Assembly: GCF_018129025.1 (NCBI RefSeq)
Contig: NZ_JAAEDI010000023.1
Span: 1 to 64,000 of the forward strand
Direction: 5' to 3'
DNA length: 64,000 nucleotides
Source: Neoroseomonas terrae
GTDB taxonomy: Bacteria > Pseudomonadota > Alphaproteobacteria > Acetobacterales > Acetobacteraceae
The position numbers were made by a program, and so were the translations under genes. Every line of letters begins with the position of its first letter. Position 1 is the first letter of the stretch. Of the stretch, positions 1-64,000 are shown one piece after another. The notes under the pieces were generated by a model. It was not told where the DNA came from and made no database searches. It saw nothing but the letters and a program-made list of their open reading frames with translations.

Positions 1-512
1 CCCGGTCCGGGCGCCGATGGAACGGCCGGCGCGCTGGGCTGCCGCACCGCGGCCGGCGCGGTCGGCTCAACCGGATCCCAGGGGATTCGCGGCGCCCTCG
101 GCAGCGGCGGGGGCCCCGGTGCGGCCATCGGCATGCTGCGGTCTCCCTCGGTGCCGGCCGGGCGCGGCGACACGGGCCGCATCTCGGCATCGAGCGGATT
201 GCGACTGCGCTGGCGTTCATCGGCAAGCGCCGCCGTCAACGCATCGCGCACCGCGACATCGGGCACGGTCGGGCGGGCCGGGATGGTTCCAAGATTCGGA
301 AAGGGATCATCGGCGCCGGGCGGCCGTTCACGCCCCTCGAAGGCCGGCCCGGTCAGGTTGCTCCACAGCGGGCCGATCGCCTCGCCGCCCTGCCCGGCCG
401 TGCAGCCGGCCGTCAGCAGCGCCGCGGCGAGCACCAGCCGCCGTGCTTGATCGGCCCGTGCCCGGCCCCTACCGTGCCGGGGCGTTGCCCTGCGGTCCAT
501 CCGACCGGTCAT
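1..512 (-). CDS. Pro-rich outer-membrane lipoprotein, 3' end beyond window
   Basis: An open minus-strand frame runs from ATG at 512 (or the in-frame ATG at 500) off the window start. The N-terminus has several Arg, a hydrophobic stretch RRLVLAAALLTAGC and a lipobox LTAGC, so it is a type II signal peptide with the Cys near residue 41. The mature part continues about 130 residues in the window, is rich in Pro and Ala, and contains the segment VPDVAVRDALTAALADE. No known domain is recognised. It is divergent from phaC with 89 bp between starts, so the two may share a promoter region. Function is unknown; the C-terminus is not visible. Confidence 0.7.
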   Translation of the reverse strand, partial: MTGRMDRRATPRHGRGRARADQARRLVLAAALLTAGCTAGQGGEAIGPLWSNLTGPAFEGRERPPGADDPFPNLGTIPARPTVPDVAVRDALTAALADERQRSRNPLDAEMRPVSPRPAGTEGDRSMPMAAPGPPPLPRAPRIPWDPVEPTAPAAVRQPSAPAVPSAPGP

Positions 513-601
513 GCCGCCACTGTCGCCATCGCGGCCAAGCGGTACCCCGAATCGGTCGGCACGCGAAGGCCATGCCGCCAGTTGATGGATGCGAATACCC
601 G

Positions 602-2407
602 ATGGCCGAGACAGAAAACCCGAACGCCGCGCAGTTCCGCCTGCCGGACCCTGCCATCGTCAGCCGCACCATGGCCGATGTCGCGGAACGGGGGCAGCGC
701 ATCGTCTCGGACTTCCTGAAGCGCCAGTCGGAATCGGCAGCCGATCCCGACCCGCTCAAGATCGGCCACGCCTTCCTCGAAATGACGACGCGGCTGATGG
801 CCAACCCGGGTCGGCTGATGCAGGCGCAGCTCGGTTTCTGGCACGACTACCTTACCCTTTGGCAGAACACGGCGCGGCGCATGCTCGGCGACGAGCCGAA
901 GCCCGTCATCGCCGAGGACGACAAGGACCGCCGCTTCAAGGACGACGCCTGGCGCGACCATGAGGTGTTCGATTTCATCCGCCAATCATACCTGTTGTCT
1001 GCGCGCTACTTCCGATCCGTCGTCGAGGGCACGGAGGGCCTGCCGGCACACACCGCGCAGAAGGTGGATTTCTACACGCGGCAGTTCGTGGATGCGATGA
1101 GCCCGACGAACTTCCTGATGACAAATCCGGAGGTACTGCGCCGCACCGCGGAATCGGGCGGCGAGAACCTGCTGCGCGGCCTGTCGAACCTTCTATCCGA
1201 CCTCGAGCGCGGGCGCGGCAAACTGCGCATCCGCATGACTGACGACACCAAGTTCCGCGTCGGCGAGAACATCGCCGTCACGCCAGGCAAGGTCGTGTTC
1301 CAGAACGACCTGATGCAGCTGATCCAGTACAGCCCGACAACGAAGGAGGTGCTGAAGCGCCCGCTGCTGATCATCCCGCCCTGGATCAACAAGTTCTACA
1401 TCCTCGACCTGCGGCCGAAGAACAGCTTCATCCGCTGGGCGGTGGAACAGGGCCATACGGTCTTCGTCATCTCCTGGGTCAATCCGGACGAGAAACTCGC
1501 CGAGAAGGGCTTCGACGACTACATGCTCGAAGGACCCTACGCCGCGCTCGACGCGATCGAGGCGGCGACCGGTGAGAAGGGTGCCAACGTCATCGGCTAC
1601 TGCCTTGGCGGCACGCTGCTGGCGTCCACCCTTGCTCACATGGCGGTGAGGAAAGACACGCGGGTGAAGTCCGCCACCTTCTTCACGACGATGGTGGATT
1701 TCGAGGAGGCAGGGGAACTTGGCGTCTTCATCGACGAGGAGCAGCTCTCGGCCCTCGAGGAGAAGATGTCGAAGCTCGGCTACCTCGAGGGCCGCGAGAT
1801 GGCGACGACCTTCAACATGCTGCGGGCGAACGACCTGATTTGGTCCTTCGTGGTCAACAACTACCTGATGGGCCAGGAGCCCTTCCCCTTCGACCTGCTG
1901 TACTGGAACGACGATTCCACGCGCATGCCGGCGAAGATGCACAGCTTCTACCTGCGCCGGATGTACCAGCAGAACGACCTGGTGAAACCGGGCGGCGTGG
2001 ATCTGGCCGGGGTGAAGCTCGACCTGAGGAAGGTCAAGGTCCCAGCCTACATCCTCTCGACGCGCGAGGACCATATCGCGCCCTGGAAATCCACCTACCG
2101 CGCTACGCAGCTCTACAAGGGGTCGACGCGCTTCGTGCTTGCCGCCTCCGGCCACATCGCGGGTGTCGCAAACCCGCCGGATGCCGGCAAGTACAGCCAT
2201 TGGGTCAATGCCGAACTGCCGCCGGAACCCGACGCTTGGTTCAAGGGGGCGACGGAGCTCGCTGGATCCTGGTGGCCGGACTGGCACCGCTGGGTATCGG
2301 CGCTCGACCGCACCATGGCCCCGGCGCGTGTGCCCGGCCAAGGCGGTGGCTTGGCTGCAATCGAGGACGCACCGGGCTCCTTCGTGAAGGTCATGGCGAC
2401 GGACTGA
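602..2407 (+). CDS. phaC: Class I poly(3-hydroxyalkanoate) synthase PhaC
   Basis: Polymerises (R)-3-hydroxyacyl-CoA into polyhydroxyalkanoate at the granule surface. The 601-residue length fits class I enzymes. An N-terminal PhaC domain occupies roughly residues 60-230 (FLEMTTRLMANPGRLMQAQL, and TNFLMTNPEVLRR), followed by an alpha/beta-hydrolase fold. The lipase-like box is GYCLGG with the nucleophile Cys334; the catalytic Asp490 (REDHIAPW) and His518 (SGHIAG) are present. The frame is open further upstream to position 17, but the ATG at 602 begins MAETENPNAAQ, the usual type of PhaC start, and the upstream part overlaps the divergent lipoprotein. No phaA/phaB is next to it. Confidence 0.96.
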   Translation: MAETENPNAAQFRLPDPAIVSRTMADVAERGQRIVSDFLKRQSESAADPDPLKIGHAFLEMTTRLMANPGRLMQAQLGFWHDYLTLWQNTARRMLGDEPKPVIAEDDKDRRFKDDAWRDHEVFDFIRQSYLLSARYFRSVVEGTEGLPAHTAQKVDFYTRQFVDAMSPTNFLMTNPEVLRRTAESGGENLLRGLSNLLSDLERGRGKLRIRMTDDTKFRVGENIAVTPGKVVFQNDLMQLIQYSPTTKEVLKRPLLIIPPWINKFYILDLRPKNSFIRWAVEQGHTVFVISWVNPDEKLAEKGFDDYMLEGPYAALDAIEAATGEKGANVIGYCLGGTLLASTLAHMAVRKDTRVKSATFFTTMVDFEEAGELGVFIDEEQLSALEEKMSKLGYLEGREMATTFNMLRANDLIWSFVVNNYLMGQEPFPFDLLYWNDDSTRMPAKMHSFYLRRMYQQNDLVKPGGVDLAGVKLDLRKVKVPAYILSTREDHIAPWKSTYRATQLYKGSTRFVLAASGHIAGVANPPDAGKYSHWVNAELPPEPDAWFKGATELAGSWWPDWHRWVSALDRTMAPARVPGQGGGLAAIEDAPGSFVKVMATD

Positions 2408-2630
2408 CCCAGGCCGAAGCGCCCGGCAGCGCCTCTGCCCGAGTCTTTCTTTGGACCTTAGACGGTGGGTGGCTGGCATCCGCCGGCCTGCCTTCGCGCC
2501 ATGCGCGCTGTGCCGGGGATTGCAGCCGGCTCGCGCTTCGCGGCGGCGGTTCGGCTTTCGAGGGAGGACTCGGGCTTATCCCGGTCGAACGACCGCGCCG
2601 CTGTTCAGCGCGCCGCCCGTGGTCCCGGTG

Positions 2631-3269
2631 TCAGTACCCGCGCCCGAGCCCGGCCGTGATCGCGCCCGGCGCGCCCCATTGCCACCACGGGCCCGCGCCG
2701 GACCAGCCGCTGTCGAGGTCGAGCCGCCTGATATCGTTCGACAGCGCCGCCATGGCCTGCTCGGCCGCCGGCAACGGCCCCACATCGCTCAGCCGGTCGA
2801 GCGTCACCTCGCCGCCCGGCTCGAAGATCGGTGCGCGGAGCGCCGCCGCCGCTCCGGCCCGGTCATTCGCCCGAAGCCGCGCCGATACGGTGCCGAGCGC
2901 CTGGATCACCTCCGCCGCCGGCGCCTGTTGCGCGGCGCCGATGGCGGCCCGGTTTTCGTCCCGCGCCGTCCGCATCGCATAGCCAATGGTGGGCGACAGG
3001 TTTGGCCAGGCACGCCGGTTGGCCACCTCGAGGTCGATCGCCTCGAACCGGGCCAGCGCCAGCGCCGCCTCGGCCGGGTGGCCGGCGAGCTCGGCGCCCT
3101 GGTTGGCAAAAGCGGCGGTCGTTGCCGCCACGGCCGCGCGCAGCGGCCCGCCCTCGCGCGGCTCGGTCGTCAGCACCGCGGGCGGCAGCGCCTGCGGCGT
3201 GCGGAGTTCCTCGCAGGCCGCCAGCAGCACCGGCAACAGGGTCAAGGCGCGTCGATCGATCAAGGCCAA
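2631..3269 (-). CDS. Lipoprotein, tandem paralogue of the upstream gene
   Basis: About 212 residues. The start is probably TTG at 3269 or at 3263; the latter overlaps the TGA of the upstream gene as TTGA, suggesting translational coupling. The N-terminus IDRRALTLLPVLLAAC is a lipoprotein signal peptide with lipobox LLAAC. The body (FANQGAELAGHPAEAA, LSPTIGYAMRTARDENRAAI) aligns with the neighbouring lipoprotein 3260-3847 over about 80 residues, so the pair arose by duplication. It ends in a Trp/Gly-rich tail (GPWWQWG). No family of known function is recognised; an envelope role is inferred from the signal only. Confidence 0.72.
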   Translation of the reverse strand: MALIDRRALTLLPVLLAACEELRTPQALPPAVLTTEPREGGPLRAAVAATTAAFANQGAELAGHPAEAALALARFEAIDLEVANRRAWPNLSPTIGYAMRTARDENRAAIGAAQQAPAAEVIQALGTVSARLRANDRAGAAAALRAPIFEPGGEVTLDRLSDVGPLPAAEQAMAALSNDIRRLDLDSGWSGAGPWWQWGAPGAITAGLGRGY

Positions 3270-3847
3270 CTGTCGTCCTGCCCCTGGCGCTGGATGCGGA
3301 GGAATTCGTAGAACACCATTTGCGCCGCTTGGGCAGAACGGGGCAAGAGCGGGAGGTTCGACAGCTTGGCGAGCGAGGCATCCCCGCCCGGCGTGAACAG
3401 TGGCGGCTGTAGCCGGGTCGGAGCGGCTGTCGGGTTTTGCCCGCCATAGTCCATGCGAACGGCCGTCATGGCATTGATGACCGGCTGCGGCAGGGCGGCC
3501 TGCTCGATGCCGATCGCCGCGCGCCATTCCGGCCGCGCCTGTTCCAGTGCCATCTTTGCGAGCGGCGACATCTCGATCCAGCGCTGATTCACATTCAGCT
3601 CGATCACCAGGAACTCGGCCTGGGAGATGATGTGCGCCGCGACCCAGGGCTGCCCGGCCATTTGACCGGGCGAAGCGAAATAGCTCGCAGTGTTGATGAT
3701 CGCCTGATTGCCCGGGTCGGCGAAACCGGCAGCCGGATCGAACGGCAGTTGCGCGGGCGGCAACGGCGGCCTCGTGCTGCAGGCTGCGGTCAGGCCAGCC
3801 AATGCGACCGCGAGGCTCCGCCGGGGTAAAGCGAAATCCTGCGCCAT
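3260..3847 (-). CDS. Lipoprotein of unknown function
   Basis: 195 residues from ATG at 3847, preceded by GGAGG eight bases upstream; an in-frame ATG at 3862 is less likely. The N-terminus LPRRSLAVALAGLTAAC is a lipoprotein signal (twin Arg, hydrophobic stretch, lipobox LTAAC). The mature domain is helical with conserved-looking segments (NTASYFASPGQMAGQPW, SPLAKMALEQARPEWRAAIG) shared with the downstream paralogue. It heads a two-gene operon, the second gene starting within its stop codon. Function unknown. Confidence 0.78.
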   Translation of the reverse strand: MAQDFALPRRSLAVALAGLTAACSTRPPLPPAQLPFDPAAGFADPGNQAIINTASYFASPGQMAGQPWVAAHIISQAEFLVIELNVNQRWIEMSPLAKMALEQARPEWRAAIGIEQAALPQPVINAMTAVRMDYGGQNPTAAPTRLQPPLFTPGGDASLAKLSNLPLLPRSAQAAQMVFYEFLRIQRQGQDDSWP

Positions 3848-3901
3848 GGCACCATCCTCCATCCGTGCATCTGGCGTTGCCGGAGCCGCGCGGCAATCCC
3901 G

Positions 3902-4879
3902 CTACAGGCAACCGGCCGCCCGCGCCCGCGCCCGCACGAGGGCAAGCACGGTGCGGCAGGTCGGCGCTGCCTCGCCCACCAGATCGGCCAGTTCGACCAC
4001 GGCGCCGAGCAGCGCCTCGACCTCCATCGGCCGCCCGCGCTCCAGATCCTGGAGCATCGATGTCTTGTGCGCGCCGACTTCCGCCGCGCCGGCGATGCGC
4101 TTGTCGACGTCGATCGCGAAGCGGATGCCCAGCGCTTCGGCGATGCGCTGGCCCTCCAGCATCATGGTGCGGGCGACCGCCCGCTGCTCGTCATCGTTGA
4201 TCAGCACGTCGAGCGTCGCCGTGGTCAGCGCCGAGATGGGATTGAAGGCCAGGTTGCCCCACAGCTTCACCCATAGCTCGTCCCGGATGCGCGGCCGTAC
4301 CGGCGCCTTGAACCCGGCGGCAATCAGCGCCTCGGACAGCTTCTGGGCACGAGGGCTGCGCGAGCCATCCGGTTCGCCGAGGGAGAAGCGGTCGCCATAG
4401 GTGTGTTCGATGACACCGGGCTCGATCACCTCGGCCGCGGGATAGACGATGCAGCCGATGGCCCGCTGCGGAGGCAGAAGGCGGGAGACGATGCCGCCAG
4501 GATCGACGCTCTCGACGATGCGGCCCCCATGCGGCCCGGCGAGGCCGTGGAAGTACCACCACGGCACGCCGTTGACCGCGCTGACGATCGCTGTCTCCCG
4601 CCCCAGCAGCGGCTGCATCTGCAGCGCAGCGCCGGGCAGCGAATGCGCCTTCAGCGTGACCACGACGTAGTCCTGCGGGCCGGCCTCCTCGGCGGAGGCG
4701 ACGCAGCGCGGGCGGGCGGAGATCTCCTGGCCCTCGCTCAGCAGGCGCAGGCCCTTCGCCTGCATCGCGGCAAGATGAGGGCCGCGGGCGATGACGGTGA
4801 CCTCGGCATCGCCCTTCAGAGCGAGCTTCGCCGCCATGAGGCCGCCGATCGCGCCGGCACCGAAGATGCAGACCTTCAT
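3902..4879 (-). CDS. 2-dehydropantoate 2-reductase family (PanE/ApbA-like)
   Basis: 325 residues of the ketopantoate reductase family, which reduces 2-dehydropantoate (or related 2-keto acids) with NADPH. The Rossmann motif GAGAIGG is at residues 7-13; a lysine in the TLKAHS segment (about residue 77) and the C-terminal helix VKLWGNLAFNPISALT match the family. It is the second gene of an operon: its ATG at 4879 overlaps the TGA of the acyl-CoA synthetase (ATGA). The family contains many paralogues that are not in pantothenate synthesis, and the coupling to an acyl-CoA ligase suggests a catabolic 2-keto-acid substrate rather than true PanE, so no symbol is given. Confidence 0.85.
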   Translation of the reverse strand: MKVCIFGAGAIGGLMAAKLALKGDAEVTVIARGPHLAAMQAKGLRLLSEGQEISARPRCVASAEEAGPQDYVVVTLKAHSLPGAALQMQPLLGRETAIVSAVNGVPWWYFHGLAGPHGGRIVESVDPGGIVSRLLPPQRAIGCIVYPAAEVIEPGVIEHTYGDRFSLGEPDGSRSPRAQKLSEALIAAGFKAPVRPRIRDELWVKLWGNLAFNPISALTTATLDVLINDDEQRAVARTMMLEGQRIAEALGIRFAIDVDKRIAGAAEVGAHKTSMLQDLERGRPMEVEALLGAVVELADLVGEAAPTCRTVLALVRARARAAGCL

Positions 4880-6387
4880 GCCGTCAGCCCCAGCTTCTCC
4901 GCGAGCCCGATACGCATCAGCTTGCCCGTCGCGCCCTTCGGGATCTCGTCAAGGAACACCACTTTCCGCGGCACCTTGAAATCCGCGAGATGCAGCGCGG
5001 CGAACTCGCGCAGTTCGCGTTCGCTGCAGGCCAGGCCGTCGCGGAGCACCACGGCGACCGCGACTTCCTCACCCAGCTTCGCATGCGGCATGGCGAAGCA
5101 GAGCGCCTGCGCCACCGCCGGATGGCCGGACAGCACGCCGTCCACCTCCAGGGGGCTCACCTTCTCCCCGCCGCGGTTGATCAGTTCCTTAAGCCGTCCG
5201 GTCAGCGTCAGGAAGCCATCGGCATCGAAGGCGCCCTGGTCCCCGGTGCGGAACCAGCCATTGGTGAAGGCCTTGCCGTTGGCCTCGGGGTTCGCCTCGT
5301 AGCCGGCGGTGACGTTGGGGCCGCGGATCACGACCTCGCCAATCTGACCTACGGTCAGCAGCGTGCCGTCATCACCCATGACGGCGACCTGCGGGCCCGC
5401 CGCCAGCCCAACGGAACCCGGCTTGCGCGGTCCGGCGAGCGGGTTCGAGCACATCTGGTGGGACGCCTCCGTCATGCCATAGGCCTCGACCAGCGGCGCG
5501 GCGAAGACCTGTTCCAGTTGCTGCATGACCGGTGCCGGCAGCGATGCCGAGGAGGAGCGAAGGAAGCGCAGCCGCGCCCGCGCGATAACGTCCGCGTTTC
5601 GTTCAGCGCGCGCCAGGATCGCCTGATGCATGGTGGGCACGGCGGTGAACCAGCTTGGCCGTTCCTCATCCAGCCAGCGGAAGAAGCGCAGCGCATCGAA
5701 GCCCGGCGTGCAGATGACCGACGCACCCGCACCCAGCGAGGACAGCACCGCCGCGATCAGACCATGGATATGGAACAGCGGCATGACGTTGAGGCAAGCG
5801 TCGTCCGGCCCCAGTTCCAGCGTGCGCGCGATGTTGCGGGCCGAGGCGCAGACATTCGCCTGGGTCAGCGGCACGATCTTCGGCCGCGCCGTGGTGCCGG
5901 AGGTATGCAGGATCAGCGCCTCGTCCGTCGACAGGGCCTCGCCGGGCTTTGCCGCGCTGCCAGGCTCGCCGCCTTCCAGGGTGAAGTCGCCGGCCGCCTC
6001 ACCCGGGATCAGTTCCAGGACCGGGATGGACAGGCGCGCCGCCACTTCCCGCGCGTCGGAGGCCATACCCTGCAGCACGACCAGCGCCCGGGCGCGCAGG
6101 TCAGTCAGGTAGAAGGTGAATTCCTCCGCACGATAGGCGGGGTTCAGCGGCGCCGTCGCCGCACCGCTGCCGATGGCGAGGAAGGCCGCCGCCATCTCCG
6201 GCCCGTTGGGCAGGACAATCGCCACGCGGTCGCCACGCCCGATGCCAAGCCGGTTCAGCGTGCCGGTTGTGCGGGCGCAAAGGTCGCGCAACGCACCGAA
6301 GCTCAGCGACGGCCGGTCATTGGTGCCGCGCAATGCCGCCGCGCCCGCGGGTGCGGCGGCAAGCAGATGCGGGATGGTATCGGTCAT
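4876..6387 (-). CDS. AMP-dependent acyl-CoA synthetase (oxalyl-CoA-synthetase-like)
   Basis: 503 residues of the ANL adenylate-forming superfamily: activates a carboxylate to acyl-AMP and then acyl-CoA. The phosphate-binding motif ILHTSGTTARPK lies at about 159-170; further motifs are YGMTEASH, GWFRTGDQG and the catalytic C-terminal Lys in PKGATGKLMR. The stretch around NVMPLFHIHGLIAAVLSSLG and WFTAVPTMHQAIL resembles the plant AAE3/yeast Pcs60 oxalyl-CoA synthetase branch more than long-chain FadD; this is from memory, not a search. First gene of a two-gene operon with the ketopantoate-reductase-like gene. The exact substrate cannot be read from the sequence. Confidence 0.88.
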   Translation of the reverse strand: MTDTIPHLLAAAPAGAAALRGTNDRPSLSFGALRDLCARTTGTLNRLGIGRGDRVAIVLPNGPEMAAAFLAIGSGAATAPLNPAYRAEEFTFYLTDLRARALVVLQGMASDAREVAARLSIPVLELIPGEAAGDFTLEGGEPGSAAKPGEALSTDEALILHTSGTTARPKIVPLTQANVCASARNIARTLELGPDDACLNVMPLFHIHGLIAAVLSSLGAGASVICTPGFDALRFFRWLDEERPSWFTAVPTMHQAILARAERNADVIARARLRFLRSSSASLPAPVMQQLEQVFAAPLVEAYGMTEASHQMCSNPLAGPRKPGSVGLAAGPQVAVMGDDGTLLTVGQIGEVVIRGPNVTAGYEANPEANGKAFTNGWFRTGDQGAFDADGFLTLTGRLKELINRGGEKVSPLEVDGVLSGHPAVAQALCFAMPHAKLGEEVAVAVVLRDGLACSERELREFAALHLADFKVPRKVVFLDEIPKGATGKLMRIGLAEKLGLTA

Positions 6388-6470
6388 GCGCGCGTTCTTC
6401 CTCCCTTGCCGGCGGTCTTGCTGCCGCTGCTCGGCGTCTTCGCGTGATCTCCCCGGCCAGGCGCGGCGCG

Positions 6471-7022
6471 TCAGGCGCCGGCGAGCGAGCGCCGATGCCG
6501 CCCCGACAACTCGACATAGTGCCCGGCGGTGCGGTCGAAGCCGGCGCGGCGCTCCACAGTCAGCACCTGAACCATCTTCGCCGGGTTGCCCATCCAGAGT
6601 TCCATCGCCTTGATGACCTTGCCCGGCGGCAGCACGGAACCGGCGGCGAGCACGCCGCCTTCCTCGATGACCGCATCGTCGAGCACGGTTGCGCCCATCC
6701 CGACGAAGGCGCGGTCCTTCAGCGTGCAGGCGTGGATGATCGCGGCGTGGCCGACAGTGACGTCATTGCCGATGGTGGTGCATTGCCGCCCGGCATTCAC
6801 ATGCACGATCGTGCCGTCCTGGATATTCGTGCCGGTGCCGATGGTGATGGTGTTGGTGTCGCCGCGCAGGACGCAGTGATACCAGATGTTGGACCCCTCC
6901 CCGATCGTCACCTGGCCGATCACGGCGGCGGTCGGCGCGACCCAGGCATTGGGGTGGATGACGGGGCGATGGCCCTCGAAGACATAGAGCGGCGGCAGCG
7001 TTGTGGTCTGGTTGGCGTCCAT
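6471..7022 (-). CDS. Gamma-carbonic-anhydrase-like left-handed beta-helix protein
   Basis: 183 residues with hexapeptide repeats forming a left-handed beta helix (IGEGSNIWYHCVLRGD, IGTGTNIQDGTIVH, IGNDVTVGHAAIIHACTL). The three metal-ligand histidines expected for the gamma-CA/YrdA family are present (His74, His92, His97). The frame extends upstream to 7289, but ATG at 7022 (MDANQTTTLP) fits the family length and the upstream part lies in an intergenic repeat. Carbonic anhydrase activity in this subfamily is often unproven. The leader contains the repeat element 7110-7287. Confidence 0.88.
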   Translation of the reverse strand: MDANQTTTLPPLYVFEGHRPVIHPNAWVAPTAAVIGQVTIGEGSNIWYHCVLRGDTNTITIGTGTNIQDGTIVHVNAGRQCTTIGNDVTVGHAAIIHACTLKDRAFVGMGATVLDDAVIEEGGVLAAGSVLPPGKVIKAMELWMGNPAKMVQVLTVERRAGFDRTAGHYVELSGRHRRSLAGA

Positions 7023-7109
7023 GGTCGATCCTCCGATATTCCGGCCGACAGGATGCGCCTTCGGGCGGGGCAGCGGAAGCCACCCCCGCCTGGAGGCCCG
7101 GTCACGAGC

Positions 7110-7287
7110 GGAGGGGCGCTGCCCCTCCGAACCACCCCGCCAGGTGGCTGGGCCACCTGGACCGCAATCGATTGGTGCGTCGGAGCGGGCTTCGGAACCA
7201 TTCTGCCAGCCGCGCCGGGGGCCAGATGGAGGTTTGCAAAGGCCTTTCGGCCTTTGCTGGGGTGGCTTGGAGGGGTGAAACCCCTCC
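7110..7287 (+). repeat. Structured intergenic repeat, copy A
   Basis: One of three copies of an about 180-bp intergenic element (others at 13690-13865 and 21850-22035). In order: hairpin H1 7110-7128 (GGAGGGGC / GCCCCTCC), hairpin H2 with a perfect 9-bp stem CCAGGTGGC-TGG-GCCACCTGG, the conserved box GGACCGCAATC, a variable middle, hairpin H3 GCAAAGGCC-TTTC-GGCCTTTGC, and hairpin H4 7269-7287. A CCACCCC near H1 can pair with GGGGTGG before H4, enclosing H2 and H3. Stems vary between copies but stay paired. It lies between argC and the gamma-CA gene, in the leader of the latter. Confidence 0.85.
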
Positions 7288-7328
7288 AACGCCGTCAGCA
7301 GCAGTATCAGCGCAACCCGTCGCTGCTC

Positions 7329-8294
7329 CTATTCGGCGGCGCGCGCCGTCGCCACCGGCAGGTCGGCATTCACGGGAATGTCGAGCATCAGCCCGAGGTT
7401 CTGCACCGCCGCCCCCGACGCGCCTTTGCCGAGGTTGTCGTAGCGCGCCACCAGCACCGCCTGCCCGAGCGACGCGTCGCCATGGACGCGGATCTCGAGG
7501 CCGTTGGTGTTGTTCAGCGCCTGCGGCTCGATCTTGCCATTGGCGTCGGCCGGCACGACGCGGACATAGGTGCTGCCGGCGTAGCGCGCGGCTAGCATCG
7601 CCTCGATCTCCGCCGGCGTCACGGTCTTGGCGAGCGTGTCGAGATGCAGCGGGATCGCGTCGATCATGCCCTGCGCGTAGTCGGCGACGGCCGGGACGAA
7701 GATCGGCCGGCGCGTCAGCAGGGAGTATTTCTGCAGCTCCGGCACATGCTTGTGCTTCAGCCCGAGGCCGTACATCTCGAAATCCGGCGCCGTGCGGGAT
7801 TCATAGGCCGCGACCATCGACTTGCCGCCGCCGGTGTAGCCGGAGACAGCGTTGACGGTGACGGGATGATCCGCCGCCATGATCCCGGCCTCGACCAGCG
7901 GCCGCAGCATGAGGATCGCCCCGGTCGGGTAGCAACCCGGGTTGGAGACACGCTGTGCGGACGCGATTGCCGCCGGTTGGTTCGCCGTCAGCTCGGCCAA
8001 GCCATAGACCCAGTCCGGATCGACCCGGTACGCGGTGGAGGCATCGAGCAGCTTCGGCGCGTTGTTGCCGAGGGAAGCGGCCAGCGCCGCGCTCTCCTTC
8101 GCCGCGTCGTCTGGCAGGCAGAGGATGACGAGGTCCACCTCCTCCATCATCTCCCGGCGCGCCCCGGGGTCCTTTCGGCGGTCCGCGTCGATCGAGCGCA
8201 GGGCGACATGCGGGTTCTCCGCCAGCCGCTCGCGGATCTGCAGGCCGGTCGTGCCGGCCTCGCCGTCGATGAACACCTTGGGGGTCTTGGCCAT
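7329..8294 (-). CDS. argC: N-acetyl-gamma-glutamyl-phosphate reductase (ArgC, short type)
   Basis: Third step of arginine biosynthesis: NADPH-dependent reduction of N-acetylglutamyl phosphate to the semialdehyde, in the cytoplasm. 321 residues, the length of type 2 ArgC. It starts [18 protein letters not shown] (nucleotide-binding GEAGTTG at residues 11-17) and has the active-site Cys121 in SNPGCYPTG; the HKHVPEL and GYTGGGKS segments are typical. ATG at 8294 is preceded by GGAGG; a longer frame to 8351 has no such site. It follows the rplM-rpsI operon in the same direction, an arrangement common in alphaproteobacteria. Confidence 0.95.
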
Positions 8295-8346
8295 GGGAAA
8301 TGGACCTCCGTTGCGTGGGTAGTTTGCCGCCAAAGGCGGCCCGTAA

Positions 8347-8387
8347 TGCAATAGGGGCGGATCCTCGCGGATCCACCCCCATTTGCA
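8347..8387 (-). terminator. Long hairpin between rpsI and argC
   Basis: An inverted repeat with arms TGCAA...GGGG.GGATCC and GGATCC.CCCC...TTGCA around a four-base loop (TCGC) forms a stem of about 17 bp with a few mismatches or G.U pairs. It lies about 50 bp after the rpsI stop and about 50 bp before the argC ATG. No T-run follows, so it may be a terminator, an attenuating structure or an mRNA stability element. Confidence 0.45.
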
Positions 8388-8435
8388 TGACAGTCCTGCG
8401 TCGAAGGACCGGCGCTGCGCGCCGATCCGCCGGCG

Positions 8436-8921
8436 TCAGCGCTTGCTGAACTGGAAGGAACGTCGGGCCTTCGCCTTGCCGTACTTCTTCCGCTCGACCA
8501 CGCGCGGGTCGCGGGTCAGGAAACCGGCCTTCTTCAGGATGGCGCGCAGCTCCGGCTCATAGTTGGTGAGCGCGCGGGAGATGCCGTGGCGAACCGCGCC
8601 GGCCTGGCCCGAGAGCCCGCCGCCGACGACGGAGCAGAACACGTCGAACTGCTGGTAGCGGTCGGCCACCAGGAAGGGCTGCGTGATCAGCATGCGCAGC
8701 ACGGGGCGTGCGAAATAGCGCGACGCCGGCCGGTCGTTGATCAGGATCTGGCCCTTGCCGGGCTTCACCCACACGCGGGCCACGGCATCCTTGCGGCGGC
8801 CGGTGGCATAGGCGCGGCCCTGGGCATCGCGCTTCGGTTCACGCTTGATCGCGGCCTCAGGCGCCGCCGGCGTGCCGGCGACCATGTCCTTCAGGTCCGC
8901 GAGGGTACGGGTCTCGCTCAT
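8436..8921 (-). CDS. rpsI: 30S ribosomal protein S9
   Basis: 161 residues. An N-terminal extension of about 35 residues precedes the S9 core starting [20 protein letters not shown]; the conserved [19 protein letters not shown] and the basic C-terminus [17 protein letters not shown], whose tail reaches the P-site tRNA, are intact. It begins four bases after the rplM stop, so both are made from one mRNA. The extended N-terminus is usual in alphaproteobacteria. Confidence 0.97.
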
Positions 8922-8925
8922 GACC

Positions 8926-9411
8926 TCAGGCCACCTTCTTCACGAGGACGGAGTTCTTGCGGTTCAGCGCGGCGACGTCGAGCGCCTCCGGCTGCTGGCC
9001 GGCATGCGGGTGCTCGGCGCCGGCATAGACGTGCAGGTTGCGCATCTGCTGGCGGCCGAGGGGGCCGCGCGTGATCATGCGCTCGACCGCCTTCTCGATG
9101 ACCCGCTCGGGATACTTGCTCTCCAGGCGCTCACGCACCGTGCGCTGCTTGATGCCGCCCGGGTAGCCGGTGTGCCAGTAGAACACCTTCTGCTCGGCCT
9201 TGGCGCCGGTCACGCGCACCTTCTTCGCATTGATGATGACGACATGGTCGCCACAATCGACATGCGGGGTGAAGGTCGGCTTGTTCTTGCCGCGGAGGCG
9301 ATTGGCGACCAGGGTCGCGAGGCGGCCGAGCACGAGCCCGTCCGCATCGATGAGCACCCAGCCCTTCTTCACATCCGCCGGCTTAATCGAGGTCGTCTGT
9401 CTCGTAAGCAT
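8926..9411 (-). CDS. rplM: 50S ribosomal protein L13
   Basis: 161 residues from ATG at 9411 ([20 protein letters not shown]). The signature regions [34 protein letters not shown] and the GYPGGIK motif are present. The frame continues upstream to 9498, but the part before 9411 contains the promoter and has no ribosomal similarity. First gene of rplM-rpsI, driven by the sigma70-type promoter at 9448-9476. Confidence 0.97.
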
Positions 9412-9447
9412 GGGTGTTCCAAGGGTCTGACAAATGAAGTGGCAGAG

Positions 9448-9476
9448 CTTATCGCGGCGACGGGGCTGAAAGTCAA
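9448..9476 (-). promoter_or_regulatory. Sigma70-type promoter of rplM-rpsI
   Basis: On the minus strand TTGACT (9476-9471), a 17-base spacer and GATAAG (9453-9448) give a near-consensus vegetative promoter. Transcription would start near 9441, leaving a leader of about 30 bases before the rplM ATG at 9411, too short for a large autoregulatory leader structure. Confidence 0.75.
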
Positions 9477-9498
9477 GCGGAAAGCCGGGTTTCGGCAT

Positions 9499-9516
9499 GC
9501 GGTATTATGATACCGC
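9499..9516. promoter_or_regulatory. Palindrome upstream of the rplM promoter
   Basis: GCGGTAT-TATG-ATACCGC is a perfect 7-bp inverted repeat with a four-base centre, about 20 bp upstream of the rplM -35 box, on the side facing the divergent VOC gene. It has the form of a dimeric regulator site and could serve either direction; the regulator is unknown. Confidence 0.4.
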
Positions 9517-9618
9517 CATCGCGAACACGAAGCCGTGGGGTTCTCCGGAACGCGATTGCGGCCTCGTCATCCCGTGGGGCAGCGTTCGGCCCGCCAACCC
9601 GCCGGAGGACCCGAAAGC

Positions 9619-10011
9619 ATGTTCAGCCACGTCACCCTCGGCACGACCGATATCCGCCGCTCCGTCGCCTTCTACGACCCTCTGCTCGCGCTGCTGGGGC
9701 TGGAGCGGCATGAATCGGACCTCGAACTCGGCTTCGCCGGCTATGCCGCGGAACGCGATACGACACCGCAGTTCTGGATCCTGCTGCCGATCGACCGCGC
9801 ACCCGCCACGGTCGGCAACGGCGTGACGGTCGCCTTCGAGGCCCGGGACCGTGCGACGGTCGACCAGTTCCACGCCGCCGGCCTCGCCCGCGGTGCGGAG
9901 GATGTCGGCGCGCCCGGCCTGCGCCCTCACTACCACGCCGACTATTACGGTGCTTATCTGCGCGATCCCGACGGCAACAAGCTCTGCTGCGTGTGCCACC
10001 GCCCCGAATAG
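9619..10011 (+). CDS. VOC-family (glyoxalase/dioxygenase-fold) protein
   Basis: 130 residues with the beta-alpha-beta-beta-beta VOC fold: N-terminal FSHVTLGTTDIRRSVAFYDPLLALLG and C-terminal HYHADYYGAYLRDPDGNKLCCVCH, where the His, Tyr and Gly-Asn-Lys pattern is typical. ATG at 9619 is preceded by GGAGG and begins the conserved first strand, so the longer frame from 9535 is rejected. Small single-domain VOC proteins of this kind rarely have a known substrate; glyoxalase or resistance function is not established. Confidence 0.85.
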   Translation: MFSHVTLGTTDIRRSVAFYDPLLALLGLERHESDLELGFAGYAAERDTTPQFWILLPIDRAPATVGNGVTVAFEARDRATVDQFHAAGLARGAEDVGAPGLRPHYHADYYGAYLRDPDGNKLCCVCHRPE

Positions 10012-10053
10012 CGGGCCGGAAGCCCTCGCGCAGACCGGAGAGAGACGCGCGAG

Positions 10054-11757
10054 ATGACCGACAAGAAGCCCCATGGCCTGGGCCGGAACGCCTCCAACTA
10101 CGGCGATCCGGCCTTTGCGCTGTATCTGCGCCGGTCCTTCGCGAAATCCATGGGCTACAGCCAAGCGATGCTCGACAAGCCGGTGGTCGGCATCGCGGAC
10201 ACGGCCAGCGACTACAACAACTGCCACCGCACCATTCCGGAACTGATCGAGGCGGTGAAGCGCGGCGTGCTCGCCGCCGGCGGGCTGCCGATGGCCTTCC
10301 CGACCATCAGCATCTGCGAACCGTCGCTGTCGCCGTGCTCGATGCACTACCGCAACCTGATGGCGCTCGACACCGAGACGATGCTGGCGAACCAACCGAT
10401 GGACGCCGCGGTGCTGGTGGGTGGCTGCGACAAGACGGTGCCGGCGCAGCTCATGGGTGCGATCAGCTCCGGCACGCCGTCCGTCATGCTCGTCGTCGGC
10501 CCAATGCTGGCACAGTCCTTCGAGGGCGAGCGGCTTTCCGCCTGCACCGATTGCCGCCGCTACTGGGCGCGGTATCGCGCCGGGGAAGTGACGGATGAGA
10601 AGATCAACACGCTGGAAGGCAAGCTCGCGACGACGGCCGGGACCTGTGGCGTGATGGGCACGGCGTCCACAATGGCCTGCATCGCCTCCACGCTCGGCTT
10701 CATGCCGCTTGATGCGGCGTCCGCGCCTGCCGTCCACGCCGACCGGCTTCGCATCGCCGAGGAAGCCGGCGCGCAGGCCGTGCGGCTGATCCAGAACCCC
10801 GTCTCGCCGCTGTCGCTGATGACGCAGGGCAATCTCGACAACGCGGTGCGCGTGCTGCTGTCGCTCGGCGGGTCGACCAACGCCATCGTGCATCTCGCCG
10901 CCATCGCCGGGCGCGCGGGACTTGAACTCGACCTCAAGCGGCTCGACGCGCTGTCGGAGGAAACGCCGGTGCTGGTGGACCTCAAGCCCACCGGCGTCGG
11001 CTACATGGAGGATTTCCACGCCGCCGGCGGCATGCGCGCCCTGCTGTGGGAGCTCCGCGACCTGCTCGACCTGACGACCAAGGACCTCGACGGCAGGACG
11101 CTGGAAGAACGCATCGGCGACGGCTCGCACTTCGTCGATCGCCGCATCATCCATGCGCGGGCCGAGCCGGTTTCCCCGGTCGGGGGGCTGATTGCGCTGT
11201 TCGGATCGCTGGCACCGGAAGGCGCGATCCTCAAGCGCAGCGCCGCGACGCCGTCGCTGTTCGAGACCGAAGCGCGCTGCCTCGTCTTCGATGGCCTCAA
11301 GGACCTGTCCGACCGCATCGACGACCCGGACCTCGACGTCACGCCGCAGGACATCCTCGTGCTGAAGGGTGCGGGCCCGCGCTCCCCGGCCGGCATGCCG
11401 GAAGCCGGCTACCTACCCATCCCGAAGAAGCTCGCGCGCCAGGGCGTGAAGGACATGGTGCGGATGAGCGACTGCCGCATGTCCGGCACCGCCTTCGGCA
11501 CCATCGTGCTGCACATCTCACCGGAAGCCTCGGTCGGCGGGCCGCTGCAATTCGTCGAGACGGGCGACCGCATCCGCCTGTCGGTGAAGAACCGCTCGCT
11601 CGACCTGCTGGTGGATGAGGCGACGCTGGCGAAGCGCCGCGCGGCATGGACGCCGGAGCCGGCGCCGAAGCGTGGATGGGACAAGCTGGTCTACGACCAG
11701 GTGACCCAGGCGCCGCAGGGCGCGGACCTCGAGTTCCTGCGCGCGGCAGCGTCGTGA
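10054..11757 (+). CDS. IlvD/Edd-family dehydratase, probably sugar-acid specific
   Basis: 567 residues, Fe-S dehydratase family. Conserved Cys that would hold the cluster: Cys57 (NNCH), Cys125 (GGCDK) and Cys198 (GTCGVMGTAS). The segment AGGLPMAFPTISICEP followed by MHYRNLMALDTE, and the second-half SDCRMSGTAFGTIVLHISPE, look more like the aldonate (L-arabonate/xylonate) dehydratase branch than biosynthetic IlvD; this is inference from remembered family features. It starts 42 bp after the VOC gene with GGAGAGA upstream, so both may form an operon. Alternative: dihydroxy-acid dehydratase of valine/isoleucine synthesis. Confidence 0.85.
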   Translation: MTDKKPHGLGRNASNYGDPAFALYLRRSFAKSMGYSQAMLDKPVVGIADTASDYNNCHRTIPELIEAVKRGVLAAGGLPMAFPTISICEPSLSPCSMHYRNLMALDTETMLANQPMDAAVLVGGCDKTVPAQLMGAISSGTPSVMLVVGPMLAQSFEGERLSACTDCRRYWARYRAGEVTDEKINTLEGKLATTAGTCGVMGTASTMACIASTLGFMPLDAASAPAVHADRLRIAEEAGAQAVRLIQNPVSPLSLMTQGNLDNAVRVLLSLGGSTNAIVHLAAIAGRAGLELDLKRLDALSEETPVLVDLKPTGVGYMEDFHAAGGMRALLWELRDLLDLTTKDLDGRTLEERIGDGSHFVDRRIIHARAEPVSPVGGLIALFGSLAPEGAILKRSAATPSLFETEARCLVFDGLKDLSDRIDDPDLDVTPQDILVLKGAGPRSPAGMPEAGYLPIPKKLARQGVKDMVRMSDCRMSGTAFGTIVLHISPEASVGGPLQFVETGDRIRLSVKNRSLDLLVDEATLAKRRAAWTPEPAPKRGWDKLVYDQVTQAPQGADLEFLRAAAS

Positions 11758-11920
11758 TCAGGCGGACTGCCTGAACGAACGGCCGTGGCGTCCAGCTCAG
11801 TTTCCTCAGCGCCGCCCGCCCGCAGGGCGATCGGCATGGGATTGCTGATCGCCGCGGGCTGTTCCTTGCGCATCCGGTCGCTGGACCACGGCGAAACGGC
11901 GGCGGTCCGCCTGCGGCGCA

Positions 11921-12823
11921 ATGCCCTTTCAACGGGTGACTGGGGTGTTGACCACAGCCCGCCGGACAGTTGCAGCGGCAATGGCGCCCATCGCTCGTCG
12001 ATGGTGGCGATTGCCAGTCGCTTTGCAGCTCCTGCTGGCCGTCCCGGCGACAATAGTGGCGGCACTCGCGACCCTGCTCATACTCTTCGCGATGCTTGTG
12101 CCTCCGAAGCAGCCCCCGTTCTGGGTCTTGCTCAGCATGGCGCAAGTCGGCGTATTCATGGAATTCCACGATCGCGGCCTGCCGCTGCCACACCCCTTGG
12201 ATTCCGCGACACCGGGCAATCGGTCCGTGCCATGCTTCCGCGATGGCGAAGTTGCACGCGACCTGCCGCAAAACCGAGGCTGCTTGCCAGGCATCTTCTC
12301 GGCTGAGGGCCGGAATGCGGACGATGGCTCCCTGATGCGGAGGCCGGCCACAGCCGTAACTGGTGTCGCGGTACCGACCTTTATGCTCGACTCTGGTTTC
12401 ATCGGACGTCGCTTGATCCCGTACATCGAGGAGCCTTGCCAAGCCGTGCGAGACTTCGACGCTGTGATCATGCCGCATCTGCGCAGGCAAGCTGAAGCAC
12501 AGCGGGGCGGCCAACCTGTCAGCGATCGTGTCGCACAGGGATGGACCGGGCAGGAGTTACAGAGGATTCGTACCAGCTTCGACTGTGACGGCGACGGCCA
12601 CTTACGTGATGACTGGCGCGAAGCCTGGAAGGCAACGACCTTCCGCGTGCATCTGTATGATGCGCGCGGGGAGGTCGTCACGACGCTTGAAGTCGTACCC
12701 AACTGGGTGGTCCAGCGCGGTGATTGGGTGGTGCCGGCCCGTTGGCCAAACAGCGCGGATACGATTCGTTGGCTGTCGTCCCAGTTCCCGGAGGCGGATA
12801 GAGCACCGGCAAGCGCACAGTGA
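11921..12823 (+). CDS. Membrane-anchored protein with EF-hand-like loop
   Basis: 300 residues, not assigned to a family. After a basic N-terminus one transmembrane helix spans about residues 33-62 (LLLAVPATIVAALATLLIL), leaving a large, probably periplasmic domain containing four Cys. Near residues 222-233 the loop DCDGDGHLRDDW matches the calcium-loop pattern D-x-D-x-D-G-x-L, but position 12 is Trp instead of Glu, so binding may be lost. A start at 11981 (MAPIARRWWRL) is also possible. Codon use is less GC-biased than in neighbours, which may mean horizontal origin. Confidence 0.6.
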   Translation: MPFQRVTGVLTTARRTVAAAMAPIARRWWRLPVALQLLLAVPATIVAALATLLILFAMLVPPKQPPFWVLLSMAQVGVFMEFHDRGLPLPHPLDSATPGNRSVPCFRDGEVARDLPQNRGCLPGIFSAEGRNADDGSLMRRPATAVTGVAVPTFMLDSGFIGRRLIPYIEEPCQAVRDFDAVIMPHLRRQAEAQRGGQPVSDRVAQGWTGQELQRIRTSFDCDGDGHLRDDWREAWKATTFRVHLYDARGEVVTTLEVVPNWVVQRGDWVVPARWPNSADTIRWLSSQFPEADRAPASAQ

Positions 12824-12911
12824 TATCGACGAGGATGTTTCTTCGCACTGATGCGCAGACTCGGGCGTCACCCAGCATCGCATCGATGCGGCGAGCAGGC
12901 CCCATCCCTAT

Positions 12912-13595
12912 ATGGCGCGGGTGCGCCGGATGATTTCCTTGTTGCTGCTGCTCGCCCTGGCGGGCGGGCTGTTCCTCCTGTCCCGGCATCTGCCGGATCG
13001 CTGGAACCCCTTCACCCCGATCGTCCTCACCGAGCCGCCCGGCCCCTTCACCCGCATGAAGCTGCGGCGCCTGGCCGGCGAGCCCGAGCTCTGCCGCGCC
13101 GTGCTGGCCGAGGCCGGCGTGATGGTGAGCATCCTGCCCGACGGCTCGGCGGGAGAAGACTGCCCGCTGGAGGACACGCTGCGCCTGCCCGGCCGCTTCG
13201 AACCGGCTCGGCCGCTGCTGACCTGCCCGATGGCCGCCGCCTGGACGCTCTATGAAGGGCAGGTACTGCGGCCGGCGGCGGAGCGACATTTCGGCGCGGA
13301 CATCACCCGCGTGCAGCATTTGGGCACGCTCGCCTGCCGCAACGTCCGCGGCGGGCAGCGGCGCAGCCAGCATGCGACGGCCAATGCCATCGACCTCGCC
13401 GCCGTGCGGCTCGCTGACGGCCGGCAGGTGAGTGTCCTGCGCGACTACGGCCGCGACACGCCGGCCGGTGCCTTCCTGCGGGAAGCCCGCGACGGTGCCT
13501 GCCGCATCTTCGCCGCGGTGCTGGGCCCGGAGCGCGACGCGGCGCATGCCAACCACTTCCATCTCGACCTCGGCCGCTGGTCGGCTTGCCGATGA
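12912..13595 (+). CDS. Extensin-like C-terminal domain protein
   Basis: 227 residues. A signal anchor (MISLLLLLALAGGLFLL) is followed by a domain of the bacterial extensin-like family (Extensin_C): CPMAAAWTLYEGQVLRPAAE, then QRRSQHATANAIDLAAVRLADG and the C-terminal HANHFHLDLG. The spaced His and Asp (SQHATANAID, HFH) resemble the zinc site of D-Ala-D-Ala peptidase/LAS folds, so a murein-related role in the periplasm is plausible but unproven. Six or more Cys may form disulfides. Not in an evident operon. Confidence 0.85.
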   Translation: MARVRRMISLLLLLALAGGLFLLSRHLPDRWNPFTPIVLTEPPGPFTRMKLRRLAGEPELCRAVLAEAGVMVSILPDGSAGEDCPLEDTLRLPGRFEPARPLLTCPMAAAWTLYEGQVLRPAAERHFGADITRVQHLGTLACRNVRGGQRRSQHATANAIDLAAVRLADGRQVSVLRDYGRDTPAGAFLREARDGACRIFAAVLGPERDAAHANHFHLDLGRWSACR

Positions 13596-13689
13596 CGAGG
13601 ATGGCTCTCGCGGACGTCAGAGGGGCTTTGCCGCTCCGGCACCTCCCCGGCACGGCGACCCATGAACGTTGCCTTGCACCGTTCGTGGG

Positions 13690-13865
13690 AGGCCGCATCG
13701 GCCGAAGGGCCTTTGCAAACCTAAACCTGGCGCCGTGCAGGCTGCGCGCCGAGAGTCGCCTTCGTATGTTCGAACGGCTGCGGCGCCTGTCACCAACAGA
13801 TTGCGGTCCAGAGGCTCCAAGCCCCTGGCGGGTGGAGGCTCGAAGGAGGGCAGAGCCCTCCTTCG
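13690..13865 (-). repeat. Structured intergenic repeat, copy B (inverted)
   Basis: Second copy of the element, reading on the minus strand. H1 at 13865-13842 (GGAGGGC / GCCCTCC), H2 CCAGGGGCT-TGG-AGCCTCTGG (one G.U pair), box GGACCGCAATC, a variable middle, then GGCGCCAGGT and H3 GCAAAGGCC-CTTC-GGCCGATGC, whose upper stem is kept and lower stem partly broken. The last hairpin and the closing helix are degraded. It separates two plus-strand genes. Confidence 0.8.
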
Positions 13866-13896
13866 ATCGTCACCCGCGCTACGTCGGATCTCCCCC

Positions 13897-14757
13897 ATGA
13901 CCCTCGCCCTGATCGGCGCCACCGGCCGTTCCGGCGCTGCGCTGGCCCGCGCCCTGGCAGCGGCCGGCACGCCCTTCATCCCCGTCGCGCGGGACCGCGG
14001 CAAATGGTCCTCGCTCGCCCTTCCCGGTGATCTTCAGGCCGCCGACCTGCGTGACGCCGTGGCTCTGAAGCGCGCGCTCGCCGGCGCGACCCGCATCGTC
14101 AGCACTGTCCATGCCCGCTGGGCGCCGGCTCTGCTCGCCGCTGCCGAACCCGGTGCGAGCTTCGTCCTGATGGGATCGACGCGCCGCTTCTCGCAGTGGC
14201 CGGACGCGCATGGCGACGGCGTCCGTGCTGGCGAAGCCGCCTTCCTCGCCTCCGGGCGCAGCGGCGTGATGCTGCATCCCACGATGATCTATGGCGCGGA
14301 GGGGGAGGACAATGTGCGCCGCCTCGCCGCCCTGGTCGCGCGCCTGCCCGTCGCGCCGCTGCCTGGTGGCGGCCGCGCGCTGGTGCAGCCGATCCACCAG
14401 GGCGACGTCACGCGCTGCCTGATGGCGGCCGTCACGCGCGACTGGACGACGGCCGAGACCATCGTCATCGCCGGCCCGGCAGCCCTGCCCTACCGCAACT
14501 TCCTTGGCGCTGTCGCACGGGCCGCCGGCCTCCGCGCGCCGCCGATCCTGCCGATCCCGGCCCTGCCGTTGCGGCTGCTGGCGCCCCTCACCCGCCTCCT
14601 TCCGGGCCTGCCCCGCATCGGCGCCGACGAGATTCGGCGGCTGACGGAAGACAAAGCCTTCGACATCGAGCGCATGCGGCGCATGCTCGGCGTGGAGCCG
14701 ATCCCGCTTGACGAAGGCCTTGCCCTCACCTTCCCGCCGCAGCACACACGGCGTTGA
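13897..14757 (+). CDS. NAD(P)-binding protein, atypical SDR / NmrA-like
   Basis: 286 residues beginning MTLALIGATGRSGAALARAL, a Rossmann GATGRSG motif at residues 7-13, followed by VMLHPTMIYGAEGEDN (the conserved HPTMIYG of the extended/atypical SDR group) and a C-terminal substrate-binding half (PILPIPALPLRLLAPLTRL). The catalytic YxxxK is not obvious, so it may be a sugar-nucleotide epimerase-like or a redox-sensor-like protein. The frame is open back to 13669, but that part is repeat copy B; ATG at 13897 is used. Confidence 0.82.
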   Translation: MTLALIGATGRSGAALARALAAAGTPFIPVARDRGKWSSLALPGDLQAADLRDAVALKRALAGATRIVSTVHARWAPALLAAAEPGASFVLMGSTRRFSQWPDAHGDGVRAGEAAFLASGRSGVMLHPTMIYGAEGEDNVRRLAALVARLPVAPLPGGGRALVQPIHQGDVTRCLMAAVTRDWTTAETIVIAGPAALPYRNFLGAVARAAGLRAPPILPIPALPLRLLAPLTRLLPGLPRIGADEIRRLTEDKAFDIERMRRMLGVEPIPLDEGLALTFPPQHTRR

Positions 14758-14776
14758 CCTGCACCGGAGCCCGACC

Positions 14777-15958
14777 ATGCCCGTGAACAACCGCATCGCC
14801 GACTTCCATGCCGAGATGACCGCCTGGCGGCGCGACTTCCACGAACACCCGGAACTCGCCTTCGAGGAGGTGCGCACCTCGAAGATCGTCGCCGACAAGC
14901 TCCGTGAGTTCGGCTGCGACGAGGTCGTCACCGGCATGGCGAAGACGGGCGTCGTCGGCGTCATCCGCGGGAACAACGCTGCCTCCGGCCGCGCCATCGG
15001 GCTGCGCGCCGACATGGATGCGCTGCCGATCCTGGAAGACACCGGCGTTCTTTACGCGTCGAAGACGCCGGGGAAAATGCACGCCTGCGGCCATGACGGG
15101 CACACCACCATGCTGCTCGGCGCGGCGAAGTACTTGGCCGAGACGCGGAACTTCGACGGCACCGTCTACGTCATCTTCCAGCCCGCCGAGGAGAATTTCG
15201 GCGGCGGCGAGGTGATGGTGAAGGAAGGCCTGTTCGAGCGCTTCCCGATGGAACGCGTCTTCGGCCTGCACAACTGGCCGTCCGTGCCGGCGGGCACCTT
15301 CCTGTGGCGCGAGGGACCGGTCATGGCCGCCGTTGCGAACCTGGAGGTGACCATCACCGGCAAGGGCGCGCACGGGGCCATGCCGAACAACGGCAACGAT
15401 CCGATCGTGATCGCCGCCGCCATGGTGCAGGCGCTGCAATCGATCGTTGCGCGCAATGTCGAACCGGTGGAAGGCGGCGTCATCACCATCGGCCACATCA
15501 ATGGTGGCCACACCTACAACGTGATCCCCGAGACGGTGACGATGCTCGGCACCGCCCGCTGGTTCGCGCCGGAGGTCGGCGACCTGCTGGAGAAGCGCTT
15601 CCTCGAGACCGTCAACGGCATCGCCGCGGCCTTCGGCGCGATGGTGGAGGCGAAGTTCGTCCGCCTCTACCCGGCGACGATCAATGAGGTCGCCTCCGTC
15701 CACCTCGCCGCCGACGCCGCGCGCGCCGTGCAGGGCGATGCGCGCGTGCAGCCGCTGGCGAAGCCCACGATGGGCGGGGAGGACTTCTCCTTCATGCTGA
15801 ACGCGAAGGACGGTGCCTATCTGATGCTGGGCGGCGGGCGGTCCGCGACGGACGCCAACGTCCACCACCCGAAATACGACTTCAACGACGACATCCTGCC
15901 GGTTGGCGCCTCCTGGTGGGCGTCGCTCGCGGAGCGGTTACTGCCCCGCCAGGGCTGA
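14777..15958 (+). CDS. M20-family amidohydrolase (hippurate hydrolase-like)
   Basis: 393 residues, peptidase family M20D. It hydrolyses N-acyl amino acids (hippurate-like) using two metal ions. Metal-ligand motifs: ADMDALP, the Cys/His pair in MHACGHDGHTTMLLG, PAEENFGGG (catalytic Glu) and the C-terminal GGEDFSFM; the dimerisation lid contains TGKGAHGAMPNNGNDP. ATG at 14777 is 19 bp after the preceding stop, so cotranscription is likely. The true acyl substrate is unknown; neighbouring D-aminoacylase-like and amidase genes suggest amide catabolism. Confidence 0.92.
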   Translation: MPVNNRIADFHAEMTAWRRDFHEHPELAFEEVRTSKIVADKLREFGCDEVVTGMAKTGVVGVIRGNNAASGRAIGLRADMDALPILEDTGVLYASKTPGKMHACGHDGHTTMLLGAAKYLAETRNFDGTVYVIFQPAEENFGGGEVMVKEGLFERFPMERVFGLHNWPSVPAGTFLWREGPVMAAVANLEVTITGKGAHGAMPNNGNDPIVIAAAMVQALQSIVARNVEPVEGGVITIGHINGGHTYNVIPETVTMLGTARWFAPEVGDLLEKRFLETVNGIAAAFGAMVEAKFVRLYPATINEVASVHLAADAARAVQGDARVQPLAKPTMGGEDFSFMLNAKDGAYLMLGGGRSATDANVHHPKYDFNDDILPVGASWWASLAERLLPRQG

Positions 15959-16024
15959 CCGCATTAGGCTGCCGGCAACCAGTACGGGGGATGGTCGTTC
16001 GGCCGTTACCCGACCGGAGGTCCG

Positions 16025-16513
16025 ATGGCCCAGCCGACCGCGCGCTTCGACACTTGGCCCTTGCTGCCGCGCCGCCGCAATGCGGCGGCGGAGCGGCCGG
16101 CCGGCGAGCCACTAGAGGCGGCCGCCGCCGCCCTGGCGGGTCTCGCGGCCCTGTTCCTGGTGCTGCGCTGGGCCGTTCCCAGCAGCGGGATGGCTGTGGA
16201 GGTGGCGCGGCAGGTGGCCCTATGGGGGTGCCTCGGTGGGCTCGCGCTGGTGGTCGGGCTGACGGCATTGGCATTCGGCGTCGCCATCGCGACGCCGCTG
16301 ATCCCCACCGGCGGCCCGTTCAAGATGGTGGCGCTGATGGTCTTCGACCATATCGTGCATCTGGCCTTCGTGCTGACGGTCGCGGGGCTGCTTGGCCTGA
16401 TCGTGCTGCATGGCGAGCTGGGGCCGATAGCCGCCTGGTTCGCTGGCCAGGCTCTGGTGCTGTGGGGATGCCACCGCGCCCGCCTATGGCTCGCGGGGCC
16501 TTCGATCGCCTGA
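16025..16513 (+). CDS. Multi-pass membrane protein, unknown
   Basis: 162 residues. After a soluble, Arg-rich N-terminus of about 30 residues there are four predicted transmembrane helices (LAGLAALFLVLRW; LWGCLGGLALVVGLTALAFG; LMVFDHIVHLAFVLTVAGLL; IAAWFAGQALVLWG). The segment GPFKMVALMVFDHIVHLAF has a conserved-looking His-rich helix. No recognised family. It lies 66 bp after the M20 gene and may belong to the same transcript. Confidence 0.65.
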   Translation: MAQPTARFDTWPLLPRRRNAAAERPAGEPLEAAAAALAGLAALFLVLRWAVPSSGMAVEVARQVALWGCLGGLALVVGLTALAFGVAIATPLIPTGGPFKMVALMVFDHIVHLAFVLTVAGLLGLIVLHGELGPIAAWFAGQALVLWGCHRARLWLAGPSIA

Positions 16514-16668
16514 CGGACGGCAGGAAAGTCCTTCCAGAGCTCGCCCGGGTTCGACGATGCCATTTTCCCTCCGCCGCACGCCGGAGGAGCGATTTGCTAT
16601 TTTCTCCAAGCCCTTGCCGCCGCGCGCCTGATGGCGTTCCCCTGCCCGGGAACGGAAGGAGAAACCCT

Positions 16669-17160
16669 ATGCCGCATGATGGTCACGACCACCCCTCCAT
16701 CCCCGATGATGGCTGGAAGCATACGGGCGTGCGCGTCATCCCTGGCGGCAGCCTGGATGCCAATACCGCCCAGACGCCGGGGATGAACCGCGCCGCTGCG
16801 ATCAACGCCGCCCGCGTCGGCGCGCAGAAGATCTGGGCCGGCACCGTCCACATCCATCCCGACGCCAAGACGGGCGCGCATCACCATGGTCACCTCGAAA
16901 GCGTGATCTTCGTGGTGAAGGGCAAGGCGCGCATGCGCTGGGGCGAGAAGCTGGAGTTCGTCGCCGAGGCCGGCCCCGGCGACTTCATCTACGTACCGCC
17001 CTATGTCCCGCATCAGGAGATCAACGCCTCCTCCGACGAGACGCTCGAATGCGTGCTGGTGCGCTCGGACAATGAGGCGGTGGCGATCAACATCGATATC
17101 GAGCCGGTGGAGAAGCCAGAGACCGTGCTCTGGGTGGACCCGATCCACCGGGCACCGTGA
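16669..17160 (+). CDS. Cupin-domain protein
   Basis: 163 residues with one double-stranded beta-helix domain. Cupin motif 1 is HIHPDAKTGAHHHGHLESVIFVVKG and motif 2 GDFIYVPPYVPHQEIN; His and Glu residues for a metal are in place. ATG at 16669 follows GGAAGGAGA and begins MPHDGHDHPS; the longer frame from 15916 overlaps two other genes and is rejected. The function of single cupins (oxygenase, isomerase or sensor) cannot be assigned. Confidence 0.88.
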   Translation: MPHDGHDHPSIPDDGWKHTGVRVIPGGSLDANTAQTPGMNRAAAINAARVGAQKIWAGTVHIHPDAKTGAHHHGHLESVIFVVKGKARMRWGEKLEFVAEAGPGDFIYVPPYVPHQEINASSDETLECVLVRSDNEAVAINIDIEPVEKPETVLWVDPIHRAP

Positions 17161-17504
17161 CGGCGGCCCGCCACCGCTGCGGCGCACCGTCTTGACGCCG
17201 CGAAAAGCGGCCGAATAGCCTTCCCCCCATCATCGGACGGCGCCCGCGACGGCGACCGCCAAAGGGGGGAAGCCATGACGCGCTCGGATGGGCCGCCGTC
17301 GCCCGGCGCGCGGCCACCGCCGCGTGATCGCAGCGGCGCGATGCCGTCCCCCACTTCATCCGGATCATTCGCCGCGCCGGGTCGTACCCCGCGCGGCGCG
17401 AAACGCATCCAACAAGGAATGGGCCGCATCGCCACCGGCGGTACCACGGTCGTCCGGCCCGTGCCGACGCACCGCCCCAGCGGCGGCTCCCGGAAAGGAT
17501 GACC
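17161..17504. other. Intergenic stretch without a supported gene
   Basis: GC-rich spacer between the cupin gene and the broken aldo/keto reductase. A frame of 75 codons at 17275-17502 encodes a low-complexity Pro/Arg/Gly peptide and has no ribosome-binding site. No tRNA, repeat or clear terminator is seen; the pseudogene's ribosome-binding site (GGAAAGGA) ends the stretch. Confidence 0.5.
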
Positions 17505-18534
17505 ATGGACCCGACTGCGAAGCGCCGCCTGGGACGGACGGCGCTTGAAGTGACCTCGCTCGGCTTCGGCGGCGCGCCGATCGGCGGCTTCCGCGCGACC
17601 ATCCCGGAGGCCGAGGCACAATCCCTGCTCGACGCGGCCTGGGGAGGCGGGGTGCGCTTCTTCGACACCTCGCCCTTCTACGGATACGGCCGCAGCGAGT
17701 TGCGCGTCGGTCACGCGCTGCGGCAGCGGCCGCGCGAGGAACGTCCTGTCCACCAAGATCGGCCGCGTCATGCGCCCGGCCCGCCCGGGCGAGGCACCGC
17801 CTGCCGACATGCGGCAGAACGGCCTGCCCGGTTTCGTGCCGCGCTTCGACTACACCTATGATGGTGTGATGCGCTCGCTGGAGCAGTCGTATCTGCGGCT
17901 CGGCCTCGACCGCATCGACATCGTGCTGATCCACGACATCGACTTCTGGACGATCGGCGACCGGGACGTGCTGGAGGATCGATTCCGGACCGTGATGGAT
18001 GGTGGCTATCGCGCGCTGCACGAGTTGCGCGCCGCGGGCGTGATCGGCGCCATCGGTTGCGGCCTGAACGAAGCGGACATGTGCCTGCGCTTCGCGCGCG
18101 CCGGCGACTTTGACTGCATGTTGCTGGCCGGCCGCTACACGCTGCTGGAACAGGGCGCGATGGCGGCGTTCATGCCCTATTGCGCCGAACGTGGCATGAG
18201 CGTGATCCTCGGCGGACCGTTCAACTCCGGGATCCTGGCCGGCGAGGTGAAAGACGGCGCGCCCTACGACTACGCCGCGGCACCAGCGGCCGTCGTGGAC
18301 AAGGCCCGCCGGATCGAGGCCGTGTGCCGACGGCACAGCGTACCCCTGCCCGCCGCCGCACTGCAGTTCGTGCTGGCGCATCCTGTCGTGTGCTCCGTGA
18401 TCCCGGGCGCCCTGGCGCGCCATGAGGTCGAGGCCAACATCGCCCATCTGCGCCGCCCGATCCCTGCGGCGCTGTGGGCGGATCTGAAGGCCGAAGGCTT
18501 GCTCGACACCGCCGCCCCCGTACCGGCGGGGTGA
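17505..18534 (+). pseudogene. Aldo/keto reductase, frameshifted
   Basis: Two overlapping frames together make one aldo/keto reductase of the D-threo-aldose 1-dehydrogenase / pyridoxal dehydrogenase type. Frame 1 (from ATG 17505) gives RLGRTALEVTSLGFGGAPIG and FDTSPFYGYGRSE; near 17742 the family sequence continues one frame over with VLSTKIGRVMRPARPG, then DIVLIHDID and VIPGALARHEVEANI. The tetrad Asp, Tyr, Lys, His is complete only when the frames are joined. One extra G, or two missing bases, around GAGGAACGTCCTG would explain it. Either a recent pseudogene or a base-calling error; all other domains are intact. Confidence 0.8.
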
Positions 18535-18603
18535 ACCGGTGCCCCCTTGCGCCCATGGCCGCGCGGCGCCAACGCTGTATGGGACAGCGAAGGGACGGGA
18601 CGG

Positions 18604-19587
18604 ATGACGCAGACGATGCGCGCAGCGGTGGTGACGGCCGAGGGCGTAAAGGTCCAACCGGTGGCGATCCCGGCGCCAGGGCCCGAGGAAGTGCTGGTCC
18701 GCGTCCGCGCCGCCACGCTGAATCGCGCCGATCTTGGCGTCGCGGCTGGCGGATCGCATGGCTCGATGGGCGGGGCGGGAACGATCCTCGGCCTCGACTT
18801 CGCCGGCGAGGTCGCAGCCATCGGCAGTGGCGTGACGGGCGTGGCGGTCGGTGACCGCGTCACCTGCTCCGGCGCGGGCGGCTATGCCGAATACGCCATC
18901 GCGGATGCGGAGCGCGTCCAGAAGGTGCCCGACCGCAACCTGTCGTGGGAGGAAGCGGCAACGCTGCCGGTCGCGCTCGCGACGATGCACGATGCGATCG
19001 TCTCGAACGGCCGCGTCGCGAAGGGCGAGAGCGTGATGATCCTTGGCGCCTCCTCAGGCGTCGGCATCATGGGCATGCAGATCGCGAAGTTCATGGGCGC
19101 GTCGCTGGTCATCGGCACCTCCACCGATGCTACGCGCCGCGCCAAGCTCAAGGAGTTCGGCGCGGATGTCGCGGTGAACACGCGCGACGCCGATTGGGCG
19201 GACCAGGTGCTGAAAGCGACCGACGGCCGCGGCGTGAACCTCGTAATCGACCAGATCAGCGCGGCGACGATCAATGCCGCGATGCGCTGCACGGCGATCC
19301 TCGGGCGCATCGTCAATGTCGGCCGGCTCGGCGGTGGCAAGGGCGAGTTCGACTTCGACACGCATGCGACGCGGCGCATTTCGTATATCGGCGTCACGCA
19401 CCGCACACGCTCGCCCGCAGAGATCCGGGCGGAATACGCCGCCATGCGCCGCGACCTCTGGCCTGCTGTCGAACAGGGCCGCTTCTCCATCCCGATCGAC
19501 AAGATCTTTCCGCTGGATGCGGTGGTCGAGGCGCTGGCCCACATGAAGGCCAACCGCCACTTCGGCAAGATCGTGCTGTCCGTGTAG
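18604..19587 (+). CDS. Zinc-independent quinone oxidoreductase / MDR alcohol dehydrogenase
   Basis: 327 residues of the medium-chain dehydrogenase superfamily, quinone oxidoreductase branch: GroES-like domain (LVRVRAATLNRADLGVA, LGLDFAGEVAAIGSGV), then an NADPH-binding domain with ILGASSGVGIMGMQIAKFMGA. The Cys/His zinc ligands of classical alcohol dehydrogenases are absent. ATG at 18604 begins MTQTMRAAVVT; the frame upstream is not family-like. It is 13 bp before the D-aminoacylase-like gene and 69 bp after the broken reductase, so the three genes probably form one catabolic transcript. Confidence 0.9.
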   Translation: MTQTMRAAVVTAEGVKVQPVAIPAPGPEEVLVRVRAATLNRADLGVAAGGSHGSMGGAGTILGLDFAGEVAAIGSGVTGVAVGDRVTCSGAGGYAEYAIADAERVQKVPDRNLSWEEAATLPVALATMHDAIVSNGRVAKGESVMILGASSGVGIMGMQIAKFMGASLVIGTSTDATRRAKLKEFGADVAVNTRDADWADQVLKATDGRGVNLVIDQISAATINAAMRCTAILGRIVNVGRLGGGKGEFDFDTHATRRISYIGVTHRTRSPAEIRAEYAAMRRDLWPAVEQGRFSIPIDKIFPLDAVVEALAHMKANRHFGKIVLSV

Positions 19588-19600
19588 CGGGAGATGCGCC

Positions 19601-21307
19601 ATGCATGATTTCGTCATCCGCGGTGGCACGGTGGTCGACGGCACGGGCGCCGCGCCGTTCGAAGCGGATATCGCCATCGATGCCGGTCGCATCACAGCCG
19701 TGGGCCGCGTGACGGCACCTGGGCGTGACGAGATCGCCGCCAAGGGCCTGCTCGTCACGCCGGGCTTCGTGGACATCCACACCCATTACGACGCGCAGGC
19801 GAGCTGGTCGGACCGGCTGATCTCCTCCTCCATCAACGGCGTCACCACCGCGCTGATCGGCAATTGCGGTGTCGGCTTCGCGCCGTGCCGGCCCGAGCGG
19901 CGCGAGATGCTGGTGAAGCTGATGGAGGGCGTGGAGGACCTGCCCGAAGTCGTGCTGACCGAGGGCCTGCCCTGGTCGTGGGAATCCTTCCCCGACTACA
20001 TGAACTTCCTCGGCGGCCGACGCTACGACACGGACATCGCCGCCATGGTGACGCATGCGCCCCTGCGCGTGCATGTGATGGGCGAACGCGCCGAGGCGCA
20101 TGCCGAGGCCACCCCCGAGGAATGTGCCGAGATGGCGCGGCTGGCGGCCGAGGGGCTCGCGGCGGGCGCGGTCGGCATCTCGACCTCCCGCGCGCTCGCC
20201 CATCGCACGCTGGATGGGCGGCACATCCCGACGCTGGGCGCGCCGGAAGCTGAGCTGGAAGCCCTGGCCGGCGCACTGCGCGACCATGGCGCGGGTTGGC
20301 TCCAGGTGATCTCCGACTTCGACGATCCGGCGGAGGAGGAATTCGCGCGGCTGCGCCGCGTCGCTGCCGTATCGGGGCGTCCCCTCACCTTTTCCCTCCT
20401 CCAACGCGAGTCCAAGCCGGGCTTCTGGCGCTGGCTGCTCGATCGCGTCGAGGATGCGAACGCCGATGGCGTGCGGATGTTCGGCCAGGTGATGGGCCGG
20501 CCGGTGGGGCTGATGTTCGGCTTCGAGCTGTCGCAGCATCCGTTCCTGACACGCCCGTCCTATCGAGAGGTCGCGCATCTGCCGCTGCCGGAACGCGTCG
20601 CCGCGCTCCGCGACCCGGCCCGCCGCGCCCGCATCCTGGCCGAGCCAACCGACGATGCCGGCCTGAAGGTGCGGCTGAACAACTGGGACAAGATCTTCCC
20701 GCTGGGCGACCCGCCGGACTACGAGCCGCCACCCGAGCGTTCCGTCGCCGCCATGGCCGCCGCGCGCGGCATGCCACCCGAAGCCTTGTGCTACGATCTG
20801 ATGCTGGAACGCGACGGCCAGGCCATCCTGAATCGCCCGCTGCTCAATTACGCGGATGGCGACCTCGCCGCGATCCGCGAGATGATGACGCATCCCCACA
20901 CGCTGATGGGCCTCGGTGATGGTGGGGCGCATGTCGGCTACATCTGCGATGCATCCAGCATGACGCACATGCTGTCCTACTGGGTGCGCGATCGCCGGCG
21001 TGGGCCGCGCCTGTCGATCGAACAGGCAGTGAAGCGCATCAGCCGAGACAATGCGGCGGCGATGGGTCTGACCGATCGTGGCGTCATCGTGCCAGGCCGC
21101 AAGGCGGACATCAACGTGATCGACTTCGATCGCCTGCAGCTGCACGCGCCGGTCATGCACTACGACCTGCCTGCCGGCGGCAAGCGACTGATTCAGAAGG
21201 CGGATGGCTACGTCGCGACCATGCTCTCGGGCGCCGTGACCTATGCCGATGGGCTGGCGACGGGCGCCCTGCCCGGCCGCCTGGTGCGCGGAGCCCGTGG
21301 CGCCTGA
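19601..21307 (+). CDS. N-acyl-D-amino-acid deacylase family amidohydrolase
   Basis: 568 residues of the metal-dependent amidohydrolase superfamily, D-aminoacylase group. N-terminal beta-sandwich ([14 protein letters not shown]), first metal motif [14 protein letters not shown], the [17 protein letters not shown] segment typical for D-aminoacylases, C-terminal metal site LGDGGAHVG, and the returning beta-sandwich with [15 protein letters not shown]. It removes acyl groups from N-acyl-D-amino acids or related amides. Its TGA overlaps the next ATG (TGATG). The substrate is inferred from family only. Confidence 0.9.
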
Positions 21308-21849
21308 TGCCGACCGAGAAGGAGAAGATGCTCGCCGGCGCGCTCTACGACGCGAGCGCGCCTGAAATCCAGGCGGATATGGAAGCCGCGCATGCCTGGA
21401 TCGAGCGCTACAATGCCAGCCTGGCCGCGGACGAACGCCGCGCGCTGCTGCTGGAACGCTTCGCCGCCGTGGGCGACGGCGCCATCATCCGCCCGCCCTT
21501 CCATTGCGACTACGGCTTCAACATCAGCCTCGGCGCCGGCGTCTTCCTGAACTTCAACTGCGTGATCCTGGACGTCGTGGCCGTCACGATCGGCGACCGC
21601 ACGCAGATCGGGCCGGGCGTGCAGATCCTCGCCGCCGACCACCCGCGCGACCCGGCGCAGCGCGCGGCGGGGCTGGAATTCGGTCGGCCGGTGACCATCG
21701 GCAGCAATGTCTGGATCGGCGCGGGGGCGATCATCCTGCCCGGCGTGACGATCGGCGACGATGCGCTGATCGGGGCGGGCAGCGTCGTGACGCGCGATGT
21801 GCCGGCGGGGGCGACGGCGTTCGGGAATCCGGCGCGGGTGAAGAATTGA
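21307..21849 (+). CDS. Sugar O-acetyltransferase (maltose acetyltransferase-like)
   Basis: 180 residues of the NodL/LacA/Maa acetyltransferase family, acetyl-CoA dependent. N-terminal Mac domain ([20 protein letters not shown]), hexapeptide repeats ([35 protein letters not shown]), the catalytic His in AADHPRDP and the C-terminal [14 protein letters not shown]. The ATG shares a base with the upstream stop. The acceptor is unknown; these proteins are often broad or uncharacterised. Its stop codon abuts repeat copy C. Confidence 0.88.
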
Positions 21850-22035
21850 AGGGGCTCCGCCCCTCCAAACCACCCCGCCAGGATGCTGGGCATCCTGGAC
21901 CGCAATCTGTTGGTGTTGGGCAGTCGGGCATGCTGCTGCTTCGTCAGGCGCTCGGCGCATGGCGCCAGGTATTGGTTTCCAAAGGCCCTTCGGCCTTTGG
22001 CGGGGTGAGCCCGAGAGGGGCAGAGCCCCTCTCGG
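21850..22035 (+). repeat. Structured intergenic repeat, copy C (best formed)
   Basis: H1 (GGGGC-TCC-GCCCC), the strand CACCCCGCCA, H2 CCAGGATGC-TGG-GCATCCTGG (perfect 9 bp), box GGACCGCAATC with TGTTGGTG, a variable middle, GGCGCCAGGT, H3 CCAAAGGCC-CTTC-GGCCTTTGG, then TGGCGGGGTG, which is the exact complement of CACCCCGCCA and closes the fold, and a last 11-bp hairpin H4 (22011-22035). It lies between two convergent genes, so it could also act as a bidirectional terminator. Confidence 0.85.
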
Positions 22036-22044
22036 TTCCGCCCT

Positions 22045-22845
22045 TCACGCCCAGACCTGTTCCGGCGTCAGCGGCTTCGCGATCAGCCCCTGCTCCGCAC
22101 AGAACCGCCCCGCCAACGCGATCGCCGGCGCCAGCGCCTCCCGCGTCGTCAGGCTCTCGCCGAAGATATCGAGCAGACCGGCAACGATCGCCGGGTCCCG
22201 CGCCAGCTCCGACCTCGCGACAACCAGGTGGTTCACCGGCTTGAAGCCATAGCGCGCGTGGAAGTCCCGCCCTGCCGCGGCCGGGTCGGGGAATACCGTC
22301 CGCATCCCCTCCGGCACCTCGAAGCCGAAGATCGCCGCATCCAGCTCACCGCCGCGCACCATCGTCGCGATGTCCCTGCCGGGGGCTGAGCGCGTCACGA
22401 AGGACGGGTCGCGGAAGGTCGGGACATGCGCGTCCTCGAAGGTCGTCCAGGCGATGGAATCCGGCTTCACGCCGTAGCTGTCCGCCAGCACACCGCGTAG
22501 CCACATCCCCGTCGTCTGGCTGTAGGCGCGCACGCCCACGCGCTTGCCCTTCAGATCGGCCGGACCGGTGATCGGGCTGTCCCTCGGGCAGACCAGCGCG
22601 CCTTCCTGATATCGTTCGGCCATCACCACCGGCAGCAGCGTGATGGGAATGCCGGCTTCCTTCGCCATCAGGAAGGTGGCGATCGCCATCTCGCAGACGT
22701 CGAAGCGCAATTCGCGCACCATCGGCGCGAAGGCCATGTTGATCGGCTTGATCGTCTTGCGATCAAGCCGCAGCGCGGCCGTCTCGGGCAGCGATGCCGT
22801 GTGCGGGTACTCGCCGATCGCGGCGGTCAGGACGCGCGGGCTCAT
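22045..22845 (-). CDS. 4,5-dihydroxyphthalate-decarboxylase-like / substrate-binding fold protein
   Basis: 266 residues, no signal peptide. It resembles the Pht5-type 4,5-dihydroxyphthalate decarboxylase family, which has a periplasmic-binding-protein fold: VRELRFDVCEMAIATFLMAK, then DLKGKRVGVRAYSQTTGMWL and GELDAAIFG. In the phthalate pathway such an enzyme yields protocatechuate. Third gene of an operon, its start overlapping the preceding stop (ATGA). Alternative: an ABC-type nitrate/taurine-like binding protein, but the missing signal peptide and transporter genes argue for the enzyme. Confidence 0.7.
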   Translation of the reverse strand: MSPRVLTAAIGEYPHTASLPETAALRLDRKTIKPINMAFAPMVRELRFDVCEMAIATFLMAKEAGIPITLLPVVMAERYQEGALVCPRDSPITGPADLKGKRVGVRAYSQTTGMWLRGVLADSYGVKPDSIAWTTFEDAHVPTFRDPSFVTRSAPGRDIATMVRGGELDAAIFGFEVPEGMRTVFPDPAAAGRDFHARYGFKPVNHLVVARSELARDPAIVAGLLDIFGESLTTREALAPAIALAGRFCAEQGLIAKPLTPEQVWA

Positions 22846-23678
22846 GCGCCGACCTCCTCGAAGAAGGCGTCGACCTTCGCGTTGAAGGCGGCCGCATGCT
22901 CGAAATGACCGGAATGCCCGGCCTTCGGCAGTGGCGATACCCGCGCCCCCGGGATCAGCGGCGCCATGCCGGCCGCGGCGAAGGGCGGGATGACCACATC
23001 CTCCTCCGACGGCACGAACATCACCGGCGTCTGCGCGGCGGCGAAGGATTCCGGCGGGCGGCTGCGCGCAGCGTGCAGCTTTGCGCGCACGGCCTCCCGG
23101 TCGAAGCCCTGGGACAGGCCGTTGATGTGGGTATAGACCTGGAACAACGCCGGCTGTTCCTCCGCCATGCGCGCACCGGTCGCGGGCAGGATGTTGCGCG
23201 AGAGAAGATCGGTGCGGGCTTCCGCGCTGGTCTTGCTCCAGGGCGCCAGTTGCGATCTTTGCGGTTCCTGCATCTGCCGCGGGTCCAGCGAGCCGGTCGT
23301 CGCCGCCAGCACCAGCGCCTTCACCCGGCCCGGCCGCAGCAGCGCATATTCCACGCCCGACCAGCCGCCCATCGACTGGCAGACCATGCGGATGTCGCCG
23401 AGCTTCAGCTCATCGACCAGCGCCGCGACGTCGCCGCCATACGCCGCCGGGTCCGGCCCGCCGGCCGGCGCCGTGGAGGGGAAGAAGCCGCGATGCGAGA
23501 AGGCGACGCAGGTATAGCGCGTCGCGAAATGCGCCACCTGCTGCCACCAGGAGAACAGGCAGCCGCCGAGCCCGTGCGCGAAGACGATCGCCGGGCCGGA
23601 CCCCGTCACCTCGTAGCGGATGCGCGCATCGGGCCGTTCGATCCAGCCGGCACGGCGCGGGGGTGCGGCGAAGCTCAT
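22842..23678 (-). CDS. Alpha/beta hydrolase
   Basis: 278 residues. Oxyanion region FAHGLGG, nucleophile elbow CQSMGGWS (Ser within Q-S-M-G, the first Gly of G-x-S-x-G replaced by Cys), acid in PSEEDVVIPP and the catalytic His in AGHSGHFEHA. ATG at 23678 overlaps the TGA of the GalB-like gene; the frame is open further upstream but that lies inside GalB. Probably a C-C or ester hydrolase of the aromatic pathway suggested by its neighbours; lactonase activity is also possible. Confidence 0.85.
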   Translation of the reverse strand: MSFAAPPRRAGWIERPDARIRYEVTGSGPAIVFAHGLGGCLFSWWQQVAHFATRYTCVAFSHRGFFPSTAPAGGPDPAAYGGDVAALVDELKLGDIRMVCQSMGGWSGVEYALLRPGRVKALVLAATTGSLDPRQMQEPQRSQLAPWSKTSAEARTDLLSRNILPATGARMAEEQPALFQVYTHINGLSQGFDREAVRAKLHAARSRPPESFAAAQTPVMFVPSEEDVVIPPFAAAGMAPLIPGARVSPLPKAGHSGHFEHAAAFNAKVDAFFEEVGA

Positions 23679-24391
23679 GCCAGCGTCTCCACCACATGCG
23701 GGAAGACGGACTGGAAGCCCTCGCCCCAGGTGATCTTCTTGTCGGAGTTGCGGGCCGCCTGGGCACCGCGCTGCTGGGCGACGCGGGTGTAGTATTCCCA
23801 GAGGTGCTCCTGCCCTTCCATGCACTCGATCGCCGCGCGCTTCTTCGCCCAGACGCTGCCGATGTCGAGCAGCATGTCCGGCTTCCAGTTGCACTGTTCC
23901 GGCTGGTGCGGTTCGAACAGGAAGACCGGCGGCGCGCCGAGCACCTTCTGCCCCGGATTATGGCCATGCGCCTGGGCGGTGATGCGGGCGTGCTGGGCGA
24001 AATCCGTCACCGCGGGGTGGTCGCGGTTGTAGATGTCCTCCTTGCTGTGGGTCAGCACGAAGTCCGGGTGGATGTCACGATACACATCGACCAGGCGGAA
24101 CAGCGAGTCGTTCGTCAGCGTGATCGGGTAGTCGCCGAGGTCCCAGAACTGGATGTCGTGCACGCCGAGCACCTCGGCCGCCTTCTTCGCCTCGACCTCA
24201 CGGCCGGCCTTCACGCGGTCCAGCGTCATCCCCGGCACGCGCCACAGCTTCGCCGATTCGCCGCGCTCGCCGTAGGACAGGCAGATGACCGTGACCTTCC
24301 ACCCCTTCTCGGCGTGCAGCGCGATCGCGCCACCGCAGCGCCAGACGAAGTCGGCCGAATGGGCGCTGACGACGAGGGCGGTCTTGGTCAT
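23675..24391 (-). CDS. galB: PIG-L-family hydrolase, 4-oxalomesaconate hydratase (GalB)-like
   Basis: 238 residues of the PIG-L/LmbE family. The usual AHPDD zinc motif is AHSAD here (residues 10-14), followed by FVWRCGGAIALHAEKGW, GERGESAKLWR, the second His segment HSKEDIYNRDHPAV and CMEGQEHLWEYYTRVA. This pattern is what I recall for GalB, the PIG-L-type 4-oxalomesaconate hydratase of gallate and protocatechuate 4,5-cleavage pathways. ATG at 24391 has GGAGG seven bases upstream. First gene of a three-gene operon with 4-bp overlaps. If not GalB, a deacetylase. Confidence 0.72.
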   Translation of the reverse strand: MTKTALVVSAHSADFVWRCGGAIALHAEKGWKVTVICLSYGERGESAKLWRVPGMTLDRVKAGREVEAKKAAEVLGVHDIQFWDLGDYPITLTNDSLFRLVDVYRDIHPDFVLTHSKEDIYNRDHPAVTDFAQHARITAQAHGHNPGQKVLGAPPVFLFEPHQPEQCNWKPDMLLDIGSVWAKKRAAIECMEGQEHLWEYYTRVAQQRGAQAARNSDKKITWGEGFQSVFPHVVETLA

Positions 24392-24479
24392 GGGCATTCC
24401 TCCACAAGGCGATCTGGCGGCGCGCAACGGCCGCGCCTAGGCTGGGCGGGGAGAAAACCACAGGAGAAGCCGCCCCGCC

Positions 24480-26102
24480 ATGGCCGACACCTTCGACTAT
24501 GTCATCGTGGGTGCCGGCGCCGCCGGCTCGATCCTCGCCGCGCGACTGACCGAGGATCCCGGCGTCACCGTCTGCGTGCTCGAGGCCGGGCCGCCCGACC
24601 GCAACCCGTGGATCCACATCCCCGCGGGCTTCATCAAGACGCTGGTCGACCCGTCGGTCACCTGGCAGTTCAAGACGGCGCCGACCGAGCGGACAGGCGG
24701 GCGGGCGATCGCGACGACGCAGGGGCGGACCCTCGGCGGATCGTCCTCCGTCAACGGCATGATCTACAATCGCGGCCAGCCGGGGGATCTGAATTCCTGG
24801 GCGCAGCGCGGCAATCGCGGCTGGGGCTATGACGACTGCCTGCCCTACTACATGCGGACCGAGCGCCGCATCGGCTTCGGCCGCGACGACCGGCGTGGCA
24901 AGATCGGCGGGCTGCCGGTCACGGACATGGACTGGATCCATCCGCTGTCCGAGGCCTTCCTGGAGGGCTGCGTCGGCGCCGGCCTGCCGCGCAACCCGGA
25001 CTACAACAGCGGGGACCAGGCGGGGGTCGGCTATTTCCAGCGCGGCATCCAGAAGGGATGGCGAGTGTCAGCCGCCCGCGCCTTCCTCAAGCCGGCCATG
25101 TCGCGGAAGGAACTCGAGGTCCGCACCAATGCCCGCGCCTGCGGCATCATCTTCGAGGGCAAGCGCGCCGTCGGCATCCGCTACCTGACGCAGCGCGGCG
25201 GCGTACCTGCGGAGGTCCGCGCGCGGCGGGAAGTCATCATCTCCGCCGGCACCGCGAACACCGCGCGCCTGCTGCAGGTGTCGGGCATCGGGCCGGCCTC
25301 CACGCTGGCGCGCATCAACGTGCCGGTCTTCCACGAATTGCCGGTCGGCGAGAATTTCCGCGACCACTACGCCTCCCGCATCGTGATGCGCGCGAAGGAC
25401 GGGGTGGAGACGCTGAACCAGCTCGCCAAGGGCTTCAAGCTGGCACAGCAGGTGGCGCGCTGGGCGATGGGCAAGCCCTCGATCCTCGCGACCGCGCCGT
25501 CCCACGTCCACATCTTCTGGAAGTCCTTCGAAGGGCTGGATGAACCGGACCTGCAAGGCGTCTTCACCCCCGGCTCCTACGCCGAGGGCAAGGTCTACGT
25601 GCTCGACGACTACCCTGGCTGCACGGCCGGCGCATGGCAGCATCGGCCGGAGAGCATCGGCTGGGTGCGCGCGAAGACAGCCGATGTCTTCGACGACCCC
25701 GAGATCCAGCCCAACTACCTCGCCGACGAGATGGATCGCCGCGTCCATCTGGGCGGCATCCGTTTGATTCGCCGCCTGCTCAACACGCCGAAGATGCAGG
25801 CGCTGCTGCAAGGCGAGGTGCTGCCGGGGGTGAACACCCGGAGCGACGACGAGCTGCTCGACTTCGCCTATCGCAACGGCTCAACCACCTACCACCTCAT
25901 CGGCACCTGCCGCATGGGGCCCGAGACGGACAGGACCGCCGTGGTCAACGACCGGCTCCAGGTGCATGGGCTGGAGGCGCTGCGGGTGATCGACGCCTCG
26001 ATCATGCCGTCCATGACCTCCTCCAACACCTACGCGACGACGATGATGATCGCGGAGCGCGGTTCGGACTTCGTCCGGGGCCGGCCGCCACTGGCGGCCT
26101 GA
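24480..26102 (+). CDS. GMC-family FAD oxidoreductase (choline dehydrogenase-like)
   Basis: 540 residues. FAD motif DYVIVGAGAAGSILAARL at the N-terminus, GMC signature 1 near GRTLGGSSSVNGMIYNRG, signature 2 near ISAGTANTARLLQVSGIGP, and a C-terminal HLIGTCRMG ... NTYATTMMIAERG with the active-site His and Asn. Probably oxidises an alcohol to an aldehyde and passes electrons to quinone or cytochrome. It is divergent from the GalB operon with 88 bp between starts, so coordinated control in the aromatic/alcohol catabolic cluster is possible. Confidence 0.92.
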   Translation: MADTFDYVIVGAGAAGSILAARLTEDPGVTVCVLEAGPPDRNPWIHIPAGFIKTLVDPSVTWQFKTAPTERTGGRAIATTQGRTLGGSSSVNGMIYNRGQPGDLNSWAQRGNRGWGYDDCLPYYMRTERRIGFGRDDRRGKIGGLPVTDMDWIHPLSEAFLEGCVGAGLPRNPDYNSGDQAGVGYFQRGIQKGWRVSAARAFLKPAMSRKELEVRTNARACGIIFEGKRAVGIRYLTQRGGVPAEVRARREVIISAGTANTARLLQVSGIGPASTLARINVPVFHELPVGENFRDHYASRIVMRAKDGVETLNQLAKGFKLAQQVARWAMGKPSILATAPSHVHIFWKSFEGLDEPDLQGVFTPGSYAEGKVYVLDDYPGCTAGAWQHRPESIGWVRAKTADVFDDPEIQPNYLADEMDRRVHLGGIRLIRRLLNTPKMQALLQGEVLPGVNTRSDDELLDFAYRNGSTTYHLIGTCRMGPETDRTAVVNDRLQVHGLEALRVIDASIMPSMTSSNTYATTMMIAERGSDFVRGRPPLAA

Positions 26103-26182
26103 GGGCCGATCGTCCCTGCGCTGCCGTTCCTCGGCCAAGCCGCCTGGCACCCCTAACGCCGCGAGGCGGGCACCGCGTCAAT

Positions 26183-27394
26183 TCAGGCCGCGCGGCGCAG
26201 GCTGAAGCGCGCCCAGACGTCCTGCAGCGCGCCCACCAGCCGGTCCATGTCGCCGTCGCTGTGCACCGGCGACGGCGTAATGCGCAGCCGCTCCGTGCCG
26301 CGCGGCACCGTCGGGTAGTTGATCGGCTGGACGTAGATGCCGTGCTCATCCAGCAGGGCATCGCTGATGGTCCGGCACAGCACGGGATCGCAGACCATCA
26401 CCGGAACGATATGGCTCGGGTTCGGCAGGTGCGGCACGCCCGCTGCGTCCAGCCGTCGGCGCAGGGTCGCCGCGCGTTCATGCAGGCGGTCGCGTTCGGC
26501 GCTGCTGCCACGAAGATGCTCGATCGCGGCGCGCGCCCCGGCCGCGATCGCCGGCGGCAGTGCCGTCGAGAAGATGAAGCCCGAGGCGTAGGAACGCACG
26601 AAGTCGACCATCGCGGCGGACCCCGCGATATACCCACCGATGACGCCGAAGGCCTTGGCGAGCGTGCCCTCGATCACCGTCAGGCGATGCGCCACGCCGT
26701 CGCGCTCCGTCACGCCGCCGCCGGTCGGGCCGTAGAGGCCGACGCCATGGACCTCGTCGCAATAGGTCATGGCGCCGAACCCATCCGCCACGTCGCAGAT
26801 GTCGGCGATAGGCGCGATGTCGCCATCCATGGAGTAGACGCTCTCGAACGCCACCAGCTTCGGCGCGGCGGGATCGAGTGACGCCAGCACGCGACGCAGA
26901 TCAGCGACGTCGTTGTGGCGGAACAGGCGCCGCTCCGCGCGCGAATGCCGCATGCCTTCGATCATCGAGGCATGGTTCATCTCGTCCGAGACGATGATGC
27001 AGCCGGGAATGCGCGAAGCTAGCGTGGACAGCGTCGCCCAGTTCGACATGTAGCCCGAATTGAACAGCAGCGCGGCCTCGGTCCCGTGCAGGCCGGCAAG
27101 CGCGTGTTCCAGCAACACATGCTCGTGATTGGTGCCCGAGATATTGCGCGTGCCCCCTGCCCCGGCGCCGTGGCGGTCGAGCGCCGCATGCATCGCCGCA
27201 AGCACCTTCGGATGCTGCCCCATGCCGAGATAGTCGTTGGAGCACCACACCGTCACTTCCCGCGCCATGCCGGCGTCATGGCGAATGGCGCGCGGATACT
27301 GCCCCGCGCAGCGCTCGATGTCGGCAAAGACGCGATAGCGCCCTTCGCGGCGCAGGGTATCGAGTTCGGAACGGAAATAGGCCTCGTAGTCCAT
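26183..27394 (-). CDS. hemA: 5-aminolevulinate synthase
   Basis: 403 residues. PLP-dependent condensation of glycine and succinyl-CoA to 5-aminolevulinate, first step of heme and cobalamin synthesis in alphaproteobacteria. Features: glycine-rich [15 protein letters not shown] Asp213 and His216 in YCDEVHGVG, and the Schiff-base Lys247 in [14 protein letters not shown] (most ALAS have GKAYG or GKAFG, so Ala before the Lys is slightly unusual). ATG at 27394 has GGGAGG nine bases upstream. The Ala variant leaves open a closely related alpha-oxoamine synthase, but overall similarity favours HemA. Confidence 0.92.
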
Positions 27395-27645
27395 CCGTGA
27401 CCTCCCAGGGCCGGATGCCGCCCTGGCATGGGACAGCAGTCGCGCAGGCGCGGCAGCTTCCGGATGCACCCGGCGGGCGTGTCGTGCCTTGACGCAGATC
27501 AATTCGCCGCCCGGGAAAGCCCAGGACGGCCATCGCGCGTGCCCATAGGCGCCTTCGCCCGCGGGCTCAAGCCGTCACCGTGCCGCCTTTGCCGAATGGC
27601 GGGATCGGACTAAGCCGGGGCCTGCGCCGCGAGAAGGAGTGCCGC

Positions 27646-28023
27646 ATGCGCCGTATCGTGATGGCAATGACGCTGGCCGCGATGCCCGGCATGGCCGTGG
27701 CCCAGCAGGGCGATGCCGCGGCCGGACAGCGGGTCTACAACCAGTGCCGTGCCTGCCACACGGTCGACCAGGGCGGCCGGAACGGCGTCGGTCCCAACCT
27801 GTTCGGCATCGTCGGCCGCCGCGCCGGCAGCGTCGAAGGCTTCCGCTACTCCGCGAACCTGCGCGAACTTGGCGCCGAGGACCTCACCTGGACCGAGGAC
27901 CGGCTGCGCGCCTATGTCGCGAACCCCAAAGCGGTGGTGCCACGCGGCAGCATGTCCTACGCGGGGCTTCGCAACGAGACGATGATCAACGACCTGATGG
28001 CGTATCTCACCTCGCTACGATAG
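27646..28023 (+). CDS. Class I c-type cytochrome
   Basis: 125 residues. Signal peptide MRRIVMAMTLAAMPGMAVAQ, then GDAAAGQRVYNQCRACHTV with heme attachment Cys34, Cys37 and His38, and the distal Met103 in GSMSYAG. The pattern VGPNLFGIVGRRAGS...YSANLRE is that of cytochrome c2/c550, a periplasmic electron carrier. ATG at 27646 has GAGAAGGAG upstream. Monocistronic, convergent with the lyase gene. Confidence 0.93.
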   Translation: MRRIVMAMTLAAMPGMAVAQQGDAAAGQRVYNQCRACHTVDQGGRNGVGPNLFGIVGRRAGSVEGFRYSANLRELGAEDLTWTEDRLRAYVANPKAVVPRGSMSYAGLRNETMINDLMAYLTSLR

Positions 28024-28026
28024 CGG

Positions 28027-28995
28027 TCAGGCGGCCGCGCGCCGCCCGCGATAGGCCTTGAGCGAGCCCGCATGCATCAGCCGCCCCGACAGCGGCCGGC
28101 CAATGATGCGTTCCGCGAGCCGCGCCGCCTCGATCAGCGCTTCGAGGTCCACGCCGGTTTCGATGCCCATCTCATGGCAGAGGAACACCATGTCCTCGGT
28201 GCAGATGTTTCCCGCGCCCTTCGCGTCGCCATGGCCGGCGAAGGGGCAGCCGCCGAGGCCGGCGACCGAACTGTCGAAATGGGAGACACCCATCTCCAGC
28301 GCGGCGAGCACATTGGCAGGCCCGAGGCCACGCGTGTCGTGCAGGTGCAGCCCGACCTCCGCCCCCGGTAGCGCGTCGCGCAGCATACCGACGGCCCGGC
28401 GGATCGCCTTCGGGTTGGCCCAACCCATGGTGTCAGCGAGATACAACCGCGGCGGCGCCATGCCGCGCGCCTCGCAGGTCTTCCACGCCCAGACCAGTTC
28501 GCCGACGGCGCGTTCCGGCGCGACTTCGCCTTCGAAATTGCAGCCGAAGGCGGCCATGACCAGCGCGCGTTCCATCGGCACGCCATCGGCTGCGTAGCGG
28601 TCGAGCCAGCCATTGACGCGGCCGCGCATCTCCGCCGCCGTGCAGTTGTTGTTGCGCATCGCAAACGCATCGGAGGCATAGAGCGCGATGCGTCCCGTGA
28701 TGTGCACGCCTGGCGCTGCGCGGGCGCGCTCATAGCCGCGCTCGTTCAGCCACACCGCGTCGTAGCGCACACCGGGCTTCCGCCTGATCGTGCCGAACAG
28801 TGCTTCCGCATCGGCCATCTGCGGCACGGCCTTGGGGGATACGAAGGAAGAGACCTGGATTTCCTCGAGCCCCGTCTCCGACAGCGCATCAACCAACGAC
28901 GCGCGCTGCTCGAGCGGAAAGCTGCCGCGCTCGATCTGGAAACCCTCACGAGGACCTTCCTCGTGGAAATGCACGTGCTTCGGCAGATCGGACAT
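28027..28995 (-). CDS. HMG-CoA-lyase-like TIM-barrel enzyme
   Basis: 322 residues of the DRE-TIM metallolyase superfamily. The usual DG.RDG opening is EEGPREGFQIE here; the metal His pair is LHLHDTRGLG, and the lyase loop is VAGLGGCPFAGHGDAKGAGN with the catalytic Cys. It cleaves 3-hydroxy-3-methylglutaryl-CoA or a related 3-hydroxyacyl-CoA/citramalyl-CoA. ATG at 28995 is chosen over the open frame to 29112. Divergent from the TctC-CoA transferase pair, whose CoA transferase could supply its CoA ester. Confidence 0.88.
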   Translation of the reverse strand: MSDLPKHVHFHEEGPREGFQIERGSFPLEQRASLVDALSETGLEEIQVSSFVSPKAVPQMADAEALFGTIRRKPGVRYDAVWLNERGYERARAAPGVHITGRIALYASDAFAMRNNNCTAAEMRGRVNGWLDRYAADGVPMERALVMAAFGCNFEGEVAPERAVGELVWAWKTCEARGMAPPRLYLADTMGWANPKAIRRAVGMLRDALPGAEVGLHLHDTRGLGPANVLAALEMGVSHFDSSVAGLGGCPFAGHGDAKGAGNICTEDMVFLCHEMGIETGVDLEALIEAARLAERIIGRPLSGRLMHAGSLKAYRGRRAAA

Positions 28996-29110
28996 GTCGT
29001 TTCCTCCGCACGCCGCGCGGCAGCCGCGGCATGGACGCTGTTGCTTCGCCGCGCCAGTATGCGGCCACGCGACGGCACCGGCCAGAGGGTGCCCAACGGA
29101 GGACGCATCC

Positions 29111-30094
29111 ATGACCCGACCGATCGGTCGACGCGCAGCGCTGACGGCGCTCGCCGCGGTTCCCGCCCTGCCCCGCCTTGCCGATGCTCAAGGCACCGGT
29201 GCGTGGCCCGACCGGCCGGTCCGCGCGATCGTCGCCTTTCCTGCCGGCAGCGGCACGGACGTCACGACGCGCCTCATCACCGAGCCCATCGCAGCGGAAC
29301 TGGGACAGCCCATCGTCGTCGACAATCGCGGTGGCGCGAATGGCTTCCTTGCCTCCGAGGCGGTCGCGCGGTCGCGGCCGGATGGCTACACGTTCCTGTT
29401 CACGGCCAACACGACCCATGGGTCGAACCCGGCGCTGTTCCGACGGCTGCCCTATGACCCGGTGAATGACTTCGCACCTGTCGCGCTGATCGGCGTCGGC
29501 GTGCTGCTGGTGGTCGTGAACAACGACCTGCCGATCCGGTCCATGCAGGACCTCGTCGCCTACGCGCGCGCCAATCCAGGACGACTGAACTTCGCCTCCG
29601 GCAGCGCTTCCTCACGCGTCGCGGGTGAGATGTTCAAGTCGATGGCTAATGTGGACATGGTGAACGTCACCTATCGCTCGAACCCGCTCGGGATCACCGA
29701 CGTGATGGGTGGCGTCGCTCAGGTGATGTTCGTCGATGCAACCACCTCCGCGACCCATGCCCGGGAGGGCCGGGTGCGGGCAATCGGCGTGACGAGCCGC
29801 GAGCGCGTTTCGATGCTGCCGGACGTGCCGACCGTCGAGGAACAGGGCTTCCCGGGCTACGAGATGCTGTCCTGGAATGCCGTTTACGCGCCCGCCGGCA
29901 CGCCGGCGCCCATGGTGCTGCGGATGAACCGACTGATCAACGAGACCATGGCGAAGCCCGATATCGCCGCGCGGCTGACCGCCAACGGCATGGTCCTGCG
30001 CCCCGGCACGCCCGAAGACCTCGCGACGTTCCAGGCGGCCGAGATCGACAAATGGAAGCGCCTCGTCGCCGCTTCAGGGATCGAGCTGCAATGA
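29111..30094 (+). CDS. Tripartite tricarboxylate transporter binding protein (TctC/Bug)
   Basis: 327 residues. Twin-arginine-like signal peptide (TRPIGRRAALTALAAVPALP ... ADAQ), then WPDRPVRAIVAFPAGSGTDV, DNRGGANGFLASEAVARSRPDGYT and DVMGGVAQVMFVD, the hallmark segments of Bug receptors that bind carboxylates in the periplasm. No tctA/tctB membrane genes are near, so it is an orphan receptor. Its TGA overlaps the ATG of the CoA transferase gene (ATGA), tying the ligand to CoA activation. Confidence 0.93.
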   Translation: MTRPIGRRAALTALAAVPALPRLADAQGTGAWPDRPVRAIVAFPAGSGTDVTTRLITEPIAAELGQPIVVDNRGGANGFLASEAVARSRPDGYTFLFTANTTHGSNPALFRRLPYDPVNDFAPVALIGVGVLLVVVNNDLPIRSMQDLVAYARANPGRLNFASGSASSRVAGEMFKSMANVDMVNVTYRSNPLGITDVMGGVAQVMFVDATTSATHAREGRVRAIGVTSRERVSMLPDVPTVEEQGFPGYEMLSWNAVYAPAGTPAPMVLRMNRLINETMAKPDIAARLTANGMVLRPGTPEDLATFQAAEIDKWKRLVAASGIELQ

Positions 30095-31227
30095 CGGGGG
30101 TGCTCGACGGCCTGCGCGTGGTGGAACTCGGCCAGGTGCTGGCCGGGCCCTTCGCCGGCGCGATCTTCGCCGATCTCGGCGCTGAGGTGATCAAGGTCGA
30201 GAAGCCCGATGGCGGCGACGATGCCCGCCAGATGGGCCCCGCCTTCCGCCACGGCGACGCGCTGAACTTCCACGAGTTCAACCGCGGCAAGCGGTCGGTC
30301 GCGCTCGACCTGAAATCGCCGGAGGGTGTCGCGGCGCTGCACGTGCTGCTCGAGGACGCCGACATCATGCTGCACAACCTCCGCCCCGGCGTGGCGGAGA
30401 CGCTCGGCATCGGCCCGGACGAGGTCACGGCACGGCATCCGCGGCTGATCTACTGTGCCATGGCCGCCTTCGGCCATGTCGGGCCGGAGAGGCTGCGCCC
30501 CGGCTACGAGCCCCTGCTGCAGGCCTTCGGCGGACTGTCCTCCATCACTGGCGAACCAGGCGGGCCGCCGGTGCGCATGGGTGCATCCGTCGTCGATCAG
30601 GGCACGGGCATGTGGACGGTGCTCGGCGCACTCGCGATGCTGGAACGCCGGCATCGCACCGGGCGCGGCGGGGTCGTGAACACCTCGCTGCTGGAAACGG
30701 CGCTGCTCTGGGCCGGGCAGAAGATCAGCGGCTACGTCAACACCGGGAAGGTGGGCGAACGCCACGCCTCGGGCCATCCGAACCTCGTGCCCTACCAAGC
30801 CTTCGATGCGGCGGATGGGCCGGTTCTCGTCTGCTGCGGCAATGACCGGCTGTTCTCCCGCTTCGCCGCCGAGCTTGGCCATCCGGAATGGGTCAGCGAT
30901 CCGCGCTTCATCACGAACCGCGCGCGGCTATCGAACCAGGGCGAGTTGCTGCCGATGATCGCCGCGGTCATGAATGCCGTGCCGCGCGGCGAATGGCTCG
31001 ACCGTCTGCAGCGCATCGGCGTGCCCTGCGCGCCGGTGAATGCCATCCCGGAAGTGCTGGCCGAACCGCAGGTGCAGGCGATGGAGATGGTGCAGCCCGT
31101 GCCCGGGGAGGATTTCTCGCTGGTGGCGATGCCGCTGTCCTTCGATGGCGAGCGGCCGCGGATGCGCGCCGGCGCGCCGCGCCTCGGGGCCGACAATGCG
31201 GCGCTGGTGGGCGCGAAGGGCGACTAG
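30091..31227 (+). CDS. Class III (CaiB/BaiF) CoA transferase
   Basis: 378 residues. N-terminal LDGLRVVELGQVLAGPFAGA, catalytic Asp region ASVVDQGTGMWTVLGALAML (Asp of the VVD segment), and the C-terminal GVPCAPVNAIPEVLAEPQVQAM, all typical of formyl-CoA-transferase-type enzymes that move CoA from an acyl-CoA to a free acid. Starts within the TctC stop codon. With the divergent HMG-CoA-lyase-like gene it makes a plausible uptake, activation and cleavage set for a branched or hydroxy acid. Confidence 0.92.
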   Translation: MTGVLDGLRVVELGQVLAGPFAGAIFADLGAEVIKVEKPDGGDDARQMGPAFRHGDALNFHEFNRGKRSVALDLKSPEGVAALHVLLEDADIMLHNLRPGVAETLGIGPDEVTARHPRLIYCAMAAFGHVGPERLRPGYEPLLQAFGGLSSITGEPGGPPVRMGASVVDQGTGMWTVLGALAMLERRHRTGRGGVVNTSLLETALLWAGQKISGYVNTGKVGERHASGHPNLVPYQAFDAADGPVLVCCGNDRLFSRFAAELGHPEWVSDPRFITNRARLSNQGELLPMIAAVMNAVPRGEWLDRLQRIGVPCAPVNAIPEVLAEPQVQAMEMVQPVPGEDFSLVAMPLSFDGERPRMRAGAPRLGADNAALVGAKGD

Positions 31228-33152
31228 CGGCGCGTCCTTCCCCGCGCTCGCTGCAGGGTGTCGTTGCAGCGCGTGTCGTCGCCGATGCCGAGTTCGATCG
31301 TCGGCAGGATCGCGAGCGGCGCGGCGGTGAAGCCGAGCGCCGCCGCGATGCCGCCGCGAATGCCCAGTTCCACGATTTCCGGCTGCACTGACGGGTCGCG
31401 CAGCGTGCCCGTCACCAGCAGGTCCGTCGGCAGCGCCGCCACTGTCAGGCGCTTCGCCTGGCTGCGCACCCGCAGGTCCAGGCGCTCGCGATCCAGCCGG
31501 ATGCTGCCTTCGGCGCTCAGCAGCGCATCGTCCGTTTCCAGCAGAAACAAGCGGGGTCGCAGCACGCCGCGTTGCAGGGCGAAGTCGCCGACGAAGCATT
31601 CGATCCGCGTGCGTGAAGGCAACCCGAGCGCCGAGAAGACCGCATTTCCCAGCCGCAGTCCTGACAGATCCACCAGGAAGGCCGACAGGTTCCCACCGCC
31701 CGTCGCCAAGACCAAGGAGCCATTGCCGCGGCCGAGCATCTCGGCGGTCGAACGCCCGGTCGCCTCGATCCGCGCTCGGCCGGTCAGCGTACCGCCGCCT
31801 TCTGAGCCGACGAAGCGCATGAGGCGCGCGATGTCCACGCGGCGGAACTCGATATCGCCCTGCAGGCGCAGCGCCTCGTTCTCGACCGGGGTGAGGATTA
31901 GGTTGCCGGCCACCTCGCCCCGCCCGATGCCGAACGCGACGGGGCGCAGCGTGATGACGCCGTCGATAAGCGTGAGGTCCGCGCGCAGGTTGTCGACGGG
32001 CGCGGACCCGCCCACCACCTGCCGCGCACGATACGTCAGGTGCACGTTCGCGGCCTCGAGCTTGGGGATGCTCACGGGCTGGTCGGGCAGCACGCGCGAA
32101 CCCTGCTGGCCTTCCCGCGTCGGCGTGCCGCGCCCCGGTCGCCCGCCGATGAAGCCGGTCAGGTCCGCAAGATCGACGCGCCGGGATTGCAGTTCCGCAG
32201 TGACGTCGGGCCGGGTGCCGCGCGGGTCGACCGTGATGGCGCCGCCAAGGTCACTGTTGCCCACCCGTCCGGCGATCTCCGTGAAGCGGAAACGGGATTC
32301 GGCGTAGCTGAGCTTGCCCTGCACCCGATAGCGCGGCGTTCGCGGAATCGGCACGCCCGTCAGCGGCGTCAGCAGCGCCATGTTCGGCCCCGCGAGTTCC
32401 AGGGTCAGGTCGGCACCGGCGAGGTTCACCACATCCAGCACAGTCCCGGCCAGCCGGCCATGCGTGGGGCCGTTCTCCAGCGTCACCTCGATCGGCCACG
32501 GCACGGTCGCCTCGCCCAATGCCAGCAGCGCGCCGCCATTCAACTGAGCCGAGAGCGGCTGCTCGGCATAGGTGCCCTCTGCCTCGGCGGCCAGCACCGG
32601 GACCCCCTGTTCGTTCTCGCGCGTTTCAAAGGTGATGCGGACATCGGCGCGGAGTTGGTTGACGAGGACATGCGCCTGCCCGCCCTGCACGCGCAGTGCA
32701 CCGACGCGGACGGGTGCCGCCGGCGGGGTCTCCCCGGATGGCGGCTCCCCGGCCGCGGCCGGCAGGGCAAAGGTGTAGTTGTTGTCGCCCTCCGCCCGCG
32801 CCTGCGCGGCAATCACCGGCGTTTCGATGGTGACGCGAGGCAGGATCAGGGCACGGGTGCGGCGCGTCTCCCCGACGTCGATTTCGACAGCGACGCGGGC
32901 GATGCGCGCGAAGGGTGGGTCAGCGGGCCAGCCCTCGGGATTGGCGACGACGACATCGGTAAAGGTGACTTGAGTCAGGCCGAAGGACGGCGAGACCGAT
33001 ATTGCCCCGATGGTGACGGGCCGGCCAAATAGGCTCGACAACTGCCTTTCCGCCATCGGTCGGGCGGCGACCCACGCGAAGGCCGCAGCCCCCGCCCCCA
33101 GAATGCAAAGGACGACCAGGATACCGATCGCCCACCTCGCTGCCTTACGCAT
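31224..33152 (-). CDS. AsmA-family membrane-anchored protein
   Basis: 642 residues. N-terminal transmembrane helix (WAIGILVVLCILGAGAAAF), AsmA N-domain ([30 protein letters not shown]) and the AsmA C-terminal half (GEVAGNLILTPVENEALRL ... GTLTGRARIEATGRSTAEML, GGNLSAFLVDLSGLRLG). AsmA proteins span the periplasm as lipid-bridge-like beta structures and affect outer membrane assembly and phospholipid transport. ATG at 33152 follows GGGGAGG. Convergent with the CoA transferase gene, ends overlapping by four bases. Confidence 0.9.
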   Translation of the reverse strand: MRKAARWAIGILVVLCILGAGAAAFAWVAARPMAERQLSSLFGRPVTIGAISVSPSFGLTQVTFTDVVVANPEGWPADPPFARIARVAVEIDVGETRRTRALILPRVTIETPVIAAQARAEGDNNYTFALPAAAGEPPSGETPPAAPVRVGALRVQGGQAHVLVNQLRADVRITFETRENEQGVPVLAAEAEGTYAEQPLSAQLNGGALLALGEATVPWPIEVTLENGPTHGRLAGTVLDVVNLAGADLTLELAGPNMALLTPLTGVPIPRTPRYRVQGKLSYAESRFRFTEIAGRVGNSDLGGAITVDPRGTRPDVTAELQSRRVDLADLTGFIGGRPGRGTPTREGQQGSRVLPDQPVSIPKLEAANVHLTYRARQVVGGSAPVDNLRADLTLIDGVITLRPVAFGIGRGEVAGNLILTPVENEALRLQGDIEFRRVDIARLMRFVGSEGGGTLTGRARIEATGRSTAEMLGRGNGSLVLATGGGNLSAFLVDLSGLRLGNAVFSALGLPSRTRIECFVGDFALQRGVLRPRLFLLETDDALLSAEGSIRLDRERLDLRVRSQAKRLTVAALPTDLLVTGTLRDPSVQPEIVELGIRGGIAAALGFTAAPLAILPTIELGIGDDTRCNDTLQRARGRTRR

Positions 33153-33239
33153 CGCCTCCCCGCTGCGGCCGTAATCGGCCCCAGCGGGAAACGCGCGGCA
33201 CCGGGCCTGGGCTTGCCCGGTCACGCGAGTGTGACGGGG

Positions 33240-34469
33240 TTACGCCCGCATCAGGAATTCCGGCCCGAGTTCATCCATCGTGTTCGCGCCGATCAGCGCG
33301 AGATCACGGTGGATCTCCTCCTGAAGCAGGTCGATCGCGCGCTCCACGCCCGGATGCCCGCGCACCGCCGCCGCGCACAGCATGGGGCGACCGACGAAGA
33401 CGAAGGCCGCGCCGAGCGCATAGGCCTTCATCACATCCGTCCCCCGCCGCACGCCACCGTCGTAGATCACCGGCATGTCGCCCGCGACGCTCACCGCCGC
33501 TTCCAGCATGCGCAGGCCGGACACGGCGCCATCGAGCTGTCGCCCGCCATGGTTCGACACCATCACGCCGTCCACGCCGATCTGCTTAGCACGCAGGATA
33601 TCGTCCGGGTGCAGCACGCCCTTGATGAGCACCTTGCCCGGGAAGCGCTTGCGGATCAGTTCCAGATGCTCCCATGCCAGCCCGTCCCGCGCGCCAAAGG
33701 CGCGCTCCAGGTCGCGCGACAGGATCGGCGGGCCGCGCCCGGCATCCATGTTCTCGAAATGCGGCATGCCGTGGTTCTGCAGCGTCTTGAACCAGGTGCC
33801 GAAGGCCCAGCGGGGGTGCGTGGCCCCCTGCCAGAATAGCCTGAAGGTCGGCTTCAACGGGATCGTATAGCCGTTGCGGATGTTGTTCTCCCGGTTGGAG
33901 GAGACCTGCACATCCACCGTCAGCACGAAGGTCTTGAAGCCCGCTGCGATGACGCGGTCGACCAGCGGCTCGATGCGCGAAGGCTCGCCGGGCAGATACG
34001 CCTGGTACCAGGCATCCGGATTGGCCTTGGCGACCTCCTCGAGCTTGATGAGCGAAGAAGCCGACATGATCATCGGGATGTTCTTCGCGCGCGCCGCCTG
34101 CGTCAGGACAAGGTCTCCGCGATAAGCAAGCAGCGCGGATGAGCCCATGGGCGGGATGCCGAAAGGCGCGTCGTACTCCTTCCCGAACAGCGTCGCCCGC
34201 GTGTGGCGGGCCCGGGCATCCACGAGCACGCGGGGTACGAAGCCCCACTCCGCGAAGGCGCGGCGATTGTCGTCCAGCGACCAGTCGGTCTCGACGCCGC
34301 CCGCCATGTAGCCATGCAGCATCTTCGGCAGATGCCGCTTCGCCGCGGCTTCGAAATCATGCAGCGACAGGAAGGATGCCAGGTTGGCAGGGACAGGCGG
34401 GGCGGCGCGCTTCTGGGACAGGGCCTGGGCAGCGGGCTGGCGGGATTCGGCGGGGCCTTGGGCATTCAT
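33240..34469 (-). CDS. FMN-dependent alpha-hydroxy-acid dehydrogenase (LldD-like)
   Basis: 409 residues, family of L-lactate dehydrogenase, mandelate dehydrogenase and glycolate oxidase. FMN barrel motifs: YMAGGVETDWSLDDN, MGSSALLAYRGD, SASSLIKLEEV, LTVDVQVSSNREN, IKGVLHPDDI, and the active site VSNHGGRQLDGA with catalytic His and Arg, then DGGVRRGTDVMKALGA-like. It oxidises an L-2-hydroxy acid. An about 40-residue N-terminal extension rich in Ala/Pro precedes the core. A palindromic site lies just upstream (34500-34526). Confidence 0.9.
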   Translation of the reverse strand: MNAQGPAESRQPAAQALSQKRAAPPVPANLASFLSLHDFEAAAKRHLPKMLHGYMAGGVETDWSLDDNRRAFAEWGFVPRVLVDARARHTRATLFGKEYDAPFGIPPMGSSALLAYRGDLVLTQAARAKNIPMIMSASSLIKLEEVAKANPDAWYQAYLPGEPSRIEPLVDRVIAAGFKTFVLTVDVQVSSNRENNIRNGYTIPLKPTFRLFWQGATHPRWAFGTWFKTLQNHGMPHFENMDAGRGPPILSRDLERAFGARDGLAWEHLELIRKRFPGKVLIKGVLHPDDILRAKQIGVDGVMVSNHGGRQLDGAVSGLRMLEAAVSVAGDMPVIYDGGVRRGTDVMKAYALGAAFVFVGRPMLCAAAVRGHPGVERAIDLLQEEIHRDLALIGANTMDELGPEFLMRA

Positions 34470-34499
34470 GGGCTGGTCTTCCTGGACAACGGCACCATC

Positions 34500-34526
34500 A
34501 TTGTCCGGCGGGCCGTGTCGGACAAT
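34500..34526. promoter_or_regulatory. Operator-like inverted repeat upstream of the LldD-like gene
   Basis: ATTGTCCG (34500-34507) and CGGACAAT (34519-34526) are perfect inverted 8-mers 11 bp apart, with the related TGGACAAC at 34483. The TTGTC/GACAA arms resemble sites of GntR/FCD regulators (LldR-type). It is 31 bp upstream of the minus-strand start at 34469. The regulator is not identified. Confidence 0.45.
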
Positions 34527-34728
34527 GCCCCCGCCCGGCCATGGGGGCGGTGCGTCCGGTGCGGGAGTGAAGTGGCCTCATCGTCGGCCGAGTGCCGCGG
34601 CGGGGGTCGCCGCGGCGGCTGCAACCCGGGCCGAGCAGGTACGTTTCGTGTCCGGTCGCTCGTTAATGGGCGTGTGACAGGGTCTGCCAGTCGCGTCTGC
34701 GCGGACCCTGCTGAAACGAGGTTCGAGC

Positions 34729-34920
34729 ATGCGTGCATTCTATGTCATTGCCCCCGCCGCCGGGCTGCTGCTGGCTGCCTGCACCGTCAACAACCCGCCA
34801 GCGCCGGCTCCCGTCGTGGTTCAGGAGCCGATGCGCGCCGTGCCGCCGGGGTCGACCGTGATCCCGCCGGGGTCGACGGTCGCGCCACCGGGCTCCGTGA
34901 TCGTACCGCCGCGCTACTAA
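34729..34920 (+). CDS. Tiny lipoprotein with PPGS repeats
   Basis: 63 residues. Signal peptide MRAFYVIAPAAGLLLAAC with lipobox LLAAC at residues 15-18, then a Pro-rich tail with four short tandem units (VPPGST, IPPGST, APPGSV, VPPRY). After cleavage only about 45 residues remain, probably an extended outer-membrane-tethered peptide. Similar tiny lipoproteins are common and of unknown role in this bacterial group. GAAACGAGG lies upstream of the ATG. Confidence 0.72.
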   Translation: MRAFYVIAPAAGLLLAACTVNNPPAPAPVVVQEPMRAVPPGSTVIPPGSTVAPPGSVIVPPRY

Positions 34921-35010
34921 GCGCGACCGGAGCGGGGCCTGACGTGGTCCCGCTCCGCAGGGCTCACGGCTGAGAACGCCGTGCGCGTCCACAGCCGCCT
35001 TGCCTGCACC

Positions 35011-36609
35011 TCAGTTCGCCGGCCGGAGCCCAATCGCCAGCGTCCACTCATCGGATCGGGCTGCGTGCGTGAATTCGCGCCGGACGCCCCAGAGATTGAC
35101 CTGGTGATGCATTGGGACAAGCCCGACATCCCGCATCGCCGTCTCAGTGGCCCGGATGAAGATCTGCCGACGCTGCTCGTCGTCGAGCGTCGCCAGCCCT
35201 TCGGCCAGGAGGCGATCCACCTCGGGGTTCGAGTACCGCGAACGGTTTGATGCGCCCTGCCCCGTCGCACGGTCATAGGTCGCAAGCAGCGAGCCCAGCG
35301 GCGATGACGCCTCGGCCGTGTCGATGCCCCAACCGCCGAAGATCATGCTGTAGTCCTGGCGGCTGGCGCTCGCGATCCAGGTCGCGAAGGGCAACGCCTG
35401 AACCGTTGTCTGGATGCCGATGCGCGCCAGCATCTGTCCAAGGGCCTGGCAGATCCGCTCATCGTTGACGTAGCGGTTGTTGGAGCAATGGATGGTCAGG
35501 TTGAAGCCGTTCGGGAAGCCCGCCTCGGCCAGCAGCGCGCGGGCGCGCGTGGGGTCGTAGGCGGGCGGCGGCAAGCTCGGCGTCCAGCCGAACCAGTCGC
35601 GCGGCATCAGCTGCCCCGTCGGCTCCGCGGCGCCGTCCATCACGCGGCTGACGATGGCATCCCGGTTCACCGCCATGCTCACCGCCTGACGCACGCGCAG
35701 GTCGCGGAACGGGTTCTGCGCCAGCGGCCGCCCCTGCCGGTCGGTCACGAAGGGCGAGGAGCGTTCGAGGTGATCCACGAACACATACATGTTGCGGTTG
35801 GACAGGGCGCGGCTGACGCGGGTGCGTTGGTCTCGTTCCACGCGCGCGATGTCCCCGGTCGGCAGGGCATCGATGATGTCGACATCGCCCGAGAGCAGCG
35901 CGGCGACACGCGACGCCGGACTGCGCATGAAGCGCGTGACCACCGACGCCCACGGCGCGGCGCCACCCCAGTAGTCCGGGTTGCGTTCCATCACGATGCG
36001 GTCGCCCTGCGTCCAGGACACGAAGCGGAACGGTCCCGTGCCGATCATCGCCCGGCCGCTGTTGTAGTCCGCGGTCGAGGCCCCTTCGCCATGCCGACGG
36101 GAGACGATGCCGAAGGTCGAGAGATAGACGGGCATCAGCGGAAAGACGGTGTGGGTGCGGAAGCGGATGGTATGCGCATCCACCACGGTCGTCTCCGCGA
36201 TCTGGCGGATATAGAGGCCGAAGGAGGACGGGCTGTTCGGCACCGCCGGTGCCCGGGCGATGGTGAAGGCGACGTCCTCGGCGGTGAAGGGCGACCCGTC
36301 ATGCCAGGTCACGCCCTCCCGCAGTTTGAACTCCCAGGTCAGGTCATCGATGGCGCGCCAGGAGACGGCGAGGCCCGGCACCATGCGCTGCTGTTCGTCC
36401 TGCATGATCAGCGCATCGAAGAAATGCGCCGAGACGGCCTTGTTCGGCGCCAGGTTGTGATAGTGCGGATCGGTCGAGGTGATCTCCGCCTCCACCGCCA
36501 TGCGCAGTACCGGCGCGGGCTGGGCCTGCGCCGGGCGGGGGCCCGGAAACGCCGCGAGGGCGGCGAGCAGTGACGTGGCCAGCAGGCTGCGTCTGGCGTT
36601 CCGGGGCAT
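35011..36609 (-). CDS. ABC transporter peptide/oligopeptide-type substrate-binding protein
   Basis: 532 residues, solute-binding family 5 (DppA/OppA-like). Signal peptide MPRNARRSLLATSLLAALAA ... AQA, then the signature region VPGLAVSWRAIDDLTWEFKLREGVTWHDGSPF, and SDGDV-like LLSGDVDIIDALPTGD. No permease or ATPase genes follow, so it is an orphan receptor. It is 16 bp after the BKACE gene 36626-37495 and in the same direction, making it the last gene of a four-gene catabolic operon. Confidence 0.92.
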   Translation of the reverse strand: MPRNARRSLLATSLLAALAAFPGPRPAQAQPAPVLRMAVEAEITSTDPHYHNLAPNKAVSAHFFDALIMQDEQQRMVPGLAVSWRAIDDLTWEFKLREGVTWHDGSPFTAEDVAFTIARAPAVPNSPSSFGLYIRQIAETTVVDAHTIRFRTHTVFPLMPVYLSTFGIVSRRHGEGASTADYNSGRAMIGTGPFRFVSWTQGDRIVMERNPDYWGGAAPWASVVTRFMRSPASRVAALLSGDVDIIDALPTGDIARVERDQRTRVSRALSNRNMYVFVDHLERSSPFVTDRQGRPLAQNPFRDLRVRQAVSMAVNRDAIVSRVMDGAAEPTGQLMPRDWFGWTPSLPPPAYDPTRARALLAEAGFPNGFNLTIHCSNNRYVNDERICQALGQMLARIGIQTTVQALPFATWIASASRQDYSMIFGGWGIDTAEASSPLGSLLATYDRATGQGASNRSRYSNPEVDRLLAEGLATLDDEQRRQIFIRATETAMRDVGLVPMHHQVNLWGVRREFTHAARSDEWTLAIGLRPAN

Positions 36610-36625
36610 AGCGATAGTCTCCGTT

Positions 36626-37495
36626 TCAGGTGCGGGATGGCATGCGCAGGATCTCCCGCGCGTCGTCGGGGCTCGCGACCTCGCGGCCCATGTCGCGCGA
36701 CATGCGCGCGATCCGGTCCACAATATCCGCGTTCGTCGGGCAGCCAAGCTCCGGATACTGGTAATCGCCGAGGCCCGGCGCGACGTGCCCGCCTTCGGCG
36801 ATGGCGACAGCGGCGCAGGGGAAGATGTTGGCGTGCTTGGTGCACACCGCCCACTGAATGCTGCCGTCGGGCGGAACGGCATGAAAGAAGGCGCGCAGGC
36901 CGTCCGGCGTGGCATCGTGGCCGGCGAGCCGGCTGCCGCCGCAGAGCGGGATCTTCGCGAGCACGGGGTTGTCGAGCAGCCCCATCTCGATGAAAGCCGC
37001 CGCCGCCCGCATGAAGGGCACCGACCAGATGCCGAGGCTCGGCTTCACCCCCAGGTCGCGCATGGTCTTCGCGAAGAACATGCAGCTCTCGATGCTGTTG
37101 GCGTAGACCTTGTCCGTGCTCTCCCACTGCTTCTTCGCAGGGTTGTAGCGGTCCATGTTGGTGCTGCCGATGTCGATCGTCGCGATGTCGGGCTTCGACG
37201 CCTGGACATGCTTCACGCGGTCGGCCGCTTCCCCTTCAAGATAGACATTCCCGAGCGTCGTGTGGATCAGGATGTCGCTGCGCGCGCGGATCTCGCGGGT
37301 GATCTCGGCGTAGAGTTCGGGGCTGTGGCTCCGTTCGCCGTTGGGCCCGCGCGCGTGGACGTGCACGATGGAGGCACCTGCCTCACGGCACTGCGCGGCC
37401 TGCTCGGCAATTTCCTGCGGCGTGTAGGGAATGTGCTGGTTCGGGCCACGCACTTCCCACTCGTTCAGGCGGACGTTGATAATCAGCTTTTTCAT
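36626..37495 (-). CDS. BKACE-family (DUF849) beta-keto-acid cleavage enzyme 1
   Basis: 289 residues from ATG 37495. The family condenses a beta-keto acid with acetyl-CoA and releases acetoacetate plus a new acyl-CoA, using zinc. Zinc ligands HVHAR (His-x-His), a Glu in NVRLNEWEV, the TTLGNVYLEGE stretch, GGSRLAGHDATPDG and GLGDYQYPELGCPTNAD are family-like. It is a tandem paralogue of 37541-38425, with 45 bp between them. The substrate is unknown; members act on dehydrocarnitine, 3-keto-5-aminohexanoate or beta-ketoadipate. Confidence 0.88.
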   Translation of the reverse strand: MKKLIINVRLNEWEVRGPNQHIPYTPQEIAEQAAQCREAGASIVHVHARGPNGERSHSPELYAEITREIRARSDILIHTTLGNVYLEGEAADRVKHVQASKPDIATIDIGSTNMDRYNPAKKQWESTDKVYANSIESCMFFAKTMRDLGVKPSLGIWSVPFMRAAAAFIEMGLLDNPVLAKIPLCGGSRLAGHDATPDGLRAFFHAVPPDGSIQWAVCTKHANIFPCAAVAIAEGGHVAPGLGDYQYPELGCPTNADIVDRIARMSRDMGREVASPDDAREILRMPSRT

Positions 37496-37540
37496 GGCGT
37501 CACGTTCTCGATGTGATGGGAGCAAAATGCGTGCCTAGCC

Positions 37541-38425
37541 TCAGGCGGCGGGCAGGCCGAGCATGGCCCGCGTTTCGGCGGGCGTCGCCGTATCACGGCC
37601 GAAGCCGCGGGCCAGCTGCGCGAAGTAGCGCACCAGCTCCGCATTGGTCGGGCAGCCGAGTTCCGGATAGGGGTAGTCCCCGATGCCCGGCGAAAGGTGC
37701 CCCCCGCGTTCGAGCGCGACCGCCGCCGCCGGCAGGATGCTGCCTTCCTTGCAGGTCACGGTCCATTCGATACGTCGTTCGCGCGGCAGCACGTCCAGGA
37801 AGGCCAGCGTGCTGGCGATCGTGCAGGGATGCCCGCCGACGATGCCGCCTTCGCAGAAGGCGAATTGCACATAGGCCGGCTCCTTGAACACGCCCATGTC
37901 GAGCATCGCATCGGCGGTACGCAGGAAGGGGATGGCCCAGCAGGTGAGATGCGGCTTCACCCCGGCGCGATCCATCTCACCGGCCAGGTACATGCAGGTG
38001 CCGATGGTGTTCAGATAGGTCTTGTCAGTGGTGCGGAAGCGCTTCGCCGCCGCGTCGTACACGTCGATGTTCGTGCTGCCGACGTCGACGGCCGCCAGGT
38101 CCGCTCGGTCCTGCGGCTGGTCGCGCATGCGCGCGATGTGCGCGGCCCGGGCCTCATCACCCTTGATGGTGTTCTGGCCGAGCGTGCAGTCGATCAGGAT
38201 ATCGGTCCGCGCACGAATGCGCCGGATGATGTCGAGATAGACATCCGAGTCGTGCGACGGCGACCCATCCGCGTTTCGCGCATGGAAATGCACGATGGAG
38301 GCGCCGGCCTCCCGGCAGGCGGCGGCCGTTTCCGCAATTTCCTCCGGCGTGAAGGGAATGTGCGGGTTGCGGTCGCGCGGCGCGTACTCGTTGATCCGCG
38401 CCATGATGATGACCTTCTTGGCCAT
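37541..38425 (-). CDS. BKACE-family (DUF849) beta-keto-acid cleavage enzyme 2
   Basis: 294 residues, zinc motif HFHAR, Glu in MARINEYAP, TLGQNTIKGD, FCEGGIVGGHPCT and GIGDYPYPELGCPTNAE. About half of the positions match the adjacent BKACE, so the two are an old duplication with different substrate pockets (HVHAR versus HFHAR, GGSRLAGHDAT versus EGGIVGGHPCT). Second gene of the operon 39278 to 35011. Two distinct BKACEs in one operon suggest consecutive or parallel beta-keto acids. Confidence 0.88.
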   Translation of the reverse strand: MAKKVIIMARINEYAPRDRNPHIPFTPEEIAETAAACREAGASIVHFHARNADGSPSHDSDVYLDIIRRIRARTDILIDCTLGQNTIKGDEARAAHIARMRDQPQDRADLAAVDVGSTNIDVYDAAAKRFRTTDKTYLNTIGTCMYLAGEMDRAGVKPHLTCWAIPFLRTADAMLDMGVFKEPAYVQFAFCEGGIVGGHPCTIASTLAFLDVLPRERRIEWTVTCKEGSILPAAAVALERGGHLSPGIGDYPYPELGCPTNAELVRYFAQLARGFGRDTATPAETRAMLGLPAA

Positions 38426-38444
38426 GGACGTTTCCTCCCTGTTC

Positions 38445-39278
38445 TCAGGCGGCGGCGATGCCGGCGCGCACGGCGCGCGCGGCGAGTTCGTCGCGGCCCT
38501 CGCGCATCTCCTCGATCGTGCCGTAGGCCAGCATGTAGTGGCCGCGATAGCCCGCCTGCTCGATCAGCGCGAAGGTGTCCTCGAAGTCGATAGTGCCTTC
38601 GCCGGGTCGCAGGTGTTCTTCCTTGTCGCCGCGGTTGTCGGCGAGGCGGACTTCCTCCATCCGCGCCACCCCGAAGGCATCGAAGAAGCCCCGGATGCCG
38701 ACGGGCAGCATGTGCGCGTGGTTGACCGTGTAGGTCCAGCCGTAGATCTCGGGATCCAGGCGGTCGAAATAGGCGCGGCATTCCTCGACGTCGCAGGCGA
38801 GGTAGCGCACCTCGGCATCCGCCGGCTCGGGGTTCATGTTCTCGAGCAGCAGACGGATGCCGTGCTTCCGCGCGTGGTCGCCGAGGCTCTGCAGGCGCTG
38901 GATGCCGGTCTCCATCCGCCGGGCGTAGTCGCCGGTGAAGTGGAAGCCGCCATGCAGCACGATCCAGTCGGCGCCGAGCGGCTTCGCCAGCTCGATGTAG
39001 CGGCGGAGATACTCCTCCACGGCCTCGCGCAGGAACGGCGCGGTCTCCGCGACGTTGACGGCGGAGAGAGTGTGCAGGCCCAGGCGGATGCCCTGGCTCT
39101 CGATGCTGTTGCGCACATCGGCGATGCGCGTGGCGTCGAAATCCTCGAAGGCGTTGCCGGTGTCGCCCAGGCGGACGTCGATCACGCCAACGCCGTTGCG
39201 GGCGGACCAGGCGACGGCCTCCTCGATAGGCAGGCGCGCGCCGAAGTCGATGCCGATGCGGTCCTTGAAGTTGCTCAC
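38445..39278 (-). CDS. Sugar phosphate isomerase/epimerase-type TIM barrel
   Basis: 277 residues, AP-endonuclease family 2 / xylose-isomerase-like fold. Metal-site segments: WIVLHGGFH, LLLENMNPEP (Glu), YTVNHAHMLP (His), EVRLADNRGDKEEHLRPGEG and the final Glu in MLAYGTIEEM. Members include hydroxypyruvate isomerase and 3-dehydroshikimate dehydratase-like enzymes; the reaction here is not predictable. First gene of the four-gene minus operon, starting next to the divergent regulatory region. Confidence 0.85.
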   Translation of the reverse strand: MSNFKDRIGIDFGARLPIEEAVAWSARNGVGVIDVRLGDTGNAFEDFDATRIADVRNSIESQGIRLGLHTLSAVNVAETAPFLREAVEEYLRRYIELAKPLGADWIVLHGGFHFTGDYARRMETGIQRLQSLGDHARKHGIRLLLENMNPEPADAEVRYLACDVEECRAYFDRLDPEIYGWTYTVNHAHMLPVGIRGFFDAFGVARMEEVRLADNRGDKEEHLRPGEGTIDFEDTFALIEQAGYRGHYMLAYGTIEEMREGRDELAARAVRAGIAAA

Positions 39279-39320
39279 CGGATGGCGATCCCTTTGTGTG
39301 GCGCGAGAGGCGACGCGCTG

Positions 39321-39334
39321 ATTGTTGACAATAA
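39321..39334. promoter_or_regulatory. Operator-like site 1 (TTGTTGACAATAA)
   Basis: ATTGT-TG-ACAAT inverted repeat with 3' AA, 43 bp upstream of the isomerase start. The 13-mer TTGTTGACAATAA recurs exactly at 39441-39453. It is of the kind bound by GntR/FCD dimers; the GntR gene 43249-43944 is the obvious candidate. TTGACA within it could alternatively be a -35 box. Confidence 0.5.
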
Positions 39335-39358
39335 CCAGAAAAGCCGTGGCTGATCGGC

Positions 39359-39370
39359 ATTGTCAACCAG
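39359..39370. promoter_or_regulatory. Operator-like site 2, inverted variant
   Basis: ATTGTCAACCAG is the reverse-strand version of the repeated site (TGGTTGACAAT when read on the minus strand). It lies between sites 1 and 3, giving three related sites in the 200-bp divergent region. Confidence 0.4.
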
Positions 39371-39403
39371 CGCTGCGCACACCGGACTCTCACCTTATGG
39401 CGG

Positions 39404-40939
39404 ATGGATCGCCTGTACTCCTCTGGCAGCCGTTTGCCCGTTGTTGACAATAATGCCATCAGTGTGTCGCATGATCGTCGTCCCCGGCTGTCGCCGGCCA
39501 CTCCGTGGAGCCATGCCTTGCCTGTCCTGCCTGTCACCCCTCTCGATCCGGCCGCTCCGAGCCTGCGCCGCGCCTATGACCCGCGTCAGCCGCTGCTGCG
39601 CCCCTATGTCCGCGAGGCGGACAGCTTCCGCGACGGCCGTTCATCGCCACGCGAGGTGCTGGAAGCCGGCATCGACCGCATCACCCGGGACGAACCCGCC
39701 ATCCGCGCCTTCGTGACGCATGATTTCGCCGCGGCACGGCGCGCCGCTGATGCGGCGACCGCGCGGTGGAAGGAAGGGCGGCCGCTTTCGCCTGTGGATG
39801 GCATGCCCATCGTGGTGAAGGACATGATCGCGACCGCCGGCCTGCCGACGCAAATGAACAACCCGATCTACGCGGGATGGGATGCACGCACGGACGCCGC
39901 CTGCGTCTTCGCGATGCGCGAGGCCGGCGCCGTGATCCTCGGCAAGACCGTGACGACGGAATTCGCCTGCGGCAACTCCGGTCCGACCCGGAACCCCTAC
40001 GACAGCACGCGCACGCCGGGCGGCTCGTCCAGCGGATCGGCGGCGGCTGTCGGTGCGGGCATGGCGACGCTCGGCTTCGGCACGCAGACGCATGGTTCGA
40101 CCATTCGTCCGGCCGGATACTGCGGCGCCTATGCGCTGAAGCCGACGCATGGCGCGCTGCATGTAGGCGGCATCACGCCGCTGGGCGCCACGCTCGACCA
40201 TCTCGGCCTGATCGGTGCGAGCCTCGAGGATGTGTGGGCATCCGGCATGGCGATCTCGCGCATCGTGGGCGGGACGCCGCCGCATCCGGGCCTCGCCGGC
40301 CCCGCGACCGCGCCGGCGCCGGCGCAGCCGCGCACCCTGGTGCGGCTCGACACGCTCGGCTGGAGCGAGACGCCGGACAGTTCGCGCGCGGCCTTCGAGG
40401 CCGCCATTGCCGCGCTCGGCCAGGCGGGTGTGCGCATCGTGGACAAGGACAACGACGCCGAGGTCGCGGCGCTGGAAGCGGCGTTGACGGAGATCGGCGA
40501 GTTCGCCAACGACCTGCTGGCCTGGGAAGCGCGCTGGCCGCTGGCGGCGTATCGCGCCCACGGCCCGGAGATGGTCGGCGGCCGTATCCACGACCTGCTG
40601 GAGCGCGCCGCGCGGCTCGATCCGGCGGCCTATGCGCGAGCCGTCGGCGACCGCCAGCGTCTGCGCGACCGCGTGGCAGCCTTCGCCGGTCGCGCCGACG
40701 GCTTCGTCATGTTGTGTTCCAGCGGGCCCGCGATCCAGGATCACGCCTTCACGGGCTCGCGCAACTACGCGCTGCCCTGGACGCTGGTTGGTGCGCCCGC
40801 CTTCGCCCTGCCGCTGCTCGTCGCGGAGGACCTGCCGCTTGGCCTGCAGATTGCTGGCTTCGCCGAGCAGGATGCGGAAGCCTGCGCGATCGCCGGCTGG
40901 GTCCGCGACACGCTGCTGCCGCCGCACCGCGACCATTGA
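39404..40939 (+). CDS. Amidase signature-family enzyme 1
   Basis: Up to 511 residues. Amidase signature: catalytic Lys139 in MPIVVKDMIATAG, the Ser-rich loop PGGSSSGSAAAVGAGM and the nucleophile Ser in TQTHGSTIRPAGYCG (Ser232, numbering from the first ATG). The start is uncertain: ATG at 39404 would place operator site 3 inside the gene and the first 45 residues are not family-like, so GTG 39464 or TTG 39518 (TGGAG upstream) is more likely. First gene of an operon of amidase, TctC, amidase and GntR. The amide substrate is unknown. Confidence 0.88.
   Translation: MDRLYSSGSRLPVVDNNAISVSHDRRPRLSPATPWSHALPVLPVTPLDPAAPSLRRAYDPRQPLLRPYVREADSFRDGRSSPREVLEAGIDRITRDEPAIRAFVTHDFAAARRAADAATARWKEGRPLSPVDGMPIVVKDMIATAGLPTQMNNPIYAGWDARTDAACVFAMREAGAVILGKTVTTEFACGNSGPTRNPYDSTRTPGGSSSGSAAAVGAGMATLGFGTQTHGSTIRPAGYCGAYALKPTHGALHVGGITPLGATLDHLGLIGASLEDVWASGMAISRIVGGTPPHPGLAGPATAPAPAQPRTLVRLDTLGWSETPDSSRAAFEAAIAALGQAGVRIVDKDNDAEVAALEAALTEIGEFANDLLAWEARWPLAAYRAHGPEMVGGRIHDLLERAARLDPAAYARAVGDRQRLRDRVAAFAGRADGFVMLCSSGPAIQDHAFTGSRNYALPWTLVGAPAFALPLLVAEDLPLGLQIAGFAEQDAEACAIAGWVRDTLLPPHRDH
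39440..39453. promoter_or_regulatory. Operator-like site 3 (TTGTTGACAATAA)
   Basis: Exact second copy of the 13-mer TTGTTGACAATAA, 65-78 bp before the likely amidase starts. Together with sites 1 and 2 it suggests joint control of both divergent operons by one regulator. Confidence 0.5.
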
Positions 40940-40951
40940 AGGACCGAACCG

Positions 40952-41917
40952 ATGCTGTCACGTCGTACATTGATTGCCGCCCTGCCGGGCCTGCTCGCTG
41001 CGCCGGCAGTGCGGGCGCAGGATTTCCCGAACCGCACCATCCGCTTCATCGTGGGCTTCCCGCCGGGCGGGACGACCGACATCGCCGCACGGCTGATGGC
41101 GCCGAAGATGCAGGCGCTGCTCGGCCAGCCTGTCGTGGTCGAAAACCGCACCGGCGCGGGCGGCAACATTGGCTCGGAGTTCGTCGTGCGGGCGCCGGCC
41201 GACGGGCATACGATTCTGATGGGAACGATCGGCGGCCTGTCGATCAACCCCGCACTCTACGGCAACCTCACCTTCGATCCGGCGATGGACCTCGCGCCCA
41301 TCACGCGCGTCGGCATGATCCTGAACGTGCTCGCGGTGCCGGCGGAGCGCACCTGGCGCAACACGGCTGAGATGGTGACGGCGGCGAAGGCCTCGCCGCT
41401 GACCTTCGGCTCCTCCGGTGCGGGCGGCGCGGGGCACATGGCGGGTGAGCAGCTCAATCTGATGGCGGGGCTGCAGAACATTCACGTGCCCTATCGCGGT
41501 GGCGCGCCACTGATCACCGATCTGATGGCGGGGCGCATCGACTTCGCCTTCACCCCGGCTTCGGGCGCCAAGCCGCAGGCGGATGCGGGCAAGCTGCGCA
41601 TGATCGCGGTCTCGACGAAGGACCGCAGCACATTGCTTCCTGAGATTCCGGCCGTCGCCGAATCCGCAGGACTCGCCGGCTTCGACATGGCGGATTGGAG
41701 CGCGCTGATGGCACCGCGCGGGACGCCAGCGCCGGTAGTGCGCACGCTGCACGGCGCCGCCACGGCCGCGCTGCGCGACCCGGAGCTTGTGGCCGCGCTG
41801 GGGCAGCGCGGCATCGAATCCACGCCGTCCTCGCCAGAGGAGTGCGGCGCCTTCATCCAGGCTGAGACCGCCAAGTGGCTGCCGGTGGTGCGTGCCTCGG
41901 GCGCGCGGCCCGATTGA
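40952..41917 (+). CDS. Tripartite tricarboxylate transporter binding protein (TctC/Bug)
   Basis: 321 residues. Signal peptide MLSRRTLIAALPGLLAAPAVRA, then FPNRTIRFIVGFPPGGTTDIAARLMAP, ENRTGAGGNIGSEFVVRAPADGHT, VPYRGGAPLITDLMAGRIDF and STLLPEIPAVAES. A Bug-type periplasmic receptor without TctAB neighbours. It is 12 bp after amidase 1 and 46 bp before amidase 2, so the ligand is probably an amide or its acid product. Confidence 0.93.
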   Translation: MLSRRTLIAALPGLLAAPAVRAQDFPNRTIRFIVGFPPGGTTDIAARLMAPKMQALLGQPVVVENRTGAGGNIGSEFVVRAPADGHTILMGTIGGLSINPALYGNLTFDPAMDLAPITRVGMILNVLAVPAERTWRNTAEMVTAAKASPLTFGSSGAGGAGHMAGEQLNLMAGLQNIHVPYRGGAPLITDLMAGRIDFAFTPASGAKPQADAGKLRMIAVSTKDRSTLLPEIPAVAESAGLAGFDMADWSALMAPRGTPAPVVRTLHGAATAALRDPELVAALGQRGIESTPSSPEECGAFIQAETAKWLPVVRASGARPD

Positions 41918-41963
41918 TGTGACGCATCCGGCGCGTTAGCTGGATGCAACCGACGGAGGCAGG

Positions 41964-43262
41964 ATGATGACCGGGCAGCGGCTGAGCGATCTGACAGCGA
42001 CCGAGACGGCCCGGCGTATCGCCCAGGGCAGCATCACGGCGCGTTCCGTGGTTGAGGCCTGCCTCGAACAGGTGGCGCAGCGCGAACCGGAGGTGCTTGC
42101 GTTCGAGTATCTGGACGCGGACGGTGCGCGCCGCGCCGCGGACAGGCTCGATGCCTCGGGCAAGGCGGCGACGCTGCCGATCCCCGGCGCATGCTTCGCC
42201 GTAAAGGACATCATCGATACGGCGGACATGCCGACCGGCTATGGCTCGCCGATCCACGCTGGGCATCGCCCTTCGGCCGATGCCGCCTGCGTCGCGTTGT
42301 CCCGCAAGGCAGGCGGCATTGCGCTTGGCAAGGCCGTCACGACGGAATTCGCCAACGTGCATCCCGGGAAGACGCGGAACCCGCACGATCCGGATCGCAC
42401 GCCGGGCGGATCCTCGTCCGGTTCGGCGGCGGCGGTGGCGGCGCGGATGCTGCCGCTGGCGCTTGGAACACAGACCACGTCCTCGACCATACGGCCGGCG
42501 TCCTTCTGCGGCGTGGTCGGATTCGTGCCGACCTATGGGACGATCAGCGTCTCCGGCGTGCGTGCCGCGGCGGGCTCGCTGGACCGGGTCGGGCTGTTCG
42601 CGCGGTCGGTGGACGACATCGCGCTCTACGCAGCCGTCGTGCGCGGCGTGACGCCCGGCGACGCACCGTCCGGCCAGGCCTTCGCACCGAGGATCGGGTT
42701 CTGCGGCGAGTTCCTGGCGGGTAGGATGGACGCCGGGACAGGTGACGCGCTGACCGGCCTGACGCGACGCATCGCCACGGCGGGCGCGAGCGTCGGCACC
42801 GTAGCCGTCCCCTCCAGCTTCACGCGGCTGACGGAGGAGCATCGCTGGATCTCGAGCTTCGAGTTCGTGCGCAACTTCACCTACGAGATCGAGAACCACT
42901 GGGACCGGATCAGCACGACGCTGCGCGAAGGCCGCATCAGCCATGGCCAGTCGTGTCCCCCGGAACAGTATCTCGAGGCGCAGCGCCTGGCGAAGGAAGC
43001 GCGAGCGCGGGCGGACGCCCTGTTCGGCGATCATGATGTCCTCCTGGCCGCCTCAGCGGCCGGGGAAGCCCCGAAAGGTTCGGCGACGGGCGATTTCGCT
43101 TTCTGTGCGCTGTGGACAGTGCTCGGCCTGCCTGCCGTATCATTACCCCTTATGAGCGGCCCCTCGGGCCTGCCCATCGGCGCGCAACTCCTGGGCCGGC
43201 CCGGAGACGAAGCGCGGCTGCTGGCAGCCGCCGCGTGGATAATGACGCATGGTGCCGGATGA
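41964..43262 (+). CDS. Amidase signature-family enzyme 2
   Basis: 432 residues. Catalytic Lys in CFAVKDIIDTADMPT, loop PGGSSSGSAAAVAARM, nucleophile region GTQTTSSTIRPASFCG and C-terminal LPAVSLPLMSGPSGLPIGAQLLG. ATG at 41964 or 41967. Paralogue of amidase 1 but clearly diverged; having two may reflect two amides or sequential hydrolysis. Its end overlaps the GntR start by 14 bp. Confidence 0.92.
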   Translation: MMTGQRLSDLTATETARRIAQGSITARSVVEACLEQVAQREPEVLAFEYLDADGARRAADRLDASGKAATLPIPGACFAVKDIIDTADMPTGYGSPIHAGHRPSADAACVALSRKAGGIALGKAVTTEFANVHPGKTRNPHDPDRTPGGSSSGSAAAVAARMLPLALGTQTTSSTIRPASFCGVVGFVPTYGTISVSGVRAAAGSLDRVGLFARSVDDIALYAAVVRGVTPGDAPSGQAFAPRIGFCGEFLAGRMDAGTGDALTGLTRRIATAGASVGTVAVPSSFTRLTEEHRWISSFEFVRNFTYEIENHWDRISTTLREGRISHGQSCPPEQYLEAQRLAKEARARADALFGDHDVLLAASAAGEAPKGSATGDFAFCALWTVLGLPAVSLPLMSGPSGLPIGAQLLGRPGDEARLLAAAAWIMTHGAG

Positions 43263-43944
43263 TCGGCTGACGGCCGCGCTGCTGACGCAGCCGCAGGCCA
43301 CCGAGCACAAGACGCATGCCGACCGCGTCTTCGAGGAGATCGAGCGCGCGATCGTCACCGGCCAGTTCGCACCCGAAACCCGGCTCGGTGAGGAGACACT
43401 GGCCGAGCGGTTCGGCGTCAGCCGCGGACCACTACGCGAGGCGCTGCGGCAACTGGAGGGGCGTGGACTGGTCGTGCGGCTGCCGCACGCCGGCGTGCGC
43501 GTGGTGTCCCTGGGGCATGCCGACCTCATCGAGCTGTACGAGGTCCGCGCCAATCTGGAAGGGCTCGCCTGCCGCCTCGCGGCGCAGCGCATCAGCGACT
43601 CCGAAGCGACGGCGCTGGAAGCCTTGCTGCGCCAGCATGGGGATGAGGAAGGTGTGCGCACTGGCACGGCCTATTTCCAGGAACACGGCAGCTTCGATTT
43701 TCACTTCGCCATCGCGCGGCTTTCAAAGTCCCGCCGGCTGGAGAAGCTTCTCTGTGACGACCTGTATTCGCTGACGCGCCTGTTCAGGTTTCGGACCGGC
43801 CACAAGCCAGGTCGGCCACGCCAGGCCTATGACGACCACCTGCGCATCTGCGAGGCACTAGGCCGCCGTGATGCGGAGCTGGCCGAGTTGCTCATGCGGC
43901 GCCATATCGAGGCTGCGTGCAAGGAGCTGCAGGCGATGACGTGA
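43249..43944 (+). CDS. GntR-family (FCD) transcriptional regulator
   Basis: 231 residues. N-terminal winged helix: VFEEIERAIVTGQFAPETRL, then LAERFGVSRGPLREALRQLEGRGLVV, the GntR recognition segment. C-terminal FCD effector domain with metal/effector residues (EVRANLEGLACRLAA, FHFAIARLSKSRRLEKL, HLRICEALGRRDAE, LMRRHIEAACKEL). It overlaps amidase 2, so is cotranscribed and probably autoregulated; likely binds the TTGTTGACAATAA sites at 39321-39453. Confidence 0.92.
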   Translation: MVPDDRLTAALLTQPQATEHKTHADRVFEEIERAIVTGQFAPETRLGEETLAERFGVSRGPLREALRQLEGRGLVVRLPHAGVRVVSLGHADLIELYEVRANLEGLACRLAAQRISDSEATALEALLRQHGDEEGVRTGTAYFQEHGSFDFHFAIARLSKSRRLEKLLCDDLYSLTRLFRFRTGHKPGRPRQAYDDHLRICEALGRRDAELAELLMRRHIEAACKELQAMT

Positions 43945-44146
43945 ACCGCACATGACAGCGGTTCACGACGCAGGAGAAGCCATCTGCATGCAGCGTTGGC
44001 TCAGAAGGAAGCCGGAGTGCCGCCAGTCTGTCCAGAATGCGCGCCGCACCTCGCGCAGCCGCAGAGAACTGCGGCCGCAGCCAGCCTAAGCTTGGGAGCA
44101 AACAGGAAGTTTGGCTGAAGCCGCGCGAAATCGGCCAGAAAGACAA

Positions 44147-44173
44147 GGAGAACTGGCGGAGGGGATGTCCGCC
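44147..44173. repeat. 27-bp direct repeat, left copy (putative attL core)
   Basis: These 27 bases, starting GGAGAACTGGCGGAGGGGAT, are repeated exactly at 53924-53950, 9.8 kb away in the same orientation. An exact direct repeat flanking an accessory segment, next to integrase sequence, is the usual signature of a site-specific integration. It does not overlap a tRNA. Inside the segment, 46 bp further on, lie the arm-type repeats 44219-44240. Confidence 0.7.
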
Positions 44174-44218
44174 CATATCCGCACAACACCAAGGACTTTG
44201 TCGACATTTGGTCACTCA

Positions 44219-44240
44219 GTCCACAATTCAGTCCACAAAC
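44219..44240 (+). repeat. Paired GTCCACAA repeats (putative integrase arm sites, left)
   Basis: GTCCACAATT (44219) and GTCCACAAAC (44231) are 12 bp apart. The same pair with the same 12-bp period occurs at 53787-53808 near the other end. Short direct repeats just inside the cores are typical arm-type binding sites of tyrosine integrases. Confidence 0.55.
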
Positions 44241-44467
44241 AGATGACTGGCTGCGGTGGGATGGCACGGGATGCGGAGTTCCCTGCCGGCAAATCATCTT
44301 CGGACCCTGCCCTGCCCCGCCTGCCTGCCTGCCGGGGATGATTCAAAGTGCGCAGCTTCCCCCTTCCCAGAAAGTCCATCCCTCTGCGTGGGTTGCCAGC
44401 CCTAACCACTGCCGAATCGGCGCCTTCCCAGGTATCTCCAGGCTCGCGACTAGCGAGAGAGGAATCG

Positions 44468-44620
44468 ATGGGACTGCGACGCACGCCCAACACCCGCGCG
44501 AGCTTGCGCGACAGCGACGAAGGTCGGGCTGCGCGTTGCGCCGCCCACGGGGCTGTTTTCCAGTACGTCGCCTGCCTCGTCGCGGCTGGCGGCATCGTCG
44601 CTTGGGCGGTCCTTCGCTGA
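44468..44620 (+). CDS. Small membrane protein, unknown
   Basis: 50 residues from ATG 44468: a charged N-terminal half (MGLRRTPNTRASLRDSDEGR) and one C-terminal transmembrane helix (VFQYVACLVAAGGIVAWAVL). GAGAGAGGAATCG precedes the start. No family recognised. It belongs to a set of very short single-pass ORFs in the island (45536, 47456, 49998, 50083, 50392). Confidence 0.4.
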   Translation: MGLRRTPNTRASLRDSDEGRAARCAAHGAVFQYVACLVAAGGIVAWAVLR

Positions 44621-44756
44621 GGGCTACGCGGCGCGCGTCCGGGCTACCGCGCCTCGCGCGCGACGGCCGCCCTCGATGAGGTCGACGCGCGAATAGTTGA
44701 GAATTGGCGATCCTTATTCTCGATTATGGTTCATGGCACGTCGAGGTGGAACCGAC

Positions 44757-45041
44757 ATGCCCGATGGGGTGCATCTTCGAGGGATGTATAGCCGTTACAT
44801 GGACGAGGCGCGTGCGCTGCCGGGCAGTCGACGCCTTGTCGATAAGATTCTCATCCCCTTTCATCAGGCTTGTGACCAGCAAGATCTGGAAGTCGCGGCA
44901 CGTCTCCTCAAGATCGTCGAGGTCATGCTTCAGAAACCCGCCGCCACAATCCACGCGGATCGCCGGAGGACCGTGCAATTACTAGTCGCGGCTCATGAAC
45001 GCCTGTGGCTGCTGAAGCATCCTGAAGCGCAGGGGCACTAG
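44757..45041 (+). CDS. Hypothetical protein
   Basis: 94 residues from ATG 44757 (GAGGTGGA upstream); longer starts at 44733 or 44697 lack a ribosome-binding site. All-helical, amphipathic: YSRYMDEARALPGSRRLVDK, FHQACDQQDLEVAARLLKIV and RRTVQLLVAAHERLWLLKHP. The ACDQQDLEVAARLL stretch looks like a helical-repeat hairpin. No family known; composition is coding-like. Confidence 0.6.
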   Translation: MPDGVHLRGMYSRYMDEARALPGSRRLVDKILIPFHQACDQQDLEVAARLLKIVEVMLQKPAATIHADRRRTVQLLVAAHERLWLLKHPEAQGH

Positions 45042-45060
45042 AGATGTCGCGTTCGCATAC

Positions 45061-45288
45061 CTAACCGCGGCGGCTTCTGGCGACGACAACTAGGGCCGCG
45101 AAGTCCTCGAATGCTTTGTCCAGCCTCGCTCTCGATCGAAGGATACCGGCGAAGCGAGATTGCGAAACGCCCATCGCCTTGGCTGCTTGGGGCTTCGTCA
45201 TGCCTGACTCCACGAGCTGGGCAGCTCGTCGCTGCCGAGCATCTGCGGTTCGCCAGGTGGATTCCCCGGATTCTTTATGAATTCGCAT
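45061..45288 (-). CDS. Small helix-turn-helix protein
   Basis: 75 residues. The central segment RAAQLVESGMTKPQAAKAMGVSQSRFAGIL is a good helix-turn-helix (MTKPQAAKAMGVSQSRF), so a DNA-binding or resolvase-like role is likely. Convergent with the gene at 44757. Short single-domain HTH proteins of this kind are frequent in integrated elements. No closer family is recognised. Confidence 0.6.
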   Translation of the reverse strand: MRIHKESGESTWRTADARQRRAAQLVESGMTKPQAAKAMGVSQSRFAGILRSRARLDKAFEDFAALVVVARSRRG

Positions 45289-45535
45289 GAGATCGTTTCT
45301 TCGGCCGCTTGTTGGTGTGTCGTATTAAATTTGTTCCAATATCGGATTTTGTCAACGCGCTCGCGCCGCAGCCACGCGAACGCGGTGAACCGTGCCGCCG
45401 GCACCTGCTGACCACGGAGACGTGCACGCTCTTACGTGAATGCAATTGGACCGCAGTTCTGTAAGGGCGCTCACTCAGAAAGCGCCTCACGCGCCACCGT
45501 GCCGGCCTAACCCGCAGCGCTTGCAGGAGATCGTC

Positions 45536-45622
45536 GTGAGCAGTTGTGGCCTTTGGTTGTCGGCGGCCGGGCTCGTCGTTGCTTGGTTGGCTGCATGCGC
45601 GTCAATCTTCCTGACGCTCTGA
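45536..45622 (+). CDS. Tiny membrane peptide
   Basis: 28 residues from GTG 45536 with GCAGGAG eight bases upstream: one hydrophobic helix (GLWLSAAGLVVAWLAACASI). Too short to assign; the ribosome-binding site and similarity of form to other tiny island ORFs are the only support. Confidence 0.35.
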   Translation: MSSCGLWLSAAGLVVAWLAACASIFLTL

Positions 45623-45763
45623 CGGTGCCAACCGCCCCGCTGAGCAGGGCACGCACGCGGTCCCGAGGACGAACAGGCGGCAGGAACCGCAACGTTCAAA
45701 GCGAGTAGATTTCGGGCGCTGAGTGCTTTCCGAACAACCCTCCGACTCGCGCTGCCAGGGATT

Positions 45764-46123
45764 GTGAATGCAGGTGCCGCGCTTGCCATCAAACTGGCCG
45801 CCGATACCGGGCGTTTGGCTGTCTCGATCAGGCTGGTCATGGCGATGGCACAGGGCGATCAGGAGGCCACAGCGCTCGTTCGCGCGATCGAGCAGAAGGC
45901 CGCCGACTTCACCGCGAACCCCGCGAAAGCGAACCGGCTCGGCTACTTCCGCGGGCACGACCTAACCCCCGCAATGAGCGGAGAGACCGCCCGACCCAGC
46001 ATCCATGATGACTACGCTGCGTGGCTTCGGGCCGTGGCCGAGCGCGACCTTGCCGGCCGCGAATATCGGTTCGACAAAGCACCGGAAGCGCCCGGCGGGA
46101 TTCGATTGATACTGCTGCGGTAA
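45764..46123 (+). CDS. Hypothetical protein, possibly 5'-truncated
   Basis: 119 residues from GTG 45764. The N-terminal NAGAALAIKLAADTGRLAVSIRLVMAM is helical, and the C-terminal part contains YFRGHDLTPAMSGETARP and a charged tail. The frame stays open about 120 bp upstream to a TGA and reads like protein (FRALSAFRTTLRLALPGIV) but contains no ATG/GTG/TTG, so either an unusual start is used or the true start was lost. Unknown function. Confidence 0.5.
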   Translation: MNAGAALAIKLAADTGRLAVSIRLVMAMAQGDQEATALVRAIEQKAADFTANPAKANRLGYFRGHDLTPAMSGETARPSIHDDYAAWLRAVAERDLAGREYRFDKAPEAPGGIRLILLR

Positions 46124-46191
46124 GGCCGTCGAGTTATCGCCTTCTGTCCTGTATCGTGCTGCGCGGCCGCACGTGGTCGTCTAGGAACACC

Positions 46192-46458
46192 ATGGAAAAG
46201 ATCGACGCAAAGATCCTCGGCATGGTCTCGGTGACGCTGCTGACGCGGCTCACTGGGCAATTGGAGCGCGAGGGTGTGTTGCCGCGCGGCTGGACTGCGA
46301 CCGAACTGCGCGACATCGCCGCGACCGCCGAGACGAACATCCTCCGCGGCAGCGATCCTGAGTTCCACCACGCCTTTGCGAGGGCACTCCAGCGCATCGC
46401 TCAAGTGTGCCTGCAGCCGGTTCCGGAAGGAAACGCTGAGGCGAAGGAGCCGGCCTAG
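46192..46458 (+). CDS. Hypothetical protein
   Basis: 88 residues from ATG 46192 (AGGAA five bases before). MEKIDAKILGMVSVTLLTRL, then GVLPRGWTATELRDIAATAE and FHHAFARALQRIAQVCLQ: a compact helical protein with no recognised domain. An intrinsic terminator follows at 46538, which supports a real monocistronic gene. Confidence 0.6.
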   Translation: MEKIDAKILGMVSVTLLTRLTGQLEREGVLPRGWTATELRDIAATAETNILRGSDPEFHHAFARALQRIAQVCLQPVPEGNAEAKEPA

Positions 46459-46537
46459 GCAGCCCGGCGATGGTCTGGCAGCCTACCCGGACCGCGCGGT
46501 CACTCGAACCAGGGATCGTGACGGAGAGCACAAACTC

Positions 46538-46568
46538 GCCCGCCGACTTGCGCTCGGCGGGCTTTTTG
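46538..46568 (+). terminator. Intrinsic terminator
   Basis: A perfect 9-bp stem GCCCGCCGA / TCGGCGGGC with a 7-base loop (CTTGCGC) is followed directly by TTTTTG. It ends the transcript of the gene at 46192. Confidence 0.85.
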
Positions 46569-46764
46569 TTGGGCGGTTCGACCGATCTAGCTGCCGCCAC
46601 CGCCCTGCAGTGGCGGCCTCCACTCTGAGAGCCTTTAGGAGGCGCAGTCGGCCCCTTCGCTCCAACATCACCGTCTTTGTGCGTGACTGCCGCGCAACTG
46701 CCCGGCTAACCATCGCTTTCGTGATTAGCTGATCTACGAGACAAAGCGCTGGGGGGCGGGGTGA

Positions 46765-47226
46765 ATGACTGAATTGCGTGACGCATACCATCGCGCGTGC
46801 GTGGAGTTGGAAGTTGCGGCACGCGTACTGCAAGCTGCTGAGGCCAGGTTCCGCACGGCTCAGGCCCGATGCGAGGAGATCGAGAGCGCGCTGGGAATGA
46901 CCAAGCTCAGTACGTGCCCGTTTCCTGAAGTCCCTAAGTCGCGCCTTGTCGCGCCAGACGCCAGGAGCACACGCCCTGGCTTAGCTTTGCTTTCCCTGGT
47001 GGCCAGTGGCACGAGAATACTGCGCCGCCCCCCGGAGTGGAACGCCATGGCGGCCGGCGTACTGATCGCGATGATCCTTTCCGCGGCATACGCAAGTAGC
47101 TTGCGTTGGTCTGAACAGATGTACCAAGAAGCGTTGAACTACGCGCCCTTCGTTGGGGAGGGTGACACTGGTGTTTGGGCCAGTGTCGCCGCGATCTTTG
47201 GCGAAGACACCGCGGAGGCTCAGTAG
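46765..47226 (+). CDS. Hypothetical membrane protein with coiled coil
   Basis: 153 residues. An N-terminal coiled coil (YHRACVELEVAARVLQAAEARFRT ... CEEIESAL, about residues 7-44), a linker, one transmembrane helix (MAAGVLIAMILSAAYA, about residues 94-110) and a short acidic C-terminus. GGGGCGGGGTGA precedes the ATG. No family known; topology suggests a membrane-tethered cytoplasmic coiled coil. Confidence 0.6.
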   Translation: MTELRDAYHRACVELEVAARVLQAAEARFRTAQARCEEIESALGMTKLSTCPFPEVPKSRLVAPDARSTRPGLALLSLVASGTRILRRPPEWNAMAAGVLIAMILSAAYASSLRWSEQMYQEALNYAPFVGEGDTGVWASVAAIFGEDTAEAQ

Positions 47227-47455
47227 CGCTTTCAGTCCGCCTCGGCACCCGCGCGGCCTGTTGGGCGATAAAAGCCGCCCGCCGCGGGAAGCGACGGGCG
47301 GAGGAAGATGGGTGCGAGGTACGATTGCCCTCGGAGGGCAGTGCTAGAACCTCGCCGGACCGCCGGAGTTTCGCAACGACCCAGCCGCGGACCGAGCTTT
47401 TCGTCGGCGGACGCACGCGCCGGCGATCCTTCGGAAGGTCACGGTGATGGAAGCG

Positions 47456-47599
47456 TCAAATGCCGGCCATCTCCGCTAGGGTCGAAGGCTCGTCCTCCGG
47501 TGACGCGACGGTGCCCAGCAACACTGTGCCAGCGATCAACAGCAGCAGGGCCGCTGACGCGAGCAGGGCGGCCAGGGCGATCCCAGGAAATCGCTTCAT
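47456..47599 (-). CDS. Small membrane protein A (paralogue of 50083-50226)
   Basis: 47 residues from ATG 47599: basic start (MKRFPGIA), one transmembrane helix (LAALLASAALLLLIAGTVLL) and an acidic tail (SPEDEPSTLAEM). It aligns end to end with the 47-residue protein at 50083-50226, sharing R, G, AA-LASAAL-LL-AGT and the tail position. The 100 bp upstream are also alike (GATAAC, TTGATCGC, GTGAGCGAA). No known family. Confidence 0.6.
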   Translation of the reverse strand: MKRFPGIALAALLASAALLLLIAGTVLLGTVASPEDEPSTLAEMAGI

Positions 47600-47889
47600 G
47601 GTTGTACGGTGCCGGCAGCGCGAGCTTTGTGAAGGCCCCATTCGCTCACGGAGCGATCAACCCCGTTATCCACCGTTTCATCAACGCAACTCTTTTTCTG
47701 AGGACGCAACCATTACGCGGTGAGGGGCTGCATCACGCAATCAGGCCGCCCGCCAAGCTCCACCGCTGGGCGCTCGGGCGGCGTTGCCGTCTGCCGGCGT
47801 TGTCGACGGGGGCAAGTTCTCCGTCCTTCCCGGCATACCCTCTTTTGTGGGCATCGCGCCGGCCGCTGGCGAGTTAGCATTGCAACACG

Positions 47890-48315
47890 ATGACGACTCC
47901 GAAAGCAGATGAGCCAAAGGCCCTCCGAAAGGCCGATAGGCGCTTGCTTAAGCCGCTCGCGGATTTGCAGGCGAGCGCCGACGCGACGGTCATTCAAGAA
48001 CTGTGGCAGACCATCTTGGAACGTCGTGCGAGCCGTCCGACCGCGTCGCACTCTGCACGCCTCCTTGCCAAGGGACGGACGCGGATGGCGCAGAAGCTGG
48101 GCGAGGAAGTCGTCGAGTGCGCCATCGCGGCTCTGGGGCTTGATCGCCGCGAGACAGTGCTGGAGAGTGCCGACGTGATTTACCACCTCGTCGCGCTATG
48201 GGTCGATTTGGGGATCCAGCCGCAAGAGATCTGGAACGCGTTGACTCAGCGCGGAGATTTGCTCGACGGCCTTCCCGCGAGCGTTGATGCGTCGCATCAC
48301 GCTCGGCACTCTTGA
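47890..48315 (+). CDS. HisE-like phosphoribosyl-ATP pyrophosphatase / MazG-type protein
   Basis: 141 residues. All-alpha NTP pyrophosphohydrolase fold: MAQKLGEEVVECAIAALG (metal EExxE-type motif) and ETVLESADVIYHLVALWVDLG (second ExxD motif), with SHSARLLAKGRTRMAQKLGEE exactly as in HisE. It would hydrolyse phosphoribosyl-ATP, step two of histidine synthesis. No other his genes are present here; the copy in an island suggests either a spare hisE or a nucleotide-cleaning enzyme. The N-terminal 40 residues are extra. Confidence 0.8.
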   Translation: MTTPKADEPKALRKADRRLLKPLADLQASADATVIQELWQTILERRASRPTASHSARLLAKGRTRMAQKLGEEVVECAIAALGLDRRETVLESADVIYHLVALWVDLGIQPQEIWNALTQRGDLLDGLPASVDASHHARHS

Positions 48316-48423
48316 CACCCCTGCTACATCGGTCACCAGCCCGGCAGGCCGGGGCAGATCGTGGGGAAGACGGTGACGGTGAGGGTGGCCGACGGGACAC
48401 CAGCAATTCTATGCTGCGACTAC

Positions 48424-49222
48424 TTAGGCTAGGCCGTAGACTCATAAGCCCTGAGCCGCAGCCGCATTGAGGCGAGTTGGACCATGGCAAGGAAGTTGGC
48501 GGCGAGCTTGTCGTAGCGGGTGGCGACGCGGCGGAAGTGCTTCAGCTTGGAGAAGAATCGTTCGATGAGGTTGCGCTCGCGATAGAGTCGCTTGCTGAAG
48601 CACGGCTTCCAGCGTCGGTTGCTCTTGGGTGGGATGTTGGGCGTGGCGCCCTGGTCCTGGATCAGTCCGCGAATGCGGTCGGCGTCGTAGGCCTTGTCCG
48701 CCAGCACGATTGTGCGCGGGCCGAGGTGGTCAAGCAGCGTATAGGCGATCTGGCCGTCGTGGGTCTGTCCAGCGGTCAGGCCGAGCCGGATCGGGAGGCC
48801 TTGCGCGTCGACGACGACATGGATCTTGGTCGTGAGCCCGCCACGCGATCGACCGAGACAGTGATCTGCACCCCCTTTTTTGCCGTCGCGGCCTGCTGGT
48901 GGGCGCGAACGGAGGTGCTATCGATCATCTGAATGGCGCCGTCGTGAGCGGCAGTGATGGCGTCCATCAGCCGATCCCACACGCCGGCCTTTCGCCATCG
49001 CACGAAGCGGTTGTAACAGGTGGTGCGCGGGCCATAGCGCTCGGGCAGGTCGCGCCACGGCGCACCGGACCGCAGCACCCAGAAGATGCCATTCAGCACA
49101 CGGCGGTCATCGACGCGCGGCACGCCACGAGACTTGTTGGGCAGGAGCGGCTCGATCACGCGCCACTCGAAGTCGGTCAGGTCATATCGGCTCATGCCGA
49201 CGCTGAATCAGACTTCAGCGCG
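48424..49222 (-). mobile_element. IS5-family (IS427-like) insertion sequence
   Basis: About 0.8 kb carrying the split transposase 48429-49195. Imperfect terminal inverted repeats of about 15 bp can be drawn between GTAGACTCATAAGC on the left (overlapping the transposase stop) and the complement of GCTGAATCAGACTTC on the right (49206-49220). The exact ends and target duplication are not resolved; the borders given are approximate. Confidence 0.75.
48429..49195 (-). CDS. IS5-family transposase made by -1 frameshifting
   Basis: Frame 0 starts MSRYDLTDFEWRVIEPLLP, includes RSGAPWRDLPERYG and the first catalytic Asp in IDSTSVRAHQ, and runs into A AAA AAG at 48882-48875 (minus strand), a canonical -1 slippery heptamer. 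The -1 frame continues HCLGRSRGGLTTKIH, VLADKAYDADRIRGL (second Asp) and RNLIERFFSKLKHFRR (Glu), ending YESTA. Together they make a complete DDE transposase of about 255 residues. Frame 0 alone ends at 48776 as a truncated protein. The element is probably functional. Confidence 0.88.
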
Positions 49223-49234
49223 GCGAGAAAGCCG

Positions 49235-49786
49235 CTAGCCGGCGGAGGTGGTTCGTCTGACCGTTTTCATCATCTGAAGGATTGCGTCAGCCGCCTGTTG
49301 TGGGGCGGTTGTTCCAGTGTCGATCCGCATCGCGGGCTGCGGCATGGCCTGCATGCACGCGGCCATCGAAGATCGGAGGTCTCGAAGAATTGCTGGGGAC
49401 CGAAGCTTGCCGAAGGCCATGCGAGTAGGTTCAACGAGCCGGCGTTCCTGCTCGTCCGCCGCCACATCCAACGCTACGAAGATCACTTCACCGTCCACTG
49501 CTTCGACCAGACGCGACACGCGTTCCGGGAAGTCATTGGTCACGGTAGGTTCCGGAGCAAAGGTAAAGATCAACGATTGCCCTGCCTTGGCTGCTGTAGA
49601 AATAGTCTCAATCCAGAAATGCTCTCGCAACTGGATGAACTCTTGCGAGCCGAATGGAAATACGGCTGCAACGGCATCAACAATCAGATGATTATGAAAC
49701 AGCGGCAGGCTGGCGCGCTCGGCAACCAGGCGGGCAATGGTCAGCTTACCCGAGGCAACAGGACCATAGATGAAGAGCAGGCGCAT
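49235..49786 (-). CDS. P-loop nucleotide kinase-like protein
   Basis: 183 residues. Walker A MRLLFIYGPVASGKLTIARLV (GPVASGKLT at residues 8-16), then LFHNHLIVDAV (substrate His/Asp region) and SLIFTFAPEP. It resembles small AAA/shikimate- or chloramphenicol-phosphotransferase-like kinases, often annotated only as ATP-binding protein. The right end of the insertion sequence is 13 bp downstream of its stop. Two palindromes lie upstream (49859-49907). Confidence 0.8.
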   Translation of the reverse strand: MRLLFIYGPVASGKLTIARLVAERASLPLFHNHLIVDAVAAVFPFGSQEFIQLREHFWIETISTAAKAGQSLIFTFAPEPTVTNDFPERVSRLVEAVDGEVIFVALDVAADEQERRLVEPTRMAFGKLRSPAILRDLRSSMAACMQAMPQPAMRIDTGTTAPQQAADAILQMMKTVRRTTSAG

Positions 49787-49858
49787 AGCGCGTTACCCTA
49801 CCTCTTCAGCCCCAAGCATTCCACCACCTCAGTGACCTCTCATTTATGGGTTCACAGC

Positions 49859-49907
49859 CTAGGCGCCGCGCCTAGTCGGCGCGCCTGTTGGACTTAACCT
49901 AGGTTAA
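49859..49907. promoter_or_regulatory. Paired CTAG-containing palindromes
   Basis: CTAGGCGC-C-GCGCCTAG (49859-49875) and TTAACCT-AGGTTAA (49894-49907, a perfect 14-bp palindrome) are 18 bp apart. Both contain CTAG, a tetranucleotide that is rare in most bacterial genomes. They lie 73 bp upstream of the kinase-like gene on its minus strand and before the small plus ORF at 49998. Operator or recombinase site; nature unknown. Confidence 0.45.
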
Positions 49908-49997
49908 TGCGCCGCGCACACAGCGCCGTTACATGGCGCCCGGCACGTTCGCTGGGCGGGTGGGGCCGCAGCCCGACCATTACCCGCGGAGCATGGC

Positions 49998-50072
49998 GTG
50001 CGATTCTGGTTGTACCTCGCCGCAGTCGCCGTGGCGGCATTAGCCGCAGCCGCGTGCGTCCTCCCTTGGTGA
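49998..50072 (+). CDS. Tiny membrane peptide
   Basis: 24 residues from GTG 49998 with GGAG seven bases upstream: RFWLYLAAVAVAALAAAACV and a Pro-Trp end. A single hydrophobic helix. Listed because of its ribosome-binding site and of the pattern of tiny membrane ORFs around it; may be spurious. Confidence 0.3.
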   Translation: MRFWLYLAAVAVAALAAAACVLPW

Positions 50073-50082
50073 GCCGGCACCG

Positions 50083-50226
50083 TTAGGCGCGGACCCACGT
50101 CGCCAGCGGCGTCACATCATCAGCCGAGGCAATCTGATCAAGGATCAGCGTGCCCGCGACCACCAGTAGTATCAGGGCGGCCGATGCAAGCACTGCGGCT
50201 ATCATGAGTCCCGATACGCGCCTCAT
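50083..50226 (-). CDS. Small membrane protein B (paralogue of 47456-47599)
   Basis: 47 residues from ATG 50226: MRRVSGLMIAAVLASAALIL, LVVAGTLILDQ, then an acidic tail (ASADDVTPLATW). It matches small membrane protein A over its whole length (basic start, Gly, AA-LASAAL-LL, AGT, acidic tail), and the upstream regions are also similar (GATAAC, TTGATCGC, GTGAGCGAA, then CACCGCGA). Equal length and conserved upstream DNA make chance unlikely. Confidence 0.6.
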   Translation of the reverse strand: MRRVSGLMIAAVLASAALILLVVAGTLILDQIASADDVTPLATWVRA

Positions 50227-50391
50227 AGGTTCGAGCGTATCCACGCTGCGCCATGATGGAAGCGGTTTTTTCGCTCACAACGCGATCAAATCTGCACGTT
50301 ATCACCCGCTCGGCCTGCAACCCTTCCGAAGGGGTGTAACCAAATCGCGGTGAGCCGTGCAGCGGGGGGCGCCCGCGTTCGTTGCAGCCGG

Positions 50392-50475
50392 ATGCGTCTT
50401 CCGACCGAGGTTTGGCTGCTGGTCTGGTCCGCCGTCATCGCCGCGGTGCTTTGGGCGCCGGTGTGGATGAGGTGA
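50392..50475 (+). CDS. Tiny membrane peptide
   Basis: 27 residues from ATG 50392: MRLPTEVWLLVWSAVIAAVL followed by WAPVWMR. One hydrophobic helix with four Trp. No strong ribosome-binding site is visible. An intrinsic terminator stands 153 bp downstream at 50628. Low confidence. Confidence 0.3.
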   Translation: MRLPTEVWLLVWSAVIAAVLWAPVWMR

Positions 50476-50627
50476 AGGGGCGGAGCAGCCGGGCAAACGT
50501 CGGGTAGGAAGTTCAGGACCGCGGGCGCTGTCGTTGCCGCAACGCAAACATGTGATCCCGCGCCCGGCCGCGCCGGCGTACCCTGGCGATGCCTCCGACG
50601 AGAGGCTAATCCATCTGCCTAGCCCCT

Positions 50628-50660
50628 GCCCGCCGTCAGTCCCCGGCGGGCCTTCTTTTG
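50628..50660 (+). terminator. Intrinsic terminator
   Basis: GCCCGCCG / CGGCGGGC perfect 8-bp stem with an 8-base loop, followed by CTTCTTTTG. Its stem is nearly the same as that of the terminator at 46538. It ends a plus-strand transcript coming from the tiny-ORF region. Confidence 0.7.
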
Positions 50661-50837
50661 TCCTCGCGCTCCCGGTGCCAGACGTGGTTTCCCGGCAACG
50701 ATCCGCTTCCGTACCATGCCGCTGCCTGGCTCAGACCGGGTCGCATCTCAAACTGGCCCGCTGCTGATCCGGCGGTTTTTTTGCGCTCACCGCCCCGCCT
50801 CATCCTTCGCCAGCATCTCAATGAACCGCCGCGGCGC

Positions 50838-51140
50838 TTAATGCGCCGAGCGTGCCACCAGCCTCCGCCGGCATTCCTCCGCGTCGGCTTCATCGGCGAA
50901 GGCCAGGGCGACAGCCCCGCCATTGGCGAGAGCAGCGACGGCCGCTGCCTCCCCCACTTCATCCGGCCAGGTGGCGCCGTCCTCCGGTTCCACCCACAGC
51001 CCGCGCCCGGCGATGGCCCTACAGCCCGGCACGTCCGGCAGCGTCGCGCAGCCCGTCACCAGCACCACCCACGGCGCGGCGCCGCTGGGGAGGCCGTGCA
51101 GGCTGACAACGCCTTCCCGGGGCACCGATAGCCGCGTCAC
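50838..51140 (-). CDS. Phage-like hypothetical protein
   Basis: 100 residues. MTRLSVPREGVVSLHGLPSG, then PWVVLVTGCATLPDVPGCRA and FADEADAEECRRRLVARSAH. Its ATG overlaps the stop of the upstream gene (51137), so it is the last gene of a four-gene minus operon. After its TAA the same frame continues 16 sense codons (APRRFIEMLAKDEAGR) before TGA, which reads like a natural C-terminus, so the gene may have been shortened by a stop mutation. No family recognised. Confidence 0.6.
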   Translation of the reverse strand: MTRLSVPREGVVSLHGLPSGAAPWVVLVTGCATLPDVPGCRAIAGRGLWVEPEDGATWPDEVGEAAAVAALANGGAVALAFADEADAEECRRRLVARSAH

Positions 51141-51448
51141 GGCACCGGCCCCTTCATACCGCCGCCCACCGGGCCGCTGGTGCTGCTGAACATGCCGCCC
51201 CCGCCCGCCGTGATGGCTTGCATCAGCGTCGCCGCCAGTTGCGCGCCCTGGAGCGGGCCGAAGGGCTGGCCGCTCTGGAACCCGCCTCCGCCCGCGAGCA
51301 GCGAGGCCATGATCTGCCGGCGGCGTTCTTCGTTGGGGTCGCCGGCCATCGCACCCACGGCCTCGTTGGTCGGCGACGGCGCGAGCCCCGAAGCCGGCGG
51401 CTTGTGCATGGCGGCGTTGGCATCCCAGATGCCTATCGGTGAGAGCAT
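51137..51448 (-). CDS. Phage-like small Gly-rich protein 1
   Basis: 103 residues from ATG 51448 (GGGAGG upstream; a longer frame to 51505 overlaps the upstream gene). It contains DPNEERRRQIMASLLAGGGG and ends with a Gly/Pro-rich tail. The motif DPN-ERRRQ-MA-LL-GGGG recurs in the next gene, so the two are paralogues. In phages such low-complexity proteins sit in the virion/morphogenesis region. Function unknown. Confidence 0.65.
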   Translation of the reverse strand: MLSPIGIWDANAAMHKPPASGLAPSPTNEAVGAMAGDPNEERRRQIMASLLAGGGGFQSGQPFGPLQGAQLAATLMQAITAGGGGMFSSTSGPVGGGMKGPVP

Positions 51449-51461
51449 GGCGAATCCTCCC

Positions 51462-51758
51462 TCACCAACCTGTCGGGCCTTTGACCAGTGCCTTCGCGCC
51501 GCCATCGGCCGGACTGATCAGGCTGCTAATCAGCGTGCCGGCGAGCATGCCGAGCCCCTGCCCGGCCTGCCCCCACGCTCCGCCTGCACCGCCGCCCCCG
51601 CCTTGGAGCAGGTTCGCCATCATCTGGCGGCGACGCTCGGCGTTCGGGTCGGCCGAGGTCGGCGCGCCAGGTGGCGCCATGGCGGGGGCGGCCAGGGCAT
51701 CCGGCTTCTTCAGCCAGATGGACGGGTCCGCAGGAAAGCCCACAGGCATCGTGGTCAT
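51462..51758 (-). CDS. Phage-like small Gly-rich protein 2
   Basis: 98 residues. Contains DPNAERRRQMMANLLQGGGG and a C-terminal hydrophobic GMLAGTLISSLISPADGG. Paralogue of 51137-51448. Its ATG overlaps the stop of the PAPS-reductase-like gene (ATGA), so it is translationally coupled. Function unknown. Confidence 0.65.
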   Translation of the reverse strand: MTTMPVGFPADPSIWLKKPDALAAPAMAPPGAPTSADPNAERRRQMMANLLQGGGGGAGGAWGQAGQGLGMLAGTLISSLISPADGGAKALVKGPTGW

Positions 51759-52552
51759 GCGTCGGTCCTTTCGAGGATGGCCGCATGTGCGGCCGTGACA
51801 GCATCCACCACGGGCAGGAGGGCGCTTGCGATCGGCGCCAGCCGTTTGCGGTAGTCAGCGAACAGGTCGGGATAGAATTGCCGTAGGTAGGCGGCGCGGC
51901 TTTCGTGCCACCAAGCGGTGCAGCGCGCGCATTCGGGCGACTGCGTCTTGTGATGGTAGAGACGGGCGATCGGCGCACCCACGCTGCGGAGGTAGCGGAA
52001 CACGTCTTCCGCCTTCCACTCGCGCAGCGGCAGCCTTAGCAGCATGCCACCGGGAAGGATGGCGCCGTCATCGGCAGGGAGGCGGGGCAGATCGTCGCGC
52101 CGCGTTCCGCGGAACAGCAGATCCACCCCATCCGCCGCGATGCGCTCCCACAGGGGCAGCATGAGGTTGGCGTAGCAGCAGGCGTAACGCTGCACGATGC
52201 TGCCCGGCCCCGTCCCCGGGGGCTCGCGCCCATTGCCGGGCACCAGGTCGGACGGCGCGCCGTTGCGCTCGATCCAGCCCAGCACGTCGCCTTGCAGATG
52301 CACGAACCGCGGCGCGAAGGCTTTGACGTGGTCCACGATCTCGCGAACCTCGGGCAGCAGGTCGCCCGTGTCGAGGTGATACAGCGTGACGCGATCGAGC
52401 AAGCCCGCCTCGCGCAGCAGATAGACGACAGCAAGGGAATCCTTCCCGCCACTGAACGCCGCGGCTGGCCGTGCTGCTGCTTCAATGGCGGCACGCAGAT
52501 CGGTTCCGATGGGCGGCAACGCCGTTCGAACGAAGGTGTCGGCAGGCGTCAT
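51755..52552 (-). CDS. PAPS-reductase-family protein (N-type ATP pyrophosphatase)
   Basis: 265 residues from ATG 52552 (GGAG nine bases upstream). P-loop AAFSGGKDSLAVVYLL (SGGKDS at 34-39), then LYHLDTGDLLPEV, a Cys pair in QRYACCYANLMLP, RGTRRDDLPRLP and the C-terminal Cys motif SPECARCTAWWHESRAAYL. Such proteins are commonly encoded by phages and integrated elements; sulfate assimilation is unlikely here because no cys genes are present. It may modify sulfur in a nucleic acid or cofactor. First gene of the minus operon down to 50838. Confidence 0.82.
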   Translation of the reverse strand: MTPADTFVRTALPPIGTDLRAAIEAAARPAAAFSGGKDSLAVVYLLREAGLLDRVTLYHLDTGDLLPEVREIVDHVKAFAPRFVHLQGDVLGWIERNGAPSDLVPGNGREPPGTGPGSIVQRYACCYANLMLPLWERIAADGVDLLFRGTRRDDLPRLPADDGAILPGGMLLRLPLREWKAEDVFRYLRSVGAPIARLYHHKTQSPECARCTAWWHESRAAYLRQFYPDLFADYRKRLAPIASALLPVVDAVTAAHAAILERTDA

Positions 52553-52757
52553 CTGGCGATCTCCACGCACTGTTCAGTATAGAGCATTCCTGTGCTCAAT
52601 CCAACGATCGCAAACCACCGAAGTCAGAAACTTCGCTTTCTGCAACTCGCATAAATCGCTCGCGCCGTTGTTAGCCGAAGACCGCGATCTGGGACTTCGG
52701 CGCCTTAGTCATCCTCCACGCTATTGGTCGCAGGCCACCGAAGATCGCGTCGTAGAT

Positions 52758-52937
52758 CTACCTGGCGTGGTCGAACTCGGCACGGAATGCCGCGTCGCAG
52801 CCCTTCGGGTTAATCATATCCCCGGACCAGCCGGCGGCGTCTCCGGCGTGTTGGCGAAGTGGCGCGCCATGGCTTCCCAGGCAGCCGGCGGGGAAAACTT
52901 GGTCACTCTTCATGTGCGACGCCCGACGCCCATACAT
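52758..52937 (-). CDS. Small hypothetical protein, doubtful frame
   Basis: 59 residues from ATG 52937, with an excellent GGAGGAG five bases upstream. A second frame inside (GTG 52906 to TGA 52814: TKFSPPAAWEAMARHFANTP) looks more protein-like, and its stop overlaps an ATG returning to the first frame (MINPKGCDAAFRAEFDH). The three pieces would join into a plausible phage protein with two frame changes, so this may be a decayed gene. Confidence 0.35.
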   Translation of the reverse strand: MYGRRASHMKSDQVFPAGCLGSHGAPLRQHAGDAAGWSGDMINPKGCDAAFRAEFDHAR

Positions 52938-53026
52938 TTGCTCCTCCAACCTGTTGGATGGGAGCGCGGCAACCATAGCGCCGGCTAAGGGGTTGCTCAT
53001 GCGCAGCCAGGAGAGGAGCCGCCACC

Positions 53027-53224
53027 ATGGCCCAGGAACCCAAGCCAAAGTCCGATACCCGGAAGATCAACACGCCGCTGGATGAGCAGCTCGACGATTC
53101 CTTCCCGGCCAGCGACCCGCCGTCGCTGACCGACCCGAGCAAGAAGATCATGCCGAAGTTCCCGTCGCCGGCCGATGAGGAAGATCCGACCACCAAGCCC
53201 GGCCAGAAAGGGCCGCAGTCGTAG
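53027..53224 (+). CDS. Small acidic protein with SFPASDPPS motif
   Basis: 65 residues, hydrophilic and probably disordered: KINTPLDEQLDDSFPASDPP and a charged Pro-rich tail. The DEQLDDSFPASDPPS core is a motif I recall in small conserved alphaproteobacterial proteins of unknown function. GGAGAGGAG lies nine bases upstream. It is transcribed opposite to the surrounding phage-like genes and may be an independent cargo gene. Confidence 0.7.
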   Translation: MAQEPKPKSDTRKINTPLDEQLDDSFPASDPPSLTDPSKKIMPKFPSPADEEDPTTKPGQKGPQS

Positions 53225-53247
53225 CGCCCCCCCCGGCCGAACTGCCG

Positions 53248-53478
53248 TCACCGGTCGGAGCCCGGCGGTGCGTATGTCTTGAGCCACTCTTGGACACTGT
53301 CGGGCCGAAACGGCGCCACCACGACCAGGCCGCGGTATCCCGTCCGCGCCTTGTGTGCAGCAATCTCGGCGTCGATCGTGGCGCGGTCGGCGCCTGGCGG
53401 CACGCGCACCACATAGCAGCCGCTCTGCCCGGTGGTCTCCAATGCGGTGAGACGCCCTTCGAGATTCTTCCTGGTCAT
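53248..53478 (-). CDS. Small phage-like hypothetical protein
   Basis: 76 residues: RLTALETTGQSGCYVVRVPP, then DRATIDAEIAAHKARTGYRG and VVVAPFRPDSVQEWLK. A short leucine-zipper-like start followed by an alpha/beta segment. Its ATG overlaps the stop of 53475-53771, so both are translated together. Unknown function. Confidence 0.6.
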   Translation of the reverse strand: MTRKNLEGRLTALETTGQSGCYVVRVPPGADRATIDAEIAAHKARTGYRGLVVVAPFRPDSVQEWLKTYAPPGSDR

Positions 53479-53771
53479 CGATAGCCTCCATTGTTCTGGC
53501 GCGCTTCCAGCGCCGTGATGCGGTTCTCAAGCTCCAAGGTCTCGATCGCGCGACGCTGCATTTCCAGGATCGCGGCGACCGCCTGGCCTTCTTCCGGCGA
53601 GAGGTCACCTGCCGCGGCCACCATGTAGCGCAGCGTCCACTTCGCCGAGCCCGGCCCGACGATGCGCAGATAGAGATTGCCGCCGTCAGCCTTCGCGCCC
53701 GGCTTTCCCGCCGCGAGCAACGCGCGAATCGCGACCGCCTGCAAACGGCCTCCGATCTTCCCCCGCGCCAT
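53475..53771 (-). CDS. Chimeric ORF: integrase arm-binding domain plus coiled coil
   Basis: 98 residues from ATG 53771 (a GTG at 53804 lies inside the arm-type repeats). Residues about 8-48 (LQAVAIRALLAAGKPGAKAD, GGNLYLRI ... KWTLRYM) are the N-terminal arm-DNA-binding domain (DUF4102) of tyrosine integrases; the core-binding and catalytic domains are missing. The rest (LSPEEGQAVAAILEMQRRAI, TLELENRITALEARQ) is a helical coiled coil. Either an integrase remnant fused to a phage gene or a small DNA-binding protein competing for att arms. Confidence 0.65.
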   Translation of the reverse strand: MARGKIGGRLQAVAIRALLAAGKPGAKADGGNLYLRIVGPGSAKWTLRYMVAAAGDLSPEEGQAVAAILEMQRRAIETLELENRITALEARQNNGGYR

Positions 53772-53786
53772 CCGCCCACCCTTCCC

Positions 53787-53808
53787 GTCCACAATTGGGT
53801 CCACAATA
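53787..53808 (+). repeat. Paired GTCCACAA repeats (putative integrase arm sites, right)
   Basis: GTCCACAATT (53787) and GTCCACAATA (53799), 12 bp apart, the same spacing and orientation as at 44219-44240. They lie 115 bp inside the right 27-bp core and immediately upstream of the arm-domain ORF. Confidence 0.55.
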
Positions 53809-53923
53809 ACGATGTGGATTGGCAGGGAACAGCGCGGAACGGCTGGGGACGCGGCGCCTGAAATACTGGCGGTTTTCCGCCATATTCCGGAGGTCTAGGG
53901 CACTATGGGGAATGTCTGGGGAT

Positions 53924-53950
53924 GGAGAACTGGCGGAGGGGATGTCCGCC
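53924..53950. repeat. 27-bp direct repeat, right copy (putative att core)
   Basis: Exact second copy of the 27-bp repeat at 44147-44173. It lies between the arm-domain ORF on its left (reading left) and the complete integrase on its right (reading right), so it is either the right end of the left element, the left end of the integrase element, or a shared junction of two tandem elements. Confidence 0.7.
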
Positions 53951-54076
53951 ATACCATCGTTCGCAACCGTCCAGATGGGGCGCCGCTGACCACCATAACT
54001 GACGGAAATTGCGTAATTTCATTCGCCGACCTGACCACCGATACTCGCTTCCGTTCGCCCCTATTCGGGCATACGA

Positions 54077-54112
54077 TGTGGGAACGGATGAGGGAACAAC
54101 CCCGTTCCCACA
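54077..54112. promoter_or_regulatory. Inverted repeat upstream of integrase
   Basis: TGTGGGAACGG (54077-54087) and CCGTTCCCACA (54102-54112) are perfect 11-bp inverted arms separated by 14 bp, 16 bp before the GTG start of the integrase. It could be an operator controlling int or a directionality-factor site, and it argues against the upstream ATG at 54009 as start. Confidence 0.55.
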
Positions 54113-54128
54113 ATGGCGGAGATATTGG

Positions 54129-55412
54129 GTGCCGAAGCGCGCAGCGGGCCTTTCGGCCGCTCAAGTAGCGAAAGAGAGGCGTCCGGGTCGCTATAGCGAC
54201 GGGGGCGGGCTCATCTTCTATGTGAAGGCTAGCGGGGTCCCTGCCTGGGTGTTCCGCTACAGCGTGAACGGCGCCCGCCGCGACATGGGGCTTGGCCCGG
54301 CGCGCGGCACGGGCGCCCTTTCCCTTGCGGACGCCCGCGTGAAGGTCGGCGAGTTGCGCCGCATGGTGGATGCCGGGGTCGATCCCTTGGCGAAGCGGGA
54401 AGCCGATGCTGCCGCAGCGAAGGCCGCGGAGCGGGCGGCCGTAGCGCGCGCGAAGACCTTCAGCCAGGTGACGGACCTGTTTCTCAGCGCGCATGAGGCC
54501 GGCTGGCGGAATGCGAAGCACCGCGCACAATGGAAGATGACGCTCACGGAGTATGCCGGCCCGCACATGGGCAACCTGGTCGTCGGCGATATCGCCACCG
54601 AGCACATCACCGCGGCGCTCTCGCCGATCTGGACAACGAAGCCGGAAACGGCCTCTCGCCTGCGCGGCCGCATCGAGGCGGTACTGGACTTCGCCGCTGT
54701 CCATGGCTGGCGCGACGGGGCGAATCCTGCGCGGTGGCGCGGGCATCTGGACAAGGCGTTCCCCCGCCGTACGAAGGTGCGCGCGGTCAAACACCACGCC
54801 GCTCTCCCCTGGCAGGACGTGAACAGCTTCATGACGCTGCTCACGAAGCGTGAGGGCGTGTCGGTCGATGCACTCGCCTTCTGCATCCTGACGGCGGGGC
54901 GGTCGGGCGAAGTGCTCGGTGCGCGGTGGTCCGAGCTCGACCTGACTTCCGCGGTGTGGACGATCCCGGCGGAACGCATGAAGGCCGGCAGGGAACACCG
55001 GGTGCCGTTGTCATCCCCTGCCCTGTCGGTGCTTCACAGAATGGCGAAAGTACGCGAGCGCGATGCGGCTGACGCATTGGTTTTTCCGGGTCAGAAGGAA
55101 GGCCGGCCGCTCTCCATCATGGCCATGACGATGGTCCTGCGCCGGATGGCGCGTGGGCACCTGACGGTGCATGGCTTCCGCTCCGCCTTCCGCGATTGGG
55201 CCGGCGAGACGACGGCGCACCCGCGCGAAGTGGTAGAGGCGGCCCTCGCGCACCGCACCGGCGACAAGGTCGAACAGGCCTATGCCCGCGGCGACCTCTT
55301 CACTAAGCGACGGCGGCTCATGGATGATTGGTCCGCCTTCTGTGCGAAGAAGCCGGCGACCGTCACGGCGATGACGCCCGTGGCGGGGGAGACCGTGGAG
55401 CAAACAGCGTGA
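54129..55412 (+). CDS. Tyrosine recombinase / phage-type integrase
   Basis: 427 residues from GTG 54129 (GGCGGAG upstream). DUF4102 arm-binding domain (LSAAQVAKERRPGRYSDGGG, then LIFYV and RDMGLGPA), core-binding domain (FLSAHEAGWRNAKHRAQWKM) and catalytic domain with Arg258 (TAGRSGEVLGARW), His348 and Arg351 (HGFR), His375 (ALAHRTGD) and Tyr385 (EQAYARGD). All catalytic residues are present, so it should be active. The frame is open to 54009, but that part contains the inverted repeat. Next gene starts in its stop codon (GTGA). Confidence 0.95.
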   Translation: MPKRAAGLSAAQVAKERRPGRYSDGGGLIFYVKASGVPAWVFRYSVNGARRDMGLGPARGTGALSLADARVKVGELRRMVDAGVDPLAKREADAAAAKAAERAAVARAKTFSQVTDLFLSAHEAGWRNAKHRAQWKMTLTEYAGPHMGNLVVGDIATEHITAALSPIWTTKPETASRLRGRIEAVLDFAAVHGWRDGANPARWRGHLDKAFPRRTKVRAVKHHAALPWQDVNSFMTLLTKREGVSVDALAFCILTAGRSGEVLGARWSELDLTSAVWTIPAERMKAGREHRVPLSSPALSVLHRMAKVRERDAADALVFPGQKEGRPLSIMAMTMVLRRMARGHLTVHGFRSAFRDWAGETTAHPREVVEAALAHRTGDKVEQAYARGDLFTKRRRLMDDWSAFCAKKPATVTAMTPVAGETVEQTA

Positions 55413-56065
55413 AGTTCCCAGCTCCATCCCGCGAGTTCCATATTCCCGACGTTCCGGCCGAAGGCTCACCCTTGTGGTTAGCTCGCATCGCCTTCGCGGA
55501 TGATTCGGCACTGGCCGACCGCGTCACCATGCTGGGGATTCGGCAGCGGTGGGCCGGCGAATCAGACTGCGCGCCGCTCTCACCCGAAGAACAGGCGGAG
55601 CACGACGCCGGCGAGCAGGCTATTCGCGCCTTGATCCTGCGGCGTCTCCGCTGCGGAGAGCTGGTTGCCCGCGGCATCCCCGAAGGCCGCATCCAGTACG
55701 AGGTGATCCCCCCTGAGGCTTGGCGGGATGTCACTGTCGATTGGTGGGAAAGCGCCATCGCGGTGCATGGGGTCGAGGTTCGGGGCATCATCGTCAGCCC
55801 GGTGCCGGGAGCGGTGAAGGACGCTCCCGCAAAGCCCAAGAGCGCCGCCGGCCGCGGTCGGGGCCGCAGCTACAAGGATCATGATGCCCCCCTAGTGGAA
55901 GAAGCCGTGGAGGCTGTCATTTGCGGCGCGGCAAGCGGGCCGATGGTTGCTGCGCGCGGCGTCGCCGACCGGGCAACAGGCCGGGGCGAGCCAGAATCGA
56001 AAGTGAAGCGGCTGACGCCGAGAATTCAGTCTCGCCTTAATGAACTCGGGTGGCAGCCCCGATAA
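55409..56065 (+). CDS. Hypothetical protein cotranscribed with integrase
   Basis: 218 residues from GTG 55409, overlapping the integrase stop. N-terminal KFPAPSREFHIPDVPAEGSP, central YEVIPPEAWRDVTVDWWESA, and a C-terminal basic linker (AGRGRGRSYKDHD) before a helical end (RLTPRIQSRLNELGW) that looks like a short winged-helix or HTH segment. No family known; possibly a DNA-binding accessory protein of the element. Confidence 0.7.
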   Translation: MKFPAPSREFHIPDVPAEGSPLWLARIAFADDSALADRVTMLGIRQRWAGESDCAPLSPEEQAEHDAGEQAIRALILRRLRCGELVARGIPEGRIQYEVIPPEAWRDVTVDWWESAIAVHGVEVRGIIVSPVPGAVKDAPAKPKSAAGRGRGRSYKDHDAPLVEEAVEAVICGAASGPMVAARGVADRATGRGEPESKVKRLTPRIQSRLNELGWQPR

Positions 56066-56103
56066 CGCGGCGCTGCACCGCGCCTGTCGCAGCGGAGCCA
56101 GTC

Positions 56104-56127
56104 AGAGTGGTCAGTTCTGACTACTCT
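56104..56127. promoter_or_regulatory. Near-perfect palindrome before the excisionase-like gene
   Basis: AGAGTGGTCAG and CTGACTACTCT form inverted 11-bp arms (one mismatch) around TT, with a further half-like CAGACTGACC 8 bp on. It lies 80 bp before the ATG at 56207 and has the form of a phage repressor operator. Confidence 0.5.
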
Positions 56128-56206
56128 ACCCCAGACTGACCGACCAGCCTGTTCCTATTGGGTCCTCGCACACCGCCGGACGGCGGCGATCAAGCGAGGA
56201 TTCCCC

Positions 56207-56434
56207 ATGAACTTCGACCCCTCCGCCCAGAACATCCAGCCGAACACGGCGCTGGGCTTCCGTGTCAACGACGCCTGCCGGCTCGGCGGTTTCGGCCGCA
56301 CCACCTGCTATGCGCTGCTGAAGAACGGCGCGCTGAAGAAGGTGAAGGTCGCCGGCCGCACCCTGATCGAAGGCGACAGCCTGCGCGCGCTGCTGAAGAA
56401 CGGCAGCGCGGAAATCTCCTCCCCCGCGAAGTGA
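56207..56434 (+). CDS. AlpA/excisionase-like helix-turn-helix protein
   Basis: 75 residues: FRVNDACRLGGFGRTTCYAL, LKNGALKKVKVAGRTLIEGD, then SLRALLKNG. This is the winged-helix pattern of MerR-like excisionases (HTH_17): recognition helix followed by a wing with the KV-GRTLI hairpin. It would bind att DNA or regulate int direction. GCGAGGATTCCCC precedes the ATG. Followed 14 bp later by the replication-like gene. Confidence 0.8.
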   Translation: MNFDPSAQNIQPNTALGFRVNDACRLGGFGRTTCYALLKNGALKKVKVAGRTLIEGDSLRALLKNGSAEISSPAK

Positions 56435-56448
56435 GGAGGCCGGTGAGC

Positions 56449-57228
56449 ATGATCGCTCTCCGTTGGTGCCGACCGATCGCGGTGACTCCCACCGAGAAGG
56501 CCCTGCTGTGGGCGCTGGCCGACCAGGCCGACGACGGAGGTAAGGCCTGGCCGTCCATTGCCGGACTGGTCGAGGCCACCTGCCTGTCGGAACGGTCGGT
56601 CCAGAACGCCATCAAGGGCCTCCGCCTCCGGCACCTGCTGACCACCGAACCGGGTGGTGGGCGCTACCGCACCACCACCTATCGGCTGCATCTCGGCGCC
56701 CCCGAAACCCCGCAGGAGGTGCCGGGTAAGGCGCACGACGTGCGGGGTTTGCCGGAGGATAAAACCCCGCAGGTGGTGCAGGAAACCCCGCAGGTGGTGC
56801 ACCCGAACCCTCAGAATCCTCAGAACCCCCAGGGAACCCTCACACTGAACGAGCCCGAATTGCCGCGGGGGGATGCCTTCAGCGATTGGTGGGAAAGCTA
56901 TCCGAAGAAGGTCGGAAAGGACGACGCGGCGCGCGCCTATGACCGCGCGAAGAAGCGCGGCGCGACCGACGGGGAACTGGCCGCCGGGCTGGCCCGCCAG
57001 CGGTGGCCCAGCGAGCGGCGCTACATCCCGAACCCCACCACCTGGTTGAACGGAGGTCGCTGGAAGGACGATCCCGATGCCGCGGCGCCGCCCGAGCGCC
57101 TGCGCAGCGGCCGGGTGAACCGGCTGGATGCCCTCGCCGCCGAACTTCTCGCCGAGCGCGGCGCCAGCACCAGCACCGGAGGCACCGTCCGCATCATCGA
57201 CGGCCAGGCCGAGGAGATCTGGCAATGA
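56449..57228 (+). CDS. Replication-initiation-like HTH protein
   Basis: 259 residues from ATG 56449 (AGGAGG nine bases upstream). N-terminal winged helix: TPTEKALLWALADQADDGGK, then WPSIAGLVEATCLSERSVQN (HTH_36/DnaD-like), a Pro/Gln linker with TPQEVPGK, TPQVVQE, TPQVVHP repeats, and a C-terminal DUF1376/DnaD-type segment (FSDWWESYPKKVGKDDAARA ... YIPNPTTWLNGGRW). This is the layout of phage replication proteins. Its stop overlaps the next ATG. Confidence 0.82.
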   Translation: MIALRWCRPIAVTPTEKALLWALADQADDGGKAWPSIAGLVEATCLSERSVQNAIKGLRLRHLLTTEPGGGRYRTTTYRLHLGAPETPQEVPGKAHDVRGLPEDKTPQVVQETPQVVHPNPQNPQNPQGTLTLNEPELPRGDAFSDWWESYPKKVGKDDAARAYDRAKKRGATDGELAAGLARQRWPSERRYIPNPTTWLNGGRWKDDPDAAAPPERLRSGRVNRLDALAAELLAERGASTSTGGTVRIIDGQAEEIWQ

Positions 57229-57926
57229 GCGCCGTCGCGAATCGCTACCCGGCGCCCGCTCGCGCCATCGAAGGCGTGCCGGTGCCGGCTGCCAGCCAGT
57301 GGTTGCGCGATGCCATGCGCTACATCGCCGATCCGCACCCGAATGTCGGCTTCGAGCCGGAGCGGATCGCGCCGGGCGTGCGCGAGGAGGCGGGCCGCGC
57401 CCTCATCGCGATTGACCGCGTTCTGCGACCGGCCACGGAAGACGACTGGCGGGCGTTCGTCGCGCCGTTGCGGTCCCTGCCGCAGGCGCCGACCACCGCC
57501 GCCAGTCTCGCCCTGGCCATCAGCGGCTTCACCTTCGCGATGAACGACGTCCCCGCCGCGGCGCTGACGATCGATCGCTCGCGCGAGGCGTCGCGGAGCC
57601 TGCGCTTCTGGCCTTCGCCGGCGGAACTGGACAGCATCCTGCGCCCGGCCACCGATGCCCTGAAGCGCGAGCGCCGATTGCTGGATGCCGTGGCAAAGGC
57701 GCCGACCGCCACCACCCGCGCAGCGCCGACGGAGGCCGAGCGCGCCCACATCACCGCCGGCTTCGCCAGCCTGCAAGCGGAACTGCGCGCCCGCGCCGCC
57801 GAGAAGCCCCGGACGGAGGCGAAGCCCAGCCACCTCAACCACAACCAACTGCGCGCCGCCTATGCCGGGATCGACACCGACGCGGCGCGCACCCGCTTGG
57901 CTGCGCTGGAGGGCCGCTCAGAATGA
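57225..57926 (+). CDS. Phage-like hypothetical protein
   Basis: 233 residues, ATG overlapping the previous stop. Helical N-terminal half (EEAGRALIAIDRVLRPATED, TAASLALAISGFTFAMNDVP), RFWPSPAELDSILRPATDAL and a C-terminal coil with NHNQLRAAYAGIDTDAARTR. RFWPSPAEL is seen in phage replication-region proteins. Probably acts with the upstream HTH protein; function unknown. Confidence 0.75.
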   Translation: MSAVANRYPAPARAIEGVPVPAASQWLRDAMRYIADPHPNVGFEPERIAPGVREEAGRALIAIDRVLRPATEDDWRAFVAPLRSLPQAPTTAASLALAISGFTFAMNDVPAAALTIDRSREASRSLRFWPSPAELDSILRPATDALKRERRLLDAVAKAPTATTRAAPTEAERAHITAGFASLQAELRARAAEKPRTEAKPSHLNHNQLRAAYAGIDTDAARTRLAALEGRSE

Positions 57927-58317
57927 GCTCGGCGACCATCGACCCCGATCGTTTCCGCAAGGTCTGGACGATGGCGCAGCAGGGCGCCACGCAGGGCGAG
58001 CGGGATGCCGCGATGGGCCGCGCCGAGGTCATGTTGGCGGGCGCCGGCCTGACCTTGGACGATGTGCCGGCCGTCCTCGCCGAGGACCCGGCGCCGCAGG
58101 AGGAGGTGGCCGGGTTCACTTTCTACGACATGAACAATCCCGCCCATGTGGCCGCCTGGAGCGCCGGGAGGCGAAGCGGCGGGCGGAGATGGCGCGACGC
58201 AACGCGCCCTTTCGCGCGGAGGTGATTCGCCGCTACGGCACCGAGGAAGCCGTCACGCGCCCCACGCCGGACCTGCCGCCCGGCACGCCGAAGCCGGCCG
58301 GAGGCCAGGCGGCCTGA
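57923..58317 (+). pseudogene. DUF2786-like phage protein, frameshifted
   Basis: Starts at ATG 57923 overlapping the previous stop and reads DRFRKVWTMAQQGATQGERD, RAEVMLAGAGLTLDDVP (DUF2786-like), FYDMNNPAHVAAW. At about 58158 this frame turns into an Arg/Gly-rich tail and stops at 58225, while the neighbouring frame gives a natural end: RREAKRRAEMARRNAPFRAE, VIRRYGTEEAV ... GGQAA to 58317. Phage homologues usually have this second ending, so one base is lost or gained. Sequencing error possible. Confidence 0.65.
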
Positions 58318-58415
58318 TGCGCCGGCTCCACCAAGCACGCGCGCCGCCGTCGCGCCCGGCATCCCCATTGAGTCCTCCGACACGCAGCAGAGTGCGCACG
58401 AAAGGAACTACTCCC

Positions 58416-58988
58416 GTGAAGTCCGAAAATTTCATCCCAGAGGCGCCCGAAGAGATCGCAGCGGCATTCAACGCCTATGCCGACCGGATGCGCTCATATC
58501 CGGCCGCCGTGCAGGCGGACATTCGCCATGCGCTCCTTCCCTTCTTCGAGAAGTTCGGCGGCGACAACGCGCCGCGCGATCGGGCCACGGGCGAGAAACT
58601 GATCCCCGCCCGCGAGGTTCTTGCCGCCGTCTATGCCGCGGAGGCCAACGCCCTGCGGGCCCATGAGGCTGCGGCGAATGCTCCAGTTCGAGATCGGCGG
58701 CCCGCGTATCTCGCCTCCTTCGAGCAAGCTTGTGAACGAGCGGTGGAGGACGACACGCCCCCGAAGATCGTTGCTCGTCTCTTTGGCGACCTGCCCGATG
58801 GGACGTGGAACGATGCGGTCGATGCTGTCGCGGATAGCATTGGCACCATCTCCGAAGTGCATCACGGCCGCGCATTCCGCCGACGGTTCCTGGCGCAGTT
58901 CCGGCGGGAGTGCGCCGCCGAACGCCAGAAGCACCGCAGCAGCACGATCGAGGTGCACGCCCGCGGCGTGAACGAAACGCTGCACTGA
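58416..58988 (+). CDS. Phage-like hypothetical protein
   Basis: 190 residues from GTG 58416 (AAAGGA upstream, KSENFIPEAPEEIAAAFNAY). An ATG at 58317 overlapping the previous stop would add 33 low-complexity residues and is less likely. All-helical: YPAAVQADIRHALLPFFEKF, REVLAAVYAAEANALRAHEA, FEQACERAVEDD and FRRRFLAQFRREC. No family recognised. Confidence 0.65.
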   Translation: MKSENFIPEAPEEIAAAFNAYADRMRSYPAAVQADIRHALLPFFEKFGGDNAPRDRATGEKLIPAREVLAAVYAAEANALRAHEAAANAPVRDRRPAYLASFEQACERAVEDDTPPKIVARLFGDLPDGTWNDAVDAVADSIGTISEVHHGRAFRRRFLAQFRRECAAERQKHRSSTIEVHARGVNETLH

Positions 58989-59247
58989 CCTGAGCTGCCC
59001 CGCCGCCCGTCCGGGGCGGCGGGCGTATCATTCTCGCAACACTTGCTCGCGCAACTGCGTTTCCTAGAAGGGAATTCCTCCGCCAGGATCTCTCGTCAGG
59101 AAGAATACCAGGAGCGGTCCCAGCCCACGATCTTGCTTCCCACGCTAGGGTTGGCGCGAAACTGGGATGAATCCTAGTTTACGTGTGGATTTGCACGATC
59201 CTGAAAGCGCCCGTTACTGACTCGTCCGCCGAAACCCGGAGGACCAG

Positions 59248-59661
59248 ATGACGGCCCACTCACTCAATCCCGCCGCGGCCCTGATCGCCGCCGATGAGCT
59301 AATAGCGGCCCTGCGTGGCACCACTGCCGAAGATACGGCGCTGGACATCAACCTCAGCATCGAGGATGCGATCCTCGCCCTGCCGCCGCGTACTGTGCGG
59401 GCGATCACCGCGCAGATGTCCATCGCGATGCATCGACTCTGGCGCACCTGGGGCGACGATGGCGCCGCGCCGATGCTGAAGACGCTCGCCGATGCTCTTG
59501 TGGCTCTCGGCGACACCAGCGCTGCTGACGGCGCCATGGATACGGACGCGCTCGCCACGCTGCGCCGCATCCAGATCGCGATGACCCCGCAGACGCAGCC
59601 GTTGCCGGCCGTGGAGCAGGACAACGCGCACCAGCTTTGTGCCACGGAGATCAAGCGGTGA
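59248..59661 (+). CDS. Phage-like hypothetical protein
   Basis: 137 residues with GGAGGACC before ATG 59248. Helical: NPAAALIAADELIAALRGTT, DINLSIEDAILALPPRTVRA, MHRLWRTWGDDGAAPMLKTL. Its TGA overlaps the next GTG (GTGA). The 259 bp before it contain no gene; a GC-rich inverted repeat directly follows the preceding gene. Function unknown. Confidence 0.65.
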   Translation: MTAHSLNPAAALIAADELIAALRGTTAEDTALDINLSIEDAILALPPRTVRAITAQMSIAMHRLWRTWGDDGAAPMLKTLADALVALGDTSAADGAMDTDALATLRRIQIAMTPQTQPLPAVEQDNAHQLCATEIKR

Positions 59662-59870
59662 GCGCGCCTAAACCTCACCTCTGCTGCTGGCCGTTCAATC
59701 AGTCGGGCGCATCGGAGTATCTGAGCTGCGAAGCCGCGCGCCGCATCGGCGGTTCCCACGGCGACGAGCACCACGCCCGCGCCTACCGCGCGACGCCGGT
59801 CCGCTCCGGCCCGCGGATCCCGCTCGCCGCTGCGCATGGGGCATTCAGCCGCGCCGCGCCGCGCGGTTGA
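59658..59870 (+). CDS. Small Cys/His-rich hypothetical protein
   Basis: 70 residues from GTG 59658, overlapping the previous stop. APKPHLCCWPFNQSGASEYL, SCEAARRIGGSHGDEHHARA: three Cys and several His in the first half could bind a metal. No family known; support is the coupled start and the coding-like composition. Confidence 0.45.
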   Translation: MSAPKPHLCCWPFNQSGASEYLSCEAARRIGGSHGDEHHARAYRATPVRSGPRIPLAAAHGAFSRAAPRG

Positions 59871-60006
59871 CGAGGCCGAAAGGCCGGCCAGCCACGATCG
59901 AAACAGGTCAACGCCCAGCAGTAGCCTGCCGCGCCCGGCATCACCTGCCGGACATCCAGCACCTCCCAGACACCGCGGACACGAGCCGCATTGAAGGAAT
60001 CGAACT

Positions 60007-60741
60007 GTGAAGCCCGAAGCTCTCTTGAAGAAAGCGCGCCTGCGGGCGCGCGCAGGCAAGCGAGGCAATCAACTGCTGGAGCGGCGGCACCCGTCCGCCC
60101 CCAAACTGCAGCTACCCGGTCCCATGGCACTCGCCGTGCACGAGTCTGGTCACGCCGTCGCCCGGCTGGTCCTTTCCGAAACACACTATGTCCCACCGAT
60201 CGAGGAGGTGTCGGTTGACCCGCTGCCCGAGGACAACGCACTCGGCATCGTGCGCGGGGAGAGACGCACGAAGTTGTCCCTTCTGGGATACCTGGACGAC
60301 GCCCTCGCCTCCCGCCCTGGGATGCTGGATGCCGCGCGAGAGAGTGCGCGCCAGGATATCATCGACACGTTGGCGGGGCCGATTGCCGAGTTGCGGTGGC
60401 GCCATTGGCTGACCGTCGCCATGTCGCGCCCCAACTACCTGTCCTTGGTGCTCGCCGTGGATGCCACGGTCCCTGTCAATGTCGATCGCTTCAAGCAGGC
60501 CGAGGTAGCGATCGGAAACGACGCTTTGGTCATCGCGACGTTGCTTCGATGGATCGCGCCGGCTGACCCGTCCGCGTTCCTCGGTGCATGCTGGGATGAA
60601 ACGTCCGCCCTCATCGAACGGGAATGGCGGGGCATCGTCGCCGTGGCCCGCATGCTTCGCCTGCGCCGCACCATGTCCGGCGAGGACTTCGAGGCCGCCT
60701 GGCAAACCGTCAGACGGCAACCGCGGGTCCCGCCGCACTGA
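60007..60741 (+). CDS. M41-like (FtsH-type) metallopeptidase-domain protein
   Basis: 244 residues from GTG 60007 (GAAGGA upstream). ALAVHESGHAVARLVLSETH contains HESGH (residues 45-49), equal to the HExxH zinc motif of FtsH (HEAGHA). A later DTLAGPIAELRWRHW matches the FtsH LAGRAAE region. No AAA domain and no transmembrane helix are present, so it is a stand-alone peptidase domain. The distal zinc Asp is not obvious. Could act on phage or host regulators; activity unproven. Confidence 0.75.
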   Translation: MKPEALLKKARLRARAGKRGNQLLERRHPSAPKLQLPGPMALAVHESGHAVARLVLSETHYVPPIEEVSVDPLPEDNALGIVRGERRTKLSLLGYLDDALASRPGMLDAARESARQDIIDTLAGPIAELRWRHWLTVAMSRPNYLSLVLAVDATVPVNVDRFKQAEVAIGNDALVIATLLRWIAPADPSAFLGACWDETSALIEREWRGIVAVARMLRLRRTMSGEDFEAAWQTVRRQPRVPPH

Positions 60742-60932
60742 TCCGCCCGTAGCACCTGCCGCGCCACCACCTGAATAGCGCGCGCTCGACCTACGTGAGC
60801 TCAGCGCCGCGCAGGTTCTCGTCACCATTGGCGAACTGCTTCGCCTCAGTGCTCTCAGCGCAGTAGGGCATTCTAGGGTCATCAACGCGCAACAGAACAG
60901 CGGCGGGGCGGTCGTGACGCCACCCTGGAGGC

Positions 60933-61574
60933 ATGTCCGTGTCCATCACCAGCGCGCAGCGTGCCGCACTGCGCGCCGAGGTAGAGGCCGCCGCGCTCGC
61001 CGAGATCGAGCGTGTCGGACCCGAGGCCTTGAACAAGAACTGCGTCGCCAAGCGCTTCGCGAGGCGCGGTGCCAGCCCGGCCACGGTCTATCGCTGGGTC
61101 GATGCCATGGTGAAGGATGGCCGCGCCGGGCAGCACCTCGCCAGGAAGGTCAGGGCCGCTGTCGCCGAGCGCGCGAAGCGCCACCCCGTCCCCATGGATG
61201 CGGCTGCGCATGTCGCGGCCGAGGTGATGGCCAACCTGCCCGTCCTAGTCTCGCCGGACGACATCGCCGGGTGTGGTGGGACGATCTCTGCCATCGGCCA
61301 GCTCCAGGACTGCATGCATGCGGCCCGTCAGGTCATGAAGCATGCCCGAACCACCGATGGCGACGTTCGCATGGCGAAGACGCTGTTGACCGCGTCGGAG
61401 CACCTCCGCCGTTGCCTTGAGACCACGGCCCGCCTCGCCGAAGCGATGCGTAGCGTTGCCGAGGTGGACCGTTTCCACCAGGCGGTGATGGAGGAGGTGG
61501 CGAGGGAAGCGCCCGCAGTCACCGAGCGCATTCTGATGCGCCTCGGCCAGGCCACACGTGCGTTGGGTGCCTGA
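60933..61574 (+). CDS. Helix-turn-helix phage protein, possibly terminase-small-like
   Basis: 213 residues from ATG 60933 (GTG 60939 has better spacing from GGAGG). N-terminal HTH: EALNKNCVAKRFARRGASPA, TVYRWVDAMVKDGRAGQHL, then a long helical part (AAEVMANLPVLVSPDDIAG, MAKTLLTASEHLRRCLETTA). The layout, HTH plus helical oligomerisation region, resembles KfrA or small terminases; neither is sure. Its TGA overlaps the next ATG. Confidence 0.7.
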   Translation: MSVSITSAQRAALRAEVEAAALAEIERVGPEALNKNCVAKRFARRGASPATVYRWVDAMVKDGRAGQHLARKVRAAVAERAKRHPVPMDAAAHVAAEVMANLPVLVSPDDIAGCGGTISAIGQLQDCMHAARQVMKHARTTDGDVRMAKTLLTASEHLRRCLETTARLAEAMRSVAEVDRFHQAVMEEVAREAPAVTERILMRLGQATRALGA

Positions 61575-61918
61575 TGCCGATCGCCGCGGCCGACCCGCCC
61601 AACCCGAGCCTGTTCCTTGGTGAGCGGCAGACGATACGGCTCACCGTCGCAGGCCGCGCAAGGCTGTGGCGGTCCGCTCGGGACCGGCGCCCCGAACCGC
61701 ACAAAGGCCGCCACATCTGTCTCGGCTGCCCCATCGGCGGCGCAAACGCCGGCGAGCAGCATGAACCTTTGGTCGAGGCGCACGAGGGAATGGCGGTCTG
61801 TCTGCTGCCGCTGCCGCTGCCGCTGCCACTGCCGACATCCGCCCGATCGGCTCGTCGGCGGGTGGCGTTGCCCCCATTCAAACCGGACAAGCGGCTTGGG
61901 TTAGTGACTGCGCGGTGA
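61574..61918 (+). CDS. Hypothetical protein with CxxC and Pro-Leu repeat
   Basis: 114 residues, ATG overlapping the previous stop (TGATG). RHICLGCPIGGANAGEQHEP contains a CLGC pair, and a hexanucleotide repeat (CTGCCG units, 61803-61836) encodes LPLPLPLP. The repeat can slip, so the C-terminus may vary. Coding status supported mainly by coupling. Confidence 0.4.
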   Translation: MPIAAADPPNPSLFLGERQTIRLTVAGRARLWRSARDRRPEPHKGRHICLGCPIGGANAGEQHEPLVEAHEGMAVCLLPLPLPLPLPTSARSARRRVALPPFKPDKRLGLVTAR

Positions 61919-62261
61919 TGAACTTATGAGGCGAGAAGGTGCGCGAGCCGCTGTGAGGGTGGATGCGCACCACGTCACAGGCCGGTCCAGACTATGGTGC
62001 GGGCCGCCCGCACCGCGACATCCCGGATCGCATTTGGCGTCCCGCCCTTCGCCCGGAACCTGCCGCCAGGTGGCCAAGCCGCACCGACGGTCGAGGGCGA
62101 AGAAGACCGCATTGCTCGGAGCGCCACTCCACTCAGCCATCGGGCCGGGCAACACCAATTTGCGCGCCCGCCGAACCTGCGAGATCACCTGCTCTCGTCG
62201 TCGCACTTCACTTGGTCGGCGCTGGCGCATAGCCGTGCGCCGCAGGCACGAACGAAGGTGG
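61919..62261. other. Intergenic stretch before tRNA-Thr
   Basis: 343 bases with short Arg/Pro-rich frames only, no ribosome-binding site followed by a plausible gene, and no copy of the 27-bp att core. The right edge of the phage-like module probably lies here or beyond the tRNA. Confidence 0.4.
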
Positions 62262-62337
62262 TGGTGCCGGCGGCAGGGATCGAACCCACGGCCTGCCCAT
62301 TACAAGTGGGCTGCTCTACCAACTGAGCTACGCCGGC
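62262..62337 (-). tRNA. tRNA-Thr (anticodon UGU)
   Basis: 76 bases on the minus strand with encoded CCA. Acceptor GCCGGCG pairs with CGCCGGC; D arm GCTC-AGTTGGTA-GAGC; anticodon arm GCCCA-CTTGTAA-TGGGC with anticodon TGT; T arm GTGGG-TTCGATC-CCTGC (two G.U pairs). Reads ACA. It is beside the phage-like module, and tRNA genes are common integration sites, but no second fragment of its 3' end was seen. Confidence 0.95.
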
Positions 62338-63276
62338 TTGTGAGAAAAGCCCCCGGCCCCTCCGCCACCGCAAGATGCGCCAGCACGGGAGACAAACCCG
62401 CTGAGGCTCCCGAAGCTGGATGCCATATCCAGCGCCGGCGTATCCCGCAACAAGTGCCTGCCGCCCGGGCCGGCGGGGCATCGCGCCCCGGTTCGTCATT
62501 CTATCATCAACCAGTCCGACGCGGCTTCAGCACTCCGCCGGTGGACAAACCCGTGGATGCGGCCATTCGCTTCACATTTAACGCCTCGCTGCGATCGGCA
62601 GGAGCCGTGCCATTGCGCCGCTCGCGCGCTGATCGCCGCACACGGTGAGAAAACTTCCTCACTTTCATGATGAAGTCCCAACGGTAGGGAATCCTTGGCC
62701 TTCGGACGGATCCGAGGAGGCAAGGCGGATCGAAAATGAGAAAGTCGCATCATGAGAATGAGGAGACCGCGAGCGTCGGTGCTGTCTCACGGTTCCGGAG
62801 CCGAGATTGGCCGCACGGGATGCGCCAAGGCCGGCATTTAGTACTCGTCCGCTTCATTTGGCGCGCTACGGACGAACGCGCACGCGGCACGTCGATCATC
62901 GCGACGGAAGCTTGTGACCGAACCCGACTGGCCGGAGCGAGAAGCAGACTTGATGCTGATCCGGCACGTCCAAGACCTGATTCGCATCGTTGGCCGGGCA
63001 CCCCTAAGGAAGCGGGGCTGCGAGGACAGAAGTCGAGGAATTGATGCAGGCCTACGCGGCGATCAGTTGCCGCCACAACGCGGCGCGGCGCTGAAGCGTT
63101 CTCTGTCCGCGCGGCGGGCGGAGGGCGGTCCCAACGAGCAGTAGGAGCCACGCGGCAATCCGTTGCTGAATTGAGAGCCTTTCATCGGAATGGAGAGGGC
63201 GGCGTTCACGGCGTGGTCGTGACGTAGATCGCGATGATCGCGGTTCTTCTGCTGTGTGGCATAGTCCGATTGCGCC
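62338..63276. other. Gene-poor stretch between tRNA-Thr and the IclR gene
   Basis: About 940 bases. Frames at 62736-63044 (+) and 62914-63144 (+) are short, Arg-rich and without family features; a ribosome-binding-like GAGGAGG precedes 62736 weakly. No tRNA, terminator or repeat was recognised. It may be decayed DNA at the edge of the element. Confidence 0.4.
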
Positions 63277-64000
63277 TCAGCCTCGAAAGCTCAAAATCGA
63301 CGTCCAGGGCAGCAACGGTGATAGCCTCTGGATTTCCAAGGCCGCTCGATTGAGCAGTGCAAGCAAGCGATCGGTTCCCCCTGTTCGCGTCTCACTCGCC
63401 AAACGGAGAATCTTAAGTGCCGCCACGGCTTTGCCTTCACCATCGTGCACCGCCACGCCGAGATGGAAGAAGCGAGGCGTTCCACTCGCTGTGACGGCGT
63501 AGCCCATGTGCCGCGTACGTTGGACGGCAACGCGCACCTCATCCGGCCCGGTGAAGTACCGTCGGTAGGCGTCAGCATTGGCCTTCAGGACCTGCTCCAT
63601 TTCGGCGTCCGGCATCTCCGAAAGGATGACCTGCCCACCGGCGGCGACGCCGATCGGGCGCCGGACGCCGACGCCGCCGACCCAACGGAGCGTCGACGCC
63701 TGGTTGCCGCGGCGTCGCATCGCCTCGCTGGCGGACGGCCGAACTTGGTATGAAGAAGGTACCGCGCGCTGGATGCAGACCATCTCCAGGCCACTGGGGA
63801 TCAACAGGTGTGTAGGATGCCCTGTGCGCTGTGCGAGGTCCTCCAGCACTGGAGCGCAGATATCGGCGGGATGCGGCCGGCTGGCAGCGGCAAGGCCGAG
63901 CTCGTACGCCAGAGGCCCAATCCGATACTCGTGGGCTGCGGTATGGGTGACGAGGCCCTCGGCCTGGAGGGATTTCAGGATCCGATGGGCCGTCGGCGCC
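63277..64000 (-). CDS. IclR-family transcriptional regulator, 5' end beyond window
   Basis: 241 residues visible. The window edge cuts the helix-turn-helix: APTAHRILKSLQAEGLVTHT, then EYRIGPLAYELGLAAA links to the effector domain (LEDLAQRTGHPTHLLIPSGL, SASEAMRRRG, IGVAAGGQVILSEMPDAEME, GYAVTASGTPRFFHLGVAVH). The reading frame is continuous to base 64000, longer than the stretch after the internal GTG at 63849. IclR members control catabolic operons; the target gene lies outside or is not identifiable. Confidence 0.9.
   Translation of the reverse strand, partial: APTAHRILKSLQAEGLVTHTAAHEYRIGPLAYELGLAAASRPHPADICAPVLEDLAQRTGHPTHLLIPSGLEMVCIQRAVPSSYQVRPSASEAMRRRGNQASTLRWVGGVGVRRPIGVAAGGQVILSEMPDAEMEQVLKANADAYRRYFTGPDEVRVAVQRTRHMGYAVTASGTPRFFHLGVAVHDGEGKAVAALKILRLASETRTGGTDRLLALLNRAALEIQRLSPLLPWTSILSFRG

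Follow-up and report, generated by a model that had tools for sequence, protein, structure and literature searches.

The three hairpin-bearing copies (A, B and C) found in the window, the whole 64-kb stretch of Neoroseomonas terrae DNA analysed here, belong to a real, abundant, structured and apparently undescribed repeat family. Its copy number, palindromic plan, conserved pairing and free orientation, including a different orientation at orthologous sites, were computed directly, as were its position just downstream of genes, the empty orthologous sites and the duplicates with unrelated flanks. On balance we favour a non-autonomous palindromic repeat of the ERIC/YPAL/BIME type that probably acts as a two-way 3'-end structure; such a role for the flanking genes is our best guess. 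A preliminary description had offered either a RIME/BIME-like repeat or a structured RNA. The BIME-like option is the right kind, whereas an RNA made from one strand is not supported by the data given below.

Architecture of the element and its copies in the window

The element is an imperfect palindrome of ∼ 220 bases, composed of hairpin H1, a four-way junction (P1, H2, P3, P4) and hairpin H5. Each copy consists of two inverted units, in which a C-rich arm separates an outer hairpin of 8 bp from an inner one of 9 bp. H1 mirrors H5, H2 mirrors P4 (a single loop base distinguishes these two inner hairpins) and TTGG(C/T)GCC occurs on both sides of the centre. Because of this mirroring our covariance model R1 matches one place on both strands, and since the two units are inverted the full plan can form on either strand, in RNA as well as in extruded DNA. 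RNAalifold recovered only H2 and fragments from the first alignment; the structure was therefore drawn up by hand from the palindrome, and counts served to test it. R1 was built with this hand-written structure from 46 aligned copies of this genome (alignment A1; 222 positions, 50 pairs). Alignment A4 was fitted to R1, and alignment A2 leaves out 15 loci of the small-genome clade. The predicted RNA folds of copy A reach −112.3 kcal/mol on the plus strand (z −6.12) and −104.1 kcal/mol on the minus strand (z −5.97), and in both the H1 arms pair with the H5 arms and not locally. Its DNA fold (z −6.94) gives exactly H1, P1(H2, P3, P4), H5, and is the only one of the copy A folds with both separate outer hairpins. 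RNA fold z scores were −2.79 for copy B, within the ends first proposed for it, and −4.70 for copy C.

All three copies of the preliminary description were confirmed by sequence. The ends it gave for copy A are those of the model (7110–7287, plus strand) and those for copy C lie near the model ends (21848–22032, plus), but its end for copy B at 13690 misses H5; R1 places that copy at 13619–13862 on the minus strand. Copy A is 178 nt long with a shortened centre (R1 178.9 bits, E 1.1e-46). Its sequence and the unit scan described below place H1 at 7110–7128 and, from the minus strand in the scan, its mirror H5 at 7269–7287. Sequence and fold agree on the P1 5' arm CCACCCC (7132–7138) with its partner GGGGTGG (7259–7265), on H2 (7140–7160; CCAGGTGGC TGG GCCACCTGG) and on its mirror P4 (7236–7257); a word search puts the conserved core GGACCGCAATC at the junction (7159–7169). 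All of these are given on the plus strand. Copy C (21848–22034, plus; R1 164 bits) lies between convergent genes at 21307–21849 (plus) and 22045–22845 (minus). It comprises H1 (21848–21866) and H5 (22012–22034), both seen in the sequence and in the unit scan, and, from sequence, H2 (21878–21898; CCAGGATGC TGG GCATCCTGG) and P4 (21979–22000; CCAAAGGCC CTTC GGCCTTTGG), whose outer pair is C-G, compared with G-C in copy A. Copy B (13619–13865 by sequence, minus) is the most decayed, with an R1 score of 93 bits. Its H1 (13841–13865; CGAAGGAGGGC TCT GCCCTCCTTCG) and H2 (13808–13828; CCAGGGGCT TGG AGCCTCTGG, with one G-U) were read from the sequence, and an extra hairpin, ∼ 45 nt long, precedes its H5 end. 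An insert of this kind (CCCA..AACGTTCATGGG-like) stands between P4 and H5 both in copy B (13619–13700) and in a further copy, L064:2952–3185; it may represent a second small repeat lying within the element.

The two words reported as common to the copies were located in each, GGACCGCAATC at 7159–7169 (plus), 13799–13809 (minus) and 21897–21907 (plus), and GGTTTnCAAAGGCC at 7231–7244, 13708–13721 (minus) and 21974–21987. When two mismatches were allowed, GGACCGCAATC did not exceed chance in the window (30 found, 34.2 expected), nor did the GC hairpin pattern alone (27 compared with 31.3). GGTTTnCAAAGGCC with up to two mismatches was found five times in the window, a count that none of 100 shuffles reached. 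A scan for the two-hairpin unit recovered five of the six unit ends of A, B and C and had no further match in the 64 kb, compared with 0, 1, 0, 0 and 1 matches in five block-shuffled sequences. The H2 stems had been quoted correctly, but the statement that three or four pairs change was slightly too high: A and C differ in two pairs, A and B in three, and B and C in four.

Some copies carry outer extensions past H1 and H5, for which no sharp boundary was found. In some copies of this genome and N. alba (e.g. L032, L068, L204) the extension is degenerate (a GGCC hairpin, CTGATTR, CTTCCGC), which suggests a trace of an older, longer element with a better conserved inner core. Two copies of N. 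eburnea (L106/L155) share sequence past H1–H5 as well, over ∼ 44 nt to the left and ∼ 50 nt to the right, so that the unit that moves may extend further in this pair.

Abundance, range and dispersal

An exact search of the 5.77-Mb genome found GGACCGCAATC at 84 sites (45 + 39 on the two strands; the reversed control gave none). Judged by reading, 79 of these sites lie within recognisable copies, some of them 5' halves only (e.g. L002, L016, L022); those at L012, L026, L045, L051 and L067 lie outside and were dropped. The covariance model search proposed earlier did find further copies, in this genome and across the Acetobacteraceae. R1 matched at least 149 places in its own genome (all 150 candidates scored gave a row, one place being matched on both strands). 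Among 59 relatives, with 12–39 candidates scored per genome here and in the wider samples below, all 35 genus members (own genome included; N. alba, N. eburnea, N. marina, N. alkaliterrae, N. soli, N. oryzicola and N. lacus among them) gave matches and none of the 24 others did. Matches in the small-genome members of the genus were few (from at least 2 to at least 10); of the 15 loci from these genomes, nine are one copy between ruvA and ruvB and six hold a 3' half only. In wider samples, matches were found in at least 64 of 110 genomes and at least 60 of 102 genera of the Acetobacteraceae, and in at least 57 of 120 genomes of the order, every genome among the matches listed being of the same family. 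In the class sample at least 2 of 190 genomes matched, namely the window's own and one from another family (at least 1 of 189 others). The three loci in this last genome (G405; L288, L290, L292) show the two-unit plan in different letters, L288 reading hairpin, CCCCGCC, hairpin, spacer, hairpin, GGGG, hairpin.

A repeat private to the species was considered and rejected: the exact 13-mer core is nearly private (41 + 37 copies here; counts between 0 and 3 for each of 149 further genomes of the family), but the architecture is seen across the family. In nine other genera, ten copies read H1-CCCC-H2-GGACC or GGAAACC ... GGTTTCC-P4-GGGG-H5 and have a shorter centre. A second subfamily of ∼ 228 nt is present in this genome (L134:6511–6738, L135:2656–2884, L136, L137, L138); its H2 allele GGCCAT/ATGGCC was seen in 11 of the 93 copies counted. 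The remark that this is not a described family held up, as neither Rfam nor the open-access literature searched yielded it. Against Rfam release 15 at the gathering score no family matched, the window giving only a tRNA, and matches below threshold near copies were to miRNA and similar models, far below the cut-off.

Orthologous sites show gain. In the argC region, compared in 20 genus genomes, only N. alba has an R1 match. Site A is a gap of 55–194 nt in 17 of the 20 (286–443 nt in the window; anchors failed in L170, L171 and L180) and site B one of 44–55 nt in L169, L171, L175 and L176 (∼ 350 nt in the window), the remaining genus genomes having no anchor or no neighbouring gene at B. Both sites are thus empty in those relatives that could be anchored. 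In N. alba, site A holds a 20.7-bit remnant, site B half an element in opposite orientation and site C an element in the same orientation; elsewhere in the genus the gene neighbouring C was absent too, or anchors failed. Of other copies in this genome that map to N. alba stretches, L153 excepted, L063 and L037 have empty orthologous sites in N. alba, L059 is matched there in the same orientation and L152 in the opposite one, and L011 has no N. alba copy, the alignment of that stretch being ambiguous. Opposite orientation at an N. alba site may mean either in-place inversion or a separate insertion. L059 and its N. alba orthologue L194 differ in H2 (GGGGGT here, GGATGC in N. alba) and in the outer pair of P4 (G-C versus C-G); their ends are alike while centre and flanks have diverged. 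In the recent duplicates L073/L064 and L027/L028 the centres are 94% identical and the flanks become unrelated at a distance of ∼ 5 to 30 nt from H1 and H5, with no clear target-site duplication. ATGAC stands on both sides of copy B and singly in the empty sites; it holds overlapping stop and start codons. The many short, non-coding copies with inverted ends and filled versus empty orthologous sites are MITE-like features.

No mobiliser was found among the Y1 transposase and reverse transcriptase families. The Y1 transposase profile (PF01797) had no match in this genome, which is 98% complete, and matched in 5 of 14 control genomes; the Y2 profile had no match in any control genome. Retro-mobilization by a resident reverse transcriptase was rejected, as the only PF00078 match is a Drt8-like enzyme of defence type (PADLOC 3.2e-131), for which NCBIfam gave nothing above its cut-off. 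This gene (L297:90–2697, contig C12) adjoins one for a PDC-M02B-like protein.

One copy is orthologous across nine species of the small-genome clade. It lies in the gap that separates ruvA from ruvB, the Holliday-junction helicase genes, and is without the P4 hairpin (L120, L122, L123, L124, L126, L128, L129, L132, L154). In the nine genomes, none of the 36 pairs outside P3 ever varies, while P3 shows both-side changes in 6 of its 22 pairs (13 cells), with a covariation score of 0.088 compared with at most 0.020 for slid partners and 0 of 500 shuffles as high on all five measures. Both orientations relative to ruvAB occur: sense in G174, G179 and G154, antisense in G157 (read by eye), G177, G168, G151 and G156. 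Because the core is invariant, in-place inversion is the simplest reading. The contig of G171 begins inside the copy (L124:1–294) with a ruvB start on either side, either an assembly artefact at the palindrome or two orientations in one population. With orthologous copies in both orientations, constraint on such a repeat can be tested at a fixed site.

Position at gene ends and strand symmetry

Positions relative to genes, as predicted by an unvalidated gene finder, were taken for 115 distinct copies (nhmmer, at least 60 bits) in loci mostly chosen for holding copies. Sixty-one lie between convergent and 47 between tandem genes, three between divergent genes, four at locus edges and none inside a predicted gene. 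Tandem copies are on the same strand in 22 cases and on the opposite strand in 25, so orientation is free. Junctions with an element comprise 59 convergent, 46 tandem and three divergent ones (44, 291 and 88 for junctions without), which places the element at gene 3' ends with an odds ratio of 39 (p 1.6e-17). The median distance is 55 nt from a stop codon (169 ends) and 96 nt from a start codon (53 ends). The 71 copies of N. alba (23 convergent, 38 tandem, seven divergent, two inside predicted genes, one at an edge) show a much weaker bias in the same direction (odds ratio 4.4, p 0.0012). A U-tract terminator was rejected: a GC hairpin with a T-run behind it was present within 200 nt in 6 of the 164 gene ends that face an element. 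The figures were 2 of 87 and 5 of 73 where the element is missing and 1 of 160 after shuffling, in a comparison that had no positive control. We suggest that the copies were spread by some trans-acting machinery and would survive at gene 3' ends, where they may do little harm. Most likely, the structure then serves the genes on its two sides as an element of the transcript end; it could block 3' exonucleases or act as a stop that needs no U-tract. Against this role count the bias falling off in N. alba, the hairpins having no U-tract behind them and the RNA folds of copy A, in which H1 pairs with H5 over a long range.

The 3'-end bias could, however, reflect mere purging elsewhere. A purely selfish repeat with no function for the host, one that spreads but survives nowhere except at the 3' ends of genes, is possible although rather unlikely. 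Its perfect hairpins would be renewed by copying from few source alleles and by template switching, the replication errors that make palindromes perfect. Dispersal and empty orthologous sites are consistent with this, as are hairpin changes that are almost all Watson–Crick and H2 alleles that behave as subfamilies. Four main H2 alleles make up 77 of the 93 copies counted in this genome, and the centres of copies sharing an allele are 61.0% identical compared with 54.5% otherwise (0 of 300 permutations as high). Since the alleles track centre similarity, most H2 change within the genome is shared by descent. A selfish repeat is harder to reconcile with the ruvA–ruvB copy, kept in nine species with all outer helices invariant, and with the L059/L194 pair, whose ends stayed alike as the rest diverged.

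As H2 changes in this genome are largely subfamily labels, the compensatory changes that had been put forward as evidence for selection are weak evidence in three copies alone. In wider sets the covariation, counted with shuffle and slid-partner controls, is genuine. For the 46 copies, 96.5% of cells are paired and 74 cells changed on both sides (22.6 in shuffles), with a score of 0.129 compared with at most 0.053 for slid partners. Eleven pairs changed on both sides; 14 of 500 shuffles had as many, and further pair types were not above shuffles (465 of 500 as high). A set of 35 sequences (five from this genome, 20 from the genus, ten from nine other genera) gave both-side changes in 24 of 38 pairs (117 cells) and a score of 0.283 compared with at most 0.109 for slid partners; 0 of 500 shuffles scored as high, and 3 of 500 did for further pair types. 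Thus the expectation of covariation in larger alignments was borne out, here and in P3 of the ruvA–ruvB copy.

These three alignments would also suit an RNA made from the plus strand of the element, acting in trans or as a cis-regulator, as first envisaged. That a structured repeat keeps its pairing beyond the three copies stands; that it is a usual one-strand RNA is not supported. We consider such an RNA improbable, because the element is palindromic, its orientation is free and differs between orthologous sites, and Rfam has no match. Wobble pairs were counted in 132 distinct copies (97 here, 35 from N. alba, related copies included). The four hairpins pooled contain 4292 Watson–Crick cells, 36 G-U, 31 A-C and 49 others (binomial p 0.63). 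P3 favours G-U (148 versus 95 A-C, p 0.0008), as a one-strand RNA would, and so does H5 alone (21 versus 8), but H1 leans the opposite way (5 versus 11), leanings that are hidden in the pool. When the outer hairpin is read as 3'-terminal on each strand, G-U exceeds A-C by 32 to 13 (p 0.007) in a post hoc count of related copies that holds in this genome (23:5) and is not replicated in N. alba (9:8). Taken post hoc, this excess is what a 3'-end RNA role on both strands would give. A wobble pair is a mismatch on the opposite strand, and mostly Watson–Crick change would therefore suit palindromic DNA or RNA from two strands. Hence a strand-symmetric palindrome explains the covariation better than a one-strand RNA. 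More generally, when a repeat is palindromic, compensatory change alone is no evidence that it makes a one-strand RNA, and counts of G-U against A-C help to separate that reading from strand-symmetric ones.

The dominance of Watson–Crick change, the DNA fold with its full plan and the placement between converging genes, where a cruciform can serve as a supercoil sink, also point to an element acting as DNA, by extruding a four-way junction that absorbs supercoils or binds a protein. We give this little credence. The present data do not separate a cruciform from a two-strand RNA function, and no protein-binding motif was found, GANTC (in 8 of 58 elements) being the only one sought. Still less probable, in our estimate, is a two-way element built on the four-way junction that tolerates flipping, with Watson–Crick hairpins selected and their letters free, orientation changing in place and the ruvA–ruvB copy kept. 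Were it so, the extruded cruciform would offer junction-processing enzymes a substrate; these could invert the element and spread it, and the ruv copy could respond to its own gene products.

Comparison with known repeat systems

Our preferred reading, a non-autonomous palindromic repeat with a two-way role at 3' ends, finds its closest parallels in ERIC and YPAL. REPs, in the excerpts used here, are inverted pairs of hairpin units with a preference for convergent and tandem intergenic regions and a 3'-end position (PMC3733652). The present element shares these features with REP/BIME/REPIN sequences and their many copies, but its units are ∼ 55 nt with two hairpins, compared with 20–40 bp and one hairpin. 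A REP/REPIN that belongs to the GTAG or CGTC superfamily and depends on a RAYT transposase for its movement is nearly excluded: the genome has no Y1 match, GTAG and CGTC occur near 0 and 1 of 56 left ends and 3 and 9 of 56 right ends, close to the background of 3.1% and 12.5%, and the portion of PMC3733652 consulted calls CGTC repeats missing in Acetobacteraceae.

The CIR repeats of Caulobacter and Brucella are also intergenic and alphaproteobacterial. As far as the excerpt describes them, they have two stem-loop arms with a linker and an exposed GANTC methylation motif (PMC2229807). They were rejected as a match, since GANTC occurs anywhere in only the 8 of 58 elements mentioned above. The family adds an abundant palindromic interspersed repeat to the Acetobacteraceae, in a genome in which no RAYT was detected.

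In the available descriptions, ERIC is an imperfect intergenic palindrome of enterobacteria and Vibrionaceae, 127 bp long with a 7-bp terminal repeat and TA ends, predicted to form a single long stem-loop (PMC2267715), present in tens to hundreds of copies and linked to mRNA stability at 3' ends (PMC2229807, PMC10969869). Both are interspersed intergenic palindromes with many copies that fold on either strand; by description, the ∼ 220-bp length, the paired hairpins around a four-way junction, the high GC content and the occurrence in Acetobacteraceae set the present element apart. YPAL (RU-2) of Yersinia, as described in the excerpt used, is a palindrome of ∼ 170–220 bp with normal GC content, internal inverted repeats and no TA ends, whose empty versus filled sites show mobility with target duplications of 3–26 bp (PMC2229807). 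Our element resembles it, by description, in size, in a palindrome with internal inverted repeats, in lacking TA ends and in its empty and filled sites, and is unlike it in that no target duplication is established. On these descriptions, ERIC and YPAL are the nearest in kind.
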